Part shown: positions 1 through 64,000 of the stretch, one piece after another
Layout: each line of letters opens with the position of its first letter
Position numbering within the stretch: the stretch's first letter is position 1
Source of the DNA: Natronorubrum daqingense
GTDB lineage: Archaea; Halobacteriota; Halobacteria; Halobacteriales; Natrialbaceae
Assembly: GCF_001971705.1 (NCBI RefSeq)
Contig: NZ_CP019327.1
Coordinates: forward strand, 2,914,001 to 2,978,000
Length of the DNA stretch: 64,000 nt
Reading direction: 5' to 3'
The notes under the pieces: model-generated
Databases searched by the model: none
The model's input: the letters and a program-made list of their open reading frames with translations, nothing else
Told to the model about the DNA's origin: nothing
Translations under genes and position numbers: made by a program

Positions 1-851
1 TCGCTCGCGAAGGCGAGCAGTTGCTCTTCGACGTCGGAGAGGGAACCCAGCGCCAGTTGATGCGCTTTGGAACTGGCTTCTCGGTCTCACAGATATTCAT
101 CACGCACCTTCACGGGGACCACGTCTTTGGCATTCCGGGACTGCTCCAGACGATGGCCTTCAACGACCGCGAGGAGTCGCTCACGATCCACACGCCCCAC
201 GGAACCCGTCGCAAAATTTCGGGACTGGTGAACGCGCTGGGCAACCGTCCGTCGTTTCCGGTCCACATTAACGAGGTCGGTGACGGCGACGTTGCCCACG
301 GCAGCGAGGACTACGAGGTGCGAGCGTTCGCCACCGATCACGACGCTCGCTCCGTCGGCTACGCGCTCGTCGAGGACGACCGAAAGGGGCGATTCGACCG
401 CGAGCGCGCCGAAGAACTCGGCGTCCCCGTCGGCTCGAAGTTCTCCACGCTTCACGAGGGCGACTCCGTCGAACTCGAGGACGGAACCGTCGTCGAGCCC
501 GAGCAAGTCGTCGGCGACCCTCGCCCCGGTCGATCGATCGTCTACACGGGCGACACGCGACCGACCACGGAGACGATCGAGGTCGCGGACGAACCAGACC
601 TGTTGATCCACGACGCGACGTTCGCTGACGACTGGGCCGATCGAGCCGCGAAGACGGCCCACTCGACGGCCAGACAGGCGGCCGAAATCGCGAACCGGGC
701 CGGTGCGGACCGCCTCGCACTAATGCACCTCTCCTCGCGTTACGCGGGTCACACCGGTGACCACCTCGAGCAAGCCCGCGAGGTGTTCGACGGCGAGGTG
801 TTTCTCCCGGACGACGGCGACGAACTCGAGATTTCCTACCCAGACGCTTAA
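1..851 (+). CDS. rnz: Ribonuclease Z, 5' end outside the window
   Basis: tRNA 3'-end processing endonuclease of the metallo-beta-lactamase fold, removing 3' trailers from pre-tRNA. The zinc motif HLHGDH lies near residue 28 of the visible part. Later metal or active-site motifs include YTGDT and HLSSRY near the C-terminus. The frame is open to the first base of the window, where residues AREGEQ precede the first alternative start codon (TTG at 21), so roughly the first 30 residues of a family usually just over 300 long lie upstream. The TTG is not the real start. The C-terminus is complete. Function is secure from the motif set. No regulation can be judged because the promoter is off the window. 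Confidence 0.93.
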   Translation, partial: AREGEQLLFDVGEGTQRQLMRFGTGFSVSQIFITHLHGDHVFGIPGLLQTMAFNDREESLTIHTPHGTRRKISGLVNALGNRPSFPVHINEVGDGDVAHGSEDYEVRAFATDHDARSVGYALVEDDRKGRFDRERAEELGVPVGSKFSTLHEGDSVELEDGTVVEPEQVVGDPRPGRSIVYTGDTRPTTETIEVADEPDLLIHDATFADDWADRAAKTAHSTARQAAEIANRAGADRLALMHLSSRYAGHTGDHLEQAREVFDGEVFLPDDGDELEISYPDA

Positions 852-935
852 CTCGAGGCGTGACAGCGTTCTGTTCACGTTCTCGTGGCCGTTGGCGACA
901 CAGCTCGACGACTCCTCACGAGCAACCGATGTCGA

Positions 936-1826
936 TTAGTCCTCGTCTCGAGTATCGCGACCAGTTTGTGTGTCGTGACCCGGTTGCGTGTCGTTGCTGA
1001 CCCGCGTCTCACGCGTTTCGTCGTGTTCTCGGGCCTCCCGGCCGTCGCTTCCGGCGCGAGTCACACTGCTCTCTCGAGTGTCGCTGTTCGCTCGGCCGTC
1101 ACGCGACGTTCGGGCGTCTCGCGTGCGTCGAGTACGCCGCGGCCGCTCTTGCACCTCGAGAGCGTTCGGTGCTCGCGTTCGCGTGGCCCAGACGCCACCC
1201 ACAGCGACGAGTCCGGCGGTAATTCCGGCGAGGATCGCGTTGACGAACAGACTGCTGATATCGATGGACACCTCGAGTGGAATCGTCCCAAACAGCGCCG
1301 TGAGCGTCCAGAAGACGAACGTCGCGACACCCGTGCCGATTCCGGCGGTTACGTACGTCGTCGATCGATCACGCTCGAGTCGCCAGCCGAGGAACGCACC
1401 GACGAAGACGGCGAGGACGATCGCCAGATAGGGGGTTCCCGTAAGCGGAATCGAGACCGCCGCCTCGACCGTCGACTCGAGGCCCGTGAGGCCGTCGGCC
1501 GTGTCGACAACGCCGTTGCCAATGGCATCACTGAAGATGCCGAACAGGCCGAAGCCGACGGCGATGAGCGCGAGCAACAGCGTCAGATACGTCGTCCAGG
1601 CGGTGACGACCGGTTGCCGGGCGAGGTCGACGACCGACGCTCCACTCGGATTGTCCCGTCGTTCACCTGGCGGAGATGCGTCCCGTCGATCACCTGCCGG
1701 AGATCCGCCCCGCAGTTTACCTGCCGGGTCGTCGTCACGTCCAGAAGAACCGCTCTCTCGTCCGTCGGTCTCCTCACGGTCGGTGGTTCGATCGGTCGTG
1801 GCGTCCTCGTGCTCTCGATTATCCAT
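936..1826 (-). CDS. Membrane protein with long charged N- and C-terminal tails
   Basis: A 296-residue protein I cannot assign to a named family. About 75 hydrophilic residues come first, then a core with about four membrane segments (near residues 78-97, 132-150, 157-178 and 190-212), then about 80 hydrophilic residues rich in Arg, Asp, Thr and Ser in a loose TRD/DTR pattern. The N-terminal tail has Gly/Arg/Asp-rich imperfect repeats (GDRRD, GERRD). The gene is divergent from the DUF460 gene with 94 bp between start codons. A 503-codon open frame on the opposite strand is an antisense shadow: the hydrophobic core and acidic composition fit only this strand. The charged tails may be cytoplasmic tethers, which is inference. 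Confidence 0.75.
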   Translation of the reverse strand: MDNREHEDATTDRTTDREETDGRESGSSGRDDDPAGKLRGGSPAGDRRDASPPGERRDNPSGASVVDLARQPVVTAWTTYLTLLLALIAVGFGLFGIFSDAIGNGVVDTADGLTGLESTVEAAVSIPLTGTPYLAIVLAVFVGAFLGWRLERDRSTTYVTAGIGTGVATFVFWTLTALFGTIPLEVSIDISSLFVNAILAGITAGLVAVGGVWATRTRAPNALEVQERPRRTRRTRDARTSRDGRANSDTRESSVTRAGSDGREAREHDETRETRVSNDTQPGHDTQTGRDTRDED

Positions 1827-1888
1827 ATCCCTGTCACGACAGCTTGCTCCTTAGCAGTTGGGCCGACGGCCGGCACGAACCCGCGCCG

Positions 1889-1898
1889 GATTTATCAC
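1889..1898 (+). promoter_or_regulatory. TATA element for the DUF460 gene
   Basis: The sequence GATTTATCAC is centred about 28 bp before the GTG at 1921. This is the spacing expected for a haloarchaeal leaderless transcript and is the main reason for preferring GTG 1921 over the more upstream in-frame start at 1858. Confidence 0.55.
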
Positions 1899-1920
1899 CG
1901 ACTCGTCCCTAGACGCTCCC

Positions 1921-3894
1921 GTGAGTACGCGAACGAGTGCCCTCGACGCGGTCGTCTTCGGTGTCGATATTCAAAGCGGGGACGTCCGTGGCGACGCTCC
2001 ATCGTACGCACTCGTCGTCTACGACGGCGAGGGCGTCACTCGAGACGTCGTCACCCACCGCAAACTCCGCCGGTTGATCGACGACGAGGAGCCGGCGATC
2101 GTTGCAACGGACAATATGTACGAGCTAGCGGCGGACAAGGATCAGCTCATCCACCTCCTCGGCTCGCTGCCTGCCGAAACGAAACTCGTGCAAGTGACGG
2201 GGGCCGAACAGCCCGAGCCGCTCTCTCGAGTCGCGAAACGCCACGGCGTCCCCTACGGCAAGGATCCGATGGAGGAAGCCGAGGCTGCAGCCCGATTGGC
2301 CGCTCACAACGTCGGCCACGAGGTCTCCGCCTTTACGGACACGACCGAACTCAAGGTTGCTCGCGGTCGCTCGACCGGCAGCGGCGGCTGGAGTGAGGAC
2401 CGATTCACTCGTCGCATTCACGGCTCCGTGAAGAAACGAGCCCGCGAGGTCGAATCCGAACTCGAGGAGGCGAACCTCGAGTACGAGCGAGACGTCAGAG
2501 AGGCCTACGGCGGCTTCGCGAACGCCGTGTTCACCGTCGAGGGCCGCCCCCAGGATATCCCCGTCTCGCGAAACAGATCGGGCGACGTTCGCGTCGAAAT
2601 CGAACGCGAGCGCCGCGACGGGATCGAATTCCGCCCGCTCGTCAAACGCCGGGATTACGTCCTCGTCGGCATCGACCCCGGGACGACGACCGCCGTCGCC
2701 ATCGTGAGCCTCGAGGGCGAGGTGCTCGACGTCTGGAGTTCGCGAACCAGCGACACGGCCGACGTGATCGAGTGGATCGTCGAACGCGGCCGACCGATCG
2801 TCGTGGCCGCGGACGTGACGCCGATGCCCGAAACGGTCGAGAAATTTCGTCGGAGCTTCGACGCCGCGGGCTGGACGCCGACGAGCGACTTGCCGATCGA
2901 CGAGAAACAACACCGGACGCGGGAGGAGCCCTACGACGACGATCACCAGCGCGACGCCATGGCCGCCGCGCTCTACGCGTTCGACGCCCACGAGGATCAG
3001 TTCGAACGCATCGCCAGAAAGCTCCCGCCGGGAATCGACCGCGGCGAGGTGATCGCCCGCGTCGTCGCCGGCGAGGAGAGCGTCGAAGCCGTCCTCACGG
3101 ACCTGTCTGATGACGATTCGGGCGACGAGGATGCCACCGAGCACGAGCCGCGAGAACTGACCGAGGAGGAAAAGCGAATCAACTCCCTCGAGCGCCAGGT
3201 CGAACGCCTCGACTCACACGTCGACACGCTCGAGGGACGGATTTCCGAGCGCGACGAGCGAATCGAGGAACTCGAGTCGAAGCTGACGCTCGCCCGTCGT
3301 GAAGAACGGACGCAGGTTCGAACGGACCGAGAGGTCAGCCGCCTCGAGCGAAAAGCGAACCGGCTGGAACGCGAGCGCGACGACGCCCGCGAGGACGTCT
3401 CTGAACTCGAGGACAAAGTCGAGCGGATGAAAGCGCTCTGGAAACTCGATCACTCGAATTTCAGTGACGTCTCGGCGAAAAAGGAGGGACTCGTTCCCGT
3501 CAAAGTCGTCGAGAAGTTCACGAAGGGGGCGATTCGCGAGGCTGACGAGCAGTACGGGCTCGTCGACGACGACGTCGTCTACGTGCGAGACGCGAGTGGC
3601 GCCGGGAAATCGACGGCCACGCTCCTCGCGGGGTTCGAGCCGCGGGTCGTCTTGAAAGACGGCGGCCTCTCGGAGATCGCAGACGAGATTCTCTTCGAGA
3701 ACGAGATTCCGGTCGGGCCGGCGGACGACGTCGCGATGCAGGAAGTCGACGAACTGGCCGTCGCTCGCGAAGACGACGTCGAGGCGGTCATCGACGACTG
3801 GCACGAGCGGGCGACGGAGCGAGAACTCGATCGCAAGGCGGCGATGGTCGATCAACTCATCAGCGAACACCGGGCCGGCGACAACGAGGTCTGA
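1921..3894 (+). CDS. DUF460 family protein: RNase H-like fold plus coiled coil
   Basis: A 657-residue protein matching archaeal COG2433/DUF460. An N-terminal RNase H-like half begins VFGVDIQSGD. The motif GIDPGTTTAVAIV near residue 250 is a second RNase H/actin-like strand. A long coiled coil runs through about residues 416-506, and a C-terminal conserved domain follows. Members are thought to act on nucleic acids, but no precise reaction is known to me. GTG 1921 is chosen because the upstream extension looks non-coding and a TATA element sits 28 bp before it. The gene is a single cistron ending just before a small hairpin. Family assignment is firm; biochemical role is unknown. Confidence 0.88.
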   Translation: MSTRTSALDAVVFGVDIQSGDVRGDAPSYALVVYDGEGVTRDVVTHRKLRRLIDDEEPAIVATDNMYELAADKDQLIHLLGSLPAETKLVQVTGAEQPEPLSRVAKRHGVPYGKDPMEEAEAAARLAAHNVGHEVSAFTDTTELKVARGRSTGSGGWSEDRFTRRIHGSVKKRAREVESELEEANLEYERDVREAYGGFANAVFTVEGRPQDIPVSRNRSGDVRVEIERERRDGIEFRPLVKRRDYVLVGIDPGTTTAVAIVSLEGEVLDVWSSRTSDTADVIEWIVERGRPIVVAADVTPMPETVEKFRRSFDAAGWTPTSDLPIDEKQHRTREEPYDDDHQRDAMAAALYAFDAHEDQFERIARKLPPGIDRGEVIARVVAGEESVEAVLTDLSDDDSGDEDATEHEPRELTEEEKRINSLERQVERLDSHVDTLEGRISERDERIEELESKLTLARREERTQVRTDREVSRLERKANRLERERDDAREDVSELEDKVERMKALWKLDHSNFSDVSAKKEGLVPVKVVEKFTKGAIREADEQYGLVDDDVVYVRDASGAGKSTATLLAGFEPRVVLKDGGLSEIADEILFENEIPVGPADDVAMQEVDELAVAREDDVEAVIDDWHERATERELDRKAAMVDQLISEHRAGDNEV

Positions 3895-3897
3895 AGG

Positions 3898-3911
3898 GCC
3901 GCATGTGCGGC
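3898..3911 (+). terminator. Small hairpin after the DUF460 gene
   Basis: GCCGCATGTGCGGC is a perfect palindromic hairpin (five-base stem, ATGT loop) four bases after the stop codon. It is followed by a mixed T-rich stretch rather than a clean T tract, so it is only a plausible terminator. It lies between convergent genes. Confidence 0.35.
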
Positions 3912-3923
3912 TTCGCGATTATT

Positions 3924-4178
3924 CTACTCTGGCGATTCGATCGGTGAGAGCACCTTCGGCACCGCTTCGGGTTCGACTTCTTCGGTTAGATCCGCCACTT
4001 CGTCGACCGGGCCGTTGACGAACAACGCGTGAACGATAAATCCGAGCGATACGAGTCCGAGTGCAGCGACCGAGAGCTCGAGGGCGACTGGCGTGGCGTA
4101 GCCGATAACTGCTCCAAGACCGAGACTCGCGGCGATACAGACCAGGACGAGGTCGTAGTACTGGAGCGTGTAGTCCAT
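3924..4178 (-). CDS. Small membrane protein, 84 aa
   Basis: Two hydrophobic segments (about residues 8-28 and 33-53) are followed by an acidic C-terminal tail (DEVADLTEEVEPEAVP). I do not recognise a family. ATG 4178 is chosen because the much longer frame running through it upstream is Arg-rich and unlike haloarchaeal protein, and a TATA-like element lies 27 bp before this ATG. A 7-bp inverted repeat sits between TATA and start. The gene is convergent with the DUF460 gene and close to another tiny membrane gene on the same strand, but with its own promoter. Confidence 0.65.
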   Translation of the reverse strand: MDYTLQYYDLVLVCIAASLGLGAVIGYATPVALELSVAALGLVSLGFIVHALFVNGPVDEVADLTEEVEPEAVPKVLSPIESPE

Positions 4179-4209
4179 ACGCACCGTACGGGTGCGTGCG
4201 ACAAAATGG
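4179..4209 (-). promoter_or_regulatory. Promoter with inverted repeat over the expected transcription start
   Basis: On the minus strand a TATA-like CCATTTTG (4202-4209) lies about 27 bp before ATG 4178. Between it and the start codon are arms ACGCACC (4179-4185) and GGTGCGT (4191-4197), a perfect 7-bp inverted repeat with a 5-bp spacer. A protein bound here would block initiation, so repression is the simplest reading. This is inference. Confidence 0.45.
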
Positions 4210-4240
4210 TTCGGAGCGCGATGGCAACGTCGGTTTCCGA

Positions 4241-4420
4241 TTAGAACATGCCGAAACTCTGGAGCAGCCCCGAGACCAGCGCCTTGACGACGAGTCCGAG
4301 CCCCCCGAGAACGAGCGCTATCCCGATGGCGATCAGCGGACTCACGTACGCGATGAGCCCAATTCCGGCGAGTACGAGCACCAACCCAGCGATTCCCAAC
4401 GGGCCGAGATTCTGCAGCAT
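4241..4420 (-). CDS. Small conserved-type membrane protein, 59 aa
   Basis: The protein begins MLQNLGPLGIAG and has two glycine-rich hydrophobic segments spanning nearly its full length. It resembles tiny haloarchaeal membrane proteins of the DUF7470 kind, from memory only. ATG 4420 is preferred over the upstream in-frame start at 4498 because the extra 26 residues are polar and a TATA element (GTTTATTTC) lies about 27 bp before 4420. It is divergent from the aIF-1A gene. No function can be assigned. Confidence 0.65.
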   Translation of the reverse strand: MLQNLGPLGIAGLVLVLAGIGLIAYVSPLIAIGIALVLGGLGLVVKALVSGLLQSFGMF

Positions 4421-4538
4421 ACGACTTCTGTCCTGTCGAAGGAAATAAACGACGTGGTTTCCCGCCTCGGGCCCGTCCTCGGATGGTTTGCGATGCAATC
4501 AGTAAAGGGTTAAACGGATCGCCTCCGAAAGGCGAACC

Positions 4539-4829
4539 ATGAGCGACGACGGTGAGGGCGGCCGGAAGAACCTCCGGATGCCGGACGACGACGAGGTCTT
4601 CGCGACCGTCACCAACATGCTCGGAGCGAATCGCGTGAAAGTACGCTGTGCAGACGGCCAAGAACGCACTGTACGCATCCCCGGCAAGATGCAAAAACGT
4701 ATCTGGATTCGCGAGGACGACGTCGTTCTCGTCGAGCCCTGGGACTGGCAAGACGAGAAGGGCGACATCACCTGGCGCTACGAGAAGAGCGAGGCCGACC
4801 AGCTCCGACGAGAAGGCCACATTCACTAG
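4539..4829 (+). CDS. eif1A: Translation initiation factor aIF-1A
   Basis: The archaeal IF1/eIF1A homologue, an OB-fold protein that binds the small ribosomal subunit A site during initiation. The 96 residues are the usual length. Recognisable stretches are [27 protein letters not shown] and [11 protein letters not shown]. The 5' leader holds a short hairpin (CGCCT/AGGCG, 4520-4534) ending 4 bases before the ATG, which could influence translation. A TATA-like GGGTTAAACG lies at about 4508-4517. It is monocistronic between divergent and unrelated genes. Confidence 0.97.
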
Positions 4830-5076
4830 CGACGACCGTTTCTTCCGATAGCATCCGACGAGAGCGCCAGCGACGCTCTCCCCGATCACCCCTCGATGTC
4901 GTGACCGTCGAGGCTCGAGGCGCTCTCTCCACGACGGTGTCTCGTTCGGGGCGCTACGGCACAGATCACCCCGTGGCCCCGTCCCGAGCGTTGCTCGCGT
5001 TCCGCAAACAATTCAGTTTTACCGACTGTCACGATCACACGGAAGACTTATTCCGAACTTGTTCGTGTGGCCGTGC

Positions 5077-6459
5077 ATGCAACTCAGTCGGCGGCGGATG
5101 CTCCAGGGTGTCGGTGCCGGGGCCGCGGTCGGCGTACTCGGGACGCCGGGATCGGCCACTGAACCCGATACCGATACCGATACTGACGACAACGGTGGGA
5201 GCGACACCGAACGATTGTTCGTCCACCCCGAGACGGGACTGCTCGAGGGAATCGGTGACCTCCGCAACGTCATCGAGGCCGTCGGCGGCACCACGCTCTT
5301 CGAGTACGACAACTTCGAGTTCGTCGTCGCGGAGGTGCCGGCCGAGAGCCGTTCGAATCTTCTCGAGGATCGGCTCGTCTCGGACGTCGAGGAGGACGAC
5401 GAGACGGGGATTCCCGACGAGTGGTCGCCGTCTATTCCGGATCTTCTGGACCCCGGCGGTGGGAGCGACTGTTCGATGCACCCGAGCCAACAGCCGTCGT
5501 GGGGTGTCGAACGAATCGGTGCCGACGACGTCGAGCCGGACGGCTCGGGTGTCGATATCGGAATCCTCGATACGGGAATCCAGACGGACCACTGCAGCGT
5601 TTCGGTCGCCGGCGGAGAGAACGTCACTACGTCGGGGACCTCGAGTGACTACGAGGACCGTCACGGCCACGGAACCCACGTCGCGGGGGTCGCCGGGGCG
5701 TCCGACAACGACGTCGGCGTCGTGGGCGTGGCACCGGAAACCGACCTCTACGCGGTGAAAGTCCTGAACGACGACGGCGAAGGCCGATACAGCGAACTCG
5801 TCGCCGGAATCGACTGGTGTCTCTCCAACGACGTCGAACTCATCACGATGAGTCTGGGGGGCGACTCCTCGAGTTCGACGGTCGATCGAGCGATCGAAGA
5901 GGCGCACGCGGCGGGGCACCTCCTCGTCAGTGCCGCCGGCAACGAGGGAAACAATGGCGACGGCTCCTGTGACGAGGCGACGCTCACCTATCCCGCGACC
6001 CACGACGATGTCGTCGCCGTCACCGCGATGAACGAGGACGACACGCTCGCGTCGTACAGTAGCGTCGGCTCGGCGGTCGACTTGCTCGCGCCAGGAACTG
6101 ACGTCACGTCGACCACCGTCGACAACGAGTACGCCGAAGCCAGCGGCACGAGCGTCGCCGCTCCATTCGTCGCCGGCGTCGCCGCGCTCTGCTGGGAGAC
6201 CCGCGAAGAGGACGGCCCGGGGCCCAACGACTCCATTCGAGAGATTCTCGGCGAGACCGCGGAGCCGGTCCTCGAGTCCTGCGAGGAAGGTGACGGGCTC
6301 GTCGACGCGCCCGCGGCGGTCGGCGACGACCGCGCGAGCGACGGCGGTGAGCACCCGGTCATCTCCTCGTCGCCGGTCGACCGCGTCGTTTCGGCATTCG
6401 AGCGAGTCGTGGACCTGTTCACCGGCTTTCTCGAGTGGCTCGGTGGTTTGTTCCGGTAG
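5077..6459 (+). CDS. Tat-exported subtilisin-like serine protease (S8)
   Basis: A secreted halolysin-type protease of 460 residues. The N-terminus MQLSRRRMLQGVGAG is a twin-arginine signal. A propeptide-like region extends to about residue 135. The catalytic domain has the complete triad: Asp165 (GILDTG), His198 (HGHGTHVAG) and Ser359 (SGTSVAAP), with oxyanion Asn289 (AAGNEG). A Ser/Asp-rich linker and a C-terminal hydrophobic stretch (FTGFLEWLGGLFR) follow, with no PGF-CTERM tail. ATG 5077 is chosen over 5059 because the Tat motif then sits at the N-terminus and a TATA-like CTTATT lies 27 bp upstream. A terminator follows the gene. Confidence 0.93.
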   Translation: MQLSRRRMLQGVGAGAAVGVLGTPGSATEPDTDTDTDDNGGSDTERLFVHPETGLLEGIGDLRNVIEAVGGTTLFEYDNFEFVVAEVPAESRSNLLEDRLVSDVEEDDETGIPDEWSPSIPDLLDPGGGSDCSMHPSQQPSWGVERIGADDVEPDGSGVDIGILDTGIQTDHCSVSVAGGENVTTSGTSSDYEDRHGHGTHVAGVAGASDNDVGVVGVAPETDLYAVKVLNDDGEGRYSELVAGIDWCLSNDVELITMSLGGDSSSSTVDRAIEEAHAAGHLLVSAAGNEGNNGDGSCDEATLTYPATHDDVVAVTAMNEDDTLASYSSVGSAVDLLAPGTDVTSTTVDNEYAEASGTSVAAPFVAGVAALCWETREEDGPGPNDSIREILGETAEPVLESCEEGDGLVDAPAAVGDDRASDGGEHPVISSSPVDRVVSAFERVVDLFTGFLEWLGGLFR

Positions 6460-6501
6460 CCGTCGACTCTATTCCGTGTCAATTCGAAGACAACGGCTCG
6501 G

Positions 6502-6527
6502 CGTCCGATTCTCGGACGATAATTTTT
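6502..6527 (+). terminator. Intrinsic-type terminator after the S8 protease gene
   Basis: Stem CGTCCGA (6502-6508), loop TTC, stem TCGGACG (6512-6518), then ATAATTTTT: a perfect 7-bp stem with a T-rich tail 42 bases after the protease stop codon. It separates the protease gene from the phn operon. Confidence 0.7.
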
Positions 6528-6606
6528 GAGACGATTCGTCAGTCCGAACGGGTAATATCCCGAACGATCCAGTATGGAGAGCTATATACCGTTCAGCCCC
6601 CCAACT

Positions 6607-6661
6607 GATACAACATTCTGTATCCGAACGCCTAAATATAATTCATAGTAATTGATTTAGG
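6607..6661 (+). promoter_or_regulatory. phn operon promoter with two inverted repeats
   Basis: The first repeat is GATACA-N6-TGTATC (6607-6624), perfect 6-bp arms. The second is CCTAAAT (6631-6637) and ATTTAGG (6655-6661), perfect 7-bp arms with a 17-bp spacer. The right arm overlaps the TATA position (centre about 28 bp before ATG 6685). One site upstream of the TATA element and one over it suggest a regulator, perhaps phosphate-responsive. Its identity is not visible. Confidence 0.55.
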
Positions 6662-6684
6662 AACAGTAACACTCGTTTTGGTTG

Positions 6685-7830
6685 ATGTCGCCTGACAACA
6701 GTTCGACCGTATCACCCACGACACGCCGGAAGTATATTGGCGTACTTAGCGGGGCCGGACTCGCGGCTGTCGCTGGTTGCTTCGACGAACTCGGGACTGA
6801 CCCTTCCGATGCAGATGTTGACTTCGCGGAGTACGATGACTCGCTCGAACCCGGTGACGGTGAAGAGTACGTCGAGATGTTTCCACAACCGGCCGAAGAG
6901 ATGCTCGAAATGGGAAACTATCAGGCCGACAAGGAGGGGCTTCTGGAACCATTGGAGGACCCGCGTGACGAGCCCCGATACGGTGACTCTCTCTGGGAGG
7001 TGGACGACGAGAGCGACTACATCGAACCCGACCCGATCGAGATGACGTTCGTCCCGGACGAGGATCCGGCCGCACTGGAGCGAGCGATGGAGCCACTTAT
7101 GGATCAGATCGAGGAGTATACGGGACACTCCGTCGAGTACGTTGAGACCGACTCCTACGCCGCGACGGTTGAGGGTATGCGGGCAGAACGGCTACACTTC
7201 GCTCGAGTGAGTGCTTGGAACATGCCGTACGCTGCCAATCTCGCGGGAGCGACGCCGATCGCTCACATCATGGAGGACGATTACTACGGAAACGCGTTCT
7301 GGATGGTCACTCGACGGGACAACGACGATATCAACACCGTGAACGACCTCGAGGGAATCGAAGTGACTCACGCCGACCCCGGCTCCGGATCCGGTAATCT
7401 GGAGCCCCGGGTGTTCATCGAGGACGACGCCGGCCTAGTCGCCGAAGAGGACTACGATATCGACATGTCCGGAGGTCACGAGACATCACTCCGGGGCATC
7501 GAACAGGGAGACTACGATGTCGGTCCCTGCGGTGGCCCGACGTTTGCGAACATGGTCGATCAGGGTGAGATCGACGCGGAGAATTTCAAGGTGATCTACA
7601 TGGGACCGGTGATGCCTCGAGGTCCGATGGCTCACATCTACAACCTGCATCCCGACCTGGTCGATGGGATTACACGGGCCCTTCTCGAGCACGATTACTC
7701 CGGGACCGCGATGGAAGAAGAACTACAGTACAACAACTTCATCGAGGTCGACTATTACACGGCCTACGATCCGATCCTGCAGGTCCACGAGACGCTGGGC
7801 GAAGAGTACGGTACCGACGAGATGGAATAG
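6685..7830 (+). CDS. phnD: Phosphonate/phosphate ABC transporter substrate-binding lipoprotein
   Basis: A PhnD-type periplasmic-binding-fold lipoprotein, expected to capture phosphonate, phosphate or a similar oxyanion outside the membrane. The N-terminus has a Tat motif (TRRKYIG) and a lipobox ending at Cys32 (AAVAGC). About 75 very acidic residues, rich in Glu and Asp, separate the lipid anchor from the PhnD domain, which starts near IEMTFVPDEDP. Later motifs are YGNAFWMVTR and THADPGSGSGN. The 381 residues are longer than bacterial PhnD because of the acidic spacer. The codon before this ATG is TTG; ATG 6685 fits the promoter spacing. It is the first gene of phnD-phnC-phnE-phnE2. Confidence 0.9.
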   Translation: MSPDNSSTVSPTTRRKYIGVLSGAGLAAVAGCFDELGTDPSDADVDFAEYDDSLEPGDGEEYVEMFPQPAEEMLEMGNYQADKEGLLEPLEDPRDEPRYGDSLWEVDDESDYIEPDPIEMTFVPDEDPAALERAMEPLMDQIEEYTGHSVEYVETDSYAATVEGMRAERLHFARVSAWNMPYAANLAGATPIAHIMEDDYYGNAFWMVTRRDNDDINTVNDLEGIEVTHADPGSGSGNLEPRVFIEDDAGLVAEEDYDIDMSGGHETSLRGIEQGDYDVGPCGGPTFANMVDQGEIDAENFKVIYMGPVMPRGPMAHIYNLHPDLVDGITRALLEHDYSGTAMEEELQYNNFIEVDYYTAYDPILQVHETLGEEYGTDEME

Positions 7831-7923
7831 CGCGATCGAAACCGATGGCGAACTGAACGGCTCCGTTCGTAGACGGTGGTTCGTTCGGTTACCCACACTA
7901 TCACCCCCTGTTTCCAATACATC

Positions 7924-8766
7924 ATGTTAACTGCACAGAATATATCGAAGACGTATCCGGGCGGCGAAGAGGCACTAAGAGGCGTCTCCTTCGACGTAAC
8001 CGGTGACGAGGTCGTCGCGATTATCGGCCCCAGCGGGGCTGGCAAAAGTACGCTCATCGAGTGTATTAACAGGCTCACCGAACCCACCGATGGCGAAATT
8101 CGTCTCGATGACGTGACGGTGACGGCGCTGTCGGATCGGCAACTCCGTCGCACTCGCCGAGACATCGCGATGATCTTTCAGGAGTACAACCTCGTCGAAC
8201 GGTTGACCGTTATGGAAAACGTGCTTTCGGGTCGTCTCGGCTACCTGAGTACCTGGAACGCGTTCCGCCGCAAATTCCCCGCCGAAGACATCGAATTCGC
8301 CCGGGAGACACTCGAGAGAGTCGGACTTGGGGGTCACGAACGAGACCGGGCCGACGAACTCTCCGGCGGCCAACGCCAGCGAGTCGGCATCGCCCGTGCG
8401 GTCGTTCAACGGCCGAAAATCATGCTCGCCGACGAACCGACCAGCAGTCTCGACCCGGAAACATCTCACGCCGTCATGGAGCTACTGACGGAAATCGCCG
8501 CTGACGAACGGATCCCGGTTCTCATCAACATTCACGAAGTCGAACTCGCGGTCGAGTACGCCGATCGAATTATCGGTTTGGCGGACGGCGAGCTGGTCTT
8601 TGACGGGCCGCCCGAAGCGCTTGACGAGACGGCAAAAGACCGAATCTATCGGGGCGGAGAACCTCGTGAGCACGGAACCGATTCGGGACGATCCTCGAGC
8701 GCCGACGAGCGCTCTGAGGACGGACGCACCGTCGAAAACAAACTGGCCAAACAGAGGTACGAGTGA
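7924..8766 (+). CDS. phnC: Phosphonate ABC transporter ATP-binding protein
   Basis: The ATPase subunit of the Phn importer, 280 residues. Walker A is GPSGAGKST, the signature is [14 protein letters not shown], and Walker B is [12 protein letters not shown] followed by the switch His in NIHEVE. The insert [14 protein letters not shown] is typical of PhnC. ATG 7924 is chosen because [14 protein letters not shown] aligns with the usual PhnC N-terminus; 7876 would add an unrelated tail. The last about 40 residues are a hydrophilic extension. Its stop codon overlaps the GTG of the first permease gene by 4 bases (GTGA), so the two were translationally coupled before the insertion. Confidence 0.93.
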
Positions 8767-8873
8767 CCGTGTTCGGAGGTCGCTTTTCGTCCGATGATCG
8801 AGAAGAGTTCGTCGTCTGGCGGCGCCCGACGGTCTTTCCAAATCACTGGGCAAAGTACCTAACCTACGTCCTC
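8763..8873 (+). pseudogene. phnE: phnE permease, 5' fragment cut by the IS element
   Basis: The first 37 codons of an ABC permease gene, starting at GTG 8763 inside the phnC stop. The frame reaches WAKYLTYVL, the beginning of the first membrane helix, and is then interrupted by the IS element at 8874. Past the junction the frame runs 24 codons into the element and stops at 8943-8945. Joining codon 37 (ending 8873) to base 10288 restores an uninterrupted 277-codon permease gene. The last 11 bases are the left target duplication. Confidence 0.88.
8863..8873 (+). repeat. Left 11-bp target-site duplication
   Basis: CCTACGTCCTC directly precedes the element and is repeated exactly at 10277-10287. 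Length and perfection fit a recent IS4-family (ISH8-type) insertion. Confidence 0.88.
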
Positions 8874-8892
8874 CATCCGTCTTTAGCTAAGC
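8874..8892 (+). repeat. Left terminal inverted repeat of the ISH8-like element
   Basis: CATCCGTCTTTAGCTAAGC matches the reverse complement of the right end at 17 of 19 positions; the two differences are at positions 4-5. The inner 14 bases match perfectly. The CAT terminus suits ISH8-type elements. Confidence 0.85.
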
Positions 8893-8988
8893 GAGAAACC
8901 ACGCGACAGCGGCGGCTTATCGAGACTTCTATTCGAGAGGAATGAGGAAGCCGAGTCTGTGCACAACAACGGCTCCTCATCGAAGATC

Positions 8989-10263
8989 ATGCGTCGACTC
9001 ACTACTCTCTTTCCCTCCGAGTTCCTCGAAGAGCACGCCGAGGAACTCGGCGTGGTCGAGCGAGAGGGCAAGCTCCAGATTCCCGTCCTCGTGTGGGCGC
9101 TCGTGTTCGGCTTCGCCGCAGGCGAGAGCCGAACACTCGCTGGGTTCAGACGCAGCTACAACTCGACGGCTGATGAGACGATCTCTCCCGGTGGCTTCTA
9201 TCACCGGCTCACACCGTCACTCGCAGAGTACCTCCGCGACCTCGTCGAGCGTGGTCTCGACGAGGTCGCTGTTCCAGAGGCTGTTGACGCTGATACCGAC
9301 CGATTCAGAGACGTGATGATCGCTGATGGAACGGTGCTGCGGTTGCACGAGTTCCTTTCCGACGAGTTCCAAGCTCGCCACGAGGAGCAGGCTGGAGCGA
9401 AGCTCCACCTGCTCCACAATGCCACCGACAAGACGATTGAACGGACAGACGTGACCGACGAGAAAACGCACGACAGCACGTTGTTCAAGACAGGCGCGTG
9501 GCTCCAAGGGCGGCTCGTTCTGTTCGATCTCGCGTACTTCAAGTACCGCCGCTTCGCGTTGATCGACGAGAACGACGGCTACTTCGTGAGTCGGCTGAAG
9601 AAGAGCGCGAATCCGGTGATAACGGCGGAACTACGGGAATGGCGCGGCCGCGCCATTCCCTTGGAAGGCGAGCAGATCCACGATGTGGTCGATGACCTCT
9701 CGCGGAAGTACATCGACGTGGAGGTCGAAGCAGAGTTCAAGCGAGGTCAGTACGAGGGGACTCGTTCAGTAGACACGAAACGGTTCCGCGTCGTCGGCGT
9801 CCGCAACGAGGACGCCGACGACTACCATCTATACATCACGAACTTACCGAGAGAGGAGTTCCTGCCGGCAGATCTAGCAACGCTGTATCGGTGCCGATGG
9901 GAGGTAGAGACGTTGTTTCGTGAGCTGAAAACGCAGTACGAACTGGACGAATTCGACACAAGCAACCCTGTTGTCGTGGAAATTTTGCTGTACGCAGCGT
10001 TGCTTTCGCTGCTGGTGAGTCGTGATCTGTTGGATCTGGTCACCGAGCAGGCTGACGATGAGCTCGTGTTTCCGCCGGAACGCTGGGCGGCGACCTTCCG
10101 GTCGCACGCCCAGCTCATCCTCCACGAACTCGGTGACTACCTTGGCTACTCGCCACCGCCACTGTTGGAACGGCTGATCGAAGAGGCACAGAAGATCCAC
10201 AAGCAACGGCCGATCTTACAAGAGACGCTCGCTACTGCTACGCAGCCGAGGTGTGAGGCTTAG
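8989..10263 (+). CDS. ISH8-type IS4-family DDE transposase
   Basis: Cuts and pastes the element. Catalytic acids fall in MIADGTVLR (first Asp), LVLFDLAYFKYRRF (second Asp) and YRCRWEVETLFRELK (Glu within the Y-R-E-K signature of IS4). The reading frame is intact, about 424 residues from ATG 8989 (MRRLTTLFPSEF, as in ISH8 relatives). An in-frame GTG at 8959 would add ten residues and is the alternative start. The protein is less acidic than its neighbours. Four overlapping frames within it are shadows. Confidence 0.92.
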   Translation: MRRLTTLFPSEFLEEHAEELGVVEREGKLQIPVLVWALVFGFAAGESRTLAGFRRSYNSTADETISPGGFYHRLTPSLAEYLRDLVERGLDEVAVPEAVDADTDRFRDVMIADGTVLRLHEFLSDEFQARHEEQAGAKLHLLHNATDKTIERTDVTDEKTHDSTLFKTGAWLQGRLVLFDLAYFKYRRFALIDENDGYFVSRLKKSANPVITAELREWRGRAIPLEGEQIHDVVDDLSRKYIDVEVEAEFKRGQYEGTRSVDTKRFRVVGVRNEDADDYHLYITNLPREEFLPADLATLYRCRWEVETLFRELKTQYELDEFDTSNPVVVEILLYAALLSLLVSRDLLDLVTEQADDELVFPPERWAATFRSHAQLILHELGDYLGYSPPPLLERLIEEAQKIHKQRPILQETLATATQPRCEA

Positions 10264-10276
10264 CTAAAGACAAATG
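10258..10276 (-). repeat. Right terminal inverted repeat of the ISH8-like element
   Basis: GCTTAGCTAAAGACAAATG, the inverted partner of 8874-8892. The transposase stop codon TAG (10261-10263) is embedded in it. Confidence 0.85.
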
Positions 10277-10287
10277 CCTACGTCCTC
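10277..10287 (+). repeat. Right 11-bp target-site duplication
   Basis: CCTACGTCCTC, identical to 8863-8873. The permease reading frame resumes through this copy. Confidence 0.88.
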
Positions 10288-11010
10288 TTGCTCGTCGCCG
10301 TATTCTGGAGCGCGTGGTCGATTCGCCTCTCGCCAGCGCGGTTCGTTGAGGGACTCAGTTCGACCGGTCAGTTTCTGGCGTCAATGTGGCCCCCCGATTT
10401 CGGTGCGCGCGAACGCGAACTGATCCGAGAAGGGGTTACGGAAACGCTAGCGATGGCTGTCGTCGCGACGATCATCGGCGTCTCCGTGAGCGTGCCCGTC
10501 GCGTTCATGGCGGCGAAGAATCTGGCGCCGTGGCCGGTTTATTACCTCGCCCGCGGGCTGATTACGGTTTCGCGTGCGTTTCACAGTCTCATTATCGGGA
10601 TCATCTTCGTGGTCGCCGTCGGGTTCGGCCCGTTTGCCGGCGCGCTCACGCTCTCGTTCGCGACGGTCGGGTTCTACGGGAAGATCCTCGCCGAAGACCT
10701 CGAGAACATTGACATGAATCAACTCCGACCGATCGAAGCCGCCGGTGGAAACAGACTGCAAGTAATCCTCTACGGTGTCGTCCCACAGGCTTTGCCCCGA
10801 ATGATCGGCCTCGCGATCTACCGCTGGGATATCAACGTCCGCTCGAGCACCATCATCGGTATCGTCGGTGCCGGAGGGATCGGTTTCACCCTCCTCAACG
10901 CGTTCGACCGGTATCAGTACGATTTCGCCGCTGCAATCCTCATCGTCATCGTCGCAATCGTCCTCGCCGGTGAGGTTGCGAGTGCGATGATACGGAGGCG
11001 GGTTCGATAA
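10277..11010 (+). pseudogene. phnE: phnE permease, 3' fragment
   Basis: The remaining 240 codons of the interrupted permease, entering in frame from the right target duplication. It keeps most of helix 1 (LLVAVFWSAW), several further helices and the ABC EAA loop (EAAGGNRLQVILYGVVP) followed by RWDINVRSST. A TTG at 10288 could act as a weak start, but the native N-terminus and ribosome entry are lost, so function is doubtful. The stop TAA overlaps the ATG of the next permease by one base (TAATG). Confidence 0.87.
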
Positions 11011-11816
11011 TGTTCGAACCGACCGCCGATGACTACGAACGGTGGCAACGCCACGATGTGCGAACCAGGCTCCTCCGGTTTGCAACCGTACTCATCACCG
11101 TCCCCATCGTCGTCTACTCCTGGCGCATACTGGGTATCAACTACGACTATCTGTCGACTGCGGGGTGGGCGGTCGGCGATCTCCTCGGGCGAATGTATCC
11201 GCCCAACCACGGCTACACCGGGGAGATCGTCGGCCCCATGATCGAAACGATCAACATCGCAATCCTCGGAACGGGCTTATCTGCCCTCCTATCGATACCG
11301 ATCGCCTATCTCGCAGCAAGCAACACCACCCCGAACCGGATAACGTACGTGATTGGCCGACTCGTTATTACCGTCACCCGAACGGTGAGTACGATCATCT
11401 GGGCGATTATGTTCGTAATCCTGTTCGGCCCCGGAGCCTTTGCCGGGGTGATCGCCGTCGCGATCCGATCGATCGGCTTCATCGGGAAGTTGCTCTCGGA
11501 AGCAATCGAGGAGATCGACCCCGGGCAGGTCCGTGCCCTCGAGGCTGCCGGAGCGAACGATCGACAGCAGCTCATCTACGGGGTTGCCCCTCAGGTGAAA
11601 CCGCTGTTCGTCGGGATCACGACGCATCGCTGGGACATCAATATTCGCTCGTCGACCGTCCTCGGTCTGGTCGGGGCCGGAGGAATCGGACTCGAACTCA
11701 CGGCACGCATGGATGTCTACCAGTGGCAATCCGTGTCGGTGATTCTGCTTGCAATTCTGGTTACCGTTTTGCTGAGCGAGTTGATCTCCGCAAAAGCTAG
11801 AAGCGCCGTTAGCTGA
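11010..11816 (+). CDS. phnE: Phosphonate ABC transporter permease, second copy
   Basis: An intact 268-residue PhnE-type permease, about six membrane helices. The EAA loop is EAAGANDRQQLIYGVAP, followed by HRWDINIRSSTVLGLVGAGGIG, closely paralleling the interrupted neighbour, so the two are tandem paralogues. The operon would normally make a transporter with two different PhnE subunits. The start overlaps the stop of the broken gene by one base, so its translation may be reduced now that ribosomes rarely reach it. It is the last gene of the operon. Confidence 0.92.
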   Translation: MFEPTADDYERWQRHDVRTRLLRFATVLITVPIVVYSWRILGINYDYLSTAGWAVGDLLGRMYPPNHGYTGEIVGPMIETINIAILGTGLSALLSIPIAYLAASNTTPNRITYVIGRLVITVTRTVSTIIWAIMFVILFGPGAFAGVIAVAIRSIGFIGKLLSEAIEEIDPGQVRALEAAGANDRQQLIYGVAPQVKPLFVGITTHRWDINIRSSTVLGLVGAGGIGLELTARMDVYQWQSVSVILLAILVTVLLSELISAKARSAVS

Positions 11817-11929
11817 TCGTCCCCGATCTTCTCGTTTCGACGGCGGGTTCGCTCGACACGCTTGCTAACTACCAGGCAAACCATCTCGCCGTTCCAAAAT
11901 AATCGTCGGACCGCAGTGAGGGACGGACG

Positions 11930-13042
11930 TCAAAGGCCGGCGATGTCCTCGATAGCGTCGGTCAACTCCTGAACGCTCTCGAGATCGTGTTCGCCCATGT
12001 GGCCGATGCGGAACGTTTCCTCGCCGAGTTGGGAACCGTAGCCGTTCGAGAAGACCATGCCGTACTCCTCGTCGACGGCGTCGATGGTCGCTGCGACGTC
12101 GATCCCTTGCGTGTTCTCGATGCAGGCAACCGTCTGCGATTCGTAGCCGTCCTCTGGGAACATCGCGAAGTGTTCGTTGGCCCACTCGCGGGTGTACTCG
12201 GCCATCTCGCGGTGGCGCTCGTCGCGGGAATCGTGGCCCTCCTCGAGCATGTGCTTCATCTGCTTGCGGTAGGCGAGCATGATCGGAATCGCGGGCGTGG
12301 AGTGGGTCTGACCCTTTCGGTCGTAGTAGTCGAGGGTGCGCTGGAAGCCGCCGTACCACGAGGCCGAGTCGGACTCGAGTTCGCGCTCGTAGGCGTCGTC
12401 GCTGACGACGCAGACGGCCAATCCGGGGGGCATCGCGAAGGCCTTCTGGACCGACGTGAAGATGACGTCGATGTTGTGCTCGTCGATATCGACGAAGTCG
12501 CCGCCGAGCGAGGAAACGGCGTCGACGACGAAGTAGGTGTCCGGATAATCGGCGAGAACGTCACCGATCTCCTCGATCGGATTTCGGACACCTGTCGAGG
12601 ACTCGTTCATTACGCAGGTGACGACGTCGTAGTCGGTGTCGCTTTCCTCGAGCGTCTCGCGGACGTCTTCGGGTTTGACTGCCTGCCCCCACTCGTACTC
12701 GAGGGTGTCGACCGATTTCCCGAGTCGTTCGGCGACGTTGGCCTGGCGTTCGCTGAAACTGCCACAGGTCGTGACGAGGACGTTTTCGTCGACGAGGTTG
12801 AGAATCGAACTCTCCATGAACTCGGTGCCCGAACCGGTGAGGATGATGACCTCGTTGTCGGTCCCGAGGAACTCCTTCGTGTCCTCGACGATGGTCGTGT
12901 AAAGGTCGGTCATCTGGTCCATGCGGTGGCCGAACATCGGTTCGCACATGGCGTCGATAACGTCCTCGCGTACCTCCGTTGGGCCCGGGATATACAGCGT
13001 CTTGTCGGGATAGTCGCCCGTGTACTCGGATTTCTTGGTCAC
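11930..13042 (-). CDS. Class V aminotransferase (alanine-glyoxylate/serine-pyruvate type)
   Basis: A PLP enzyme of 370 residues. The N-terminus YIPGPTEV, glycine-rich LTGSGTEFMESS, Asp in VVDAVSSLGG and the Schiff-base lysine near residue 200 (TSVQKAFAMPPG) place it with alanine-glyoxylate or serine-pyruvate aminotransferases. Related family members include 2-aminoethylphosphonate transaminase (PhnW), which is worth noting because the gene converges on the phn operon. The N-terminal IPGPTE form favours the AGT group. GTG 13042 is chosen (GGTGG lies just upstream as a ribosome binding site); GTG 13051 is the alternative. Confidence 0.88.
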   Translation of the reverse strand: MTKKSEYTGDYPDKTLYIPGPTEVREDVIDAMCEPMFGHRMDQMTDLYTTIVEDTKEFLGTDNEVIILTGSGTEFMESSILNLVDENVLVTTCGSFSERQANVAERLGKSVDTLEYEWGQAVKPEDVRETLEESDTDYDVVTCVMNESSTGVRNPIEEIGDVLADYPDTYFVVDAVSSLGGDFVDIDEHNIDVIFTSVQKAFAMPPGLAVCVVSDDAYERELESDSASWYGGFQRTLDYYDRKGQTHSTPAIPIMLAYRKQMKHMLEEGHDSRDERHREMAEYTREWANEHFAMFPEDGYESQTVACIENTQGIDVAATIDAVDEEYGMVFSNGYGSQLGEETFRIGHMGEHDLESVQELTDAIEDIAGL

Positions 13043-13051
13043 GCAAACCAC

Positions 13052-13445
13052 CTGATAATATCTACTGTGGAGCGAGACGGTATGGTACTTTTGATGCCGA
13101 ACCGAGACGGTAATGCTTCGTCCGCCTCGCGAGGTCGCCGTTTGTGGCCTCCGTTCGGGAATCCGGTAAGTACGACACGGGACTGTGTGTTACCCGTCCA
13201 ATCCCGCATTCACGCCACTCCCCTTCGTGAAAACGGGCCGATATCGGCTGTCTCGCCACGTCGTTGAAAACTTGACACGGAGCAGTCGCTCGCTCTCGAG
13301 TCCCTCCGTTGAAAACGAAAATTCGGCAGATCTCGACGGAGTCGAGATGGCCGACAGCACATCTTCACTAGCCGAAGTTGTGAACACTCGGCGAAGAGTC
13401 GTCGGCGCGACGACAGTGGCCGCCTGCGATTGGTGAACTGTCGCG
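13052..13445 (-). other. Intergenic region without a recognisable gene
   Basis: About 390 bases between the aminotransferase start and the blue copper gene end. Short frames on both strands are Arg/Ser-rich and look non-coding. A 10-bp direct repeat CGTTGAAAAC occurs at 13262-13271 and 13307-13316. A small palindromic GATAATATC (13054-13062) lies next to the aminotransferase start. Confidence 0.5.
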
Positions 13446-13919
13446 TTATTCGACTTCGATGGTACCGATCATGGCGTTGTCGTGGGGCGCACAGACGTAC
13501 TCGACCATGTCTTCGGTTGCTTCGAACTCGAGCATCTGGTCGTCGCCGTCTGGCTCGTCGACCTCGTCGGTCTGGTGACCGTTGACGACGGAGCCGTCGT
13601 CTCCTCGGATCTCGATGTTGTGGCTGGAGCCGTCGCCTTCTTCCCAGCCGATGGTGTACGATTCGCCTTCTTCGAGGATGAGCGTCGGGTTGACTTCGCC
13701 GTCGATCTCGTCTGGGGATTCGCCTTCCCAGCCGTCGCTCTCGCCGAAGAAGATGATCTCGTCGTCAGGCTCTGCTTCGTACTCTGCGTCGCCATCGTCG
13801 CCGTTGTCGTCGTCGCCGTTGTCGTCATCGTCGGAACAACCGGCGACGAGTGCGGTCGCCGCTGCCGCACCCGTGACCTTCAGTGCTGTCCGCCGTGAAA
13901 TTGCGTTATTTCGTGCCAT
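13446..13919 (-). CDS. Halocyanin-like blue copper lipoprotein
   Basis: A 157-residue type I copper protein tethered outside the membrane, likely an electron carrier. The N-terminus has a Tat motif (SRRTALK), a hydrophobic stretch and a lipobox ending at Cys28 (LVAGC). A Gly/Asp-rich linker (about 29-50) precedes the cupredoxin domain. Copper ligands are His100 (SSHNIEI), Cys143, His146 and Met150 (CAPHDNAM). The Cys-His-Met loop is C-x2-H-x3-M, one residue shorter between His and Met than the usual halocyanin loop. ATG 13919 is supported by a TATA element (TTTTTATG) about 28 bp upstream. Confidence 0.88.
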   Translation of the reverse strand: MARNNAISRRTALKVTGAAAATALVAGCSDDDDNGDDDNGDDGDAEYEAEPDDEIIFFGESDGWEGESPDEIDGEVNPTLILEEGESYTIGWEEGDGSSHNIEIRGDDGSVVNGHQTDEVDEPDGDDQMLEFEATEDMVEYVCAPHDNAMIGTIEVE

Positions 13920-14047
13920 CACCTTCTCGTTAGAGTTGAGCACATAAAAATTCATACGCTCTACCGCGACGCTGTCATGCGGTTACATACCAGTGCAAAT
14001 CCTGGTAGTTCTCGGGTCTATACTCGTTGGAAATTACGTGATGACGG

Positions 14048-15268
14048 TCAGATACGATCGTGATCGAGACGGTCACTTCGGCCGAGAGACCAGCGCAAAA
14101 ATGCCGGCACGGCGACCACGGCGATCGCGATCTCGAGACCACCGACGGTGAGGAACGCGAGGTCGTAGCCGTAGGTGCTCGCGACCGTGCCGCCGACGAG
14201 AAACCCGCCGAGGAAGCCGAGGCTGCCGGCGACGTTGAAGCCGGCCATCGCGAGGCCGCGCTCGTCTTCGGCGGCGATGTCGGTGACCAGCGCCATCGTC
14301 GCGGGCGAGACCAGCGCACCGAGGACGCCAACGGTGATCATCGCGAGCGCGACGGTCGCGACCGAGGGCGCGGCACCGACGGCGAGGATACCGAGTCCGT
14401 AACACAGGGAACCCACGACGATCGGAATCGTGCGCCCGATACGATCCGAAAGTGCGCCCATGGGGTACTGCAACAGCGCGAACGGGGCAAAAAAGCACGC
14501 GAGTAACAGTCCCGTCATCGCGGGACCGACGCCGAACGTCTCCTGAAAGTACAGCGTGCCGACGAGGGCGAAAAAGCCGGCCGTCAATCGGTCGACGAAT
14601 CCGAACGCGTACGGAATCGAGAGCGACGGTCGTCGTCGAATGCCCTCGAGCAAATCGCGCGCACTCCGACTGTGTTCCTGGCTTCGATCCGGAACGCGCG
14701 TAACGAGCGCGCCGACGCAGACGAGGAGGACGGCTGCTCCGGCGAGTGGCGCGACCGGATCGAGTTCGGTGAGTTGCCCGCCGATCGGTGCGCCGAGTGC
14801 GGCACCGAGACCGATGGCGATCCCTGCGGCACCCATGTTTCGGCCGTGTCCCCCCTCTAAGTCCATCAGCATCGTCATCGTGAGCGAGAACGCGCCGATG
14901 GTCATCGCGCCCTGAACGACCCGAATGAGGAGAACGCCTTCGAACGGAATCGAGCCGATCGCGGGAACGGCGGCGAGCGCGGCGTAACTGACGGCACCCG
15001 CGAGCGCTCCGGCGACGATGAACGGCGTCCGTCGACCGGTTACGTCGCTCGCTGCACCCCAGACCCCGACGAAGGCGACGTACGCGGCGAACTCGGCGAC
15101 GAGAAACCACATGCTCGCGTCGAGTTCGCTCGTCGCGAAGGACGTCGTCTCGTCGGCTCCCAGTGCCTCGACGAGCGTTCCGACCCCCGGATAGAGCAAC
15201 AGCTGGGAGAACAACACGGCGAAGACGACGGCTGCGAGGACGATCCGGTCGCGGTCACTCGAGTGCAC
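14048..15268 (-). CDS. Major facilitator superfamily transporter
   Basis: A 406-residue protein with about 12 membrane helices. MFS motif A occurs twice, as WGAASDVTGRRTPFIV in the first half and GALSDRIGRTIPIVV at the matching place in the second. A conserved MTIGAFSLTMTMLMDLE follows helix 4. Drug-efflux or metabolite export is the usual role of this type; the substrate cannot be read from sequence. The start is GTG 15268. It stands alone between the blue copper gene and the DsrE-like gene, all on the minus strand but with large gaps. Confidence 0.87.
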   Translation of the reverse strand: MHSSDRDRIVLAAVVFAVLFSQLLLYPGVGTLVEALGADETTSFATSELDASMWFLVAEFAAYVAFVGVWGAASDVTGRRTPFIVAGALAGAVSYAALAAVPAIGSIPFEGVLLIRVVQGAMTIGAFSLTMTMLMDLEGGHGRNMGAAGIAIGLGAALGAPIGGQLTELDPVAPLAGAAVLLVCVGALVTRVPDRSQEHSRSARDLLEGIRRRPSLSIPYAFGFVDRLTAGFFALVGTLYFQETFGVGPAMTGLLLACFFAPFALLQYPMGALSDRIGRTIPIVVGSLCYGLGILAVGAAPSVATVALAMITVGVLGALVSPATMALVTDIAAEDERGLAMAGFNVAGSLGFLGGFLVGGTVASTYGYDLAFLTVGGLEIAIAVVAVPAFLRWSLGRSDRLDHDRI

Positions 15269-15377
15269 GCCCGTCGCTTGACACTATGGAACCATCAAGT
15301 CGTTCGTTTTCACTCGCTCGTGGGAGACGCCAACAGGTATTACGGCCCGAAAACGGGGACTCGAGGATCGGGGCCGT

Positions 15378-15716
15378 TTAGGGGCGGATGTAGGCGTATC
15401 CCTCGTGTTGCAAGCGCGTGAGCTCGCCGCCGCCGGAGGGAACCGTCTCGACGCCCTCGAGCAGGTCCTCCTCCGTCAGCTCCTTCAACTCGAGCGTGTT
15501 GGCGCAGGCTTTGAACGAGATGCCGGACTCGAGCATCGATTCGACGGTTTCGTTGCCCTCGCCGTCGGCGGTCAGCGGCTCGATGCCGTGTGATTGGGCG
15601 ACGACTGCGACATCGTCCATCTCAACGGAGTCGTCTTTCGTGAGGTTCTCCGCGATAGTCAGCGTCGTTCGTTGCTCGTCGTGATTGTCGGTCGTGAGGT
15701 GGAACACCGTCTGCAT
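15378..15716 (-). CDS. DsrE-like small protein
   Basis: A 112-residue protein (MQTVFHLTTDN) with the DsrE/DsrF-like fold pattern: an N-terminal strand, a central helix and a conserved Cys in SFKACANTL near residue 71. Family members act in sulfur relay or as peroxiredoxin-like proteins, but the role here is unknown. It is divergent from metY, whose product uses sulfide, so a sulfur-related function is attractive. That is inference. ATG 15716 has a TATA-like GTATCAC about 29 bp upstream; the longer frame through this start is an antisense shadow of metY. Confidence 0.8.
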   Translation of the reverse strand: MQTVFHLTTDNHDEQRTTLTIAENLTKDDSVEMDDVAVVAQSHGIEPLTADGEGNETVESMLESGISFKACANTLELKELTEEDLLEGVETVPSGGGELTRLQHEGYAYIRP

Positions 15717-15837
15717 GGATGTCGCTGCGCTATCTGGGACAGTAGTGATACGGCCTGCGAGAGACGTGATCGGTCTCCCTTCCTTGTGTGTGTGAATCAC
15801 ATCGAGTCGGCTGCGGTTTTTGCCGTTACTGACGCGC

Positions 15838-15865
15838 ATATGTGGCTCCAGTAGTATGCATACTA
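15838..15865 (+). promoter_or_regulatory. metY-metX promoter with a 14-bp palindrome
   Basis: A TATA-like CATATG (15838-15843) lies about 29 bp before ATG 15869. TAGTATGCATACTA (15852-15865) is a perfect 14-bp palindrome between TATA and start, ending 3 bases before the ATG. It would cover the transcription start of a leaderless mRNA, so a repressor site for methionine synthesis is plausible. Confidence 0.6.
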
Positions 15866-15868
15866 AAC

Positions 15869-17224
15869 ATGAGTGACGACGCGAGCGACGGGACCGTCGA
15901 CGAATCGGACTGTCCCGAGCGCGGTCTCGGGACGCGGAGCGTACACGCCGGCCAGACCCCCGACTCCGAGACGGGTGCGATGGCACCACCGATCTACCAG
16001 ACGACCTCCTACGTCTTCGACGACGCCGATACCGCGGCCGATCTCTACGCCCTCGAGGCCGAGGGCTACATCTACTCGCGGATCGCCAACCCGACCGTGA
16101 CGGCCCTCGAGGATCGACTCGCTTCTCTCGAGGGTGGCGCGGGCGCGGTCGCGACGGCGAGTGGAATGGCCGCGCTCGATTCGGCGACGCTCGTCCTCGC
16201 CGAGGCGGGTGACAACGTAGTCTGTTCGACCGACACCTACGGCGGGACGACGGCGTACTTCTCGAAGACGGCCTCTCGCCGAGACATCGAGACGAAATTC
16301 GTGCCGACGCTCGAGTACGACGCTTACGCGGAGGCGATCGACGAGGACACCGCGTTCGTTCACGTCGAGACCATCGGCAACCCCTCGCTGGTGACGCCCG
16401 ACTTCGAGCGCGTCGCCGACATCGCCCACGACCACGGCGTGCCACTCGTCGTGGACAACACGTTCGCGACGCCGGCGCTCTGTCGCCCCCTCGAGCACGG
16501 CGCAGACGTCGTCTGGGAGTCGACCACGAAGTGGCTTCACGGCTCGGGGACGACCGTCGGCGGCGTGCTCGTCGACGGCGGCACGTTCCCGTGGGGCGAA
16601 CACGGCTACGACGAAATCGCGGGCGAGAACCACGCCTACCACGGCGTCGACTTCTCTCGAGACTTTCCCGACGCGCCCTTCGCCGAAACGGTTCGCTTCC
16701 GTTCGCTGCGAAGTCTGGGCAACCAGCAATCGCCATTCGACGCCTGGCAGACCCTGCAGGGACTCGAGTCGATGCCCCTCCGCGTCGAGAAACACTGCGA
16801 GAACGCCGCCATCGTCGCGGAGTACCTCGCCGACCACGAGGACGTCGCCTGGGTCACCCACCCCGGACTCGAGAATCACCCGACGCACGACAACGCCCGG
16901 CGGTATCTGAACGACTTCGGCGGGATGATCGCGTTCGGGCTCGAGGATGGATTCGAGGCGGGCAAAACCTTCTGCGAGGAGGTCGAGGTCGCGCAGTTCC
17001 TCGCGAACATCGGCGACGCGAAGACGCTCGTGATCCACCCCGCGAGCACGACGCACGGCCAACTGACGCCCGAAGAACGCGCGGAAGCGGGCGTGACGGA
17101 GGACCTCGTCCGGATGTCCGTCGGGATCGAGAATCCCGAGGACATCCTCGCCGACCTCGAGCAGGCAATCGACGCGGCGACGGACACCCAATCCGTCGAG
17201 ACAGGCGCGACGGGTGGTGACTGA
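15869..17224 (+). CDS. metY: O-acetylhomoserine aminocarboxypropyltransferase (sulfhydrylase)
   Basis: A PLP enzyme of the Cys/Met metabolism family, 451 residues, making homocysteine from O-acetylhomoserine and sulfide. TRSVHAGQTPD, APPIYQTTSYVF, YSRIANPTV and ASGMAALDSA are typical. The PLP lysine is Lys221 (ESTTKWLHG). The C-terminal QFLANIGDAKTLVIHPASTTH matches the MetY group better than cystathionine synthases. ATG 15869 is chosen; the longer frame from 15842 would include the operator. metX follows after 6 bases, so the two enzymes run consecutive steps from one transcript. Confidence 0.93.
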   Translation: MSDDASDGTVDESDCPERGLGTRSVHAGQTPDSETGAMAPPIYQTTSYVFDDADTAADLYALEAEGYIYSRIANPTVTALEDRLASLEGGAGAVATASGMAALDSATLVLAEAGDNVVCSTDTYGGTTAYFSKTASRRDIETKFVPTLEYDAYAEAIDEDTAFVHVETIGNPSLVTPDFERVADIAHDHGVPLVVDNTFATPALCRPLEHGADVVWESTTKWLHGSGTTVGGVLVDGGTFPWGEHGYDEIAGENHAYHGVDFSRDFPDAPFAETVRFRSLRSLGNQQSPFDAWQTLQGLESMPLRVEKHCENAAIVAEYLADHEDVAWVTHPGLENHPTHDNARRYLNDFGGMIAFGLEDGFEAGKTFCEEVEVAQFLANIGDAKTLVIHPASTTHGQLTPEERAEAGVTEDLVRMSVGIENPEDILADLEQAIDAATDTQSVETGATGGD

Positions 17225-17230
17225 ACGCTT

Positions 17231-18442
17231 ATGACGACCAAGAACACGATCGATCTCGGCGAGTTTCAGTTCCTGTCGGGCGAGTCGATTCCATCGCTCG
17301 AGGTGGCCTACGAGACCTACGGCGAGTTCGACGGTGACAATGCCGTCTTGATCTGTCACGCCCTCACCGGCAGTTCACACGTCGCCAGACGGCCCGATGC
17401 GGGCGACGAGACGGCCGGACAGGCTCGCGCCTGGTGGGGCGACGTCGTCGGTCCCGGGAAGGCCATCGACACCAGCGAGTACTACGTCGTCTGCGCGAAC
17501 GCGCCGGGGTCGTGCTACGGTACGACGGGGCCCTCGAGCGAGAATCCCGAGACGGGCGAGCCCTACGGCACCGATTTTCCCCCCGTCACGGTCGGCGACT
17601 GGACGCGCGCACAGCGGGCGCTCCTCGACGAACTCGGGGTCGGCCGCCTCCGCGCCGTCATCGGCGGCAGCGTCGGCGGGATGAACGTCCTCGACTGGTT
17701 GCGACGGTTCCCCGACGACGTCGACCGCGCGGGTGCCGTCGCCACCGCCGGTCGACTCGACCCGCAGTGTCTCGCGCTCGACACCGTCGCGCGGCGGGCG
17801 ATTACTGCGGATCCGAACTGGAACGGCGGGCAGTACTACGACGGACCCGACCCCGAAGAAGGGCTGGCTCGAGCGCGCCAGATCGGTCACATCATGTACC
17901 TCTCGAAGGCCTCGATGGCCCGCAAGTTCGGGAGGCGGTCGGCAGGTCGGGAAACGGTCCGCGAGGAGCCGCCGGACCCCGCGGCTGCCTTCTTCCCGTA
18001 TCGGGAGGTCGAGTCCTACCTCGACTATCAAGCCGAGAAGTTCACCGACCGATTCGACGCGAACAGCTACCTCTACATGACGCGCGCGATGGACGACTTC
18101 GACCTCTCGGCGGGCTACGAGTCCGACGCGGACGCCCTTGCAGCGTTCGAGGGCGAACTGCTGGCCCTCTCGTTCACCGGCGACTGGCACTTCACCGTCG
18201 AGCAATCCGAAGCGCTCGCCGAGGCCTGTCGCGAGGGCGGCGTCGACGTGGCCCACCACGTCGTCGAATCCGACCACGGTCACGACGCGTTTCTCGTCGA
18301 ACCCGAAAAAGTCGGGCCGCCGCTCTCGGAACTGCTCGAGGAGGGAATTTCTGGACGGACGATCACCGACACCGACACTGACTCCTCGCCCAACGAGACC
18401 GACTCGTTCGCGCCGGTGCACACGAGTTTGTTTTCCGAGTGA
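17231..18442 (+). CDS. metX: Homoserine O-acetyltransferase
   Basis: An alpha/beta hydrolase-fold acyltransferase of 403 residues that makes O-acetylhomoserine for MetY. The family opens with VAYETYGEF and [10 protein letters not shown]. The nucleophile elbow is GGSVGGMN with Ser147; the other triad residues are Asp318 (TGDWHF) and His351 (HGHDAFL). The C-terminus has a short Asp/Thr-rich tail. Acetyl rather than succinyl specificity is inferred from similarity to archaeal MetX and the MetY partner. It is the second gene of the metY-metX operon. Confidence 0.95.
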
Positions 18443-18468
18443 CACTCCACGCTGTCTGTTAGCAATAG

Positions 18469-18855
18469 CCGTCTCTGATTGGCGCGGGATACGCAATCGC
18501 TCGCTACACGGAAGCCGAAGACGCGACCGAGGCGGTCAAAGCCAGTTTGACCGTCGTTCCGCCGTACCTCGTGTTCGCGCTCATCGCTGCCGTCGTGATG
18601 ACCCACACGTTCACCGAGGATGCTACGGTCACCGCGTTCTTCGGTGACATCGGTGCGAACGCAGCACCGGGCCTCGAGGAGGGCGATTACATCGACGGTG
18701 ACGGCGTCTCGGATGTCGAGTTCGGCCCAGCAACGAGTAGCGCCGTTCTCTACGCTGGACTCCTCGTCCCCGCTGTGCTCGCCGTAATCGGCGGTCTCAT
18801 CACGCAGTGGCGTGACGCACTCGAGACCGTGATGGCGAAAGTCGACCAGCAGTAA
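18469..18855 (+). pseudogene. 5'-truncated membrane protein remnant (DUF7978-like)
   Basis: From the stop codon at 18466-18468 an open frame encodes PSLIGAGYAIARYTEAEDAT and continues into two clear hydrophobic segments (VVPPYLVFALIAAVVM and SAVLYAGLLVPAVLAVIGG) ending at VDQQ. There is no ATG or GTG at the start; the first candidate, TTG 18547, would leave out sequence that reads as genuine protein. Several haloarchaeal membrane proteins of the DUF7978 type end this way, from memory, so this looks like the last two thirds of a gene whose 5' part was lost next to metX. Confidence 0.6.
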
Positions 18856-19009
18856 GCGCATCTCGACGTGACACCGCCGACCAAGCGTGGTGGGGGCACC
18901 CGCAGGAATCGGCTGGTGTTTTCGCGACTACCGCTTCTCCTCGGGAGCGCCAGCAGTCGTCGGAGAAGAGATAGCGGGTTGAAGCCCGTTCGAATTCCAG
19001 GTTCGCGCG

Positions 19010-19405
19010 TCAATCTGCAGCGTGATCGCTCGAGTGGTGGGTGTGCGTTGGGTCACCCGTCGTGTACTGGTCGACGTCGACCGACGAGCGAACCGCCTCG
19101 ACCCACCGACGGAGGTCGGTTGCGAGGAGCGTCGGACTCTCGAGTCGGAGGAGTCGCCCGGTCAGGTGTTTTCCAGTTGGCGATCGAATCGCGGCGATCA
19201 GCGCCCACATCGTGCCCGATGCGAGTGCGCCGAGCGCGGAGAGCGTCATACCGAGGCTCATGAACGTCATCCCGTAGACGACACCGATCGCCATCGACGG
19301 TAGACTCGTTCCGAGTGGCACTCGGGAGCTGGCATCCCGGAGCGTCGGTGCCAGAAAGGCGATCGAGAGGCTGCTACCGATCATGAAGACGAAGTCTTGC
19401 CACAT
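19010..19405 (-). CDS. Small haloarchaeal membrane protein
   Basis: A 131-residue protein starting MWQDFVFMIGSSLSIAFLAP, with about three membrane segments in the first 85 residues: FLAPTLRD between segments 1 and 2, PLGTSLPSMAIG, and a third near TLSALGALASGTMWALIAA. A polar C-terminal tail of about 45 residues ends His-rich (THTHHSSDH). ATG 19405 is chosen because the upstream extension to 19594 is not hydrophobic or acidic and looks non-coding. The core resembles a widespread haloarchaeal hypothetical that lacks the tail. No function is known to me. Confidence 0.7.
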   Translation of the reverse strand: MWQDFVFMIGSSLSIAFLAPTLRDASSRVPLGTSLPSMAIGVVYGMTFMSLGMTLSALGALASGTMWALIAAIRSPTGKHLTGRLLRLESPTLLATDLRRWVEAVRSSVDVDQYTTGDPTHTHHSSDHAAD

Positions 19406-19632
19406 CACAACCAGGTTACTCGATTGTGAGTTAAAACTCTCTCGGTGCCGAAATAGGCAATTACAACGGATTTTCAGCACGACGGACGCATACGGTGAGA
19501 ACGGTCGGCCGGACATCCCTCGAATCCGATTTTCGTCTACAACCCGCTGGTAACCGCGGCTTGTCAGTCGATTCTTCGGTTTCCACTCGAGCAACCATCC
19601 TGACGTGAGCGACTCGATCGGACGGTCCGTCC

Positions 19633-20316
19633 TCAGTTCGCCGTCAGCACGTTCTCGTCGGCGAGGACCTCTCGCGCCTCCGCCATCGTCGAAACGACGA
19701 CGTCACAGTGTGGTTCGACGGCCGGCTTTGGCTCGAAGCCAATGGCGAGACCAGCGACCTCGAGCATCGGCAGATCGTTCGCGCCGTCGCCGACCGCGAC
19801 GGTCTCCGCGAGGTCGACACCGACGTCGGCGGCGAGGTCCTCGAGCGCGTCGTCTTTCGTGCCCTCGATGAGCGGCCCGTCGACGTCTCCTGTGAGTGCT
19901 CCCGCCTGCTCGCCGTCGTCCGAGGCTGCCCCCTCGCCGTCGTCGGCCATCGGCAGCCTATTCGAGACGATGTGATCGACGGAGACGTCCTCGGCCTCGA
20001 GTGCAGCCGCGACGCCGCGTTCGAAGCCACCCGTGAGGATTGCGGTCGTCACGCCCGCGTCGGTGAGTTCCTCGATGAGGTCCGCTGCGCCGGGGCGGAG
20101 TTCGACCTCGTCGAAGGCGGCGGTAACGTCGGCTTTCGGCAAGCCCTCGAGCAAGGCGGCTCGTTTCCGGAGGCTCTCGGCGTAGCCAATCTCGTCGTTC
20201 ATCGCCCGTTCGGTGATCTCGGCCATATCGCCGGCGACCCCGCAGCGATCGCCGAGCAGGACGGTCATTTCCGAATCGGAGAGCGTTCCGTCGAAGTCGA
20301 AGGCGACGACTGTCAT
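19633..20316 (-). CDS. serB: Phosphoserine phosphatase
   Basis: A HAD-family phosphatase, 227 residues, releasing L-serine from phosphoserine. Motif I is AFDFDGTLSDSE with the nucleophile Asp7 and acid Asp9. Motif II is AILTGGF. The motif III/IV region is EGTKDDALEDL and VAVGDGANDLPML. An Asp/Glu/Gly-rich insertion (about residues 125-147, MADDGEGAASDDGE) sits in the middle and is probably lineage-specific. A TATA-like GTTTATTC lies 27 bp before ATG 20316. serA, the first enzyme of the same pathway, is about 2.8 kb away on the other strand. Confidence 0.93.
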   Translation of the reverse strand: MTVVAFDFDGTLSDSEMTVLLGDRCGVAGDMAEITERAMNDEIGYAESLRKRAALLEGLPKADVTAAFDEVELRPGAADLIEELTDAGVTTAILTGGFERGVAAALEAEDVSVDHIVSNRLPMADDGEGAASDDGEQAGALTGDVDGPLIEGTKDDALEDLAADVGVDLAETVAVGDGANDLPMLEVAGLAIGFEPKPAVEPHCDVVVSTMAEAREVLADENVLTAN

Positions 20317-20466
20317 CGGCCGGTGGTTGTGCGCCCCCGAATAAACCAGTTCAGGTTTGGCGTCGCTCGCGGTCAGTGTTTGTGGTCGTCACCAGATCGG
20401 TCGTCGCCCATCGACAGCTCGGTCAGTAGCCGGCGGCGGGTCGGGCGGTTGTCGGTCGCCGCCCGC

Positions 20467-21042
20467 TCAGTCCGCATCGACGCGCCGCGCCTGCGATTCG
20501 AACAACCGCAGTTGCGTGCTGAACACCTGCGCGTCCGGCTCGAGCGCGTACTCGGCGTCCGTCTCGAGGCTATCGCGCGTGAACAAGATCGTCGTCGTTC
20601 GGACCGCGTCGTCGGTCTCGTCGCGAGCGACGTAGCCAGCGTACTCGTCGGGACGCTCGAGGACGGCGATCGTTTCTCCGTCCGGCGGCCGAAGGAGTTG
20701 GACGGTGATCGGTGCCGGCAGTCGGTCGACGACGCGGACGGAAATACCCGGCTGATAGTCGTCCATCGACACCAACAACGGTCGGTCGAGGAGCTCCGGT
20801 TCGGCGTCGTTCGCTGCCTCGCTCTCGTCGTCGCTCGTCGACGTTGCGTCCTCACTTTCGGACTCGTCGGCCGAGACGCGGCCGCCGTCGATCGAACTCG
20901 AGGAGCCAACCACGAGAACCGCTGCAGCGCCCGTCGTTCGTTTCGTCTCGCGACGGCGATTCTCTCCGTCGGTCTCTGTCGAATCGGTCGAATCGGTCGA
21001 ACTGTTCGTCTGTCGTCGGGGTGGGTCGAATCGGTGTGCCAT
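20467..21042 (-). CDS. Third tandem paralogue, diverged, Ser/Asp-rich N-terminus
   Basis: A 191-residue protein. Residues 1-85 are low-complexity Thr, Ser, Glu and Asp; RRRETKRTTGAAAVLVVG inside it resembles a decayed Tat signal. The C-terminal about 105 residues share the pattern of the two neighbouring genes: LERPDEYAGYVAR corresponds to ISQPDEWGGHIIR, TTILFTRDSLETDA to TTFLFADGQQLSAG, and FSTQLRLFESQ to LSPDLNLLSTS. It is therefore a divergent third copy in the same orientation, separated from the second by about 225 bp. Unknown function. Confidence 0.65.
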   Translation of the reverse strand: MAHRFDPPRRQTNSSTDSTDSTETDGENRRRETKRTTGAAAVLVVGSSSSIDGGRVSADESESEDATSTSDDESEAANDAEPELLDRPLLVSMDDYQPGISVRVVDRLPAPITVQLLRPPDGETIAVLERPDEYAGYVARDETDDAVRTTTILFTRDSLETDAEYALEPDAQVFSTQLRLFESQARRVDAD

Positions 21043-21266
21043 TGTCTCGAGAGTCGTCGGGTCGCCCCCCTGCGGTGGTCGCCCTCGTCGCAGTCACGGG
21101 TCGCCTGCGATCACGGGTGACTTCGGTCCGCCAGTTCGTTCGCCCGCGGGTGGCAAGCGAGTCCGTTGTGTCAGTTTGGGGCGCAGTCGGCCGTCGTGGT
21201 TCGGAGTGGATCGCGAGTCGGGGACCGTGTACACGAATCAACGCGGGAAAAAATGGTGAGTGGGTG

Positions 21267-21593
21267 TTAGTCTATCGTCGTGGCGAGGAGGTTCAGCCGG
21301 GAACTGAACATCGTCGCGTCCTCGCCGAGCGAGCCGCTATCGTCCGCACTCAGACTCTGGTCGCTCAGGAAGAGCAACGTCGTCGGTGCCGTCGCTCCTT
21401 CGCCGTTATTGTACCGGATAACGTGCCCGGTGTAGTCGTCCGGTTGGGATATCTCTGGCACCGTCTCTCCGTCTCCGGTCTGAAGAATATCGACCGTCGT
21501 ACTCGTCTCGAGTTGCGCAACGACGTCGAAACTCTCGCCGGACTCGTAGTCGTAGGTGAACACCAGTGCGCGGTCTTCTTGATCTTGAACCAT
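21267..21593 (-). CDS. Second tandem paralogue, 108 aa, no signal peptide
   Basis: Begins MVQDQEDRALVFTYDYES, then QLETSTTVDIL, EISQPDDYTGHVIRY, TTLLFLSDQSLSADD and FSSRLNLLATTID. It is nearly collinear with the globular domain of the preceding gene but lacks its Tat signal and acidic tail. Its ATG lies two bases after the stop codon of that gene, so the two are certainly co-transcribed. Without a signal it should stay in the cytoplasm unless carried by a partner. The domain looks like a small beta-rich fold; no family name is offered. Confidence 0.75.
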   Translation of the reverse strand: MVQDQEDRALVFTYDYESGESFDVVAQLETSTTVDILQTGDGETVPEISQPDDYTGHVIRYNNGEGATAPTTLLFLSDQSLSADDSGSLGEDATMFSSRLNLLATTID

Positions 21594-21595
21594 GG

Positions 21596-22213
21596 TTAGT
21601 TCCCTCCGTTTCCGATTACGTCGTCGTTTTCGTCGTCGACGTCGTTATCGAAGTCGTCATCATCGTCGACGTCATCCTCGAAGTCCTCATCATCCTCGAA
21701 GTCCTCGTCATCGTCGACGTCATCGTCCAGGTCATCGTCCTCGAGGTCGTCATCATCGTCGAGGTCGTCGTCTGGCTCCGCAGCATCGTCCAGGGACGTG
21801 CTGAGGAGGTTGAGATCCGGACTCAACATCGACGCGTCTTCGCTGATCGTCCCGGTGTCACCGGCGCTCAGTTGCTGGCCGTCGGCGAATAGGAACGTCG
21901 TGATTCCCGATTCCGCTCCGATATCGTAGCGGATGATGTGGCCGCCCCACTCGTCGGGCTGGCTGATCTCGTCGACGGTTTCGTCGTCGTCCTGAAGAAT
22001 GTTGACCGTCGTGCTCGTCTCGAGTACGGCGATGACGTTGAAGTCCGCGCCGGGATAGTAGTTGTTCGCGAAGACGGCTACTCGATCCGTCTCCTGTGCG
22101 CCCACGGTGGCGGTGCCGAATCCGGCCGTTCCGAGCGCAAGCGCACCCGTCGCGAGGGCGCTCTTGGCCATAAACGACCGTCTCGAGTCGCCAGTTTGTT
22201 CTTGGTTGCTCAT
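21596..22213 (-). CDS. First tandem paralogue: Tat-exported beta-rich protein with Asp-rich tail
   Basis: A 205-residue protein. The N-terminus has SRRSFMAKSALATGALALG, a Tat signal ending near VGAQ. A globular domain (about 40-140) shares QPDEWGGHIIRY and TTFLFADGQQLSAGDTG with the two downstream genes. The last about 60 residues are almost only Asp and Glu with Leu, Phe or Val at intervals, encoded by repeated DNA. The tail could bind divalent cations or surface polymer, which is inference. It heads a cluster of three paralogues on the minus strand. Confidence 0.78.
   Translation of the reverse strand: MSNQEQTGDSRRSFMAKSALATGALALGTAGFGTATVGAQETDRVAVFANNYYPGADFNVIAVLETSTTVNILQDDDETVDEISQPDEWGGHIIRYDIGAESGITTFLFADGQQLSAGDTGTISEDASMLSPDLNLLSTSLDDAAEPDDDLDDDDDLEDDDLDDDVDDDEDFEDDEDFEDDVDDDDDFDNDVDDENDDVIGNGGN
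21610..21785 (-). repeat. Repetitive DNA encoding an Asp/Glu-rich tail
   Basis: Short GAC/GAT/GAG units with recurring motifs for DDD, DLED, DFED and DVDD, including a doubled EDFEDDEDFEDD. Near-identical 12- to 18-base blocks (such as TCATCCTCGAAGTCCTCA on the plus strand) repeat several times. Slippage could change the tail length. Confidence 0.7.
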
Positions 22214-23127
22214 TTGTCTCTCACGCCCCTTACGGGACAGACGAGAGTACCCCCAGTTTCCAGATTAACACCGACGACCGTTCCTTCCCATATCAATGAA
22301 TTTCCTTCGGGGATATCAGGCATGTAGAATACGCTCCGGTCGCTCTGTAATTCGGGGTTCACGTCAAGTCGCGCCGACAAATCGCCGATCGGAATAGTCC
22401 CCGATCCATCAAACTATATTCTGACGGCAGTGATACCAACTACTCGACATAGCTGCGACCGCCGCTAAAACACGCGATTGCGTCGTCCCTCCGAGGTGAG
22501 GATTATCGATCTCCAGAGGCCGCTCACCGGTTGCACTTTGTACGGTTCGTCGCCGGTCAATTTCGATCTAACCATCAGTTAGCTCTCGGCCACCACTCAC
22601 TAGCGTAGTCGTTCCGTGGGCTTGACGCGAAGCGGCGTCTCACCCGAGAAAGTGGGCGTACGTTACCGTCGTTGGCCGGTGGCAGACGGCCGTCGCCCGG
22701 AAACGAACTCCTTCCGATTTAACGGTTCGAAACGGCCGCGTTACACCGTTGCCAACTGTTTGTTCTCCCGACAATCGAACGGCGTGCCACGTCAGCTATT
22801 CGTACTGAATTGCGGACTGGTAACTACGTTCATACGCGCGAACGAAAAGCGCACCCACACGACTCGAGGTGCCATTTCTTGACCGTTTCGGTCCCGGGTT
22901 CGTCGGTTCGCGTTCCCGGCCGTTCCGGCGAGGCGAAACGAGCGGTTGACTCGGTGTCTCGCCCCACGATCCGTCCGTCGGCACCAGAACCTCGACAGGA
23001 TATGCCGGCGGTAGTATCCTCGGCACCTCGAGCGGTCCGTCCTCGCTCAGCTCGCACCGATGAGGTAGTTTTTGCCAGCGCTGGCGACAACGGAAGGGTT
23101 TACACGCTCCGCACGATTGTCTCGCGC
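22214..23127. other. 914-bp intergenic region without a recognisable gene
   Basis: Separates the divergent paralogue cluster and serA. Open frames here are Arg/Ser/Thr-rich on both strands and match nothing I know. It must contain the promoters of both sides: a TATA-like GTTAATC near 22255 for the minus strand and GGGTTTACAC at 23096-23105 for serA. Otherwise I see nothing. Confidence 0.5.
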
Positions 23128-24714
23128 ATGAAGGTACTCGTCACGGATCCGATCGCCGATGCGGGTCTGGACGTTCTCAGAGACGCCGGCCACGAGGTCG
23201 AGACTGGCTACGAACTCGAGGGTGGGGCACTGCTCGAGGCCGTATCTGACGCCCACGGACTGATCGTTCGCTCGGGGACGGAAGTCACCGAAGAAGTGCT
23301 CGAGGCGGCCGAAGAACTCGCGATCGTCGGCCGAGCAGGGATCGGCGTCGACAACATCGACATCGAGGCTGCGACCGACGAGGGGGTCATCGTTGCGAAT
23401 GCCCCCGAAGGAAACGTTCGCGCGGCCGCAGAACACACCGTCGCGATGACGTTCGCCGCCGCTCGTTCGATCCCGCAGGCTCACATTCGCCTGAAAAACG
23501 GCGAGTGGGCCAAAAGCGACTACCTCGGTGCCGAACTCGACAGCAAGACGCTCGGCGTCGTCGGCCTCGGACGCGTCGGTCAGGAAGTTGCCAAGAAACT
23601 CGACTCGCTGGGCATGGACATCGTCGCGTTCGACCCCTACATCTCCGAGGAGCGCGCCGACCGACTCGGCGCCGAACTCGTCGAGTTCGAGGAGTGTCTC
23701 GAGCGCGGTGACTTCGTCACCATCCACACGCCGCTGACGCCCGAGACGGAGGGGATGATCGGCGAAGACGAACTGGACCTGCTCGAGGACGGCTACATCG
23801 TCAACGTCGGCCGCGGGGGCATTATCCAGGAAGATGCACTCGCCGCGAAGGTCGAAGACGGCACGCTCGCCGGCGCTGCACTCGACGTCTTCGCTGAAGA
23901 GCCCCTGCCGGTCGACTCGTCGCTGCTCGAGCACGAGGACGTCATCGTCACGCCCCACCTCGGTGCCTCGACGGAGGCGGCCCAGGAGAACGTCGCGACC
24001 TCGACGGCCGAACAGGTCGTCGCCGCTATCGCGGGCGAACCGGTCATGAACGCCCTCAACGCGCCCTCGATCGACGAGAGCGCGTTCCCGCGCCTCGAGC
24101 CCTACATCGAAATCGCCGACACCGCGGGCAAGGTCGCCGCACAGCTACTCGACGGTCGAATCGAACGCGTCGAAATCACCTACGAGGGCGACATCGCCGA
24201 CGAGGACGTCGAGTTCGTCACCGCGAGCGCGCTCAAGGGCGTCTTCGAACCCCTCGAGTGGCAGGTCAACGCGGTCAACGCCCCCCAGATCGCCGAGGAT
24301 CGCGGCGTCGACGTCACGGAGTCCAAGACGCGACAGGCCGCCGACTTCCAGAGTCTAATCTCGGTCACCGTCGGCAACGATGACGACGAAATCGCGGTCG
24401 ACGGCACCCTCTTCGCCGGCGACGATCCGCGGATCGTCCGCGTCGACGGCTACCGCGTCGACGCAATCCCACACGGCAAGATGGTCGTCACGCGAAACAC
24501 CGACGAACCCGGCGTCATCGGCCTCATCGGCAGCGTGATGGGCGAACACGGCGTCAACATCGCCGGGATGTTCAACGCCCGCGAGACCCACGGCGGCGAG
24601 GCGCTGACCGTCTACAACGTCGACAGCCAGGTTCCAGACGCCGCGAAGGAGGACCTCGAGTCCGACGATCGGATCATCGGTATCGACTACATCACGCTGA
24701 ACGGACAGGTCTGA
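23128..24714 (+). CDS. serA: D-3-phosphoglycerate dehydrogenase
   Basis: The first enzyme of serine synthesis, NAD-dependent, 528 residues, the long form of the family. The substrate domain begins MKVLVTDPIADAG. The NAD loop is GVVGLGRVGQEVA, and later motifs are NVGRGGII, the catalytic His in VTPHLGASTEAA, an intervening regulatory domain, and an ACT domain near the C-terminus (TDEPGVIGLIGSVMGEHGVNIAGM) for serine feedback. ATG 23128 is chosen; upstream in-frame starts add a non-coding-looking extension, and a TATA-like GGGTTTACAC lies about 27 bp before this ATG. serB lies nearby. Confidence 0.97.
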   Translation: MKVLVTDPIADAGLDVLRDAGHEVETGYELEGGALLEAVSDAHGLIVRSGTEVTEEVLEAAEELAIVGRAGIGVDNIDIEAATDEGVIVANAPEGNVRAAAEHTVAMTFAAARSIPQAHIRLKNGEWAKSDYLGAELDSKTLGVVGLGRVGQEVAKKLDSLGMDIVAFDPYISEERADRLGAELVEFEECLERGDFVTIHTPLTPETEGMIGEDELDLLEDGYIVNVGRGGIIQEDALAAKVEDGTLAGAALDVFAEEPLPVDSSLLEHEDVIVTPHLGASTEAAQENVATSTAEQVVAAIAGEPVMNALNAPSIDESAFPRLEPYIEIADTAGKVAAQLLDGRIERVEITYEGDIADEDVEFVTASALKGVFEPLEWQVNAVNAPQIAEDRGVDVTESKTRQAADFQSLISVTVGNDDDEIAVDGTLFAGDDPRIVRVDGYRVDAIPHGKMVVTRNTDEPGVIGLIGSVMGEHGVNIAGMFNARETHGGEALTVYNVDSQVPDAAKEDLESDDRIIGIDYITLNGQV

Positions 24715-24807
24715 GGCTCCACCAGTCGAAGATTTTTCGCTCCGCTTCGTTCGTGGTTCTTCGTTCGTCATTTTCCGTTCGTTTGCCCTCGCGCCTCGCT
24801 CGTCGGC

Positions 24808-24939
24808 TCAGATGCGATGTCCGTCGGGGCGTGCGGGAAGCGTCCGGAGGCAGTTTCGACAGTACGTATAGCAGTGGTCGTTCGTCGTCTCACAAACCCG
24901 GCAGGTAACCGGCTTCTCGAATGTCCTGCGAGAACTCAT
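24808..24939 (-). CDS. Small zinc-finger protein, 43 aa
   Basis: Starting at ATG 24939 the minus strand encodes MSSRRTFEKPVTCRVC and ends DGHRI. Cysteines at 13, 16, 27 and 30 form two CxxC knuckles (TCRVC and YCRNC), with His22 and Cys23 between. This is a compact zinc-ribbon pattern like the tiny zinc-finger proteins common in haloarchaea. A TATA-like GCTATTACAC (24961-24970 on the plus strand, read in reverse) lies 27 bp before the ATG, as expected for a leaderless gene. Too short for routine ORF calling. Function unknown. Confidence 0.6.
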   Translation of the reverse strand: MSSRRTFEKPVTCRVCETTNDHCYTYCRNCLRTLPARPDGHRI

Positions 24940-25100
24940 CGTCGATGGCTCCACTCGCGAGTGTAATAGCGTCCGCGCTCACGTTTGCAAGGCTACGCGG
25001 AAATCGTAGCAGAGACGCGCTCTCTTCGCGTGATAGGTCGGTTTGCCAGCACACAGCGTTATCTGCGTCGGCGGTCGAGCCACAGGTAGAGGAACGACCC

Positions 25101-25370
25101 ATGTCATGTGCACACCATCCAGACGAACCCGACTCGACGCCGAGTTCCGAATCGGACGTGGCGGAGATGCAGTGGATGCTCCGCAAGGGAGTCTCCCTCG
25201 CACTCATCTCCATCGTCGCCTTGCTCGTCTTGATCGTCGGGCTCGACGTGATGACAGGCCTGATCGACCTCTCGCTCGGAACCGGGCAACTCGCTCTCGG
25301 TGGCGTCCTCGTCGTGCTCTCGCTCGTCGTCATCGGCTTCGCGTGGCCGTCCGACGACCGAGAGGAGTGA
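25101..25370 (+). CDS. Small two-helix membrane protein
   Basis: An 89-residue protein starting MSCAHHPDEPDS. A polar N-terminus includes Cys3 and two His residues, then come two hydrophobic segments (about 32-52 and 58-82) and a charged end (WPSDDREE). ATG 25101 is chosen because the 60 residues upstream in the same frame are not protein-like. I do not recognise a family. It lies upstream of hisI on the same strand, with a hisI promoter between them. Confidence 0.65.
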   Translation: MSCAHHPDEPDSTPSSESDVAEMQWMLRKGVSLALISIVALLVLIVGLDVMTGLIDLSLGTGQLALGGVLVVLSLVVIGFAWPSDDREE

Positions 25371-25511
25371 TCGCCGCCGTCCCGAACGGCCGCTGAATAC
25401 GACGTTCGGATTTCGGTTCTCGAGTGCGTCCCGTGTACGCACTGACATCCAGCAATCCCCGAGCGAGCGCCGTGGCAAAAGACCTATCGCCCTTCCAGAC
25501 AACCATCACGT

Positions 25512-25883
25512 ATGGACGACGCCGTTGCGGTCGACTTCGGCGAGGACGGACTCGTCCCCGCCGTCGCACAGGACGCGACGTCGGGCGAGGTACTCATGCT
25601 CGCGTACGTCTCGCCCGAGGCGCTCGAGCGCACGCGCGAGACGGGTGTCGCACACTATTATTCCCGGAGCCGCGAGGAACTGTGGCAAAAGGGCAAGACG
25701 AGCGGCCACGAACAACACGTCCAGGAGGTTCGCGTCGACTGTGACGCCGATACGTTGCTCTACGTCGTCGAGCAAGACGGCGGGGCGTGTCACACCGGCT
25801 ATCGCTCGTGTTTCTATCGCACTATCGAGGGCGAAACGGTCGGCGAACGGGTGTTCGATCCCGACGCGGTCTACGACGAGTAA
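25512..25883 (+). CDS. hisI: Phosphoribosyl-AMP cyclohydrolase
   Basis: The third step of histidine synthesis, opening the purine ring of phosphoribosyl-AMP; Zn/Mg-dependent. The 123 residues are a stand-alone HisI domain, not fused to HisE. Motifs are [31 protein letters not shown], the metal ligand run [12 protein letters not shown] and the Cys-His pair in [19 protein letters not shown]-like CCTATC lies about 30 bp before the ATG. The next gene starts 6 bases after the stop codon and is probably co-transcribed. Confidence 0.96.
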
Positions 25884-25889
25884 CCACCA

Positions 25890-27059
25890 ATGAGCGAGCG
25901 CGTTCACTCTCCCGGTGACGACGCGAGTCGCGACGATCACACGGCGCGTGAGACACTCGAGGCGGCGCGTGAGCGCTTCGAGCAGGCCGAAGCACGGATC
26001 GACGACGCGGGCGGTGACGCCGTCGCGGAGGCGGCCGAGGCCTACCGCGATGCCACCGACTTACTCGAGTCGTACGTCGACCGGGCGACCGGAACGGGCC
26101 GGGAAAACTTTCAGGCGTACCTCGAACTCGAGGGGAAGTTCGACTCGCTCGTCTCGGGGCTCCCAGACGAGCTGAAGGGGAGAGAGGCGTTCGAGGATGC
26201 GCTGGATGCGATCGACAAGCGCCGGCTCAGCGAGTCGGATTTCGAGCGAGCGCACGAGGCGCTCGAGCCGGCCGAACAGTACGCGCAGTTGCTCGAGGAG
26301 CGCGAGGCAGCCCGCGAGGCGATCGACGAGGCGCGGACGGACGCTGCGAAACGCTACCGAGCGCTGGGCGAGGAAACCGACGACCACGAGCGACTGCTCG
26401 AACTCGGGAACGCGGATATCGACGCCCCGGTCGAGGAGCTTCGAGCACCGCTCGAGACGTACAACGAGGCGATCGACGAGGCGTTTACGGCGTATCGGCT
26501 GGAGGCCTCGGCCCGCGAGGTGTTCGCCTTGCTCGAGCGCAGCCGCTGGTACCCCTTCGTCGAGTACGAACAGCCACCGGCCGATCTGGCTGCGTACGTT
26601 CGTGACGATCCGGCCGGCAAGTACACGATTCCCGAACTCCTCGAGTATGCCGACTACTCGCGGTCGAAACTCGACCACTACGTCGACAGTGCGGACGAAC
26701 TCAAGCGGCAGGTGGCGACCCAACGGACGTTTCTCGACGGCATCGACGCCGGCCCGCTCAGCCTCGAGTGGCCGCCGAGGGAGGCACCCGTTTTGCAGCG
26801 AAAAACCCGGGAAATTCGGCCGTTCGTCGAGCGAGTCGCGGACGAGGAGACCGTCGCCCGGGTGCGCAAAATCCGCCGATTGACGACCGATCCCGAGTTC
26901 GAGTTCGACCGCTTACAGACGGCGGCCCAAGCCGTCGACCAGCTCACACCGACGGAGCGCGAACGACTGGCTGACGGTCGCGTCGCGGCCGAACTCGAGG
27001 AGTTGCGGGCGGAACGAGCGCGACTCGAAGCGGCGCTGGATGTCGACGATCCGATCTGA
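25890..27059 (+). CDS. Haloarchaeal coiled-coil protein
   Basis: A 389-residue soluble, very acidic and largely helical protein. Several stretches are coiled-coil-like (about 22-55, 115-160, 355-385). A central conserved block, LERSRWYPFVEYEQPPADL followed by YTIPELLEYADYSRSKL, is the most protein-like signature. No catalytic motif is visible. I recall a haloarchaeal hypothetical family of this type downstream of hisI but cannot name a function. The 6-bp gap from hisI suggests one operon. Confidence 0.78.
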   Translation: MSERVHSPGDDASRDDHTARETLEAARERFEQAEARIDDAGGDAVAEAAEAYRDATDLLESYVDRATGTGRENFQAYLELEGKFDSLVSGLPDELKGREAFEDALDAIDKRRLSESDFERAHEALEPAEQYAQLLEEREAAREAIDEARTDAAKRYRALGEETDDHERLLELGNADIDAPVEELRAPLETYNEAIDEAFTAYRLEASAREVFALLERSRWYPFVEYEQPPADLAAYVRDDPAGKYTIPELLEYADYSRSKLDHYVDSADELKRQVATQRTFLDGIDAGPLSLEWPPREAPVLQRKTREIRPFVERVADEETVARVRKIRRLTTDPEFEFDRLQTAAQAVDQLTPTERERLADGRVAAELEELRAERARLEAALDVDDPI

Positions 27060-27166
27060 GCCGGGGTGCTCGCGACAGCGGTAGTGGCCGCTCGGACTGA
27101 CTGTCTTCCGAGTCTTAATAATTCACATCGCACTATTATTATGCCGGTGCGCCGTAACCGGTGGCA

Positions 27167-28420
27167 ATGAGTAACTGGAACCGCCTCTTGAGTGCACTGG
27201 GTGTCGTTTTGCTGGTTATTGCGGGAGGTTCGATCACGTACACGCTGCTTATCAAGGGAAATCACCTCAGCGCGGCGTTGCTCGAGGCCGCCATCGACTC
27301 GATTCTGATCGGGGTCCCGGGAATCGCGATGGTGTACGCCGGGACATGGTTACCGTCGACGACAATTCTCCCCGAGTTGTACTCGCGTATCGTGGCGTGG
27401 ACTGGCGGGGGAATCGTCGTCATGGGACTCATCGTCGGCCTCCGCGAACTTCACCCGGGCGTCGAACTCACGCTCACGGGCGGCACGCAGGTGATCTTGC
27501 TGTCGATCAGCTCGGTAACCGGACTCCTCGTCGGCGTATTGAACGCCCGCACTCACACGCAGGCGAAGGCGCTCGAGCGAAAGAACCGCGAACTGAAACG
27601 AAAGTACGAACTCGAGAAGCAAAACGAACAGCTGAAACGAACCGAACGCCGCCTCGAAAACGCGATTACGGAACTCGAGGCGTCGAACGAACGCTTAGAG
27701 GAGTTCGCCTACGCGGTTTCTCACGATCTTCAGGAGCCACTTCGGATGGTGACGAGTTACCTTCAGTTGCTCGAGCGACGATACGGCGACGAACTCGAGG
27801 AAGACGGCGAGGAGTTCGTCGACTACGCCGTCGACGGCGCCGAGCGAATGCGAGCGATGATCGACGGCCTGCTCGAGTACTCGCGCGTCGAAACCCGGGG
27901 AGACCCCTTCGAGTCGGTCGATCTCGAGGCCGTTCTCGACGACGTGTACACCGACCTCCAGTTCAAAATCGAGGAGACCGACGCGGAACTCGAGCGTGCG
28001 CCGATGCCCACTGTCTACGGCGACGAGGCGCAGTTGCGACAGGTGCTCCAGAACCTGCTCACGAACGCGATGGTGTACAGCGGCGAGGTGCCGCCGCGGA
28101 TTCGAATTTCGGCCGAACGGGACGGACCGCTGTGGACCGTTTCCGTCAGCGACGATGGAATCGGGATGGACCCGGATAACACCGAACGAATCTTCGATAT
28201 CTTCCGGCGACTGCACACGAACGACGAACAGTCCGGATCGGGGATCGGATTGGCTATCTGTAAACGCGTCGTCGAGCGCCACGGCGGCGACATCTGGGTC
28301 GAAACCGAGCCCGGCGTCGGATCGACGTTCTGCTTCCAACTGTACGATTCGGATCGAGCGGATCTCGCCCCGGCCGGCGACAGCACGCTCTCGCGACCGG
28401 AATCGAACGGCGGCGAGTGA
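27167..28420 (+). CDS. Membrane sensor histidine kinase
   Basis: A 417-residue kinase. About four membrane segments occupy residues 1-130, then a short coiled coil (ALERKNRELKRKYELEKQNE) links to the dimerisation domain with phospho-acceptor His186 (YAVSHDLQEPLRM). The ATPase domain has N box NLLTNAMVYSG, G1 DDGIGMD and G2 GSGIGLAI. There is no PAS or GAF domain, so the signal is probably read by the membrane part. No receiver gene is adjacent, so its partner is elsewhere. ATG 27167 is preferred over GTG 27161. Confidence 0.92.
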   Translation: MSNWNRLLSALGVVLLVIAGGSITYTLLIKGNHLSAALLEAAIDSILIGVPGIAMVYAGTWLPSTTILPELYSRIVAWTGGGIVVMGLIVGLRELHPGVELTLTGGTQVILLSISSVTGLLVGVLNARTHTQAKALERKNRELKRKYELEKQNEQLKRTERRLENAITELEASNERLEEFAYAVSHDLQEPLRMVTSYLQLLERRYGDELEEDGEEFVDYAVDGAERMRAMIDGLLEYSRVETRGDPFESVDLEAVLDDVYTDLQFKIEETDAELERAPMPTVYGDEAQLRQVLQNLLTNAMVYSGEVPPRIRISAERDGPLWTVSVSDDGIGMDPDNTERIFDIFRRLHTNDEQSGSGIGLAICKRVVERHGGDIWVETEPGVGSTFCFQLYDSDRADLAPAGDSTLSRPESNGGE

Positions 28421-28487
28421 CCGCGCGCCCCGTCTCCCGGCCGCTGGGAGGCGATAACTGAAGGCGATCGCCGACGTACGCTGGGAT

Positions 28488-28901
28488 ATGACGCGACACC
28501 TTCTCGTGCCGATGGACGACTCCGAGCCGGCTCGCGGGGCGCTCGAGCACGCCCTCACCGTCTTTCCCGACGACGAGATCACGGTCGTCCACGCTATCGA
28601 CGACCTCGAGTCGGCCTACGGCGGCGGCTCGCCGGTCGACGCTGACACCGACGCTGGAACGCCCGAACCCGACTTCTTCGCCGACGTGCGCACGATCGGC
28701 GAGGAGCACGGCCACGAGGTCACGACCGCCGTCGTCGAAGGCACGTCGGCAACCGCCATCCTCGAGTACGGTCGCGAACACGGCGTCGACCAGATCATTA
28801 TGGGCAGTGAGGGTCGCTCGGGCGTCTCTCGAGTGCTCCTCGGCAGCGTCGCCGAAGCCGTCACGCGACAGTCCGAGATTCCGGTAACGATCGTTCCCTG
28901 A
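28488..28901 (+). CDS. Universal stress protein family
   Basis: A 137-residue single UspA domain: LVPMDDSEPARGALEHAL, AVVEGTSATAILEYG, then the ATP-binding loop MGSEGRSGVSRVLLGSVAEAVTRQS and PVTIVP. The G-x2-G-x9-G-S/T pattern is present, so nucleotide binding is likely. It is the same type as the gene at 53499 but not a close copy. Transcribed alone after the kinase. Confidence 0.9.
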   Translation: MTRHLLVPMDDSEPARGALEHALTVFPDDEITVVHAIDDLESAYGGGSPVDADTDAGTPEPDFFADVRTIGEEHGHEVTTAVVEGTSATAILEYGREHGVDQIIMGSEGRSGVSRVLLGSVAEAVTRQSEIPVTIVP

Positions 28902-29326
28902 GACGCACCCTGTGGTCCCTCGAGTGGCGCTCGTGACTCCTGTCTCGAGTCGAGCGATCATTTTATTTCGTGTTGTAAACTTCTTCGATATTGGTAGATC
29001 GTTGCACGGCTCCCTTATTCAGAACCACCCCCGATAGCTAACCGTCCAATTCGGTAACTACGTCTGCCAACCTTTTGCGCTGCGCTCCCTCGCTGGCACT
29101 CGGTCGCTCGGCAAAACGTTGATGAAAAGCACTCCTCCCTCCCCGACGGGTCGGTCGTCGGCCCGCTCGCTCACTCCGTTCGCTCGCGGTGAGTGCACAC
29201 GTCTCCGTCTGTACTTACCGCTATTTTTAGAGAAACCTCACACAGCGAAACCGTGCCGCCAACCTCTTCGATATCTGACAATCGGTGAACCAGCGGGGTT
29301 TTTCCACTGACGGACAAAGCACGGTC
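28902..29326 (+). other. Intergenic region with a hairpin-rich repeat-like block
   Basis: No gene is recognised in about 425 bases. From about 29070 to 29200 there are alternating CGCTC/GAGCG palindromic pieces, including CTTTTGCGC paired loosely with CGGCAAAA and then TTGATGAAAAGCAC, followed by CGCTCGCTCACTCCGTTCGC. The same style of hairpin (T-rich arm, GCTCG-rich core, A-rich arm) occurs after ileS. A 63-codon frame at 29119 overlaps it and is not credible. Likely a dispersed haloarchaeal intergenic repeat. Confidence 0.45.
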
Positions 29327-29815
29327 ATGGACGACCGGGTTGGGACGACGCTGCACACCGGCCTCTTACTGTCGACGACGGCAGTACTCTCGTGGCTACT
29401 GGGGGTGCCGATGTTGTTCCCGAGTCTCGGCCCCTCCGCGTTCGTGCTGGCGCTTTTTCAGCGAAGCGACGCGACGCGGCCGCGACGCGTCATCGGCGGC
29501 CACCTCATCGGCGTCGTCGCCGGGCTACTCGCGTACCACCTGCTCGCGAGTGGCATCACGATGACGAGCGCCGCCGACCCCGGCTCGATCGAGGGCCTCC
29601 GACTCGCAGTCAGCGGCGTCCTCGCGACGATGGTGACGGCCGGCGGCATGCTCGCGACGGACACCCGTCACCCGCCCGCCTGTGCGACGACGCTCATCGT
29701 CTCGCTCGGACTGTTGACGACGCCGCTCGAGGGCGCGTTGATCGTCGGGGCGGTCATCGTGCTGGTCGCTGTTCACGGACTCGTGATACGGACGATAGAC
29801 GCACGCTCGAGTTGA
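29327..29815 (+). CDS. HPP family membrane protein
   Basis: A 162-residue protein with about four to five membrane helices. Signature stretches are LFPSLGPSAFVLALF and TRHPPACATTLIVSLG, which carries the His-Pro-Pro motif that names the family. Some HPP proteins have been linked to nitrite transport, but this short form has unknown substrate. ATG 29327 is chosen because the upstream frame to 29285 adds polar residues only; a GTTTTTCC element lies about 29 bp upstream. Confidence 0.85.
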   Translation: MDDRVGTTLHTGLLLSTTAVLSWLLGVPMLFPSLGPSAFVLALFQRSDATRPRRVIGGHLIGVVAGLLAYHLLASGITMTSAADPGSIEGLRLAVSGVLATMVTAGGMLATDTRHPPACATTLIVSLGLLTTPLEGALIVGAVIVLVAVHGLVIRTIDARSS

Positions 29816-29879
29816 GAGCGCCTCGTCGGTCCGGTTCGTAGAACGGACAGTGGTGAAAACCGACGGGGTCCGTCGATTC

Positions 29880-31244
29880 TCAGGCGTCGGCTTTCGCGTC
29901 GGCAACCGTCTCGTAGAGTTCTTCGGCGAGTTCCTGAGCACGGGTCGCGTCTCGAGCCTCGGCGTAGATTCGGACGAGCGGCTCGGTCCCCGAAGGGCGA
30001 GCGAGCACCCACGCGTCGCCGTGATCGAGTCGGTAGCCGTCGCGGGTGTTGAGTTCGGCGTCGGACTCCTGGGCGTGATTTGCCGCGGCGTCGATCATCG
30101 CGTCGCGTTCGGCCGTCGACTCGTACTCGATGTTGAAGCGAACGTTCGCGTAATCGTCGTAGGGAGCGACGATTTCGCTCGCCGGTCGGTCGGCGACGAG
30201 CTCGAGGAATCGCGCCGCCGTGAACGCCCCGTCGCGCGAGAGTCGGAACGAGGGGAAGAAGATGCCGCCGTTGCCCTCGCCGGCGATCGGCACGCGCTCG
30301 TCGTTGGCCTCGAGTTCCTCGATTCGCGTGATGATGTTCGTCGAGCCGATGGGCGTCAACTCGAGGTCGGCACCGATCTCGGTGACCACGTCGACGAGTC
30401 GCTGGGAGACGTTGACCGCGGAGACGGTCGTCTCGCCCGCCTCGAGTTCCGCGGCGGCGAGTGCGGCGAGGGCCGCGTCGCCGACGATGTACTCGCCGTT
30501 CTCGTCGTAGAAGATGGCTCGGTCGGCGTCGCCGTCGTGGGCGATTCCCACGTCGGCGTCCGTCGCGCGGACGAGTTGGCCCAGGTCCTCGAGATTGTCG
30601 GGGACTGGCTCGGGGTCGCGTCCGGGGAAGTGACCGTCGGGCTGGCTGTTGACGGTGACGACGCGACAGCCGAGTTCGCGGAAGAACTCAGGACTCGTGA
30701 GCGATCCCGCGCCGTGACCGGGGTCGAGCGCAACGGTGAGGTTGGCGTCGGCGATGGTCTCGCCGTCTGCGGCCTCGAGTAACTCGTCGACGTAGGCGCG
30801 TCTCACGCCCTCGATTTCCTGAACGCGGCCGGTTTCGTCCCACGGCGCGACGGTGGCCGACTCGGCGAGTAACACGTCCTCGATGTCCTCTAAGTCCGAG
30901 ACGGCGAGTTCGATCCCGTCGCGGCCGACGAGTTTGACGCCGTTGTACTGGGGTGGATTGTGCGAGGCCGTGATCACTATTACGGGAATTCCCTCACGCT
31001 CTGCGTAGAACTGTGCGCCCGGCGTGGGAATGACGCCGATTCGGTCGACGTCCGTCCCGGTACTCGCGAGTCCGCTCGACGCCGCGTCGGCCAGCATCCG
31101 CCCCGTGTAGCGCGTATCTCGCGCGATGGCGACCCGGTCGGCTCCCCAGGCCGTCCCCGCCGCTTTTGCGACCCGCAGGACGAACGCGGGCGTCAACTCC
31201 TCGTTGGCGACGCCGCGCGTCCCGCTCGATCCGAACACTTGCAT
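29880..31244 (-). CDS. glmM: Phosphoglucosamine mutase / phosphohexomutase
   Basis: An alpha-D-phosphohexomutase of 454 residues, likely interconverting glucosamine 6- and 1-phosphate for UDP-GlcNAc and glycan synthesis. All four signature loops are visible: phosphoserine TASHNPPQYNG, metal loop DGDADRA, sugar loop GEGNGG and phosphate loop RPSGTEP. The opening FGSSGTRG is typical. It starts 81 bp from the divergent beta-propeller-like gene. Phosphomannomutase activity cannot be excluded from sequence. Confidence 0.92.
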   Translation of the reverse strand: MQVFGSSGTRGVANEELTPAFVLRVAKAAGTAWGADRVAIARDTRYTGRMLADAASSGLASTGTDVDRIGVIPTPGAQFYAEREGIPVIVITASHNPPQYNGVKLVGRDGIELAVSDLEDIEDVLLAESATVAPWDETGRVQEIEGVRRAYVDELLEAADGETIADANLTVALDPGHGAGSLTSPEFFRELGCRVVTVNSQPDGHFPGRDPEPVPDNLEDLGQLVRATDADVGIAHDGDADRAIFYDENGEYIVGDAALAALAAAELEAGETTVSAVNVSQRLVDVVTEIGADLELTPIGSTNIITRIEELEANDERVPIAGEGNGGIFFPSFRLSRDGAFTAARFLELVADRPASEIVAPYDDYANVRFNIEYESTAERDAMIDAAANHAQESDAELNTRDGYRLDHGDAWVLARPSGTEPLVRIYAEARDATRAQELAEELYETVADAKADA

Positions 31245-31325
31245 GGCTGGTACTCAGAGCGGACTCCTCAAAGGGATTCCGAAGCAGACAGAACGTTTTC
31301 GGCGCGCGGGCACGAGCGTCCACGT

Positions 31326-32288
31326 ATGGACTCGATCGAAGAGAAACGCGTCTACGGCGACCGCGAGGGGGCCATCGAGGGATACGTCGCGAGTTCGATC
31401 GGCGTCGTCCGCGTCCGCGTCGCCGGCGACACCGTTGGCGAATTCGGGCTCTGTGACCGTTGTGACGCCCGCGACGTCGCAGCGACCGACGACATCGTCG
31501 CGATTGCGACTGGCGACGACGTTCGCGTTCTCCACCTCGAGCGCGGTGCTGACGAACGCGAGCAGTCTACCGATGACGCCGAAGGCAGCGACGAGACGTT
31601 CGTTGCCACCGGTTTCGGCCCCGCCGTCGCCGTCGGGTTCCACGACGAGGAACTGATCGCAGCCAGTCCTGACGGTGACCTCGCCACGCTTTCGCTCGAA
31701 GCCGTGGACGACTCACTCGACACAGCGTCCCTCACGTGGAACACTATCGACCGCGGCGACCTGGGAGACGTTCGCGCGATCGACGGCGGGCTTATCGGCA
31801 CCGAAAACGGTGTCTACCGACTTCACGACGGCCACCTCGACCACGCCGGACTTGCTGCCGTTCGCGACGTCTCGGCGGCCGGCGTTCCGTTGGCTGCGAC
31901 CGCCGACGGCCTCTACAAACTCGGCAACGGCTGGATGGAGGTCCTCGAGGGCGAGTTCGACGCCGTCGCGGCCGACCCCCGAACCGAACCCGGGCAACTC
32001 ACCCGCGCACACGCTGTCTCGGGCGGGACGGTTTACGCGTACGGTGGGGTTGACGTGCACGACGGAAACGACGGCGACGACGCGTCCGACGAGAACGACT
32101 CGTGGCACGCGTACGACCGCTCGAGCGAACCGGTCGTCGGCCTCGGCTACGGCGAGACGGTGTACGCCGTGACGAAACGCGGGACGTTCCTCGCTGGAAC
32201 GCCGGAGTCGGAGACCGACCGGTGGCGCTCACAGACGCTCGGCGTCGGTGATGTCACTGGACTTGCTATTCTTTCGACGAGCGGCTAA
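31326..32288 (+). CDS. HVO_0234-like beta-propeller protein
   Basis: A 320-residue soluble acidic protein with repeating strand-turn units such as VVRVRVAGDTVGEFGL, IVAIATGDDVRVLHL, AVAVGFHDEELIAASPDGDL, GLIGTENGVYRL and PLAATADGLYKL. These resemble beta-propeller blades and match the haloarchaeal HVO_0234 family as I recall it. A Cys pair (CDRC, residues 43-46) is present. An acidic insertion (HDGNDGDDASDENDS) lies late in the protein. Divergent from glmM. No known activity. Confidence 0.72.
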   Translation: MDSIEEKRVYGDREGAIEGYVASSIGVVRVRVAGDTVGEFGLCDRCDARDVAATDDIVAIATGDDVRVLHLERGADEREQSTDDAEGSDETFVATGFGPAVAVGFHDEELIAASPDGDLATLSLEAVDDSLDTASLTWNTIDRGDLGDVRAIDGGLIGTENGVYRLHDGHLDHAGLAAVRDVSAAGVPLAATADGLYKLGNGWMEVLEGEFDAVAADPRTEPGQLTRAHAVSGGTVYAYGGVDVHDGNDGDDASDENDSWHAYDRSSEPVVGLGYGETVYAVTKRGTFLAGTPESETDRWRSQTLGVGDVTGLAILSTSG

Positions 32289-32415
32289 CTGTTAGTGACG
32301 ACTCGAGCACGGTTGTATCGGCGTCGTTCGCACTCTCTGATGGCACAATTATCAAAATTGAAAACATCATTGTCTGACGATACTTTAACTATCCCCGCTC
32401 CCATCGCTCTCACGT

Positions 32416-32919
32416 ATGCGTGGGATAACACGACGGCAACTCCTCACGGGAACCGGTGTCGGACTCACCGGTGTCGTCGCTGGGTGCACGAGCAGCGATG
32501 GTGACGAGGAGGGTGACGACGACGAATCGAACGAAGAGAGCGAAACGGAGAGCGAAACCGACGACGAGGGATCGATCCTCGGTGACATCGTCGTCGACAA
32601 CTCGAGCGACTCGAGTCACACGGTCGACGTTATCGTCGAGTTCGACCGCGAAACCGAGTCGTGGGTGACCGAATCGCTCGAGGGCAACGACTCCGTGACG
32701 CTCGAGCGAGAGTGGCCGAACGACCCCGGTTCGATTCGGGTCACGGCCCGCCTCGACGAGGGCGAGCCAATGGAAACGACGCCCGAGCAGTGGAACGAAC
32801 CCGACTGCCTCGACTTGTTCGTTCGGATCGACGACGACGAGGTGACGTTCCTGAGCGACACGAACAACGACACCTGCGGCGAGGATCCGGCCGACATCGA
32901 CGACGCCGAAGCAGAGTAG
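32416..32919 (+). CDS. Tat lipoprotein, acidic, unknown function
   Basis: A 167-residue protein. The N-terminus MRGITRRQLLTG has the twin-arginine motif and a lipobox ending at Cys24 (GVVAGC). About 28 residues of Asp/Glu/Ser linker follow, then a small beta-rich domain (HTVDVIVEFDRETESWV, GSIRVTARLDEG) and a Cys pair (PDCLDLF and NDTCGED) that could form a disulfide outside the cell. A TATA-like TACTTTAAC lies about 29 bp before the ATG. No homologue can be named. Confidence 0.8.
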   Translation: MRGITRRQLLTGTGVGLTGVVAGCTSSDGDEEGDDDESNEESETESETDDEGSILGDIVVDNSSDSSHTVDVIVEFDRETESWVTESLEGNDSVTLEREWPNDPGSIRVTARLDEGEPMETTPEQWNEPDCLDLFVRIDDDEVTFLSDTNNDTCGEDPADIDDAEAE

Positions 32920-33021
32920 CACACTCGATAGGCTGACGGGCCACTCGAGTACTCCGCTCGAGCAGACAGTTCGGACCAGCAGAACGAAAACTGGTTTATT
33001 CTCCGTGCGCTGCACTCGAGT

Positions 33022-33876
33022 ATGACGACCATCGTCAGCGGATCCACGTCCCAGTCGCTGGCCGCTGCACTCTCACGCGACCTCGAGGAACCGCTCGCCG
33101 CCGTCGAGTACAACCGATTTCCGGACGGCGAAGTGCTCGCCTCCGTTCCGAATTTCGACGACGACCGGGCCATCGTCGTCGCTTCGACGGTCTCGAGCGA
33201 TGCACACCTCGAAGTGCTCCAGTTGCAAGACGCCGTCCGCGAAGCCGGCGCGTCCGAGGTCGTGACGGTCTTGCCGTACATGGGCTACGGTCGTCAGGAT
33301 GCCGCGTTCGAGGCGGGCCACCCGATCTCCGCGCGGGCCGTCGCTCGCGCGATTTCGACCGGCGCGGATCGCGTGTTGACGGTCAACCCCCACGAGGAGG
33401 CGGTGTGTGACTTTTTCGAGCCGACGGCGACGGCCGTCGACGCGGCGGGGCGACTGGCCGATCCGTTGCCCGATGACCTCACGAACCCGGTCTTTCTCTC
33501 GCCAGACGCGGGTGCGATCGATCTCGCCGAAACGGTTCGTGAGGCCTACGGCGACGGCGACACCGACTACTTCGAGAAGACGCGACACTCGGGAACCGAG
33601 GTCGAAGTCACGCCGAGCGACGTGGACATCGCCGGCCGCGACGTGGTCGTCACCGACGACATTATCGCCACCGGCTCGACCATGAGCGAAGCCGTCGCCG
33701 TCTTACAGGAGCGGGACGTGGGCAACGTCTTCGTCACCTGCGTCCACCCGTTGCTCGCTCGAGACGCCGTCACGAAACTCTCTCGAGCGGGCGTTTCGGC
33801 AATCTACGGAACCGATACGATCGAACGCCAGACGAGCACCGTCTCGGTTGCGCCGGCGATTGCAGCGAAACTCTAG
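33022..33876 (+). CDS. prs: Ribose-phosphate diphosphokinase
   Basis: Makes PRPP from ribose 5-phosphate and ATP for nucleotide, histidine and tryptophan synthesis. The 284 residues are the archaeal length. Signatures are FPDGEVLASVPN, LPYMGYGRQDAAFEAGHPISAR, VNPHEE and the PRPP loop VVVTDDIIATGSTMSEA. A TATA-like GTTTATTC lies about 27 bp before the ATG. The last residues VAPAIAAKL are typical. The order and neighbours give no operon. Confidence 0.96.
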   Translation: MTTIVSGSTSQSLAAALSRDLEEPLAAVEYNRFPDGEVLASVPNFDDDRAIVVASTVSSDAHLEVLQLQDAVREAGASEVVTVLPYMGYGRQDAAFEAGHPISARAVARAISTGADRVLTVNPHEEAVCDFFEPTATAVDAAGRLADPLPDDLTNPVFLSPDAGAIDLAETVREAYGDGDTDYFEKTRHSGTEVEVTPSDVDIAGRDVVVTDDIIATGSTMSEAVAVLQERDVGNVFVTCVHPLLARDAVTKLSRAGVSAIYGTDTIERQTSTVSVAPAIAAKL

Positions 33877-34042
33877 GGAGCGACACCTCGGTTCAGATCG
33901 CTTCGACTGCGCGACCCCACTCACAATTTTGGACAGTCTGTAACTATTATATAGGTGCTGCACCGATTCGATGGTATCCAGATCGGGTTCGTTCACACGG
34001 CACAAACGAACACACCCTACCAACACGCCATTCCAACCGATT

Positions 34043-34579
34043 ATGCACGGAATCGTCCACAAGACGCTCAAGGAGTACGCCATCGATCGCACCGACGAAG
34101 AGACCTGGGAGGAAATTCTCGAGCGTGCGGGCCTCGAGCCGACGCTTTACCTTCCGGTCTCCTCGTACGAGGATCACGAAATACAGGCTATTCTCTCGGC
34201 CATCACGTCGATGGCGAGCCAGGATCGCCGTCAGATCGAACGCGACTTCGGACGAGCGCTCGCCCCCGAACTGCTCTCGACGTTCAGCGCGCACGTCCGT
34301 ACCGACGACTTCATCGCGTTCCTCACCGCCCTCGAGTCGATTCGAGGGGACGTCGACGAGGCGACGACCGACGCCTCGCTCCCCTCGCTCACCACGACTC
34401 GCGAGTCCACAGACGACGTTCACCTCGCCTATCGAACGCACCGCGAACCGGCGTACTGCGGGTTGGCTCGGGGGATGCTCGAGGGGCTCGCCGAGGAGTT
34501 CGACGCCGAGGTGACGGTCGTGAAAACCGCGTGCGTCCACGACGATGAGTCGGCCTGTCGCTACCAGCTCACGCGGTGA
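34043..34579 (+). CDS. H-NOX-like (heme NO-binding family) protein lacking the canonical His
   Basis: A 178-residue protein whose N-terminal half is clearly H-NOX-like: MHGIVHKTLKEYAID, TWEEILERAGLEP, YEDHEI and a RDFGRALAPELL segment. Where heme H-NOX proteins carry the proximal His (usually in an LH pair), this protein reads LESIRGDV. A YRTHRE segment resembles the heme-propionate YxSxR motif. The C-terminus has TACVHDDESACRYQL, similar to the Cys/His end of V4R-type sensor domains. ATG 34043 is chosen from the family N-terminus; a TATA-like TTATATAG lies near 33950, giving a leader of about 65 bases. Ligand unknown. Confidence 0.8.
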   Translation: MHGIVHKTLKEYAIDRTDEETWEEILERAGLEPTLYLPVSSYEDHEIQAILSAITSMASQDRRQIERDFGRALAPELLSTFSAHVRTDDFIAFLTALESIRGDVDEATTDASLPSLTTTRESTDDVHLAYRTHREPAYCGLARGMLEGLAEEFDAEVTVVKTACVHDDESACRYQLTR

Positions 34580-34612
34580 TTCTCGAGAAGGCGAGCGGGC
34601 TGCGAACGCAGG

Positions 34613-36685
34613 TCAGCGCCGTCGACCGAGCAGCCCGATCCCGAGTGCGACGCTGATCGCGAGAAGACCGGCGACGACGCCGAATCCGGGCATCGACTCG
34701 AGTTGCGCCAGTGTGCCGCCGACCGTGACGGTCGCGGTTTGCTCGCCCGCGGCGACCTCGTAGCGAGTCTCCTCGTCGAACGTCAATTCCGCCTCCGTGG
34801 TCGCCGTCTCGCCGGGTGCGAGCGCGACCGGAGCGCCGTCGACGATACCGTCCGCGGTTCGAAACGAAAGCGTCCCAGCAGCGGGCAGGTCGCCAGTGGG
34901 TTCGACCGTGGCGACCGCCGTCGCCGACTCTCCGGCGTCGACGCTACTCGGCTCGACCGAGAGATCCGCCACGCTCAGGCTCGGACTCGAGCGAACGAAC
35001 ACCGTCAGTCGCTCGTCGCCGACGCGAACGTCGGTGACACCGGGCTCGCTCGGCTCCCACGAGAGCGACTCGGTCGCCGTTTCGCCACCCTCGAGCACTC
35101 GCTGCTCGCCGTCGACGAGGTCGGTCCCGACCTCGAGCGTCACGCCGGCCGTCCCCGCCTGGCTATCGGTGTTCTCGACGTCGACCGGCACGGTGACGGT
35201 CTCGCCTTCGGGGACCGCCAGCACGCCGTCGCCGTCGGTCTCGAGGCCGTTGATTTCCTCGTTCTGCCAGTACTCCCACTCTTCGCCCGCGACTTGGATC
35301 GACGACGCGTCGAGGTCGGTCTCGATGTTCGACCCTGGCTGCTCGAACGCGTCGGCGTGCGCGCTCGAGCCCCACATATCTGGGGCCTCAGCCGTCTGCG
35401 TGTACTCCTCGGCGAGCGCTCGCACGTCCTCACCGCCCGCCTCCTCGAGTGCTGAGGGGAACGCTTCCTGACCGATCTCCTCGTGCTGAGCGTTGGTCTG
35501 CCTGAACGCGTCCTCGAGCGTTCGATCGCCGTCGGTGGCCACTCGCAACTGCCGATCGATCTCGCCGTAGACGAGCGGCCCCTTCACGTAGTCCGTCTCG
35601 CTCTCGTCCCAGGTCGCCGGCTCCGCGAGCGTCTCGTCGGCGTACGGTGACTGTTCGCCGCGCTCGAGGAACGCTGCGTAGTCGTCGAAGCTGATCAGCC
35701 CCTGCTCGAGGGCGAGCGAGGCGGCGTAGTACTCGGCTTGGGCCTCGACGAGCCACTCGGCGTCGCTCGCCGTCGCCGACGTGTCGTAGCCCTGGCGAAC
35801 GTGGACGTACTCGTGGAGCCAGACGTTCGAGGCCTCCTCGAGTTCGGCGTCGGCGCGCACCCACGCGTCGGAGTCGCCGTACTGGACGCCTCGTGGCCCC
35901 CAGTCGGCGTCAGTCGGGGCCGCGACGATCAACGACTCGTCACTGCGCGGGCCGAGTTCGAGGTCTCCGCTGGCCGTCTCGAGCGCGTCGAGCACGTCCC
36001 CGGGCTCTTCGGCCATCTCCGCCGCGTCGGGGACCGCCAGCGTGATCGTCTCTCCGTCGACGGTTCGCTCGTACTCCTCGAGCGAGCCGAAGAATGCGAC
36101 GTCGCTGCCGGCCGCGCCCTCGCCGTCGACCGACACCGTCTCCTCGACGCCGACGCCTTCGGATTCCGGTACCTGCAGCGAGTAGCTCACGTCGGGAACC
36201 TGGACGAGTCCCCACTCGCCGGTGTCGACGAACGAGTAGCCGTCGCCCGACCCGTGATCGTGGTGGTGCCCGTCGCCCGTTCGATCGGCCGGCATCGCGT
36301 ATTCGATCGAGGGCTCGGCCGTCGTCTCGTCCCACCGGTACGTTCCGTCGCCACCCTCTTCGAACCCGTCGATGGACTCGAGTTCCGCGTCGGCCTCGAG
36401 GCCGATTTCGAACCCGTGGACGCCCTCGGGCGGCTCGAACGTCGTTTCGACGCCGAAGACGTCCGAGTCATCCGGCCTGTGGGTCAGTTCGGTTCGTTGC
36501 TCCATCACGTCGTCCTCGTCCGCCATCGCGCTCGTGCTATCGGTCACCTCAGCGGCGAACGCCGGATCGCTCGTATCCGCGTCCGCAGCCGATGCCGACG
36601 ACAACTCGCCCGCTCCGACGACACCCGCCGGAAGGCTCGCACACAGGAGAACGACGAAGACGAAGACTGCACCTCGAGTTGTCAC
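34613..36685 (-). CDS. PGF-CTERM surface metalloprotease (HExxH-x18-E)
   Basis: A 690-residue exported protein. An N-terminal Sec signal (VFVFVVLLCASLPAGVVGAG) precedes an acidic region of about 250 residues that includes HHHDH. The zinc motif HEYVH (His291, Glu292, His295) is followed after exactly 18 residues by Glu314 in WLVEAQAEYY, the gluzincin signature. Beta-sandwich-like repeats follow (VPVDVENTDSQAG, SVDAGESATAVATVEP). The end, MPGFGVVAGLLAISVALG plus GRRR, is a PGF-CTERM sorting signal for archaeosortase and lipid anchoring. GTG 36685 is chosen over TTG 36706 because a TATA-like element lies 26 bp before it. Confidence 0.82.
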   Translation of the reverse strand: MTTRGAVFVFVVLLCASLPAGVVGAGELSSASAADADTSDPAFAAEVTDSTSAMADEDDVMEQRTELTHRPDDSDVFGVETTFEPPEGVHGFEIGLEADAELESIDGFEEGGDGTYRWDETTAEPSIEYAMPADRTGDGHHHDHGSGDGYSFVDTGEWGLVQVPDVSYSLQVPESEGVGVEETVSVDGEGAAGSDVAFFGSLEEYERTVDGETITLAVPDAAEMAEEPGDVLDALETASGDLELGPRSDESLIVAAPTDADWGPRGVQYGDSDAWVRADAELEEASNVWLHEYVHVRQGYDTSATASDAEWLVEAQAEYYAASLALEQGLISFDDYAAFLERGEQSPYADETLAEPATWDESETDYVKGPLVYGEIDRQLRVATDGDRTLEDAFRQTNAQHEEIGQEAFPSALEEAGGEDVRALAEEYTQTAEAPDMWGSSAHADAFEQPGSNIETDLDASSIQVAGEEWEYWQNEEINGLETDGDGVLAVPEGETVTVPVDVENTDSQAGTAGVTLEVGTDLVDGEQRVLEGGETATESLSWEPSEPGVTDVRVGDERLTVFVRSSPSLSVADLSVEPSSVDAGESATAVATVEPTGDLPAAGTLSFRTADGIVDGAPVALAPGETATTEAELTFDEETRYEVAAGEQTATVTVGGTLAQLESMPGFGVVAGLLAISVALGIGLLGRRR

Positions 36686-36807
36686 TACACTACTCTGTCG
36701 AGTCAATTACCATTACTGTTGTGACATCGTGACTGTCGATACGACCCGTTCACGGCGCTTGCTCGAGAGGAACACCCGACGTTCTGAAGCAACTTGTCAG
36801 CCTTCCG

Positions 36808-37024
36808 CCTCAGCAGACGCTACCAGCTCAGACTCCACCTTTTTCTCGTCGGGTTCGCTTCGCTCACCCTTCCTCGAAAAATCTGGACCAAAAAGCTGCC
36901 TCGCTCCGCTCGGCAGTCCTAATCGGACCCCTCAGCAGACGCCAACGGCTCGAGTGCGATCACTGCATCCACCTTTTTGCGCTCGGGTTCGCTCACCACT
37001 CGCGCAAAAATCTGGACCAAAAAG
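36808..37024 (-). repeat. Tandem units copying the ileS 3' end plus terminator
   Basis: CCTCAGCAGACGC begins at 36808, 36930 and 37078; the last is the real ileS end. In the minus frame each encodes an ASAE end (ELVASAEAEG, LEPLASAEG and the true LEPVASAEA). Each copy is followed on the plus strand by CCACCTTTTT, a GCTCG-rich core and then AAAAATCTGGACCAAAAAG. The two downstream copies are therefore duplicated tail-plus-terminator modules of about 88-95 bp. Confidence 0.75.
36888..36916 (-). terminator. Second (duplicated) terminator downstream of ileS
   Basis: On the minus strand CTGCC and GGCAG (36896-36900, 36912-36916) form a stem around GAGCGGAGCGA, followed by AGCTTTTTGG. It copies the arrangement of the first terminator with a different stem, keeping the CTTTTTGGTCCAG flank. 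Confidence 0.6.
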
Positions 37025-37055
37025 ACAGAACGGCCGACTACGCTGGCCGTTCTGT
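37017..37055 (-). terminator. Strong intrinsic terminator of ileS
   Basis: Perfect 11-bp stem ACAGAACGGCC / GGCCGTTCTGT (37025-37035, 37045-37055) with a 9-base loop. On the minus strand it is followed at once by CTTTTTGG. It lies 18 bases after the ileS stop codon. Confidence 0.85.
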
Positions 37056-37072
37056 GAACGATCGCACTACTC

Positions 37073-40000
37073 TCACGCCTCAGCAGACGCTACCGGCTCG
37101 AGTGCAATTTCCATCGTCACACCGTCGACATCCCACGCTTTGCGAGCGCCGGTGACGACCTCGAGGTCGCCGAGTTCGTCGGCGCGAACCTCTTCGCGGA
37201 CAAGGTCCATCCGTTCGTCGACGAGGCTCGCGACGCGGTCGTCGTCGATCGAGAGTTCCAGCGAGATTCGCTCCTCGACGTCGAGTTCGAGGTCCTTTCG
37301 CATCTCCTGAACGCGGCGGATGACCTCTCGAGCGTAACCCTCGCTCTCGATGTCGTCGGTCAGCGAGGCGTCGACGTAGGCGACGCCGCGGTCGTCGCCG
37401 TTCAGGCCGAACGCGGTGCCGGCGATGTCGTCGGGCGTCTGCGTGACGAACGAAACCATCGACTCCTCGATCGTTTCACCGTCCTCGAGCACGTCAGAGA
37501 CGGCCTTCTCGAGTTCCTCGAGGGACGGTTCGTCGATTCGGGCCTCGTTGAGCGCGTTCATGACCTCGCCGGCGCGGCCGCCGAAGGCCGGCCCGAGTTC
37601 GCTCATGTCTGCCTCGGCGCTGTAGTCGAGTTCGCCCCAGCGATCCTCTGGCGAGACGAGTTCGATCTCGCGGGCGTTGAGCCGATCCTCGAGCAAGTCG
37701 GTGTGACGGGAAACGGCGTCGACGATCCGCTGATCGTCTGCGGCGACGACGACGCGTGGGACCGGCCAGCGAAGCTTTCGGCCGGCCTGCTGGCGGGCGT
37801 TCGCGCCGGCTTCCTCGATCCCGCGGAGGATGGCGACGTCCTCCTCGAGTTGCTCGTCTTCGAAGGCCGACTCGACGGTCGGCCAGTCTTCCATGTGAAC
37901 CGTCGGGTGGTCCACGTCGTCGGTGAGCGTGCCGTAGATCTCCTCGCTGATGAACGGCGCGTAGGGGGCGAGCAGGACGACGCTTTCTCGCAGGACGCGG
38001 TAGATCGTCGCGTAGGCGGCCTCCTTGGATGCGCTGTCTTCTTCCTCCCACATCCGTTCGCGGACGGCCTGCACGTAGAACCGGGAGACGTCTTCGACGA
38101 CGAACTCGAGGAGGGCGTCGACTGCACGGTCCTGTCGGAACTCCTCGAGGTGTTCGGTCATCTCGGCTTTCGTCGACTGCAGGCGGGCGAGCACCCACTC
38201 GTCGACCAACTCGAGGTCGTCCTCGAGGTCCGCCAGTTCGGTTTCTTGTGGATCGAAGCCGTCCAGTCGCATGTACGGCAGCGGGAACCGGAAGACGTTC
38301 CAGAGCGTCCGGAGGTTGTCCTCCATCGTCTGCATGCCGTCCCACGAGAAGCGCATGTCGTCGCCCTGCGGGTTGTTCGAGAGCAAGAACAGCCGCATCA
38401 CGTCCCGGCCGTGACGGTCGATGGCCTCGTGCGGGTCGACGAGAATGTCCTTGGACTTGCTCATCGCGCGGCCGTCGGGCATGAGCGCGTGGCCGTGCAT
38501 TAGGACCTGTTCGTAGGGACTCTCGCCGAGGGCGGCCGTTCCCATCCCGAGTTGGGACCAGAACCAGCCTCGCGTCTGGTCGTGAGCCTCGAGGATGAGG
38601 TCCGCGGGCCAAAGCTCGTCGAATCGGCTGTCGTCCGAGGGATAGTCGAGGGTGCCCCACGAGGCGACCGAGGAGTCGAGCCAGACGTCGAACACGTCCG
38701 GAACACGCGTATACGTGGTGTCGTCCTCGGTGATCGTCAGGTCGTCGACGGTGTCCTTGTGGAGGTCGACCGTGTCGGCGTCGATATCCTGATCGACGCG
38801 CTCGACGAGTTCCTCGCGGTCGCTGATGACGATTCGATCCTCGTCATCATCGTGATTCTCGGGCGTCCAGACCGGGAGCGGAATGCCCCAGTAGCGCTGG
38901 CGAGAGACGTTCCAGTCGGGGGCCTCCTCGACGAAGTCGCGAAAGCGGTTGTCCCGGGCCCACTCGGGGTGCCACTCGCTATCCTCGATGTTCTCGAGCA
39001 GTTCGTCCTTGATGTCCGTGATCGTGATGAACCACTGGTCGGTGACGATCTGGATAATGCCCGTATCACAGCGCCAACAGTGGCCGTAGCTGTGGGAGAT
39101 CGTCTCCGAGGCGAGCAAGGAGCCGTCGGCCTCGAGATCGGCGACGATCCTCTCGTTGGCGTCGCGGACGAACTCGCCCTCGTACTCGCCCCCTTCGGCG
39201 GTGTAAACCCCGTCGCTGCCGACGGGACAGAAGATCGGGAACTCGAGTTCGCTCCCGCGCTCGAAGTCTTCCTCACCGTGGCCGGGTGCGGAGTGGACGA
39301 GGCCGGTGCCGTCGCCGTGGGTGTCGACGTAGTCGGCCGCGTAGACCTCACACGCGCCCTCGTGGTCCGGGTGGTCCGGGACGCGGTCGGCCATCGGGTG
39401 CTCGTAGGACCAGCCGAGCAGATCCTCGCCGGTCAGTTCCTCGACGATCTCGTAGTCGTCGTAGCGACCTTTCTGCAGAACGTCTTCGACCTTCGCCTCG
39501 GCGACGTACAGCAGTTCCGTCTCGCCGTCGCTGGTCGCCTCGACGCCGACGTACTCGCCGTCCTCGTCGACGGCGACGAACGTGTTCGCGGGGATCGTCC
39601 ACGGCGTCGTCGTCCAGATGACGAGCGAGCCGTCTCGGCTCGTGAGGTCGAATTTGACGTAGATCGAGGGGTCCTCGACGTCCTCGTACTCGACTTCGTT
39701 GTTCGCGATCGCCGTCTCACAGCGCGGACACTGGGAAATCGAGCGGTGTCCTTTCTCGACTAAGTCGCGATCCGCGGCGTTCGAAAAGCCCCACCACGCG
39801 GCTTCCATGTACTCCGGTTCGACCGTTCGGTAGGGATCGTCCCAGTCCATCCAGACGCCGAAATCCTGAAAGTCGGACTGGAGGCCCTCGAGTTGCTCGT
39901 CGGCGTACTCCTTACAGGCCTCGATGAAGTTCTCCTCGCCGTACGCCTCGATGTCTTTCTTGTTCTCGAAGCCCAGTTGCTCCTCGACGCGAGTTTCGAT

Positions 40001-40279
40001 CGGCAGTCCGTGCATGTCGTAGCCGGGACGGTCCGTCACGTCGTAGCCCTGCATCCGGAGGAAGCGAATGTACACGTCCTTCAGGGACTTGTTCCACGTC
40101 GTCCCCATGTGCGCCGACCCCGACGTGTACGGCGGGCCGTCGACGAAGAAGTACGTTTCACCGTCCGATCGGTGATCGACCGTCTGCTGATAGGCGTCGA
40201 CGTCGTCCCAGTAGTCGAACACTCGCCCCTCGAGGGCGTCGGGATCGTACTGGTCGTCGACCTCGCCGAACCTGCTCAT
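37073..40279 (-). CDS. ileS: Isoleucyl-tRNA synthetase
   Basis: A class Ia synthetase of 1068 residues charging tRNA-Ile. The HIGH-type motif is PPYTSGSAHMG; the KMSKS-type motif is AMSKSKD. An editing domain (CP1) contains SLVIWTTTPWTIPANTF and the tryptophan-rich WDVSRQRYWG region appears as WNVSRQRYWGIPLP. Zinc-type Cys pairs occur at CPRCE and CWRC. The C-terminus is complete at LEPVASAEA. A TATA-like CCTTTACTCTC precedes ATG 40279 by about 27 bp. A strong terminator and its duplicate follow. Confidence 0.97.
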   Translation of the reverse strand: MSRFGEVDDQYDPDALEGRVFDYWDDVDAYQQTVDHRSDGETYFFVDGPPYTSGSAHMGTTWNKSLKDVYIRFLRMQGYDVTDRPGYDMHGLPIETRVEEQLGFENKKDIEAYGEENFIEACKEYADEQLEGLQSDFQDFGVWMDWDDPYRTVEPEYMEAAWWGFSNAADRDLVEKGHRSISQCPRCETAIANNEVEYEDVEDPSIYVKFDLTSRDGSLVIWTTTPWTIPANTFVAVDEDGEYVGVEATSDGETELLYVAEAKVEDVLQKGRYDDYEIVEELTGEDLLGWSYEHPMADRVPDHPDHEGACEVYAADYVDTHGDGTGLVHSAPGHGEEDFERGSELEFPIFCPVGSDGVYTAEGGEYEGEFVRDANERIVADLEADGSLLASETISHSYGHCWRCDTGIIQIVTDQWFITITDIKDELLENIEDSEWHPEWARDNRFRDFVEEAPDWNVSRQRYWGIPLPVWTPENHDDDEDRIVISDREELVERVDQDIDADTVDLHKDTVDDLTITEDDTTYTRVPDVFDVWLDSSVASWGTLDYPSDDSRFDELWPADLILEAHDQTRGWFWSQLGMGTAALGESPYEQVLMHGHALMPDGRAMSKSKDILVDPHEAIDRHGRDVMRLFLLSNNPQGDDMRFSWDGMQTMEDNLRTLWNVFRFPLPYMRLDGFDPQETELADLEDDLELVDEWVLARLQSTKAEMTEHLEEFRQDRAVDALLEFVVEDVSRFYVQAVRERMWEEEDSASKEAAYATIYRVLRESVVLLAPYAPFISEEIYGTLTDDVDHPTVHMEDWPTVESAFEDEQLEEDVAILRGIEEAGANARQQAGRKLRWPVPRVVVAADDQRIVDAVSRHTDLLEDRLNAREIELVSPEDRWGELDYSAEADMSELGPAFGGRAGEVMNALNEARIDEPSLEELEKAVSDVLEDGETIEESMVSFVTQTPDDIAGTAFGLNGDDRGVAYVDASLTDDIESEGYAREVIRRVQEMRKDLELDVEERISLELSIDDDRVASLVDERMDLVREEVRADELGDLEVVTGARKAWDVDGVTMEIALEPVASAEA

Positions 40280-40376
40280 GTGGATCCAATCTCACTCCGA
40301 GAGTAAAGGGGAATCGGTATCGCTGACGGCGCTGCGGGGAGGTGATTCGAAACGACCGAGTCGACCGTCCGGATCC

Positions 40377-40619
40377 TTACCGAGTCAGGTTGCGAAACTG
40401 TACCATCGCCTTCTGATAACCGATACCGTAGACGCCCGCATAGAGCATGACACAGCCGATTGCGGCCAGCCAGAGTGCGACTACTACCTCTCCAGAACCG
40501 AAGTACTGAACGCTCGTGTACTCGACGGCGATCCCGCCAATCGTCAATACGCTCGCGAGAATCGTATAGACAGCTAAGTGAAGTACTTCGACGAGGAGTT
40601 CCGGACTTGCAGATCCCAT
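40377..40619 (-). CDS. Small two-helix membrane protein
   Basis: An 80-residue protein, MGSASPELLVEVLHLAVYTI. Two hydrophobic segments (about 14-32 and 44-66) are followed by a basic end (QFRNLTR). ATG 40619 is chosen: a TATA-like GATTTACAA lies about 29 bp upstream, and the long frame upstream is an antisense shadow of the glycosylase gene. I do not recognise the family. It is convergent to nothing and sits upstream of ileS on the same strand. Confidence 0.65.
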   Translation of the reverse strand: MGSASPELLVEVLHLAVYTILASVLTIGGIAVEYTSVQYFGSGEVVVALWLAAIGCVMLYAGVYGIGYQKAMVQFRNLTR

Positions 40620-40712
40620 TGACACTGGGGAGGAACGCAGTAATTGTAAATCTGTCCCTCCCACAGAATCCGAATCCGAGCGGCCTAACTCACTCGAGCC
40701 CGACATTCGCTC

Positions 40713-41375
40713 GTGTCCTCCGACCCCAATCCCTCCGAGCCGCCGTTCCCCGATTCGCGACACGCGATCGAACCGAACTGTGAGCGCTGCCCGGCCCTCG
40801 CCGAACACCGCGAGTGCATCTCGTGGGGAACTGGTCCGCTCGACGCCGACGTGCTCGTCGTCGGCGAAGCCCCGGGAGCCGGCACCCCCGACGCCGACAC
40901 CTGGCGAGGCGGCAACTGGACCGGCAAGGCCTACACCTCGAGACACTCCGGCCGGCGCATTCGGCGAATCGTCGACCAGGTCGGCTACGGCGACGACGCC
41001 TACTATACCAACGCCGTCAAGTGCTTTCCCGCCGACCCGGCCGACCCCTCGAGTAACCGCGAGCCGACGCCCGAGGAACGCACGAACTGCCGAACACACC
41101 TCGTCACCGAAGTCGAGACGCTCGAGCCGACCGTCGTTTTGGCCACCGGTAAACACGCGACGGCGTCCGTCCTCGCGGCCGAAGAGCGGGAACTGGACGG
41201 CTTCCTCGAGACCGTCCTCGAGCCCGTTCGCTGTTCCCGTCTCGAGACCTGGCTCGTCCCGATTCTCCACCCGTCGTACCAGGACGTCTGGATCGGCCGA
41301 CTCGGCTACGAGCCGGCGGAGTACCTCGAGGCGATTCGGGTGACGCTCGAGGAGTTGTGCGACGGCGCGACGTAG
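40713..41375 (+). CDS. Uracil-DNA glycosylase, family 4/5 type
   Basis: Removes uracil from DNA, important in a high-salt, high-GC organism where cytosine deamination must be repaired. The 220 residues contain NCERCPAL (first two Fe-S cysteines), the active-site loop VVGEAPGAGT, TNAVKCFPAD, a Cys in RTNCRTHL and a late HPSYQ. The Cys set suits an Fe-S glycosylase. The segment GGNWTGKAYTSRHSG is less standard, so family 4 versus 5 is not settled. GTG 40713 is the start, divergent from the membrane gene. Confidence 0.85.
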   Translation: MSSDPNPSEPPFPDSRHAIEPNCERCPALAEHRECISWGTGPLDADVLVVGEAPGAGTPDADTWRGGNWTGKAYTSRHSGRRIRRIVDQVGYGDDAYYTNAVKCFPADPADPSSNREPTPEERTNCRTHLVTEVETLEPTVVLATGKHATASVLAAEERELDGFLETVLEPVRCSRLETWLVPILHPSYQDVWIGRLGYEPAEYLEAIRVTLEELCDGAT

Positions 41376-41644
41376 CCGACGCTGCACAGCTTACGACGAA
41401 CCGTAGCGGAGCCGATGCCGGAAAATGGGTGGCGGTATGCGTTGGGATGCGTGAGGGTGTGTTTCGTGACTGTGCAAGCGTGCCCGTCGTCGGTGCGGGC
41501 ACCTGCGTCTCTACGATCGAGGGTAGTGAACACTACCGACGCTCACCCGCACTTACGCCGACTTCACTCCAGTTTATCCGCCCGTCGTCCCAGGAAACGA
41601 TTCGGCGAGTAACCTTCATACAGCCGGCCGACACACACTCGCGT

Positions 41645-42064
41645 ATGAGTACGATCTTCACGCAGATCGTCGAGGGTGACATTCCCGCTCGAATCGTGTA
41701 CGAAGACGAGACGACCATCGCGTTTCTGGACGCGAACCCACTCGAGCCGGGACACACGCTGGTCATCCCGAAAGACGAGTACGAACGGCTGAACGACGTC
41801 CCCGAGGACGTTGCCTCGGATCTCTACGCGACGATCCATCGACTGGTTCCCGCCGTCGAGTCCGCCGTCGACGCCGACGCGACGACCGTCGCGTTCAACA
41901 ACGGCGAAGCGGCCGGTCAGGAGGTTCCACACGTCCATTGCCACATCGTTCCTCGCTTCGAGGACGACTCGAGCGGTCCGATCCACGCCGTCTTCGACGG
42001 TCCGACCGACCTCGCGGACGACGAACTCGACGAGATCGCTGCCGACATCGAGTCAGGCGCGTAA
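41645..42064 (+). CDS. HIT family nucleotide hydrolase
   Basis: A 139-residue histidine-triad protein. STIFTQIVEGDIPARIVYED opens the fold, PLEPGHTLVIPK is the middle strand and the triad is HVHCHIVPR. HIT proteins hydrolyse or transfer nucleoside monophosphates, for example from adenosine 5'-phosphoramidate. ATG 41645 is chosen because the frame above it lacks protein character. No operon partner. An open frame continues in phase after its stop codon towards 42215, but there is no start codon between. Confidence 0.92.
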   Translation: MSTIFTQIVEGDIPARIVYEDETTIAFLDANPLEPGHTLVIPKDEYERLNDVPEDVASDLYATIHRLVPAVESAVDADATTVAFNNGEAAGQEVPHVHCHIVPRFEDDSSGPIHAVFDGPTDLADDELDEIAADIESGA

Positions 42065-42214
42065 TTCGCCCGGACGCTCCGTTCCCGTCCGCTCGAGGAG
42101 ATATCGGCCGTCGATCGAACCTCGGTCGAACTCGAGGACGGCCAGTTGCTCCTGATCGACCGTTCGCGCGCCGACTGCCGTGGTATTTTTACGATCCGCG
42201 CGCGAGATCCGCGT

Positions 42215-42445
42215 ATGGTCGCCGATCTCGCCGCCCGCCTTCGTGGTTATCCGCTCGCGACGATCCTCGAACTCGGCAGCGTCGCTGTCTGCGTTCTGTT
42301 GTTCCTCGGAACGCTCGCGTTGCTCGCGAGTGGCCCGCCCGCAGGCCGCGGCGACCCGTGGCTCGCCCTGATCGCGATCGGATCCACGTTTGTCGTCTTC
42401 TGGACGGCGCTGGTGCCGCTGTACGAACGCTATCTGTACTCCTGA
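42215..42445 (+). CDS. Small two-helix membrane protein
   Basis: A 76-residue protein starting MVADLAARLRGYPLAT, with helices about 16-36 and 45-66 and the end PLYERYLYS. ATG 42215 is supported by a TATA-like GGTATTTTTAC (42182-42192), about 28 bp upstream, implying a leaderless mRNA. An in-frame upstream start at 42146 would add Arg-rich residues with no known match. Convergent with the prepilin peptidase gene. Unknown function. Confidence 0.65.
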   Translation: MVADLAARLRGYPLATILELGSVAVCVLLFLGTLALLASGPPAGRGDPWLALIAIGSTFVVFWTALVPLYERYLYS

Positions 42446-42481
42446 TTTCCACTCGCGCCGTTTAGCGAACCGAAATCCGCG

Positions 42482-43489
42482 TTAGAAGAGCGTCCCGACG
42501 AGGATATCGCCGTAGATCAACGCGAGCACCAGACCGAGGAAGACGGGCACGAGAAACGGCGTCCCCGGCGAAATCCAGACAGTTTCCTTTTCCGCGAGCA
42601 CCTCGAGTCCCGTCCGCAACTCCGCGGGCGAGGTACCGTAGGCCGTCCCGGGAATGTCCTCGAGGAAGGCCTCGGCTCCCCACGGATCGTCGTCGCTCGC
42701 GTTCCCTTCGGCCGTCTCGGAGACACCCTCGTCGGCTACGGCTGTGCCGCCGTCACTGCGAACGTCCGCGTCGACGGCCCCGTCGGTCGGCGGATTCGGC
42801 TCGTCCGGTAGCGTCGCCGGGTCGCGGTATCGATCCGGCCGTTCCCGAACGTCCTCGAGGGTGAGGCCCCGCCAGCGCAGGTACATCCGCAACGCGTCGA
42901 GGTCGAGTCCGCCACGGGACCGTCCCGACGGATCCTCGAGCAGTCTGCCGTGCGTTTCGGGAACACGATCCCACGGAACGGGCCAGCCGATGAACATCAC
43001 GCTGTTGAACCGCCCCGAAGCGGCGTTCGCGACCGCGAGCCCGATCGGAATGGCGATGCCGATGACGACGGCGTTCGTCAGGATCGTGAACGAAAACGTC
43101 TCGATCGGCGTCACCGTCAGCGGAAACGCCACCGAGCCGATCTCGTAGTGTGGGTACGTCGGAAACAACAACGCCAGCACGAGCAACGCCTTCGCGTCCG
43201 CTCCGCCGAAGCCGCCGAACCACCAGAACAGGTACGCGATCGGGACGACGAAGCCGAGACTCACCGCCGTCGGGAGGAGGAACTCGTAGGCCCAGACGGT
43301 CGCCTCCGCGTTCCAGGCGAGCCAGCCGTCCCAGACGAGCAACGCGCTTCCGAGAAACGCGAGTGGAATCCAAACGGCGCTCGAGACGCGCCTCGTTTTA
43401 ACGTCGCGAACCGCAGTCCAGGCGAAGACGGGAAGCGCGACGAGGCGCAGGAGATCAGGAATCGTCGCCTCGCTACCGGCGAGTATCAC
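42482..43489 (-). CDS. Archaeal prepilin/preflagellin peptidase (A24)
   Basis: A membrane aspartyl protease that trims class III signal peptides of pilins and archaellins. About six helices. The first catalytic Asp is in WTAVRDVKTRRVSS, a second in the GxGD-like FGGADAKALL. A large hydrophilic insertion of about 120 residues with many Asp/Glu (VADEGVSETAEGN) precedes the last helix. GTG 43489 is chosen; a longer frame to 43594 would translate a heptameric DNA repeat into VSGGSWVVGG, which is not credible as protein. It stands alone; no pilin gene is visible. Confidence 0.85.
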   Translation of the reverse strand: MILAGSEATIPDLLRLVALPVFAWTAVRDVKTRRVSSAVWIPLAFLGSALLVWDGWLAWNAEATVWAYEFLLPTAVSLGFVVPIAYLFWWFGGFGGADAKALLVLALLFPTYPHYEIGSVAFPLTVTPIETFSFTILTNAVVIGIAIPIGLAVANAASGRFNSVMFIGWPVPWDRVPETHGRLLEDPSGRSRGGLDLDALRMYLRWRGLTLEDVRERPDRYRDPATLPDEPNPPTDGAVDADVRSDGGTAVADEGVSETAEGNASDDDPWGAEAFLEDIPGTAYGTSPAELRTGLEVLAEKETVWISPGTPFLVPVFLGLVLALIYGDILVGTLF

Positions 43490-43560
43490 ACCCGCTTCTC
43501 TCGAGCGCGACAGTGTTATTGTTTCGACCTCGCTGTCAGTTACACTAGCAATTCGACTGT

Positions 43561-43640
43561 CACCACCCACGACCCACGACCCACCACTCACCACTCACCA
43601 CTCACCGCTCACCGCCCACCACTCACTTCTCACTACTCTC
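43561..43640. repeat. Heptameric microsatellite
   Basis: CCACTCA-type units repeat about ten times with small changes (CCACGAC, CCACTCA, CCGCTCA, CCGCCCA). The opposite strand is G-rich with GG pairs (GGTGAGT), so folding of single strands is conceivable. It lies between the prepilin peptidase and the IS630-type gene. Confidence 0.75.
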
Positions 43641-43693
43641 ATCATGTTCCTAAAAGCGTTAGAACTTTTTACTCAGAGATCCTACTGGGGGTA

Positions 43694-44215
43694 ATGGATC
43701 ACCTCGAGGACCTCTCCGTCGACGAACTGCACGCCGCACTCGAGAACGTCGAGGGGAAAAAGCCGACACAGCGGTTACTCGCAGCGATTGCCTACAAAAA
43801 TGGCGTGACGCAGACGGAACTCGCAGACTGGCACAACGTCGAGCGAAAGACGATCTACAGTTGGCTCAACAGACTCGACGCGGAGTCACTCGAGGCGGCC
43901 GTCGAAGACGAACACCGGCCCGGCCGACCGCGAAAACTCTCCGAAGACGAGCGACTCGAGTTCGAACGAACGGTACAGGAGTCCCCACCCGACGCGTACG
44001 ATGTCGGTTCGGGTTGGAGTCCGTCGATCGTCCAGCAGTATTTGGTGGACACCTACGACGTCCACTATTCGCTGCCGAGTTGCCGCCGAATACTGAAAGA
44101 AATCGGATTCGAGTACCGAGGACAGACTCGGACAAGTGGTGTGAAAACACGGGACAAAACCAATGACTGGGCTACTAACGAACGAAAATCTTCTGGAAGA
44201 TGGTTTTTAGAGTAA
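43694..44215 (+). CDS. Orphan IS630-type helix-turn-helix protein
   Basis: A 173-residue protein, MDHLEDLSVDELHAALENVE. An HTH region (TQTELADWHNVERKTIYSWL) is followed by PGRPRKLSEDERLEFE and a second HTH (WSPSIVQQYLVDTYDVHYSL then SCRRILKEIGFEY). These match the DNA-binding part of IS630-family transposases; the DDE domain is absent and nothing resembling it follows in any frame. A TATA element (AACTTTTTAC) is placed 27 bp before the ATG, suggesting real expression. It could be a decayed transposon half or a recruited DNA-binding protein. rdfA starts 233 bp downstream on the same strand. Confidence 0.75.
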   Translation: MDHLEDLSVDELHAALENVEGKKPTQRLLAAIAYKNGVTQTELADWHNVERKTIYSWLNRLDAESLEAAVEDEHRPGRPRKLSEDERLEFERTVQESPPDAYDVGSGWSPSIVQQYLVDTYDVHYSLPSCRRILKEIGFEYRGQTRTSGVKTRDKTNDWATNERKSSGRWFLE

Positions 44216-44448
44216 TATAGCTCTACTATCCCATCCCGACGAATTTTGGTGATTGTTACGAAATTGTTCGATATTGGTTCTCTACCGGATTATCGCCTAG
44301 GCAACACGTTCCACCTTGCGATTACTATTGGTGGGTGATTACTTTTAATTCAACCACCGCTCGTTTCGGGAGTCGTTTCCTCCTTCCGTATCGTTCGACG
44401 ACACGAACTCCGAAACAGTAAGGATGCTGTGCCCACCTCTCGAAAACG

Positions 44449-45072
44449 ATGGTTCCAGCGGAATCAGACGACGAGCAACGTCGGACTCGAGGCGGGAAAG
44501 TCGCACGCGTGATTCACCAGTACGACCTCGAGGGATTCGGCGTCGAGTTAGAACGCGCCTGGACTGCCGAAGGCGAGGACCGACGCAGTCTCAGAGCGCT
44601 CGCCGACGATCTCAATCGCGAACTCCTGCGCGCGTCGATCCGTCGGGCTGACGGCGATTCCCTCGAGACCGAACTCGACGCCCTCTATCAGGGACTCGCC
44701 GACGAGGGGGTCAGTTCGGCGGATCGGACGCGTATCCGCCGCCGTCTCGAGCGTCGCGGCGTCGACGTCGACCAGCTCGAGTCCGACTTCGTCTCGTACC
44801 AGGCGGTTCGGACCTACCTCACGAAACACCGCGACGCAACCTACGAGAAGCCCGAGACGGACCGCCTTGGCGAGACGAAAACCACGATCGAACGCTTGCG
44901 GAGCAAGACCGAGACCGTCTCGGCCAACCGCCTCGAGCGCCTCGAGCGCGCCGACGAGTTGGCCGTCGGCGACCTCACCGTTACCGTCGACGTGCGGGCG
45001 ACCTGTCGCGAGTGTGGAGCACAGTACACCGTCACCGAACTCCTCGAGGAGCGAGGGTGTGAGTGTTCGTGA
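44449..45072 (+). CDS. rdfA: RdfA-like protein (rod-determining factor family)
   Basis: A 207-residue protein. KVARVIHQYDLEGFGVELERAW opens the family block, with FVSYQAVRTYLTKH in the middle and a C-terminal knuckle CRECGAQYTVTELLEERGC ending in CS. It resembles the haloarchaeal RdfA family, named for a rod-shape role in Haloferax volcanii. I recall it being encoded beside an archaea-specific SMC-related protein, as here. The C-terminal Cys set (CxxC plus CxC) suggests zinc binding. The partner gene begins 123 bp downstream but has its own promoter region with a palindrome. Confidence 0.72.
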   Translation: MVPAESDDEQRRTRGGKVARVIHQYDLEGFGVELERAWTAEGEDRRSLRALADDLNRELLRASIRRADGDSLETELDALYQGLADEGVSSADRTRIRRRLERRGVDVDQLESDFVSYQAVRTYLTKHRDATYEKPETDRLGETKTTIERLRSKTETVSANRLERLERADELAVGDLTVTVDVRATCRECGAQYTVTELLEERGCECS

Positions 45073-45122
45073 TCGGTCATCGGCTCGAATCGGTGCGCTG
45101 GTCGTCCGATCTCTTCGACCAT

Positions 45123-45140
45123 AACACGGGTACCAGTGTT
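45123..45140. promoter_or_regulatory. 18-bp near-palindrome upstream of the SMC-like gene
   Basis: AACACGGGTACCAGTGTT is a near-perfect palindrome (one mismatched pair) centred on GGTACC. It lies 56 bp before ATG 45196. A near-identical copy sits after the gene at 47255-47272. Confidence 0.5.
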
Positions 45141-45195
45141 ATTTCTGGGAATCGCAGTGCTATCTTTTTTGTACTCGGCCGTCGGTCATTCGTGT

Positions 45196-47139
45196 ATGGT
45201 AACTAATTCCCTCGAGACCCAATCGCTCTCCCTCGAGGCGTCGAACGTCGGGGGTATCGACGAAACGTCGGTGCGACTCTCGCCGGACGTCACGGTGCTC
45301 TCGGGCCGTAACGCGACGAATCGAACCTCGCTTTTACAGGCAATCATGGCCGTCCTCGGTAGCGACAACGTGTCCGTCAAAGCCGACAGTTCGACGGCAC
45401 ACGTTTCGCTCTCGATCGACGAAGAAACGTACACGCGAACGATCACGACCGAAAACGGGACACGACAGACGGGGGGCGATCCGTACCTGGAGGATTCGAC
45501 ACTGGCAGATCTCTTCGCGTTTTTGCTCGAGTCGAACGACATTCGTCGGGCGGTCACGACCGAGCAAGACCTCCGCGAACTCATCATGGAGCCCGTCGAT
45601 ACGGACGAAATCGAGGCCGAAACCGAACGCCTCGTCCAGAACCGAGCGGAGATTGCCGACGAGCTCGAGGAACTCACATCGTTGAAACAGCGACTCCCGT
45701 CTCTCGAGGAGCAGCGGACGGAGCTTCGAGACGAGATCGACTCGACGGAAGCAGAACTCGCGGATCTCGAAGCACAACTCGACGACCACGACGCTGATGT
45801 CACGGAAACGCGAGCGGAGAAAAACGAAGTCGAACAACTCCTCGCCGACCTCCGAGAGAAACGAAGCTCGCTCGAAGACGTTCGATACACCCTCGAGACC
45901 GAAAAACGGAGTCTCACCTCGCTTCGATCCGAACGCTCGGAACTCGAGGCGGAACTCGAGGATCTGCCAGCACCCACCACGAGTACGCGTTCCGAACTCG
46001 AATCGGAAATCTCGTCCCTCCGAGAGCGAAAGCAGCGCCTTGAGTCGGAAATTAGCGACGTCCAGAGCGTCGTCCGCTTCAACGAGGATATGTTAGATGG
46101 AAATACACCGTCGCTTCTCACCGATACTCGATCCGGAGACGACGACCCAGTGACGGACGCGCTCGTCTCCGAGGAGACGGTTACCTGCTGGACCTGCCAC
46201 AGCGAGGTCGAAGTCGACCAGATCGAAACGACCGCGGAGATCCTTCGAGACCGGTGTCAGGAGAATCTCGACGTCGTCGGCGATCTCAAATCCGAGATCG
46301 CGAAACTTCGCGACGAGAAAGCCGATCTCGAGGAAACGGCACAACGACGTACCCAACTCGAACGTCGTATCGACGAACTCGAAGACGAAATCGAAGAAAC
46401 TGACGAGCAAACCGACGACCTCGCCACGGAGCGTGACGACCTGCGCGAAGAAATCGCCTCGCTCGAGGACGAAATCGAGTCGAAAGAAGACGAATCCTAC
46501 GACGCGATTCTCGAGATCCACCGCGAGGCGAATCAACTCGAGTACGACCTCGGTTCCCTGGAGAGCGACCTCGAGCGCGTCGAGGACGAAATCGAGTCGA
46601 TCGAATCGAAACTCCGGCGTGAGGACGACCTCGAGGCGGAGCACGCACGGCTCAAAGACGAAATCGAAGAGCTGCGGATGACGGTCGAGCGGATCGAACA
46701 GCAGGTGATCGACGAGTTTAACGAGCACATGGACACCGTCCTCGAGTTGCTCGATTACCGGAACCTGGAACGGATATGGTTAGAACGGGCGGAGACGGAC
46801 GTTCGCGACGGTCGCCAGATCGTGACGAAGAGCACCTTCACCCTCCACGTGATCCGCCAGACCGAAAGTGGCACGGCGTACGAGGACACCGTCGAACACC
46901 TCAGCGAGAGCGAACGCGAAATCACGGGATTGATCCTCGGATTGGCTGGCTACTTGGCACACGACGTCTACGAGACCGTTCCGTTCGTGCTTTTGGACTC
47001 GCTCGAGGCGATCGACGCCGAACGGATCGCGACGCTCATCGATTATCTCACCGAGTACAGTCCGTCGCTGGTCGTCGCGTTGCTCGAGGAGGACGCTGCA
47101 GCACTGGACGACGAGTACCGATACGTTTCGGAAATATAA
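45196..47139 (+). CDS. Archaea-specific SMC/Rad50-like protein (Sph-type)
   Basis: A 647-residue ABC-type ATPase with long coiled coils. The Walker A-like loop is SGRNATNRTS (residues 36-45): the lysine of GKS/T is replaced by Arg43. Two coiled-coil arms (about 125-310 and 345-530) flank a central hook TCWTCH with Cys331 and Cys334, as in Rad50. The signature region is HLSESEREITGLILGL and Walker B is PFVLLDSLEAID (Asp601). ATG 45196 is chosen: a TATA-like CTTTTTTGTAC lies about 27 bp upstream. It fits the haloarchaeal SMC-related group (Sph1-like). Role in cell shape or chromosome structure is inferred from its rdfA neighbour. Confidence 0.85.
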   Translation: MVTNSLETQSLSLEASNVGGIDETSVRLSPDVTVLSGRNATNRTSLLQAIMAVLGSDNVSVKADSSTAHVSLSIDEETYTRTITTENGTRQTGGDPYLEDSTLADLFAFLLESNDIRRAVTTEQDLRELIMEPVDTDEIEAETERLVQNRAEIADELEELTSLKQRLPSLEEQRTELRDEIDSTEAELADLEAQLDDHDADVTETRAEKNEVEQLLADLREKRSSLEDVRYTLETEKRSLTSLRSERSELEAELEDLPAPTTSTRSELESEISSLRERKQRLESEISDVQSVVRFNEDMLDGNTPSLLTDTRSGDDDPVTDALVSEETVTCWTCHSEVEVDQIETTAEILRDRCQENLDVVGDLKSEIAKLRDEKADLEETAQRRTQLERRIDELEDEIEETDEQTDDLATERDDLREEIASLEDEIESKEDESYDAILEIHREANQLEYDLGSLESDLERVEDEIESIESKLRREDDLEAEHARLKDEIEELRMTVERIEQQVIDEFNEHMDTVLELLDYRNLERIWLERAETDVRDGRQIVTKSTFTLHVIRQTESGTAYEDTVEHLSESEREITGLILGLAGYLAHDVYETVPFVLLDSLEAIDAERIATLIDYLTEYSPSLVVALLEEDAAALDDEYRYVSEI

Positions 47140-48162
47140 TTCGGAGGAGCTTCGTTTCTGGAATCTATGTTCGTCGCTCGTTTTGCATTCGTTCGATCGA
47201 CCGAGAGCGTCGTTCGGCTCGTCCGTTGTCGTCTCCGGTCGGTCGCTGTGGCCGAACAGTGGTACCAGTGTTAGCAATTGGTTGCAGGGCTGTCTCGTTA
47301 CTCGCCCCACTCTCGCTCGAAGATTCGATACTGTTCGCACCACTGTCCGACACGATCTTAGAATGTGGGCGATTGTGCTGATAACTGCTGACTATCTTGG
47401 ACCCTGTCTAGCAATCTACCGGACTTATTGAACCCGATTTTGGCTATTCCGAAAGCACGGTTACGCGTTTCACGGGGAATACCAGCTGTGGGAACCTGCC
47501 GGTAGCGGATCGAACGTTCTCTACTGTGACTCAGCCGGTCGAAAACTGTCGTCGTCGTCGCGAGCGTACACGGTATGTGTCAGTATCTGCCCGATCAAGT
47601 GAACTCGACGTGTCTCTAGTCAGTGTCTAGCCATCTGTCTTGTATCGAAACGTCTTCCTGAAGTCGGTCGCTCCATCGAATTGGGTTCGACGATTCCGAA
47701 ACGGCTGTCGAATCTCGTCTGTTGCTACGACGTGTGCATTCGACTCGACATCACTTCGACGCTGTCTCGGCGATAATCGGCTCTCCACCGCGTGGTTTGC
47801 CGGTATACGACGGCTGAGGAGGATTGGTCGGTCGTACTCTCAGTTCTTCGACGACTGCCTCGTCTATCGATATGTTCATCCCACTCACACTCTTCGCTAA
47901 ATTTCGATTTCCGTTTCTTTGCCCGAATTGCCGTTTCTCGCGCCACCACGAACCCGTTTCGTCGTTCTCGAGACGAGTCGTAACGCCAACTTGTTGGAGA
48001 ATATCGCCGCGAGTCGATTTCGGTGTGACCGAATAGTTGTGGCCGCGCCGAGAGTCGAATATCGAATTTCACGCTACAACACTCAGAACCCATATATTCG
48101 CCACTTCTCCAGGTCGGGATCATCAAAGAGTATATGTACATTCACCTACTGTAATATAGACA
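47140..48162. other. 1.0-kb region without a recognisable gene
   Basis: Open frames on both strands are short, Arg/Ser-rich and match nothing I know. It looks less GC-rich than its surroundings and contains many stop codons in all frames. It holds the second 18-bp near-palindrome (47255-47272) and the promoter of the IclR gene (AGTATATGTAC near 48131). It may be decayed DNA from a lost mobile element. Confidence 0.55.
47255..47272. repeat. Second copy of the 18-bp near-palindrome
   Basis: AACAGTGGTACCAGTGTT matches 45123-45140 at 16 of 18 positions, and the next base (A) is also shared. It is centred on TGGTACCA. The two copies bracket the SMC-like gene. Confidence 0.5.
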
Positions 48163-48933
48163 ATGACACGCAAAACCGATAACGGGCGTCGGATCAAGGC
48201 GACGGAGACGACCTTCGCTGTCGTCGAAACGCTGGCCGACCTCGAGTGTGCGCGGTTGTCGGAGATCGCCGCCGAGGTCGGAATTGCGAACAGTACCGCT
48301 TCGGAACACCTGTCGACGTTACAAGACCACGGTTACGTCGTCGAGGACGACGATGGGTACCGACTCGGCCTACGGTTTATGGATACGGGGACGCAGGCCA
48401 AACGCTACTACGATACCCTCCTCTCGGCGTCGAAACCAGTGTTAGAACAATTGGTCAACGACACCGGCGAGACGGTGAACCTGATCACGAACGAGAACAA
48501 CATGGCCGTCTACGTCGACCGCCTGTTCGGCACTCGAGGCGTCCCGACCGACTCCTGGGTCGGCAAACGACGACCGCTGCACATGCTCGCGGGCGGCAAA
48601 GCGATTCTCGCCGAGTTGCCCGAGGAGGAACTCGACGCGGTCGTCGAAGAACACGGCTTTCCCGCGGCCTCCGAGCACACGATCACCTCTCGAGACGAAC
48701 TCGAGGCGGAACTCGAGACGATACGCGAGGAGGGTATTTCGTTCAACGACCGCGAGTCTCACAAGCAGATTCGGGCCGTCGGGACGGCCATCGTCCTCGA
48801 CGACGGCGTCTACGGCTCCGTCTCGATCGCCGGCCCGGCACAGCGCTTTCGGGGGTCGTACTTCCGCGAGGAACTGCCGAACATGCTGTTGGGCGTCGTC
48901 AACGAAATCGAACTCAAACTCACGTACCGCTGA
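48163..48933 (+). CDS. IclR family transcriptional regulator
   Basis: A 256-residue regulator. The winged HTH is AEVGIANSTASEHLSTLQDHGYV; the effector domain contains YVDRLFGTRGVPTDSWVGKRRPLHMLAGGKAILAEL in pieces and ends GSVSIAGPAQRFRGSYF. IclR proteins usually sense small acids or aromatics and control nearby catabolic genes. Here the glutaryl-CoA dehydrogenase-like gene starts 96 bp downstream on the same strand. A TATA-like TATATG lies about 31 bp before the ATG. It is the best candidate regulator of the region to the right. Confidence 0.93.
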   Translation: MTRKTDNGRRIKATETTFAVVETLADLECARLSEIAAEVGIANSTASEHLSTLQDHGYVVEDDDGYRLGLRFMDTGTQAKRYYDTLLSASKPVLEQLVNDTGETVNLITNENNMAVYVDRLFGTRGVPTDSWVGKRRPLHMLAGGKAILAELPEEELDAVVEEHGFPAASEHTITSRDELEAELETIREEGISFNDRESHKQIRAVGTAIVLDDGVYGSVSIAGPAQRFRGSYFREELPNMLLGVVNEIELKLTYR

Positions 48934-49028
48934 CGTCCCGGTCGGTTTTCGTGTCATCCGTTTCTGCGACGCGGTCTCGCCTCGCTCGAAACAAAGGACT
49001 ATATCGCCACTCTCGTTACGTTTACGTA

Positions 49029-50192
49029 ATGCTCGACTTCGTCAACGTAGAAGACGACCTCGCGGAGGAAGAACGAATGATTCGGGACACGGCGCGAGAG
49101 TTCGTCGACGAACGCGTCAAACCCGACATCGGCGACCACTTCGAAAACGGCACGTTCCCTACCGACCTCATCGCCGAAATGGGCGAACTGGGCTTTTACG
49201 CGCCGAACCTCGAGGGCTACGGCTCGCCGAACGTCTCCGAAACCGCGTACGGACTCCTGATGCAAGAACTCGAGGCCGGCGACTCGGGGCTGCGCTCGAT
49301 GGCCTCCGTCCAGGGTGCCCTCGTCATGTATCCCATCCACGCCTACGGCAGCGAGGAGCAGAAAGAGGAGTGGCTGCCCGCGATGGGTCGGGGCGACGCC
49401 ATCGGCTGTTTCGGCTTGACAGAGCCCGAGCACGGCTCGAACCCCTCGGCGATGGAGACCCACGCCGAAGCCGACGGCGACGGCTACGTGCTGAACGGCT
49501 CGAAAACCTGGATCACTAACTCCCCAATTTCCGATGTGGCCATCGTCTGGGCGCGCGATCGCTCGAGCGCGGACGACCCCGTTCGGGGCTTTTTGGTCGA
49601 GACGGACCGCGACGGGATTACGACGAATAAGATCACGGAGAAACTCTCGCTGCGTGCGTCGATCACGGGCGAGATCGGCCTCAACGACGTTTACGTGCCC
49701 GCGGAGAACGTCCTGCCGGGCGTCTCGGGTATGAAGGGGCCGCTGTCGTGTCTCACGCAGGCACGCTACGGTATCGCCTGGGGGGCCGTCGGTGCCGCAC
49801 GCGACTGTTTCGAAGAAGCGCGTCAGTACGCCCAGGATCGCGACCAGTTCGGCGGCCCGATCGGACGCTTCCAACTCCAACAGCGCAAACTCGCGGAGAT
49901 GGGCACGCAGATCACGCTCGCTCAGCTATTGGCCCACCGCCTGGCCGAACTCAAAGAGCGCGGCGAGATGCGCCCCCAGCACGTCTCGATGGCCAAACGC
50001 AACAACGTCCGCACCGCGCGCGACCAATCCCGGATCGCCCGCGAGATGCTCGGTGGCAACGGCATCACGACCGACTACTCGCCGATGCGTCACATGGCCA
50101 ACCTCGAGACGGTCTACACCTACGAGGGGACCCACGACATCCACACGCTCGTGCTGGGCGAGGAGTTCACCGGACTCAAAGCCTATCAATAA
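49029..50192 (+). CDS. Glutaryl-CoA dehydrogenase-like acyl-CoA dehydrogenase
   Basis: A flavoenzyme of 387 residues. RSMASVQGALVMYPIHAYGS, GCFGLTEPEHGSNPSAMET and GYVLNGSKTWITNSP track glutaryl-CoA dehydrogenase closely, and the catalytic base is present in TYEGTHDIH. It would oxidise and decarboxylate glutaryl-CoA to crotonyl-CoA. Some relatives act on other acyl-CoAs, so substrate is probable rather than certain. A TATA-like ACTATATC lies about 30 bp before ATG 49029, implying its own leaderless promoter under the IclR regulator. Confidence 0.88.
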   Translation: MLDFVNVEDDLAEEERMIRDTAREFVDERVKPDIGDHFENGTFPTDLIAEMGELGFYAPNLEGYGSPNVSETAYGLLMQELEAGDSGLRSMASVQGALVMYPIHAYGSEEQKEEWLPAMGRGDAIGCFGLTEPEHGSNPSAMETHAEADGDGYVLNGSKTWITNSPISDVAIVWARDRSSADDPVRGFLVETDRDGITTNKITEKLSLRASITGEIGLNDVYVPAENVLPGVSGMKGPLSCLTQARYGIAWGAVGAARDCFEEARQYAQDRDQFGGPIGRFQLQQRKLAEMGTQITLAQLLAHRLAELKERGEMRPQHVSMAKRNNVRTARDQSRIAREMLGGNGITTDYSPMRHMANLETVYTYEGTHDIHTLVLGEEFTGLKAYQ

Positions 50193-50250
50193 CGCACTCG
50201 CTGATTCTGTTTTTCGTCACTCGCTGCAACTGTGCCGAGGACCACAACCA

Positions 50251-50258
50251 TTTGTACT
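50251..50258 (+). promoter_or_regulatory. TATA element for the leader ORF and M20 gene
   Basis: TTTGTACT is centred about 26 bp before ATG 50279. If this is the box, the transcript starts at the leader ORF, 41 bases before the M20 start codon. Confidence 0.45.
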
Positions 50259-50278
50259 CCGCCGGGAAATGCCACAGC

Positions 50279-50323
50279 ATGACACGCATGCTGGATGCAT
50301 ACCCCTCGGTGATCGATCGATGA
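50279..50323 (+). CDS. 14-codon leader ORF overlapping the M20 start
   Basis: ATG 50279 begins MTRMLDAYPSVIDR and stops at TGA 50321-50323, overlapping the M20 ATG (50320) as ATGA. A TATA element lies 26 bp before 50279, so this would be the 5' end of a leaderless transcript. Translation of the short ORF would deliver ribosomes to the M20 start, which has no clear ribosome binding site. Coding cannot be proven by eye. Confidence 0.4.
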   Translation: MTRMLDAYPSVIDR

Positions 50324-51720
50324 GTACGGACGCGTTCGAGGCACTCGAGGACCACCGTGAGCGCCACCTCGAGGATCTGCAGGATCTCCTCGCGCAGCCG
50401 TCGATCAGCGCGACGGGCGAGGGAATCGAGGACTGCGTCGAGCTGGTCCGACGCTCGTGTCTCGAGTACGGCTTCGACGACGCGGAGATCGTCGAGACGC
50501 CGGGACGACCGGCGGTGATCGCCCGCGCATCGGCCGACCCCGACGCGGTCGAAACCGAGGGGGACGTGCCGACGGTGTTGCTGTACGGCCACTACGACGT
50601 GCAACCCGCTTCGCCCTCGGAGTGGTCCTCGCCCCCGTTCGAGCCGACGATTCGTGCGGGACCCGACGGCGACCGGCGGCTGTACGCACGCGGCGCAGGC
50701 GACAACAAGGGCCAGTGGTTCGCCCACCTCTGTGGCGTGGAGGCACTCCGCGAAACCACTGGATTGCCGGCCGACGTCGTCCTCCTGGTCGAAGGCGAGG
50801 AAGAAAGCGGCAGCGAGCACCTCGAGCAACTCGTCCGGGACCGTCGAGGCGACCTCGAGGCGGACGTGGCCATCGTCGCCGATGGCCCGATCGACTCCTC
50901 GGGACGCCCCCACGTCTTGTTCGGCTCTCGCGGCCTGTTGTTCGTCGACATCGACGCGAACGGGGCGAATCGAGACCTCCACTCCGGAAACTTCGGCGGG
51001 CCGGTGCCGAATCCGGCGACGGCCGTCGTCGACGTGATCTCGTCGCTTCGAGACGAGGACGGCCGAATTACGCTCCCCGGATTCTACGACGACGTGCGAG
51101 TCGTGACGGACGCGGATCGCGACGTGCTGGACGCAATCTCGGTCGACGAGGATGCGATCGAAGCCGACCTCGGCCTCTCGTCGCTCGAGTTAGACCCCGA
51201 CGAGGGGTACGTCGAACGACTGCTCACTCGGCCGAATCTCAACGTTGCGGGCCTCGACGCGGGCTATCAGGGCGAGGGGATGAAGACGGTGCTCCCCTCG
51301 GAAGCCAGTGCGAAGATCGACTTCCGACTGGTCGCGGATCAGGACCCCGCGGCCGTCTTCGACGCGCTGTGTGCCCACGCTCGCGAGCAGGTGCCGGAGG
51401 GGGTCGAGATCGAACTCACGAAAATCGCGTCGATGGACCCCCAGCGGACGGCCGCGGATAGTCCCGTCGTCGATCCCGCGGTTCGAGCGGTCGACAGCGC
51501 TTGGGACGACGATCCGATCCTCAAACCGTCGCTGGGCGGCTCGGTCCCGACCTACGTCTTCGCCGACGCCCTCGACGTCCCGTGTCTCGTGATCCCCTAC
51601 GCGAACGAAGACGAGAACAACCACGCTCCGAACGAGAACATCGAACTCTCGTGTTTCCGCGCCGGCTGTCGCACGACGGCGGCGTTGCTCGCGGAGCTGG
51701 GATCGGCCGACCTCGAGTAG
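50320..51720 (+). CDS. M20 family metallopeptidase / amidohydrolase
   Basis: A 466-residue dinuclear zinc peptidase. Metal ligands are in LYGHYDVQP, ARGAGDNKGQ, VEGEEESGSEHL, VADGPI and a late NNHAPNE. A dimerisation (lid) domain interrupts the catalytic domain (about 190-310; RDLHSGNFGG). It matches dipeptidase/ArgE-DapE-like enzymes cleaving small peptides or N-acyl amino acids. It is followed within 110 bp by a gamma-glutamyltransferase, so peptide or gamma-glutamyl compounds may feed the catabolic region. ATG 50320 overlaps a 14-codon leader ORF. Confidence 0.92.
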   Translation: MSTDAFEALEDHRERHLEDLQDLLAQPSISATGEGIEDCVELVRRSCLEYGFDDAEIVETPGRPAVIARASADPDAVETEGDVPTVLLYGHYDVQPASPSEWSSPPFEPTIRAGPDGDRRLYARGAGDNKGQWFAHLCGVEALRETTGLPADVVLLVEGEEESGSEHLEQLVRDRRGDLEADVAIVADGPIDSSGRPHVLFGSRGLLFVDIDANGANRDLHSGNFGGPVPNPATAVVDVISSLRDEDGRITLPGFYDDVRVVTDADRDVLDAISVDEDAIEADLGLSSLELDPDEGYVERLLTRPNLNVAGLDAGYQGEGMKTVLPSEASAKIDFRLVADQDPAAVFDALCAHAREQVPEGVEIELTKIASMDPQRTAADSPVVDPAVRAVDSAWDDDPILKPSLGGSVPTYVFADALDVPCLVIPYANEDENNHAPNENIELSCFRAGCRTTAALLAELGSADLE

Positions 51721-51829
51721 TCCGATCACGTTCGAGGTCGCGTTTGGGGAAGCACTTCGACGACGCCTCCGCCACTCGAGGATGCGTGACAATACCAATG
51801 CTTTTGGCATCGCTCGCGGATGCCCAGAT

Positions 51830-53455
51830 ATGGACTCGAATCCTGACTTAGATCGTTTTACGTCGCGTCGGTCGACGGTTCGCGCGCCTCGCGGCGTCGT
51901 CGCGACGAGCCAGCCCCTCGCCTCGGAAGCGGGGGTCGCCGTGTTACGAGACGGCGGGAACGCCTTCGACGCCGCCGTGGCGACGGCGGCCGTACTCAAC
52001 GTCGTCGAACCGACGAGCACCGGACTCGGTGGCGACCTCTTCGCCCTCTACAGAACTGCAGACGGCGACGTCGGCGCGTTCCGAAGCTGTGGCGGTGCGC
52101 CGGGCGATGCGACCCTCGAGCGCGTCCGGGAGGCCGTCGCCGCGGAGCAAGACGTCGACCCCGAAGACGCCGAGATGCCGGTCTACGGCCCGCAGACGAT
52201 CACGGTTCCCGGCACGGCGCGGGGCTGGGAGCGAACCGTCGAGGAACTCGGCGAACTCGATCTGGCGCGGACGCTCGAGCCGGCGATCGAGTACGCGACC
52301 GAGGGCTTCCCCGTCTCGGAGATCATCGCCGACCAGTGGGCGGAGGCGGCCTCCGTGCTCGACGGCGAGCAGTCTCGAGACGCGTACCTCTTCGACGGCG
52401 ACGCGCCGGACGTCGGCGAGTCCGTCACGCTGCCGGAACTGGGTGAGAGCCTCCGGCGAATCGCCGAAGAGGGTGCCGACGTCGTCTACGAGGGCGATAT
52501 CGCGGACGAAATCGTCGAGACGGTCCAATCCCGCGGCGGGTTGCTTTCACACGACGATCTCGCGTCGTTCGAACCCGAGTTCGTCGACCCCGTCAGCACG
52601 ACCTACGGCGACGCGAAGATCTACGAGTTGCCCCCGAACAATCAGGGCCTGATCGCTCTCGAGGCGCTCAACATCGCCGAAGAACTCGGCGCGGGCGAGT
52701 ACCCAGCAGGGTCGACCGAACGGATTCACCTCGGTGCAGAGGCGATGAAGCGGGCGATGGTCGACGGCCACCACTACATCACGGATCCGACGTTCGAGGA
52801 CGTGCCGGATCTCGCCTCGAAGGAGTACGCGGCCGAGCGGGCGGCGGAGATCGACGCGGAGGCGTCTTCGGACGTGGAGATCGGCTTCGAGAACGACAGC
52901 GCCGAGAACGCGGACACCGTCTTGCTCACGGTCGCGGACGAGGCGGGGAACGTCGTCTCGTTCATCAACTCCCGGTTCAAGGACTTCGGCAGCGGCATCG
53001 TCGCCGGCGACACCGGCATCGCCCTCCAGAACCGCGGCAGTTCGTTCTCGCTGGATCCCGACCATCCGAACCGGATCGAACCGGGCAAACGGCCGTTCCA
53101 CACGCTCATTCCCGGCATCGCCACCCTCGCGGACGACGACTGGGCGGCCTTCGGCGTGATGGCCGGCTACAACCAGCCACAGGGGCACCTCCAGGTGCTG
53201 ATGAACCTGCTCGACGACGGAATGTCGGTCCAGGAGGCGATCGACTTCCCGCGCTGGCGCTACCAGGTCGACGGGCAACTCGCCGTCGAGGGCCGACTCG
53301 AGGGGCGCGTTCAGACGAAACTCGCTCGCCGCGGCCACGAAGTTCGGGTGATGCCGCCCGCACACTTCGGCGGCGGTCAGATCGCGCGTAACACGGACGG
53401 CGTCCTCTCGGGCGGTAGTGATCCGCGAAAAGATGGCTCGGCGGTCGGCTTCTAA
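51830..53455 (+). CDS. Gamma-glutamyltransferase family protein
   Basis: An Ntn-hydrolase precursor of 541 residues expected to self-cleave before a catalytic Thr. GNAFDAAVATAAVLNVVEP and TSTGLGGDLFALY are the large-subunit signatures. Thr363 in NADTVLLTVADEAGN is the probable small-subunit N-terminus. The end GGGQIARNTDGVLSGGSDPRKDG is typical. No signal peptide is seen, so it is likely cytoplasmic and may be a cephalosporin acylase- or amidase-like relative. ATG 51830 is preferred over 51782. Its last codons and stop are duplicated in a 23-bp tandem repeat. Confidence 0.9.
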   Translation: MDSNPDLDRFTSRRSTVRAPRGVVATSQPLASEAGVAVLRDGGNAFDAAVATAAVLNVVEPTSTGLGGDLFALYRTADGDVGAFRSCGGAPGDATLERVREAVAAEQDVDPEDAEMPVYGPQTITVPGTARGWERTVEELGELDLARTLEPAIEYATEGFPVSEIIADQWAEAASVLDGEQSRDAYLFDGDAPDVGESVTLPELGESLRRIAEEGADVVYEGDIADEIVETVQSRGGLLSHDDLASFEPEFVDPVSTTYGDAKIYELPPNNQGLIALEALNIAEELGAGEYPAGSTERIHLGAEAMKRAMVDGHHYITDPTFEDVPDLASKEYAAERAAEIDAEASSDVEIGFENDSAENADTVLLTVADEAGNVVSFINSRFKDFGSGIVAGDTGIALQNRGSSFSLDPDHPNRIEPGKRPFHTLIPGIATLADDDWAAFGVMAGYNQPQGHLQVLMNLLDDGMSVQEAIDFPRWRYQVDGQLAVEGRLEGRVQTKLARRGHEVRVMPPAHFGGGQIARNTDGVLSGGSDPRKDGSAVGF

Positions 53456-53494
53456 TCGACTCGGCGCTCGGCTTCTAATCGACTCGGCGCTCGG
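53437..53494 (+). repeat. 23-bp tandem repeat over the gene end
   Basis: Copies at 53437-53459 and 53460-53482 differ at one position (GCGG versus GCGC), with a 12-bp third part to 53494. The first contains the stop codon TAA of the gamma-glutamyltransferase gene, so the duplicated unit lies in the 3' region between two convergent genes. Confidence 0.85.
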
Positions 53495-53498
53495 ACGA

Positions 53499-53933
53499 TT
53501 AGACGATCAGCGTCGGTCGATCCGTGTTGATCAGGACGTTCTGGGCGACGCTGCCGAAGACGGCTTTCCCGACGGAACTTCGCTTTCGAGGGGCCATGAC
53601 GACGAGGTCGGCGTCCGCCTCCTCGACGAAGTCGACGATTTCGTCGGCCGAATCGCCGTGGCGACGCTCGAGGTCGTACTCGATCGCCGCGTCCTCGAGT
53701 AAGTCTCGAGCGCGCACGACCGCGTCGGGGTAGTCGTCTTCGTCGTAGAGTTCCGCTGAGCTAACGTTGCCGCCGTCGTCGACGGCTTTGAACTTCTCGA
53801 AGACGTTGAGCACCGTCACGCTGATCGTTTCGGCGTCGCTGATCACGCCTGCGTCGAGGAGGTCGATGACGTACTGCGTCGCTTTGGCACCGCGTTCTTC
53901 GCTGGTATCGACTGGGATGACGATGTGGTACAT
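53499..53933 (-). CDS. Universal stress protein family
   Basis: A 144-residue UspA domain: IVIPVDTSEERGAKATQYVI, an acidic middle, VVMAPRKRSSVGKAVFGSV and NVLINTDRPTLIV. The nucleotide loop reads MAPRKRSSVGKAVFGSVA instead of the usual GxxGxxxxxxxGS, so ATP binding is less certain. ATG 53933 is chosen from the family start; a TATA-like GAATTATGTG lies about 39 bp upstream. Convergent with the gamma-glutamyltransferase gene. Confidence 0.9.
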   Translation of the reverse strand: MYHIVIPVDTSEERGAKATQYVIDLLDAGVISDAETISVTVLNVFEKFKAVDDGGNVSSAELYDEDDYPDAVVRARDLLEDAAIEYDLERRHGDSADEIVDFVEEADADLVVMAPRKRSSVGKAVFGSVAQNVLINTDRPTLIV

Positions 53934-54097
53934 GCTTCGTTCGTCCCTCGCGTTGCATCCACATAATTCTTCGACGATGGACCTCGCCAGCATCGTCCGA
54001 GTCGGGTGATCGCTCGACGATTCGCCGTTCGCTCGAGTGTGCGACCGTCTCTCACTTCCAGTACAGTTTTTATGGTTGACACGCTCTCTTCCGGTAG

Positions 54098-54934
54098 ATG
54101 AGTTACCAAGACTACCTCGCGGGCGAACCCTTGATCCTGACGGTGCCGACGACCGGCGGCGTACAGGGCAAGGAGGCGAATCCGAACCTGCCGGAGTCAC
54201 CCGAGGAGATTGCGAACGCAGCACGGGAGTGTGAGAAACTGGGGGCGTCGATCGTGCACCTGCACGGACGCGACGAACACGGCGAGCGCGACGCCAGTCG
54301 ATTACAGGAGATCAACGAGCTGGTTCGCGAGCGCTGTGAGGATATCATCGTCCAGAACACGACGGGAGGGACGGGCCTGCCACTCGAGGAGCGAGTAAAG
54401 GGCATTCGAACGGATCCGCTGCCGGAGATGGCGTCGCTCGACATGGGGCCGATGAACCGCTACCAGCACATCACCGCTGAGAACACCCGACACATGATCG
54501 ACACGCTCGCGGCGGAGATGCAAGAGAAGGGGATCAAACCCGAGATGGAGGTGTTCAACAACGGCCACCTCAACGAGGTCTATCGCCTCATCGAGAAGGG
54601 CTTGCTCGAGGAACCCTACTACATCAACATCATCTTCGGGCCCGGTACGCTCACGCCGCCGACGCCGGAGAACATGGTCAACATGATCAACAACCTCCCC
54701 GAGAACTCGATCTTCAACGTGCTCGCCATCGGCCGCCACCAACTGCCACTCACGACGATGGGAATCGTCATGGGCGGGCACATCCGCGTCGGGATGGAGG
54801 ACAACCTCTACTACCGCAAGGGAGAACCCGTCGAGAGCAACGCCCAATTGGTCGAACGCGCCGTTCGAATCGCGGACGAACTCGAGCGAGAGCTGGCGAC
54901 GCCGACGGACGCCCGCGAGATGCTCGGACTGTAG
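54098..54934 (+). CDS. BKACE family beta-keto acid cleavage enzyme
   Basis: A 278-residue TIM-barrel enzyme (DUF849), which condenses a beta-keto acid with acetyl-CoA and splits it. Motifs are PLILTVPTTGG, NPNLPESPEEIA, the zinc pair in IVHLHGRDEHG (His54, His56) and QNTTGG. Compared with the lysine-pathway prototype, the AICGAE-like loop is changed to PTTGGVQGKE, and HVRD to HGRD, so the substrate probably differs. A TATA-like GTTTTTATG lies 27 bp before the ATG. It points to CoA-linked breakdown of a keto or amino acid. Confidence 0.88.
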   Translation: MSYQDYLAGEPLILTVPTTGGVQGKEANPNLPESPEEIANAARECEKLGASIVHLHGRDEHGERDASRLQEINELVRERCEDIIVQNTTGGTGLPLEERVKGIRTDPLPEMASLDMGPMNRYQHITAENTRHMIDTLAAEMQEKGIKPEMEVFNNGHLNEVYRLIEKGLLEEPYYINIIFGPGTLTPPTPENMVNMINNLPENSIFNVLAIGRHQLPLTTMGIVMGGHIRVGMEDNLYYRKGEPVESNAQLVERAVRIADELERELATPTDAREMLGL

Positions 54935-54937
54935 GCG

Positions 54938-55114
54938 TTACTCGGCGGTACGATAGTGTTCACAGTCGCGATCGTGAGCCAACTCGTGGCGGTCGTTACA
55001 GACGTCCGCTCGCATCGGGCTGACGAACTCCTCGATCACGCCGCAGTAGGCTCGTTCGGTCTCGAACTCGCGGTCGCCGTCCGTCGTGCGGTAGGAAAGG
55101 TGTGGACACGTCAT
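54938..55114 (-). CDS. Small Cys/His-rich protein, 58 aa
   Basis: Begins [18 protein letters not shown] and contains Cys3, Cys24, Cys39 and Cys51 with His5, His43, His47 and His53. This is a metal-binding pattern seen in tiny conserved haloarchaeal proteins. ATG 55114 is supported by a TATA-like AACGTATTC about 26 bp upstream; the longer frame adds a Ser/Asn-rich stretch. Its stop is 3 bp from the BKACE stop on the other strand. Function unknown. Confidence 0.7.
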
Positions 55115-55298
55115 AGCTCTCACAACGAATGAGAGCCATGAATACGTTTGGGTCGGCTCAGTATCGGCCGCCGTTCTGTTAGCGCGTTCGCGACTACTCG
55201 GATTAGACTCCTCGTTCTGGTTCCCTGATGGGTACATATGCAGACGGCGGCTCCACGGACCGGCACATATACGGACATTGGCGTGTCATGACGAACCA

Positions 55299-56702
55299 AT
55301 GGAAACGCAGACCGACGCCGAATACGAGTGTGGGTTTCTCGAGGACGCCGTCGAGGACGGACGGGTGGCCTACGAGGCTTCCGTTCGCGAACAGTACGCC
55401 GAAGACGCGAGTCCGCACGCGGGTCGTCTGCCCGACGCCGTCGTCTGGCCGGCCTCGACTGAGGAGGTCGCCGCGGTGCTCTCGGCGGCGAACGACCGCG
55501 AGATTCCGGTGACGCCGTGGTCCGGTGGCTCCGGCCTCGAGGGCAACGCCATCCCCGCTTCGGGCGGGATCGTGCTCACCACTGCGGACCTCGACCAGAT
55601 CAGCGTCTCGCCGGACGACCTTCACGCGACCGTCGGCGCGGGCGTGGTCTACGACGACCTGAACGAGCACCTCGCCCAGCACGGCCTCCGATTCGCCCCC
55701 GGCATCTCGAGTGGCGATATCGCCACGCTCGGAGGCATGGTCGCGACGAACGCGAGCGGCTTCAACGCGGTTCGCTACGGCGAGACGCGAAATCACGTCC
55801 GCCGACTCGAGGTCGTGACCGCCGACGGGAGGATCGTCGAGTGCGGGCGCGACGTGGTGAAGACCTCGGCGGGCTACAGCCTGAAGGACCTCATCATCGG
55901 GAGCGAGGGGACGCTGGGGGTCGTCACCGAGGTGACCGTTGGCCTGGTCGGGGTGCCCGAACACCGGCGGGCGGCGCTCGTGACGTTTCCGTCCCGGGAG
56001 GACGCCTCTCGAGCCGTCTCCGACGCGATCGGTTCGGCGCTCGTCCCCGGCGCGATCGAGTTCATGGATCGGATGTCGATACGGATGCTCAACGCCTACC
56101 ACGACGACCTCGAGTTCGAGGAGCAACCGACGCTGCTGATCGAACTCCACGCGAACAACGACGGCATCGAGGAGGATCTCGCGTTCGCGAAACTCATCTG
56201 TGAAGATCACGGCATGGAGTCGTGGACGGCCGCGGCCGAGGAGAACATCGACGACATCTGGCAGGCGCGTCGCGACAAGTACTGGGCGACGACGTCCTAC
56301 CGCGAGGAGTGGGAGGTCGCGCTCGTGGGCGACGTCGTCGTCCCCATCTCGAACTACCCGGACATCGTCCAGGAGGTCTCCGACGCGGGCGAGGACCTCG
56401 ATTTGACCGTCTCCTGTGTCGGCCACGCGGGCGACGGCAACCTCCACTACACGCCGCTGGTCGACCCCGACGACGAGGAGATGGTCGCTCGAGCACACGA
56501 ACTGAACGAGCGCGTCGTCTCCAAAGCGCTCGAACTCGGCGGTAGCGCGACGGGCGAACACGGCGTCGGCATCGGGAAGCGAAAGTTCATGGCCGAAGAA
56601 CACGGCGTCGCACTCGACCTCATGCGCTCGATCAAGGACACGCTCGATCCGAAGGGGATCTTGAACCCCGGGAAGGTCATCCCGGAGCCGTCGCCGGAAT
56701 AA
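55299..56702 (+). CDS. GlcD-type FAD-linked oxidase (2-hydroxy acid dehydrogenase)
   Basis: A 467-residue flavoenzyme of the vanillyl-alcohol oxidase fold. FAD-binding: PVTPWSGGSGLEGNAIP, GATVGAGVVYDD-like HATVGAGVVYDDL, ISSGDIATLGGMVATNASG, KDLIIGSEGTLGVVTEV. The C-terminal cap has CVGHAGDGNLHY and SGATGEHGVGIGK-like SATGEHGVGIGKRKF. Homologues oxidise glycolate, D-lactate or other D-2-hydroxy acids. No GlcE/GlcF partner is adjacent. ATG 55299 is chosen over GTG 55278. Confidence 0.9.
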   Translation: METQTDAEYECGFLEDAVEDGRVAYEASVREQYAEDASPHAGRLPDAVVWPASTEEVAAVLSAANDREIPVTPWSGGSGLEGNAIPASGGIVLTTADLDQISVSPDDLHATVGAGVVYDDLNEHLAQHGLRFAPGISSGDIATLGGMVATNASGFNAVRYGETRNHVRRLEVVTADGRIVECGRDVVKTSAGYSLKDLIIGSEGTLGVVTEVTVGLVGVPEHRRAALVTFPSREDASRAVSDAIGSALVPGAIEFMDRMSIRMLNAYHDDLEFEEQPTLLIELHANNDGIEEDLAFAKLICEDHGMESWTAAAEENIDDIWQARRDKYWATTSYREEWEVALVGDVVVPISNYPDIVQEVSDAGEDLDLTVSCVGHAGDGNLHYTPLVDPDDEEMVARAHELNERVVSKALELGGSATGEHGVGIGKRKFMAEEHGVALDLMRSIKDTLDPKGILNPGKVIPEPSPE

Positions 56703-56765
56703 CCAATTCGTGTCACCGGAACCCACAAGAGTAATGCCAACGCTTGTGAAACGTGCCACGGTACC

Positions 56766-57998
56766 ATGTACTCGGACTTCGCGGCCCGGTTGGCGACGAC
56801 CATGTGGCCGGATTTCGATCAGACGCCCGAACGCAGCACGGAAACCCCAGAAATTACCGACGTCTCGACCGTCGTCGTCGACGGCAACTTCCCCTGGACG
56901 ATCGTCACGCTCGAGACCGACGCCGGCGTGACGGGCATCGGCGAAGCCTACCCCTCTCCCGGCGTCCACGAGGTGATCACGGACTACTTACAGCCTGTCC
57001 TGCGCGGCGAGAACCCCCTCGACGTCGAACGACTCTACCACCTCATGCGCGAGAGCCTCTCGGGACGGGGCTCCCAGCAGGGGATGGGTACCATCGCCAT
57101 CAGCGGCGTCGAACTCGCGCTGTGGGACGCCGCCGGCAAGATCCTCGAGCAGCCCGTCTATCAGCTGCTTGGCGGCAAGATGCGCGAGGAGGTTCGACTC
57201 TACGCGGACTGTCACGCGGGCGAGGGGATGGTCGAGGCGGCGTTGGACGAACAGCCGACGGAAGCCTACGAGGCCGCCGCGTACGCTAACGCTGCTCGAT
57301 CCGCGGTCGACGACGGCTTCGAGATCGTCAAGTTCGACCTCGACGTGCCCTCCGGCCGGGAGATCGACACGCTGGCTCGCCACTTCGACGGCCCCGAGAT
57401 CGAACACAAGCGAGCGCTCGTCGAGGCGGTCACCGACGAAGTCGGCGACGAAGCTGAGGTCGCGGTCGACCTCCACTGGAACTTCAGCGTCGAGGCGGCC
57501 GAGAAGCTGTGTCGTGCGCTCGAGCCCTACGATCTCGCGTGGGTCGAGGACCCGATCCCGCCCGAGAACGCGGACGCGATGGCCGAGTTGAACCGGAGCG
57601 TGAGCCAGGCGCTGCTCACCGGCGAGAACTGCTACGGCCGACACGGCTTTCGCGACCTGCTCGAGCAACAGGCCGTCTCGTTCGTCGCGCCGGACATCCC
57701 GAAAACGGGCGGCATCGCCGAGACGAAGAAGATCGGCGAACTCGCCGACACCTACTACACGACGCTGACGCCCCACAACGTGGGCAGTCCGGTCGCGACG
57801 ATGGCCGGCGTCCACGTCGGCGCGACGGTGCCGAACTTCCTCGCCCTCGAGTACCACGCGCGAGACGTGCCGTGGTGGGACGATCTGGTCGACTCCGACG
57901 AGCCGTTGATTCAGAACGGCCGCATTACGGTGCCGGACGAGCCGGGGCTGGGCATCGAACTGGACTGGGACGTCGTCGAGGAACACCGGAAGACGTAG
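56766..57998 (+). CDS. Enolase-superfamily sugar-acid dehydratase/racemase (first copy)
   Basis: A mandelate racemase/muconate lactonizing-type protein of 410 residues. The N-terminal capping domain has DAGVTGIGEAYPSPG. Barrel motifs: lysine in IVKFDLDVP, metal ligands Asp in VDLHWNF, Glu in WVEDPIPPEN and Glu in TGENCYG, then VAPDIPKTGGI and TPHNVGSP. This fits acid-sugar dehydratases; the substrate is unknown. It starts 64 bp after the FAD-oxidase gene on the same strand. Confidence 0.87.
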   Translation: MYSDFAARLATTMWPDFDQTPERSTETPEITDVSTVVVDGNFPWTIVTLETDAGVTGIGEAYPSPGVHEVITDYLQPVLRGENPLDVERLYHLMRESLSGRGSQQGMGTIAISGVELALWDAAGKILEQPVYQLLGGKMREEVRLYADCHAGEGMVEAALDEQPTEAYEAAAYANAARSAVDDGFEIVKFDLDVPSGREIDTLARHFDGPEIEHKRALVEAVTDEVGDEAEVAVDLHWNFSVEAAEKLCRALEPYDLAWVEDPIPPENADAMAELNRSVSQALLTGENCYGRHGFRDLLEQQAVSFVAPDIPKTGGIAETKKIGELADTYYTTLTPHNVGSPVATMAGVHVGATVPNFLALEYHARDVPWWDDLVDSDEPLIQNGRITVPDEPGLGIELDWDVVEEHRKT

Positions 57999-58083
57999 CC
58001 TGCAGGTCTCGACGCTTCTCTCCGTTCGACCCCGGCCCACCGTATCGGCACGCTTTTTCTCCCTCGAGTGTGAGTGTCATCGT

Positions 58084-59088
58084 ATGACAGACACGCTGTT
58101 TCTGACCAGCGACGAACTCGAGGGACTCGCGACGCCGGCTGAGTACGTCGACGCCGTGAGGGAGGGCTATCGACAGGTCGGTGAAGGAGCACCGGCGTAT
58201 CCGCGCCAGAAGTTCTTCCGGTCGGATCCGGACGGGATGTTCACCAGCTACGCCGCCTTGCTCCCCGAGACGGGCGTCGTCGGGGGCTACATGTACACCT
58301 CTGGCTTCGGTGCGGGGAACGCCTGGTTCGTGACGCCGCTGTTCGACGCCGAGAGCGGCGAACCGTTGGCCGTCCTCGACGGGGCGAGCATGAACCCGTT
58401 CAAAACCGGCGCGGCAGGTGCCGTGGCCGTCGACGAACTCGCGCGAGACGACGCGACGACGCTGGCCGTCATCGGCAGCGGCTCGCAGGCCCGCGGGCAG
58501 GTTCACGCCACCGCGACGGTTCGCGACTTCGAGGAGGTCCGCATCTTCTCGCCGACACCCGAGAACCGCGAGGCGTTCGCGAGCGAGTTCGACGAGCGAC
58601 TCGCGGCGGACGTTCGGCCCGTCGACTCGAGCGCGGCCGCACTCGAGGGCGCGGACGTCGTCATCACGGCGACGAAATCGGGCGACCCCGTCTTCGACGG
58701 CGAGGACCTCGAGCCCGGGACGCACGTGACGGCGATGGGGCAGTATCAGGAGGGGAGCCACGAGATCGATACGACGACGATCGAACGGGCGACGTACGTG
58801 CCGGACCTCCGCGAGCGCGCGACGTTCGACGCCGGCGCGTTCCTCGCGGCGCTCGAGGACGGCGTCGTCGACGAGGATCACGTCCACGCGGATCTGGGCG
58901 AGGTCGTCGCCGGGAGCGCTCCCGGCCGAACGAGCGACGACGAGATCACCGTCTTCGACAGCGGCGGGACGGGCATCGAGACGGCCGCGGCGGCGGACAT
59001 GCTCTATCGGCGCGCGCTCGAGGCCGACCTCGGCTCGACGATCGACTTCGCGCCGGCGAGCGAGGCGCTCACGGGTCGACTACCCTAA
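58084..59088 (+). CDS. Ornithine cyclodeaminase / mu-crystallin family protein
   Basis: A 334-residue NAD(P)-dependent enzyme. GYMYTSGFGAGNAWFVTP and the Lys in MNPFKTGAAGAVAV are the substrate region; the dinucleotide loop is AVIGSGSQARGQVHA. The family includes ornithine cyclodeaminase, alanine dehydrogenase and imine reductases, so a reductive or deaminating step on an amino acid is the likely role. It follows the first enolase-superfamily gene with an 85-bp gap that holds a TATA-like CTTTTTC. Confidence 0.9.
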   Translation: MTDTLFLTSDELEGLATPAEYVDAVREGYRQVGEGAPAYPRQKFFRSDPDGMFTSYAALLPETGVVGGYMYTSGFGAGNAWFVTPLFDAESGEPLAVLDGASMNPFKTGAAGAVAVDELARDDATTLAVIGSGSQARGQVHATATVRDFEEVRIFSPTPENREAFASEFDERLAADVRPVDSSAAALEGADVVITATKSGDPVFDGEDLEPGTHVTAMGQYQEGSHEIDTTTIERATYVPDLRERATFDAGAFLAALEDGVVDEDHVHADLGEVVAGSAPGRTSDDEITVFDSGGTGIETAAAADMLYRRALEADLGSTIDFAPASEALTGRLP

Positions 59089-59175
59089 CACCACGCTCGC
59101 ACTCGCCGACGAGCGACGCCGCCGAACGGCGACTCGCCCCGTGTAGCTAAGTGCAGTCGTCACCGACGGGGTGCC

Positions 59176-59610
59176 ATGTCGAACGCAACCGTTCGCGAAC
59201 TCACGTCGACCGACGCCGTCCGCGAGGCGTTTCCGATCGTCGCCGAACTTCGAGACCACCTGGACGAGACGCGCTACCTCGAGTTGTACGAGCAGATGGC
59301 CGAGGAGGGGTATCGGCTGTTCGCGGTCTACGACGACGGCCAGCCCGTCGCCGTCGCCGGCGTCACCATCTCGACGAACTTCTATCTGGGTCGCCACGCC
59401 TACGTCTACGATCTCGTCACGACCGAAGCGGAGCGATCGAAGGGCCACGGCGAACGCCTCCTCGAGCACGTCCACGAGTGGGCGGCCGAACGGGACTGCG
59501 AAGCGATCGAACTCGAGTCCGGCCGCTGGCGAGACGACGCGCACCGATTCTACACCGAGCGAATGGGCTACGAGAAGTACTGTTACTCGTTCGTCTACGA
59601 CCTATCGTAA
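59176..59610 (+). CDS. GNAT family N-acetyltransferase
   Basis: A 144-residue acetyltransferase. The acyl-CoA loop is TTEAERSKGHGERLLEHVHEW, the usual R/Q-x-x-G-x-G/A pattern as RSKGHG. AVAGVTISTNFYLGRHAYVYDL is the central strand region, and YTERMGYEKYCYSFVYDL the end. No substrate is indicated. It lies between catabolic genes but could be unrelated to them. Convergent with the LLM oxidoreductase gene. Confidence 0.88.
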   Translation: MSNATVRELTSTDAVREAFPIVAELRDHLDETRYLELYEQMAEEGYRLFAVYDDGQPVAVAGVTISTNFYLGRHAYVYDLVTTEAERSKGHGERLLEHVHEWAAERDCEAIELESGRWRDDAHRFYTERMGYEKYCYSFVYDLS

Positions 59611-59652
59611 TCGCTCGAGTGAGGAGGGGTGCCCGCGAGTTATCCGACCCGA

Positions 59653-60627
59653 TCAGCCGACGATGTCGGCGTAGCGTCGAAGCTGCTCGCGCTGATCGCT
59701 CGCCGTGAATCGGGTGACGAATGACTCGACGCCCGCGTCGGCGTAGCGCTCGAGGTGCTCCGCGACGACCGACGGCGGGCCGAACGCGCCGCGAGCGCGG
59801 ATCTCGTCGTCGCTGAAGGGGGCTTTCGCCGGGTAGTATCGCTCGAGGAAGTCTCGAGCCTCCTCGATGGCCGCGGCTTCGGTCTCGGCGATCACGACGT
59901 CGTGGTAGTAGGCCGCGTCGAACAGGGCGGGATTTCGCCCCGCGTCGTCGACGATCTCGCGAGCGCGTTCGAGCCCGGATTCGTACATCTCGGGGGTCAT
60001 GCCGATGGGGAGCCAGCCGCCGCCGTGAGTTTCGATGCGCTCGCGAATCGGTCGCGGGAAGCCGTCTCGCGGGTCGAACGTCGCGGAGGCGATGTACAGG
60101 GGCGGCGGACTGCCACAGGGTCTGAGTCCGATATCGGCGTCCTCGAGGTCGAAGAACTCGCCGTCGACGGTAACGGATTCGTCCTCCCACAGGCCCGTCA
60201 CGATCTCGAGTCCTTCGTCGAGGAGCGCGCCGCGGCGGCCGTAGGGCACGTCCAACTGCTCGTGTTCCTCGACGACGCTCGAGCCGACGCCGACCCCGAT
60301 GCCGAGCGCGAGGCGGCCGCCGCTCAGCAGGTCGACGGTCGCCGCCTGGTGGGCGACGTGGACGGGGTGGCGAAGCTGTGGCAGGTAGACGGCCGTGCCG
60401 AGCGTGACGGCGTCCGTCGCGCCGGCGATCGCGCTCAGGGCGGACAGCGCCTCGAGTCGGGGCTTCGCGAGGACGCTGTCGCCGGCCCAGACCGCGTCGA
60501 GGCCGAGTCCTTCCGCCCGCTGGGCGAGTTCGACGACCTCCGAATCGGCGCGTGCGGCTTGCTCGAGTCCGTCGTCGGCCGAGAGAACGATTCCGCGCGT
60601 CGGCAGTACGTAGCCGTGTGATACCAT
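59653..60627 (-). CDS. LLM class flavin-dependent oxidoreductase (F420-type)
   Basis: A 324-residue TIM-barrel luciferase-like protein. VVELAQRAEGLGLDAVWAGDSV, LGTAVYLPQLRHPVHVAHQAAT, LSGGRLALGIGVGVGSS and FFDLEDADIGLRPCGSPPPLYIA are typical of F420-dependent members. It may reduce or oxidise an alcohol, amine or hydroxy acid with F420, which haloarchaea possess. ATG 60627 is chosen because the longer frame adds a Ser/Thr-rich extension; a TATA-like AGTTACG lies 27 bp upstream. Confidence 0.9.
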   Translation of the reverse strand: MVSHGYVLPTRGIVLSADDGLEQAARADSEVVELAQRAEGLGLDAVWAGDSVLAKPRLEALSALSAIAGATDAVTLGTAVYLPQLRHPVHVAHQAATVDLLSGGRLALGIGVGVGSSVVEEHEQLDVPYGRRGALLDEGLEIVTGLWEDESVTVDGEFFDLEDADIGLRPCGSPPPLYIASATFDPRDGFPRPIRERIETHGGGWLPIGMTPEMYESGLERAREIVDDAGRNPALFDAAYYHDVVIAETEAAAIEEARDFLERYYPAKAPFSDDEIRARGAFGPPSVVAEHLERYADAGVESFVTRFTASDQREQLRRYADIVG

Positions 60628-60824
60628 GCCCCTCAGTTTTCGCGGTGTGACCGTAACTGTTGCCCCGCTTTCGGGCGCATCTGTGCCCCAACGCGGGCCG
60701 TGTGCACTACAACGGCTTTTTGTTCGTTCGCAACTCGTCGTCGCTGTCGATTGACCGGCACGCGGGCTACCACCGATTTCCGAGAGGGAAAGCGATTTGG
60801 TAACAGTCGTCAATGGACGGGTAG

Positions 60825-61991
60825 ATGGCACCGACTATCACGAAGATCGAATCCGTCGAGTTCGGCTACGACTTACCGGACGTCGGCTACGCGCCGAACG
60901 GATTCAGTATCGTCTACGAACCCGGAACGACCACCCAGCGAAAGCTCTTCGCGCTCCGGATTCACACCGACGAGGGGATCACGGGCGAGTACGTCGGTGG
61001 CAACTCGCCCGCCGCGGCCCAGATCAACATGGTCGCGGACTACCTGATCGGCAAGAACCCGCTCGAGCGCGAGCGCCACTGGTCGGCGTTCAAACGCGCG
61101 CTCAGGAAGTACGACTGGATGGGGATGGGCCCGCTCGACATCGCGCTGTGGGACTTCGCCGGGAAATACCACGACGCGCCGATTCACGAACTCATCGGCA
61201 CCTACCGAACCGAGTTTCCCGCCTACGCGTCGACGTACCAGGGCGACAGAAACGGCGGGTTGGACTCCCCTGAGGCGTACGCCGACTTCGCCGAGGACTG
61301 TCTCGAGATGGGGTATCAAGGGTTCAAAATTCACGACTGGGGCGGCGACTGGACCGACGCCGAGGAGTCGGCCGAGACCGTCCACGAGGTGGGCCGTCGC
61401 GTCGGCGACGAGATGGACCTGATGATCGACCCGGCCTGTAACCCGAACACGTACGCCGACGCGCTCGAGATCGGCAAAGCCTGCGACGACGCCGGCTTCC
61501 TCTGGTACGAGGACCCCTACCGCGACGGCGGCGTCTCACACCACGCCCACCGAAAGCTTCGTGAGTCCCTCGAGACGCCGCTCTTGCAGACCGAGCACGT
61601 CCGCGGCCTCGAGCCCCACGCCGATTTCATCGCGGCCGACGCGACGGACTTCGTTCGCGCGGATCCCGAGTACGACGGCGGCATCACGGGCGCGATGAAG
61701 ATCGCCCACGTCGCCGAGGGCTTCGGCCTCGACGTGGAGTACCACGCGCCGGGGCCGGCCCAGCGCCAGTGTCTCGCGGCGACGCGCAACAGCAACTACT
61801 ACGAAGTCGCGCTCGTCCACCCGGACTGTCCGAACACGCAACCGCCGGTCTACGAGGGCGAGTACTCCGACATGCTCGATTGCATCGACGAGGACGGCCG
61901 CGTGCAGGTTCCCGACGGGCCGGGCCTCGGCGTCGAGTACGACTGGGACGACATCCTCGAGCGCGAAATCGGCCGCCGAACGTACGAGTAA
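60825..61991 (+). CDS. Enolase-superfamily protein (second copy)
   Basis: A mandelate racemase/muconate lactonizing-type protein of 388 residues. The cap has LRIHTDEGITGEYVGGN. Barrel residues: Lys and His in QGFKIHDWG (KxH), Asp in MIDPACN, Glu in FLWYEDPY, Glu in LLQTEHVRG, and His in DVEYHAPGP. This is only distantly like the 56766 gene and belongs to another branch. Substrate unknown; a racemase or dehydratase of an acid sugar or related acid is expected. Divergent from the LLM gene. Confidence 0.87.
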   Translation: MAPTITKIESVEFGYDLPDVGYAPNGFSIVYEPGTTTQRKLFALRIHTDEGITGEYVGGNSPAAAQINMVADYLIGKNPLERERHWSAFKRALRKYDWMGMGPLDIALWDFAGKYHDAPIHELIGTYRTEFPAYASTYQGDRNGGLDSPEAYADFAEDCLEMGYQGFKIHDWGGDWTDAEESAETVHEVGRRVGDEMDLMIDPACNPNTYADALEIGKACDDAGFLWYEDPYRDGGVSHHAHRKLRESLETPLLQTEHVRGLEPHADFIAADATDFVRADPEYDGGITGAMKIAHVAEGFGLDVEYHAPGPAQRQCLAATRNSNYYEVALVHPDCPNTQPPVYEGEYSDMLDCIDEDGRVQVPDGPGLGVEYDWDDILEREIGRRTYE

Positions 61992-62042
61992 CGCACGACC
62001 GACCGAAAATCACACTATTACGTTATCACGTTCCAACTTCCC

Positions 62043-62822
62043 ATGTACGACGACATTCGATACGAGACCGACGACGGAATCGCCACGATCACGATCGACC
62101 GACCGGACGTACTCGACGCGTTTCGCGAGCAGACGATCGCGGAACTCAACGACGCCATCCGCGTCGCGAACGAGGACGAACGCGTCTACGTGGTCGTCCT
62201 GACCGGGGCCGGAGACGGCTTCTGTGCCGGTGCCGACATCACGGAGATGCCGGATTGGCACGAGGAGATGTCCAAGGAAGACTACGCGGGCTACCTCTGG
62301 GGCGTCCAGAACGTCGTCCGTCAGCTTCGAGCGATGGAAAAACCCTCCATCGCCGCCGTCGGCGGACCGGCCATCGGTGCCGGCTGTGACTTCGCGCTGG
62401 CGTGTGACATGCGCGTCGTCGGCCCCGACGCGATCTTGCGCGAGGGATTCGTCCGCGTCGGCCTGGTTCCCGGCGACGGCGGCGCGTGGCTGCTCCCACG
62501 GCTCATCGGCGAGTCGAAGGCCAAAGAGTACCTCCTCACCGGCAAAGACATCGAGCCCGACGACGCCGTCGACCTCGGTCTCGCCGTCGAGAACGCCGAC
62601 GAGTCACTCGAGGCGGCCCTCGACCTCGCGGCAGATGTCCTCTCGCTGCCGGCACACGCCGTTCGGCGGACGAACGAACTCGTCGATTCAGAGCAGACGT
62701 TCGAGGACTACTGCGAGCGGGCGATCGAGTACCAGTGGGAGTGCGTGAACGACGCCGAACACCACGAAGCGATCGCGGCCTTCGGCGAGGGACGAGACCC
62801 GGCGTTCGACCGCGAGTACTGA
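62043..62822 (+). CDS. Enoyl-CoA hydratase/isomerase family protein
   Basis: A 259-residue crotonase-fold enzyme. TIDRPDVLDAF, oxyanion-hole GAGDGFCAGADITEM and KPSIAAVGGPAIGAGCDFALACDMR are standard, and VRVGLVPGDGGAWLLPRLIG carries the catalytic acid region. It would hydrate the crotonyl-CoA type product of the acyl-CoA dehydrogenases nearby. A TATA-like ATTACG lies about 26 bp before ATG 62043. It converges on the second acyl-CoA dehydrogenase gene. Confidence 0.92.
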   Translation: MYDDIRYETDDGIATITIDRPDVLDAFREQTIAELNDAIRVANEDERVYVVVLTGAGDGFCAGADITEMPDWHEEMSKEDYAGYLWGVQNVVRQLRAMEKPSIAAVGGPAIGAGCDFALACDMRVVGPDAILREGFVRVGLVPGDGGAWLLPRLIGESKAKEYLLTGKDIEPDDAVDLGLAVENADESLEAALDLAADVLSLPAHAVRRTNELVDSEQTFEDYCERAIEYQWECVNDAEHHEAIAAFGEGRDPAFDREY

Positions 62823-62855
62823 GTTCGCGCTCGGCAGCACCTCGCGGCGAATTGC

Positions 62856-63992
62856 TCAGGCGAGGTCCGGCAACCCGCGCTGTTTCAACACCGAAGCGAT
62901 CTGGTTCTTCTGGACTTCGTCGGTTCCGGCGGCCAATCGACGGCCCCGCGCCAGCCGGTAGAGGTACTCGAGCGGGTGGCCCTGCTGGTAGCCGTTCGCG
63001 CCGTGGATCTGCAGGGCTTCGCTGACGACCCGTTCGACCATCTCGCTCGAGCGGAGTTTGGCCATCGAGGCGTCGAGCCTGTCGGGGATCCGGCCGCGTT
63101 CGTGGGCCTGAATCGCCGCGCGGTGAGTGAGCGAGCGCGAGGCCTCGAGGTCGGTCGCGGCGTCTGCGAGCTTCCACTCGATACCTTGAAAGTCGGCGAT
63201 GGGCTGGTCGAACTGCGTTCGTTGCTCGGCGTACTCAAGGGCCTTATCCAGCGCGCAACTGGCGATGGCGTTGGCGAGGGTTGCACTGCCGAGGCGTTCC
63301 CAGTTGAGCGCGCGGAGTTGGTTCTTGAACCCCTCGGAGCCGCGCGTGACGACGTTTTCTTCGGGGACGACGACGTCTTCCATGACGAAGTGCGTCTGGT
63401 GGTGCTCGGCCATGTTCTCGTAGTGTTGCTCGATACTCACACCTGCCGCGTCGAAGTCGACGACGACGGAGCCGAGCCCCTCCGGGAACTGCGTCCAGAC
63501 GAGGACGGCACTCGAGTGCTCGACGTTGCTCACCCACGTCTTCTCGCCGGTGATACGGAGGTCGTCGCCGTCTTCTTCGACCGTCGTCCGCATTGCACCC
63601 ACGTCCGAACCGGCTTCGGGCTCGGAGATGCCGATGGCGATGCTGTCCTCGCCGGCGACCACCGGCGGGAGGTAGCGCTCTTTAGCCTCGTCCGTGCCGA
63701 ATAACTCGATCGCACGGGGGGCGACCATCTGCTGGTTGTAGAGGAACTCTGCCGTGTCGGGACAGACGCGGCCGACGGCTTCGATGGTGAGCATCGCGTC
63801 GAACTCGGTCATTCCCCCGCCACCGTACTCCTCGGCGATATTGATCCCGAGAAAGCCCTGTTCGGCGAGCAACTCGACGTTCTCCCAGGGCGGGTCGCCG
63901 TCCCACGTGAACGCGCGGTCCGTGAACTCCCGCTCGGCGAGGTCTTCTAACGACGAGACGAGCAGTTCCTGTTCGTCACTGAGCGTGATCAT
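62856..63992 (-). CDS. Acyl-CoA dehydrogenase, second copy
   Basis: A flavoenzyme of 378 residues. FLGINIAEEYGGGGMTEFD, IAIGISEPEAGSDVGAM, RITGEKTWVSNVEHS and LEYLYRLARGRRLAAGTDEVQKN in pieces follow the family. At the end, where classical members have YEGTxxIQ, it reads AAGTDEVQ, so the usual catalytic Glu is missing there. Such proteins may use a base elsewhere (as in the LNWERLG region) or have another role. The start ATG 63992 is 9 bases from the window edge, so its promoter is not visible. Confidence 0.88.
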   Translation of the reverse strand: MITLSDEQELLVSSLEDLAEREFTDRAFTWDGDPPWENVELLAEQGFLGINIAEEYGGGGMTEFDAMLTIEAVGRVCPDTAEFLYNQQMVAPRAIELFGTDEAKERYLPPVVAGEDSIAIGISEPEAGSDVGAMRTTVEEDGDDLRITGEKTWVSNVEHSSAVLVWTQFPEGLGSVVVDFDAAGVSIEQHYENMAEHHQTHFVMEDVVVPEENVVTRGSEGFKNQLRALNWERLGSATLANAIASCALDKALEYAEQRTQFDQPIADFQGIEWKLADAATDLEASRSLTHRAAIQAHERGRIPDRLDASMAKLRSSEMVERVVSEALQIHGANGYQQGHPLEYLYRLARGRRLAAGTDEVQKNQIASVLKQRGLPDLA

Positions 63993-64000
63993 CGCTAGCC

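Follow-up and report, generated by a model that had tools for sequence, protein, structure and literature searches.

The gene pair at 44449-47139 of the window (the whole stretch of Natronorubrum daqingense DNA analysed, 64,000 nucleotides) is the standard haloarchaeal module of cell-shape genes, RdfA with an SMC-like Sph/ASRP protein, and the ATPase site of its ASRP bears changes that are fixed in all the closest relatives surveyed. As read from aligned sequences, the residues that contact Mg-ATP are retained (first P-loop Gly, Thr44, Asp601 for Mg and signature Ser570) and those for hydrolysis are substituted and then strictly conserved, with Arg43 for the Walker A Lys, Ser602 for the catalytic Glu and no H-loop His. 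Our proposal, which we rate a little short of evenly balanced, is that a dimer of Sph heads binds ATP, that its hydrolysis is lost or very slow, and that the protein serves with RdfA as a zinc-hooked structural scaffold.

Both genes lie where the first-pass annotation had placed them (Table 1), and its assignment of the smaller product to the RdfA family and of the larger to SMC/Rad50-like proteins with a zinc hook is borne out, each exceeding its family cut-off (a gathering score of 27 bits for PF21811 and a curated 300 bits for NF045487). The stop codon of rdfA and the ATG of asrp are 123 bp apart, the two families being adjacent as in the RdfA-Sph3 cell-shape system. The asrp open reading frame has two candidate starts, GTG at 45136 (667 aa) and ATG at 45196 (647 aa), and residues are numbered from the ATG because the family alignment begins near it; use of the upstream in-frame GTG would prepend a hydrophobic segment, MLFLGIAVLSFLYSAVG, from 45136-45195, a stretch that is probably not translated. 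Upstream of rdfA, at about 43700-44200, an open reading frame looks from its sequence like the beginning of an IS630-type transposase that is cut short. The genome encodes three ASRPs, namely that of the window, a paralogue of the same motif type (L002, 48% identical) and L003 (30% identical), whose loop, GPNAANKSS, keeps the Walker A lysine; three of its four RdfA genes are beside ASRPs and one, L240, is solitary. An ASRP above the family cut-off is present in 123 of 145 haloarchaeal genomes sampled, and a search for phage or virus copies found none.

Table 1. Features of the rdfA-asrp locus, in window coordinates
Feature	Position	Strand	Remarks
rdfA-family gene, 207 aa	44449..45072	+	Pfam PF21811, 236 bits, 3.4e-70
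RdfA Cys cluster C186-x2-C189 ... C204-x-C206	45004..45066	+	each Cys in 127-128/137 RdfA partners of NR-type ASRPs
18-bp palindrome AACACGGGTACCAGTGTT	45123..45140		between rdfA and asrp ATG
ASRP/Sph (SMC-related) gene, 647 aa from ATG 45196	45196..47139	+	NCBIfam NF045487, 646 bits, 7.7e-194
Walker A-like loop GRNATNRTS, residues 37-45 (G37, R43, T44, S45)	45304..45330	+	Gly-Lys replaced by Asn-Arg; GxNATNRTS invariant in 156/156 NR-type
Zinc hook CWTC, C331-C334	46186..46197	+	CxxC invariant in 149/149 NR-type
ABC signature LSESE, L569-E573	46900..46914	+	invariant in 149/149 NR-type
Walker B end D601-S602-L-E604 (FVLLDSLE)	46996..47007	+	D-S-x-E invariant in 156/156 NR-type
Second palindrome copy AACAGTGGTACCAGTGTT	47255..47272		116 bp past asrp

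In the AF2 model of the ASRP (mean pLDDT 84.7) the N and C termini together form a predicted ABC head of SMC/Rad50 type (Z 21.3 against an SMC head and 21.0 against Rad50 with ATP-gamma-S), so that Sph heads are predicted to keep that fold, and the hook lies between two coils, mid-coil as an ASRP requires. Sequence searches for solved relatives yielded none for the ASRP and only a chance match for RdfA. The Walker A and B positions are recognisable, with Gly-Lys and the catalytic Glu substituted here and likewise in all close relatives; where the SMC superfamily has its Walker A Lys and catalytic Walker B Glu, this protein has Arg43 and Ser602. The first-pass annotation had correctly seen the Arg and missed that the preceding Gly is Asn; it had also called the signature and Walker B present, but the signature is LSESE, not LSGGE/Q, and the second change, the missing catalytic Glu, was overlooked. 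A further acidic residue, Glu604, is three residues after Asp601. The H-loop His is lacking in nearly all ASRPs, those of methanogens included. A genome-wide P-loop peculiarity is ruled out, the SMC of the same genome reading GPNGSGKS.

How general is the altered site? An alignment of 197 distinct proteins from ASRP searches (a few, L044-L046, being Rad50-like) contains 156 of the window's own type, termed NR, all with both the altered loop and the altered Walker B end. Eight are of NK type, with an NKS/T loop and D-S or D-A at Walker B, and one is of GR type; of the 32 of GK type about 21 make up a haloarchaeal clade, mostly NWQGKSS, LSEGE and D-G/R/Q, and the remaining members are methanogen or other archaeal proteins with D-E in most. 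The loop that had been singled out as an oddity is, on this family-wide alignment, typical of its subfamily. Pairwise identity within the NR type ranges from 29% to 100%, with a median of 51% (149 sequences), and all six Arg codons are used at R43 across the 156 genes; recent copying thus does not explain the residue, which is held by selection, and such uniform motifs at that divergence point to selection on an altered site, not decay. The same conservation, with its synonymous variation, rules out chance and sequencing error. RdfA adjoins 137 of the 156 NR-type genes, and every haloarchaeal RdfA-linked ASRP examined, Lys-bearing ones included, is missing the catalytic Glu.

On a rival reading no nucleotide would be bound: Arg43 would form a salt bridge to Asp601 or Glu604, leaving a closed site of purely structural role. 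Such a pseudo-ATPase would account for the joint absence of Gly-Lys, catalytic Glu and H-loop His and for the co-occurrence of Arg43 with Glu604 in 156/156 NR-type sequences, but we think it unlikely, as invariance extends to the remaining P-loop residues and to Thr44, Asp601 and Ser570, which a dead pocket would not require, and Lys returns in one nested group (on a branch of weak support). Might the same Glu604 instead betray a working ATPase whose site is rearranged, with Arg43 serving for Lys and Glu604 for the catalytic Glu two residues later? Its invariance in the NR type and absence from the Lys-bearing haloarchaeal GK type speak for this; however, it would lie away from the usual position of the base on the Walker B loop, and the Lys-bearing L003-type group has neither Glu, so that this reading too seems to us improbable.

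A third rival reading has RdfA completing the site in trans with a lysine or arginine finger, and its K17 and R49 are indeed nearly invariant. They are about as conserved, though, in the RdfA partners of ASRPs that have their own Walker A Lys, and a lysine donated by RdfA finds no support in the K17 comparison; we give such a finger very little credence. The C-terminal Cys knuckle that the first-pass annotation saw in the small partner is real (Table 1). The AF2 model of RdfA (mean pLDDT 91.4) has an all-helical body and a small C-terminal 4-Cys module, and a fold search with it gave no significant structural relative (best Z 4.0). Distances among RdfA proteins track those among their ASRPs closely (Mantel r 0.91 for 168 pairs and 0.85 within the NR type, with a permutation maximum of about 0.2), which shows co-inheritance, not physical contact.

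The order of events was approached with a tree that omits the motif columns and excludes L044-L046, L054 and L055, which look like other SMC/Rad50-type proteins. It gives 98/96 support to the Sph clade, made up of the NR type, some of the NK type and one GR sequence. Both the GK clade and the group of L003 lie outside this clade, and the next to branch off are the methanogen ASRPs that have GKT and DE. Within the Sph clade Lys and Arg interchange on this motif-free tree, as they would with a side chain whose only task is to hold phosphate; the exact branching is weakly supported. On two methanogen plasmids, pMETEV01 of Methanohalobium evestigatum and pMETHO01 of Methanomethylovorans hollandica, a GKT/DE ASRP has an RdfA-like gene adjacent (that on pMETHO01 slightly below the Pfam cut-off), so that the pair is also found where the ATPase site is intact. 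On Methanosarcinaceae plasmids (L036 and L038, the same as L227 and L228) the ASRP-RdfA pair is followed by an extra small hypothetical gene. The aligned motifs thus have the catalytic Glu absent from all the RdfA-linked haloarchaeal forms examined, and the lysine from part of those only. Rooting suggests that the intact site is ancestral, an order that could be complicated if plasmids have passed between methanogens and haloarchaea.

Retention of the Mg-ATP residues together with substitution of the hydrolysis residues is what leads to the ATP-locked scaffold. Asn tolerates the same backbone shape as the Gly that precedes the Walker A Lys, and Lys-to-Arg exchange with loss of the catalytic Glu is a classic means of slowing hydrolysis in ABC and P-loop proteins with some binding left, the same two kinds of change being introduced by biochemists to trap ABC dimers. 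ATP binding would close two Sph heads into a dimer; with hydrolysis lost or very slow, closed heads and zinc hook together would give long-lived rings or chains, which RdfA, as a dedicated and co-inherited partner, may anchor or regulate, the outcome being not a cycling motor but a structural scaffold that supports cell shape or the organisation of the nucleoid. In favour are the match of the predicted head to ATP-bound Rad50 and SMC heads and, on the aligned motifs, the absence of the catalytic Glu from the haloarchaeal RdfA-linked ASRPs examined and its presence in methanogen ones beside RdfA. Against it, ATP may no longer bind once Gly-Lys is lost, the invariant Glu604 could serve as base, and the need of gene conversion for all four Haloferax Sphs, as described in passages of PMC11276520, fits a DNA-active protein equally well. 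Searches of an open-access library yielded no ATPase or nucleotide-binding data for any Sph/ASRP and no natural Walker A Arg. The main haloarchaeal Sph clade at large may be a branch of the SMC superfamily that is by nature unable to hydrolyse ATP and stays locked with it bound, its changes fixed by evolution to give a static zinc-hooked cell-shape scaffold, a possibility that we advance with some reserve.

The DNA around asrp has features of its own. The two near-identical palindromes (AACA..GGTACCAGTGTT) are the only sites within 2 mismatches of their consensus in the 3.8-Mb genome, with 0 expected in window shuffles; palindrome pairs are not conserved at relatives' loci, and other matches look like codon-driven TCGA repeats. 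They could be a putative operator, and may lie outside the RdfA-ASRP system. An IclR-family regulator is encoded in the window at 48163-48933, and in the same genome others are beside the L002 pair and the solitary RdfA. Such a regulator occurs at 66/156 NR-type loci vs 2/32 GK and 0/8 NK; with roughly 0 to 18 IclR-family genes per haloarchaeal genome, the flanks, about 1.2 Mb in all, should contain only a few, and since the loci are non-independent (several are from Haloferax) the excess is a lead and not a measured enrichment.

Rod shape and gene conversion both depend on Sph proteins, which are annotated as having an SMC-like P-loop. If their largest haloarchaeal clade is without ATP hydrolysis, it could not work by loop extrusion or a clamp cycle, as is assumed of SMC proteins, and Sph would be a rare SMC-family protein turned static scaffold. 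The natural motif series GK-DE, GK-DG, NK-DS and NR-DSxE provides ready-made test proteins.

The rdfA-sph3 pairing is already known, having been published for Haloferax. According to passages of PMC10869688, deletion of rdfA or sph3 leaves Haloferax volcanii with disk cells only, both being needed for rods, which upholds the tie of the RdfA family to rod shape made by the first-pass annotation, and an SMC-like gene adjoins 42 of 54 RdfA genes; a passage of PMC13286277 has Sph3 promoting plates, contrary to PMC10869688, in which the sph3 deletion cannot form rods. In PMC11276520, as excerpted, sph2 and sph4 are not deletable together. The passages found on Sph, ASRP or RdfA make no mention of a substituted lysine or glutamate, and those of PMC10869688 leave Walker A and B undiscussed.

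Compared at family level, the window pair is like RdfA-Sph3 of H. volcanii (HVO_2174-2175, in the passages of PMC10869688) in its families and gene adjacency. It also resembles the ASRP family NF045487 (Sph1, Sph2 and ClsN in the portion of PMC9389158 concerned) in size, zinc hook and head-coil layout, but that text gives Walker A and B as present, whereas here Gly-Lys and the catalytic Glu are substituted. Rad50 and SMC share the ABC head fold and antiparallel coil, Rad50 also the zinc hook, and differ in having GxNGSGKS, LSGGE/Q and DE motifs and no RdfA partner. Closer at hand, the historically studied Sph1 of Halobacterium salinarum (pNRC200) is likewise RdfA-paired and without the catalytic Glu (LLDGIGQLA, DGIG), but keeps the Walker A Lys (ASNFQGKSS), its type belonging to the separate GK clade; the second pNRC200 ASRP (L230), which is probably Sph2, shares with the window ASRP an Arg at the Walker A Lys position and a DSLEAID Walker B, and differs in keeping the Gly (GRNATGRTS).
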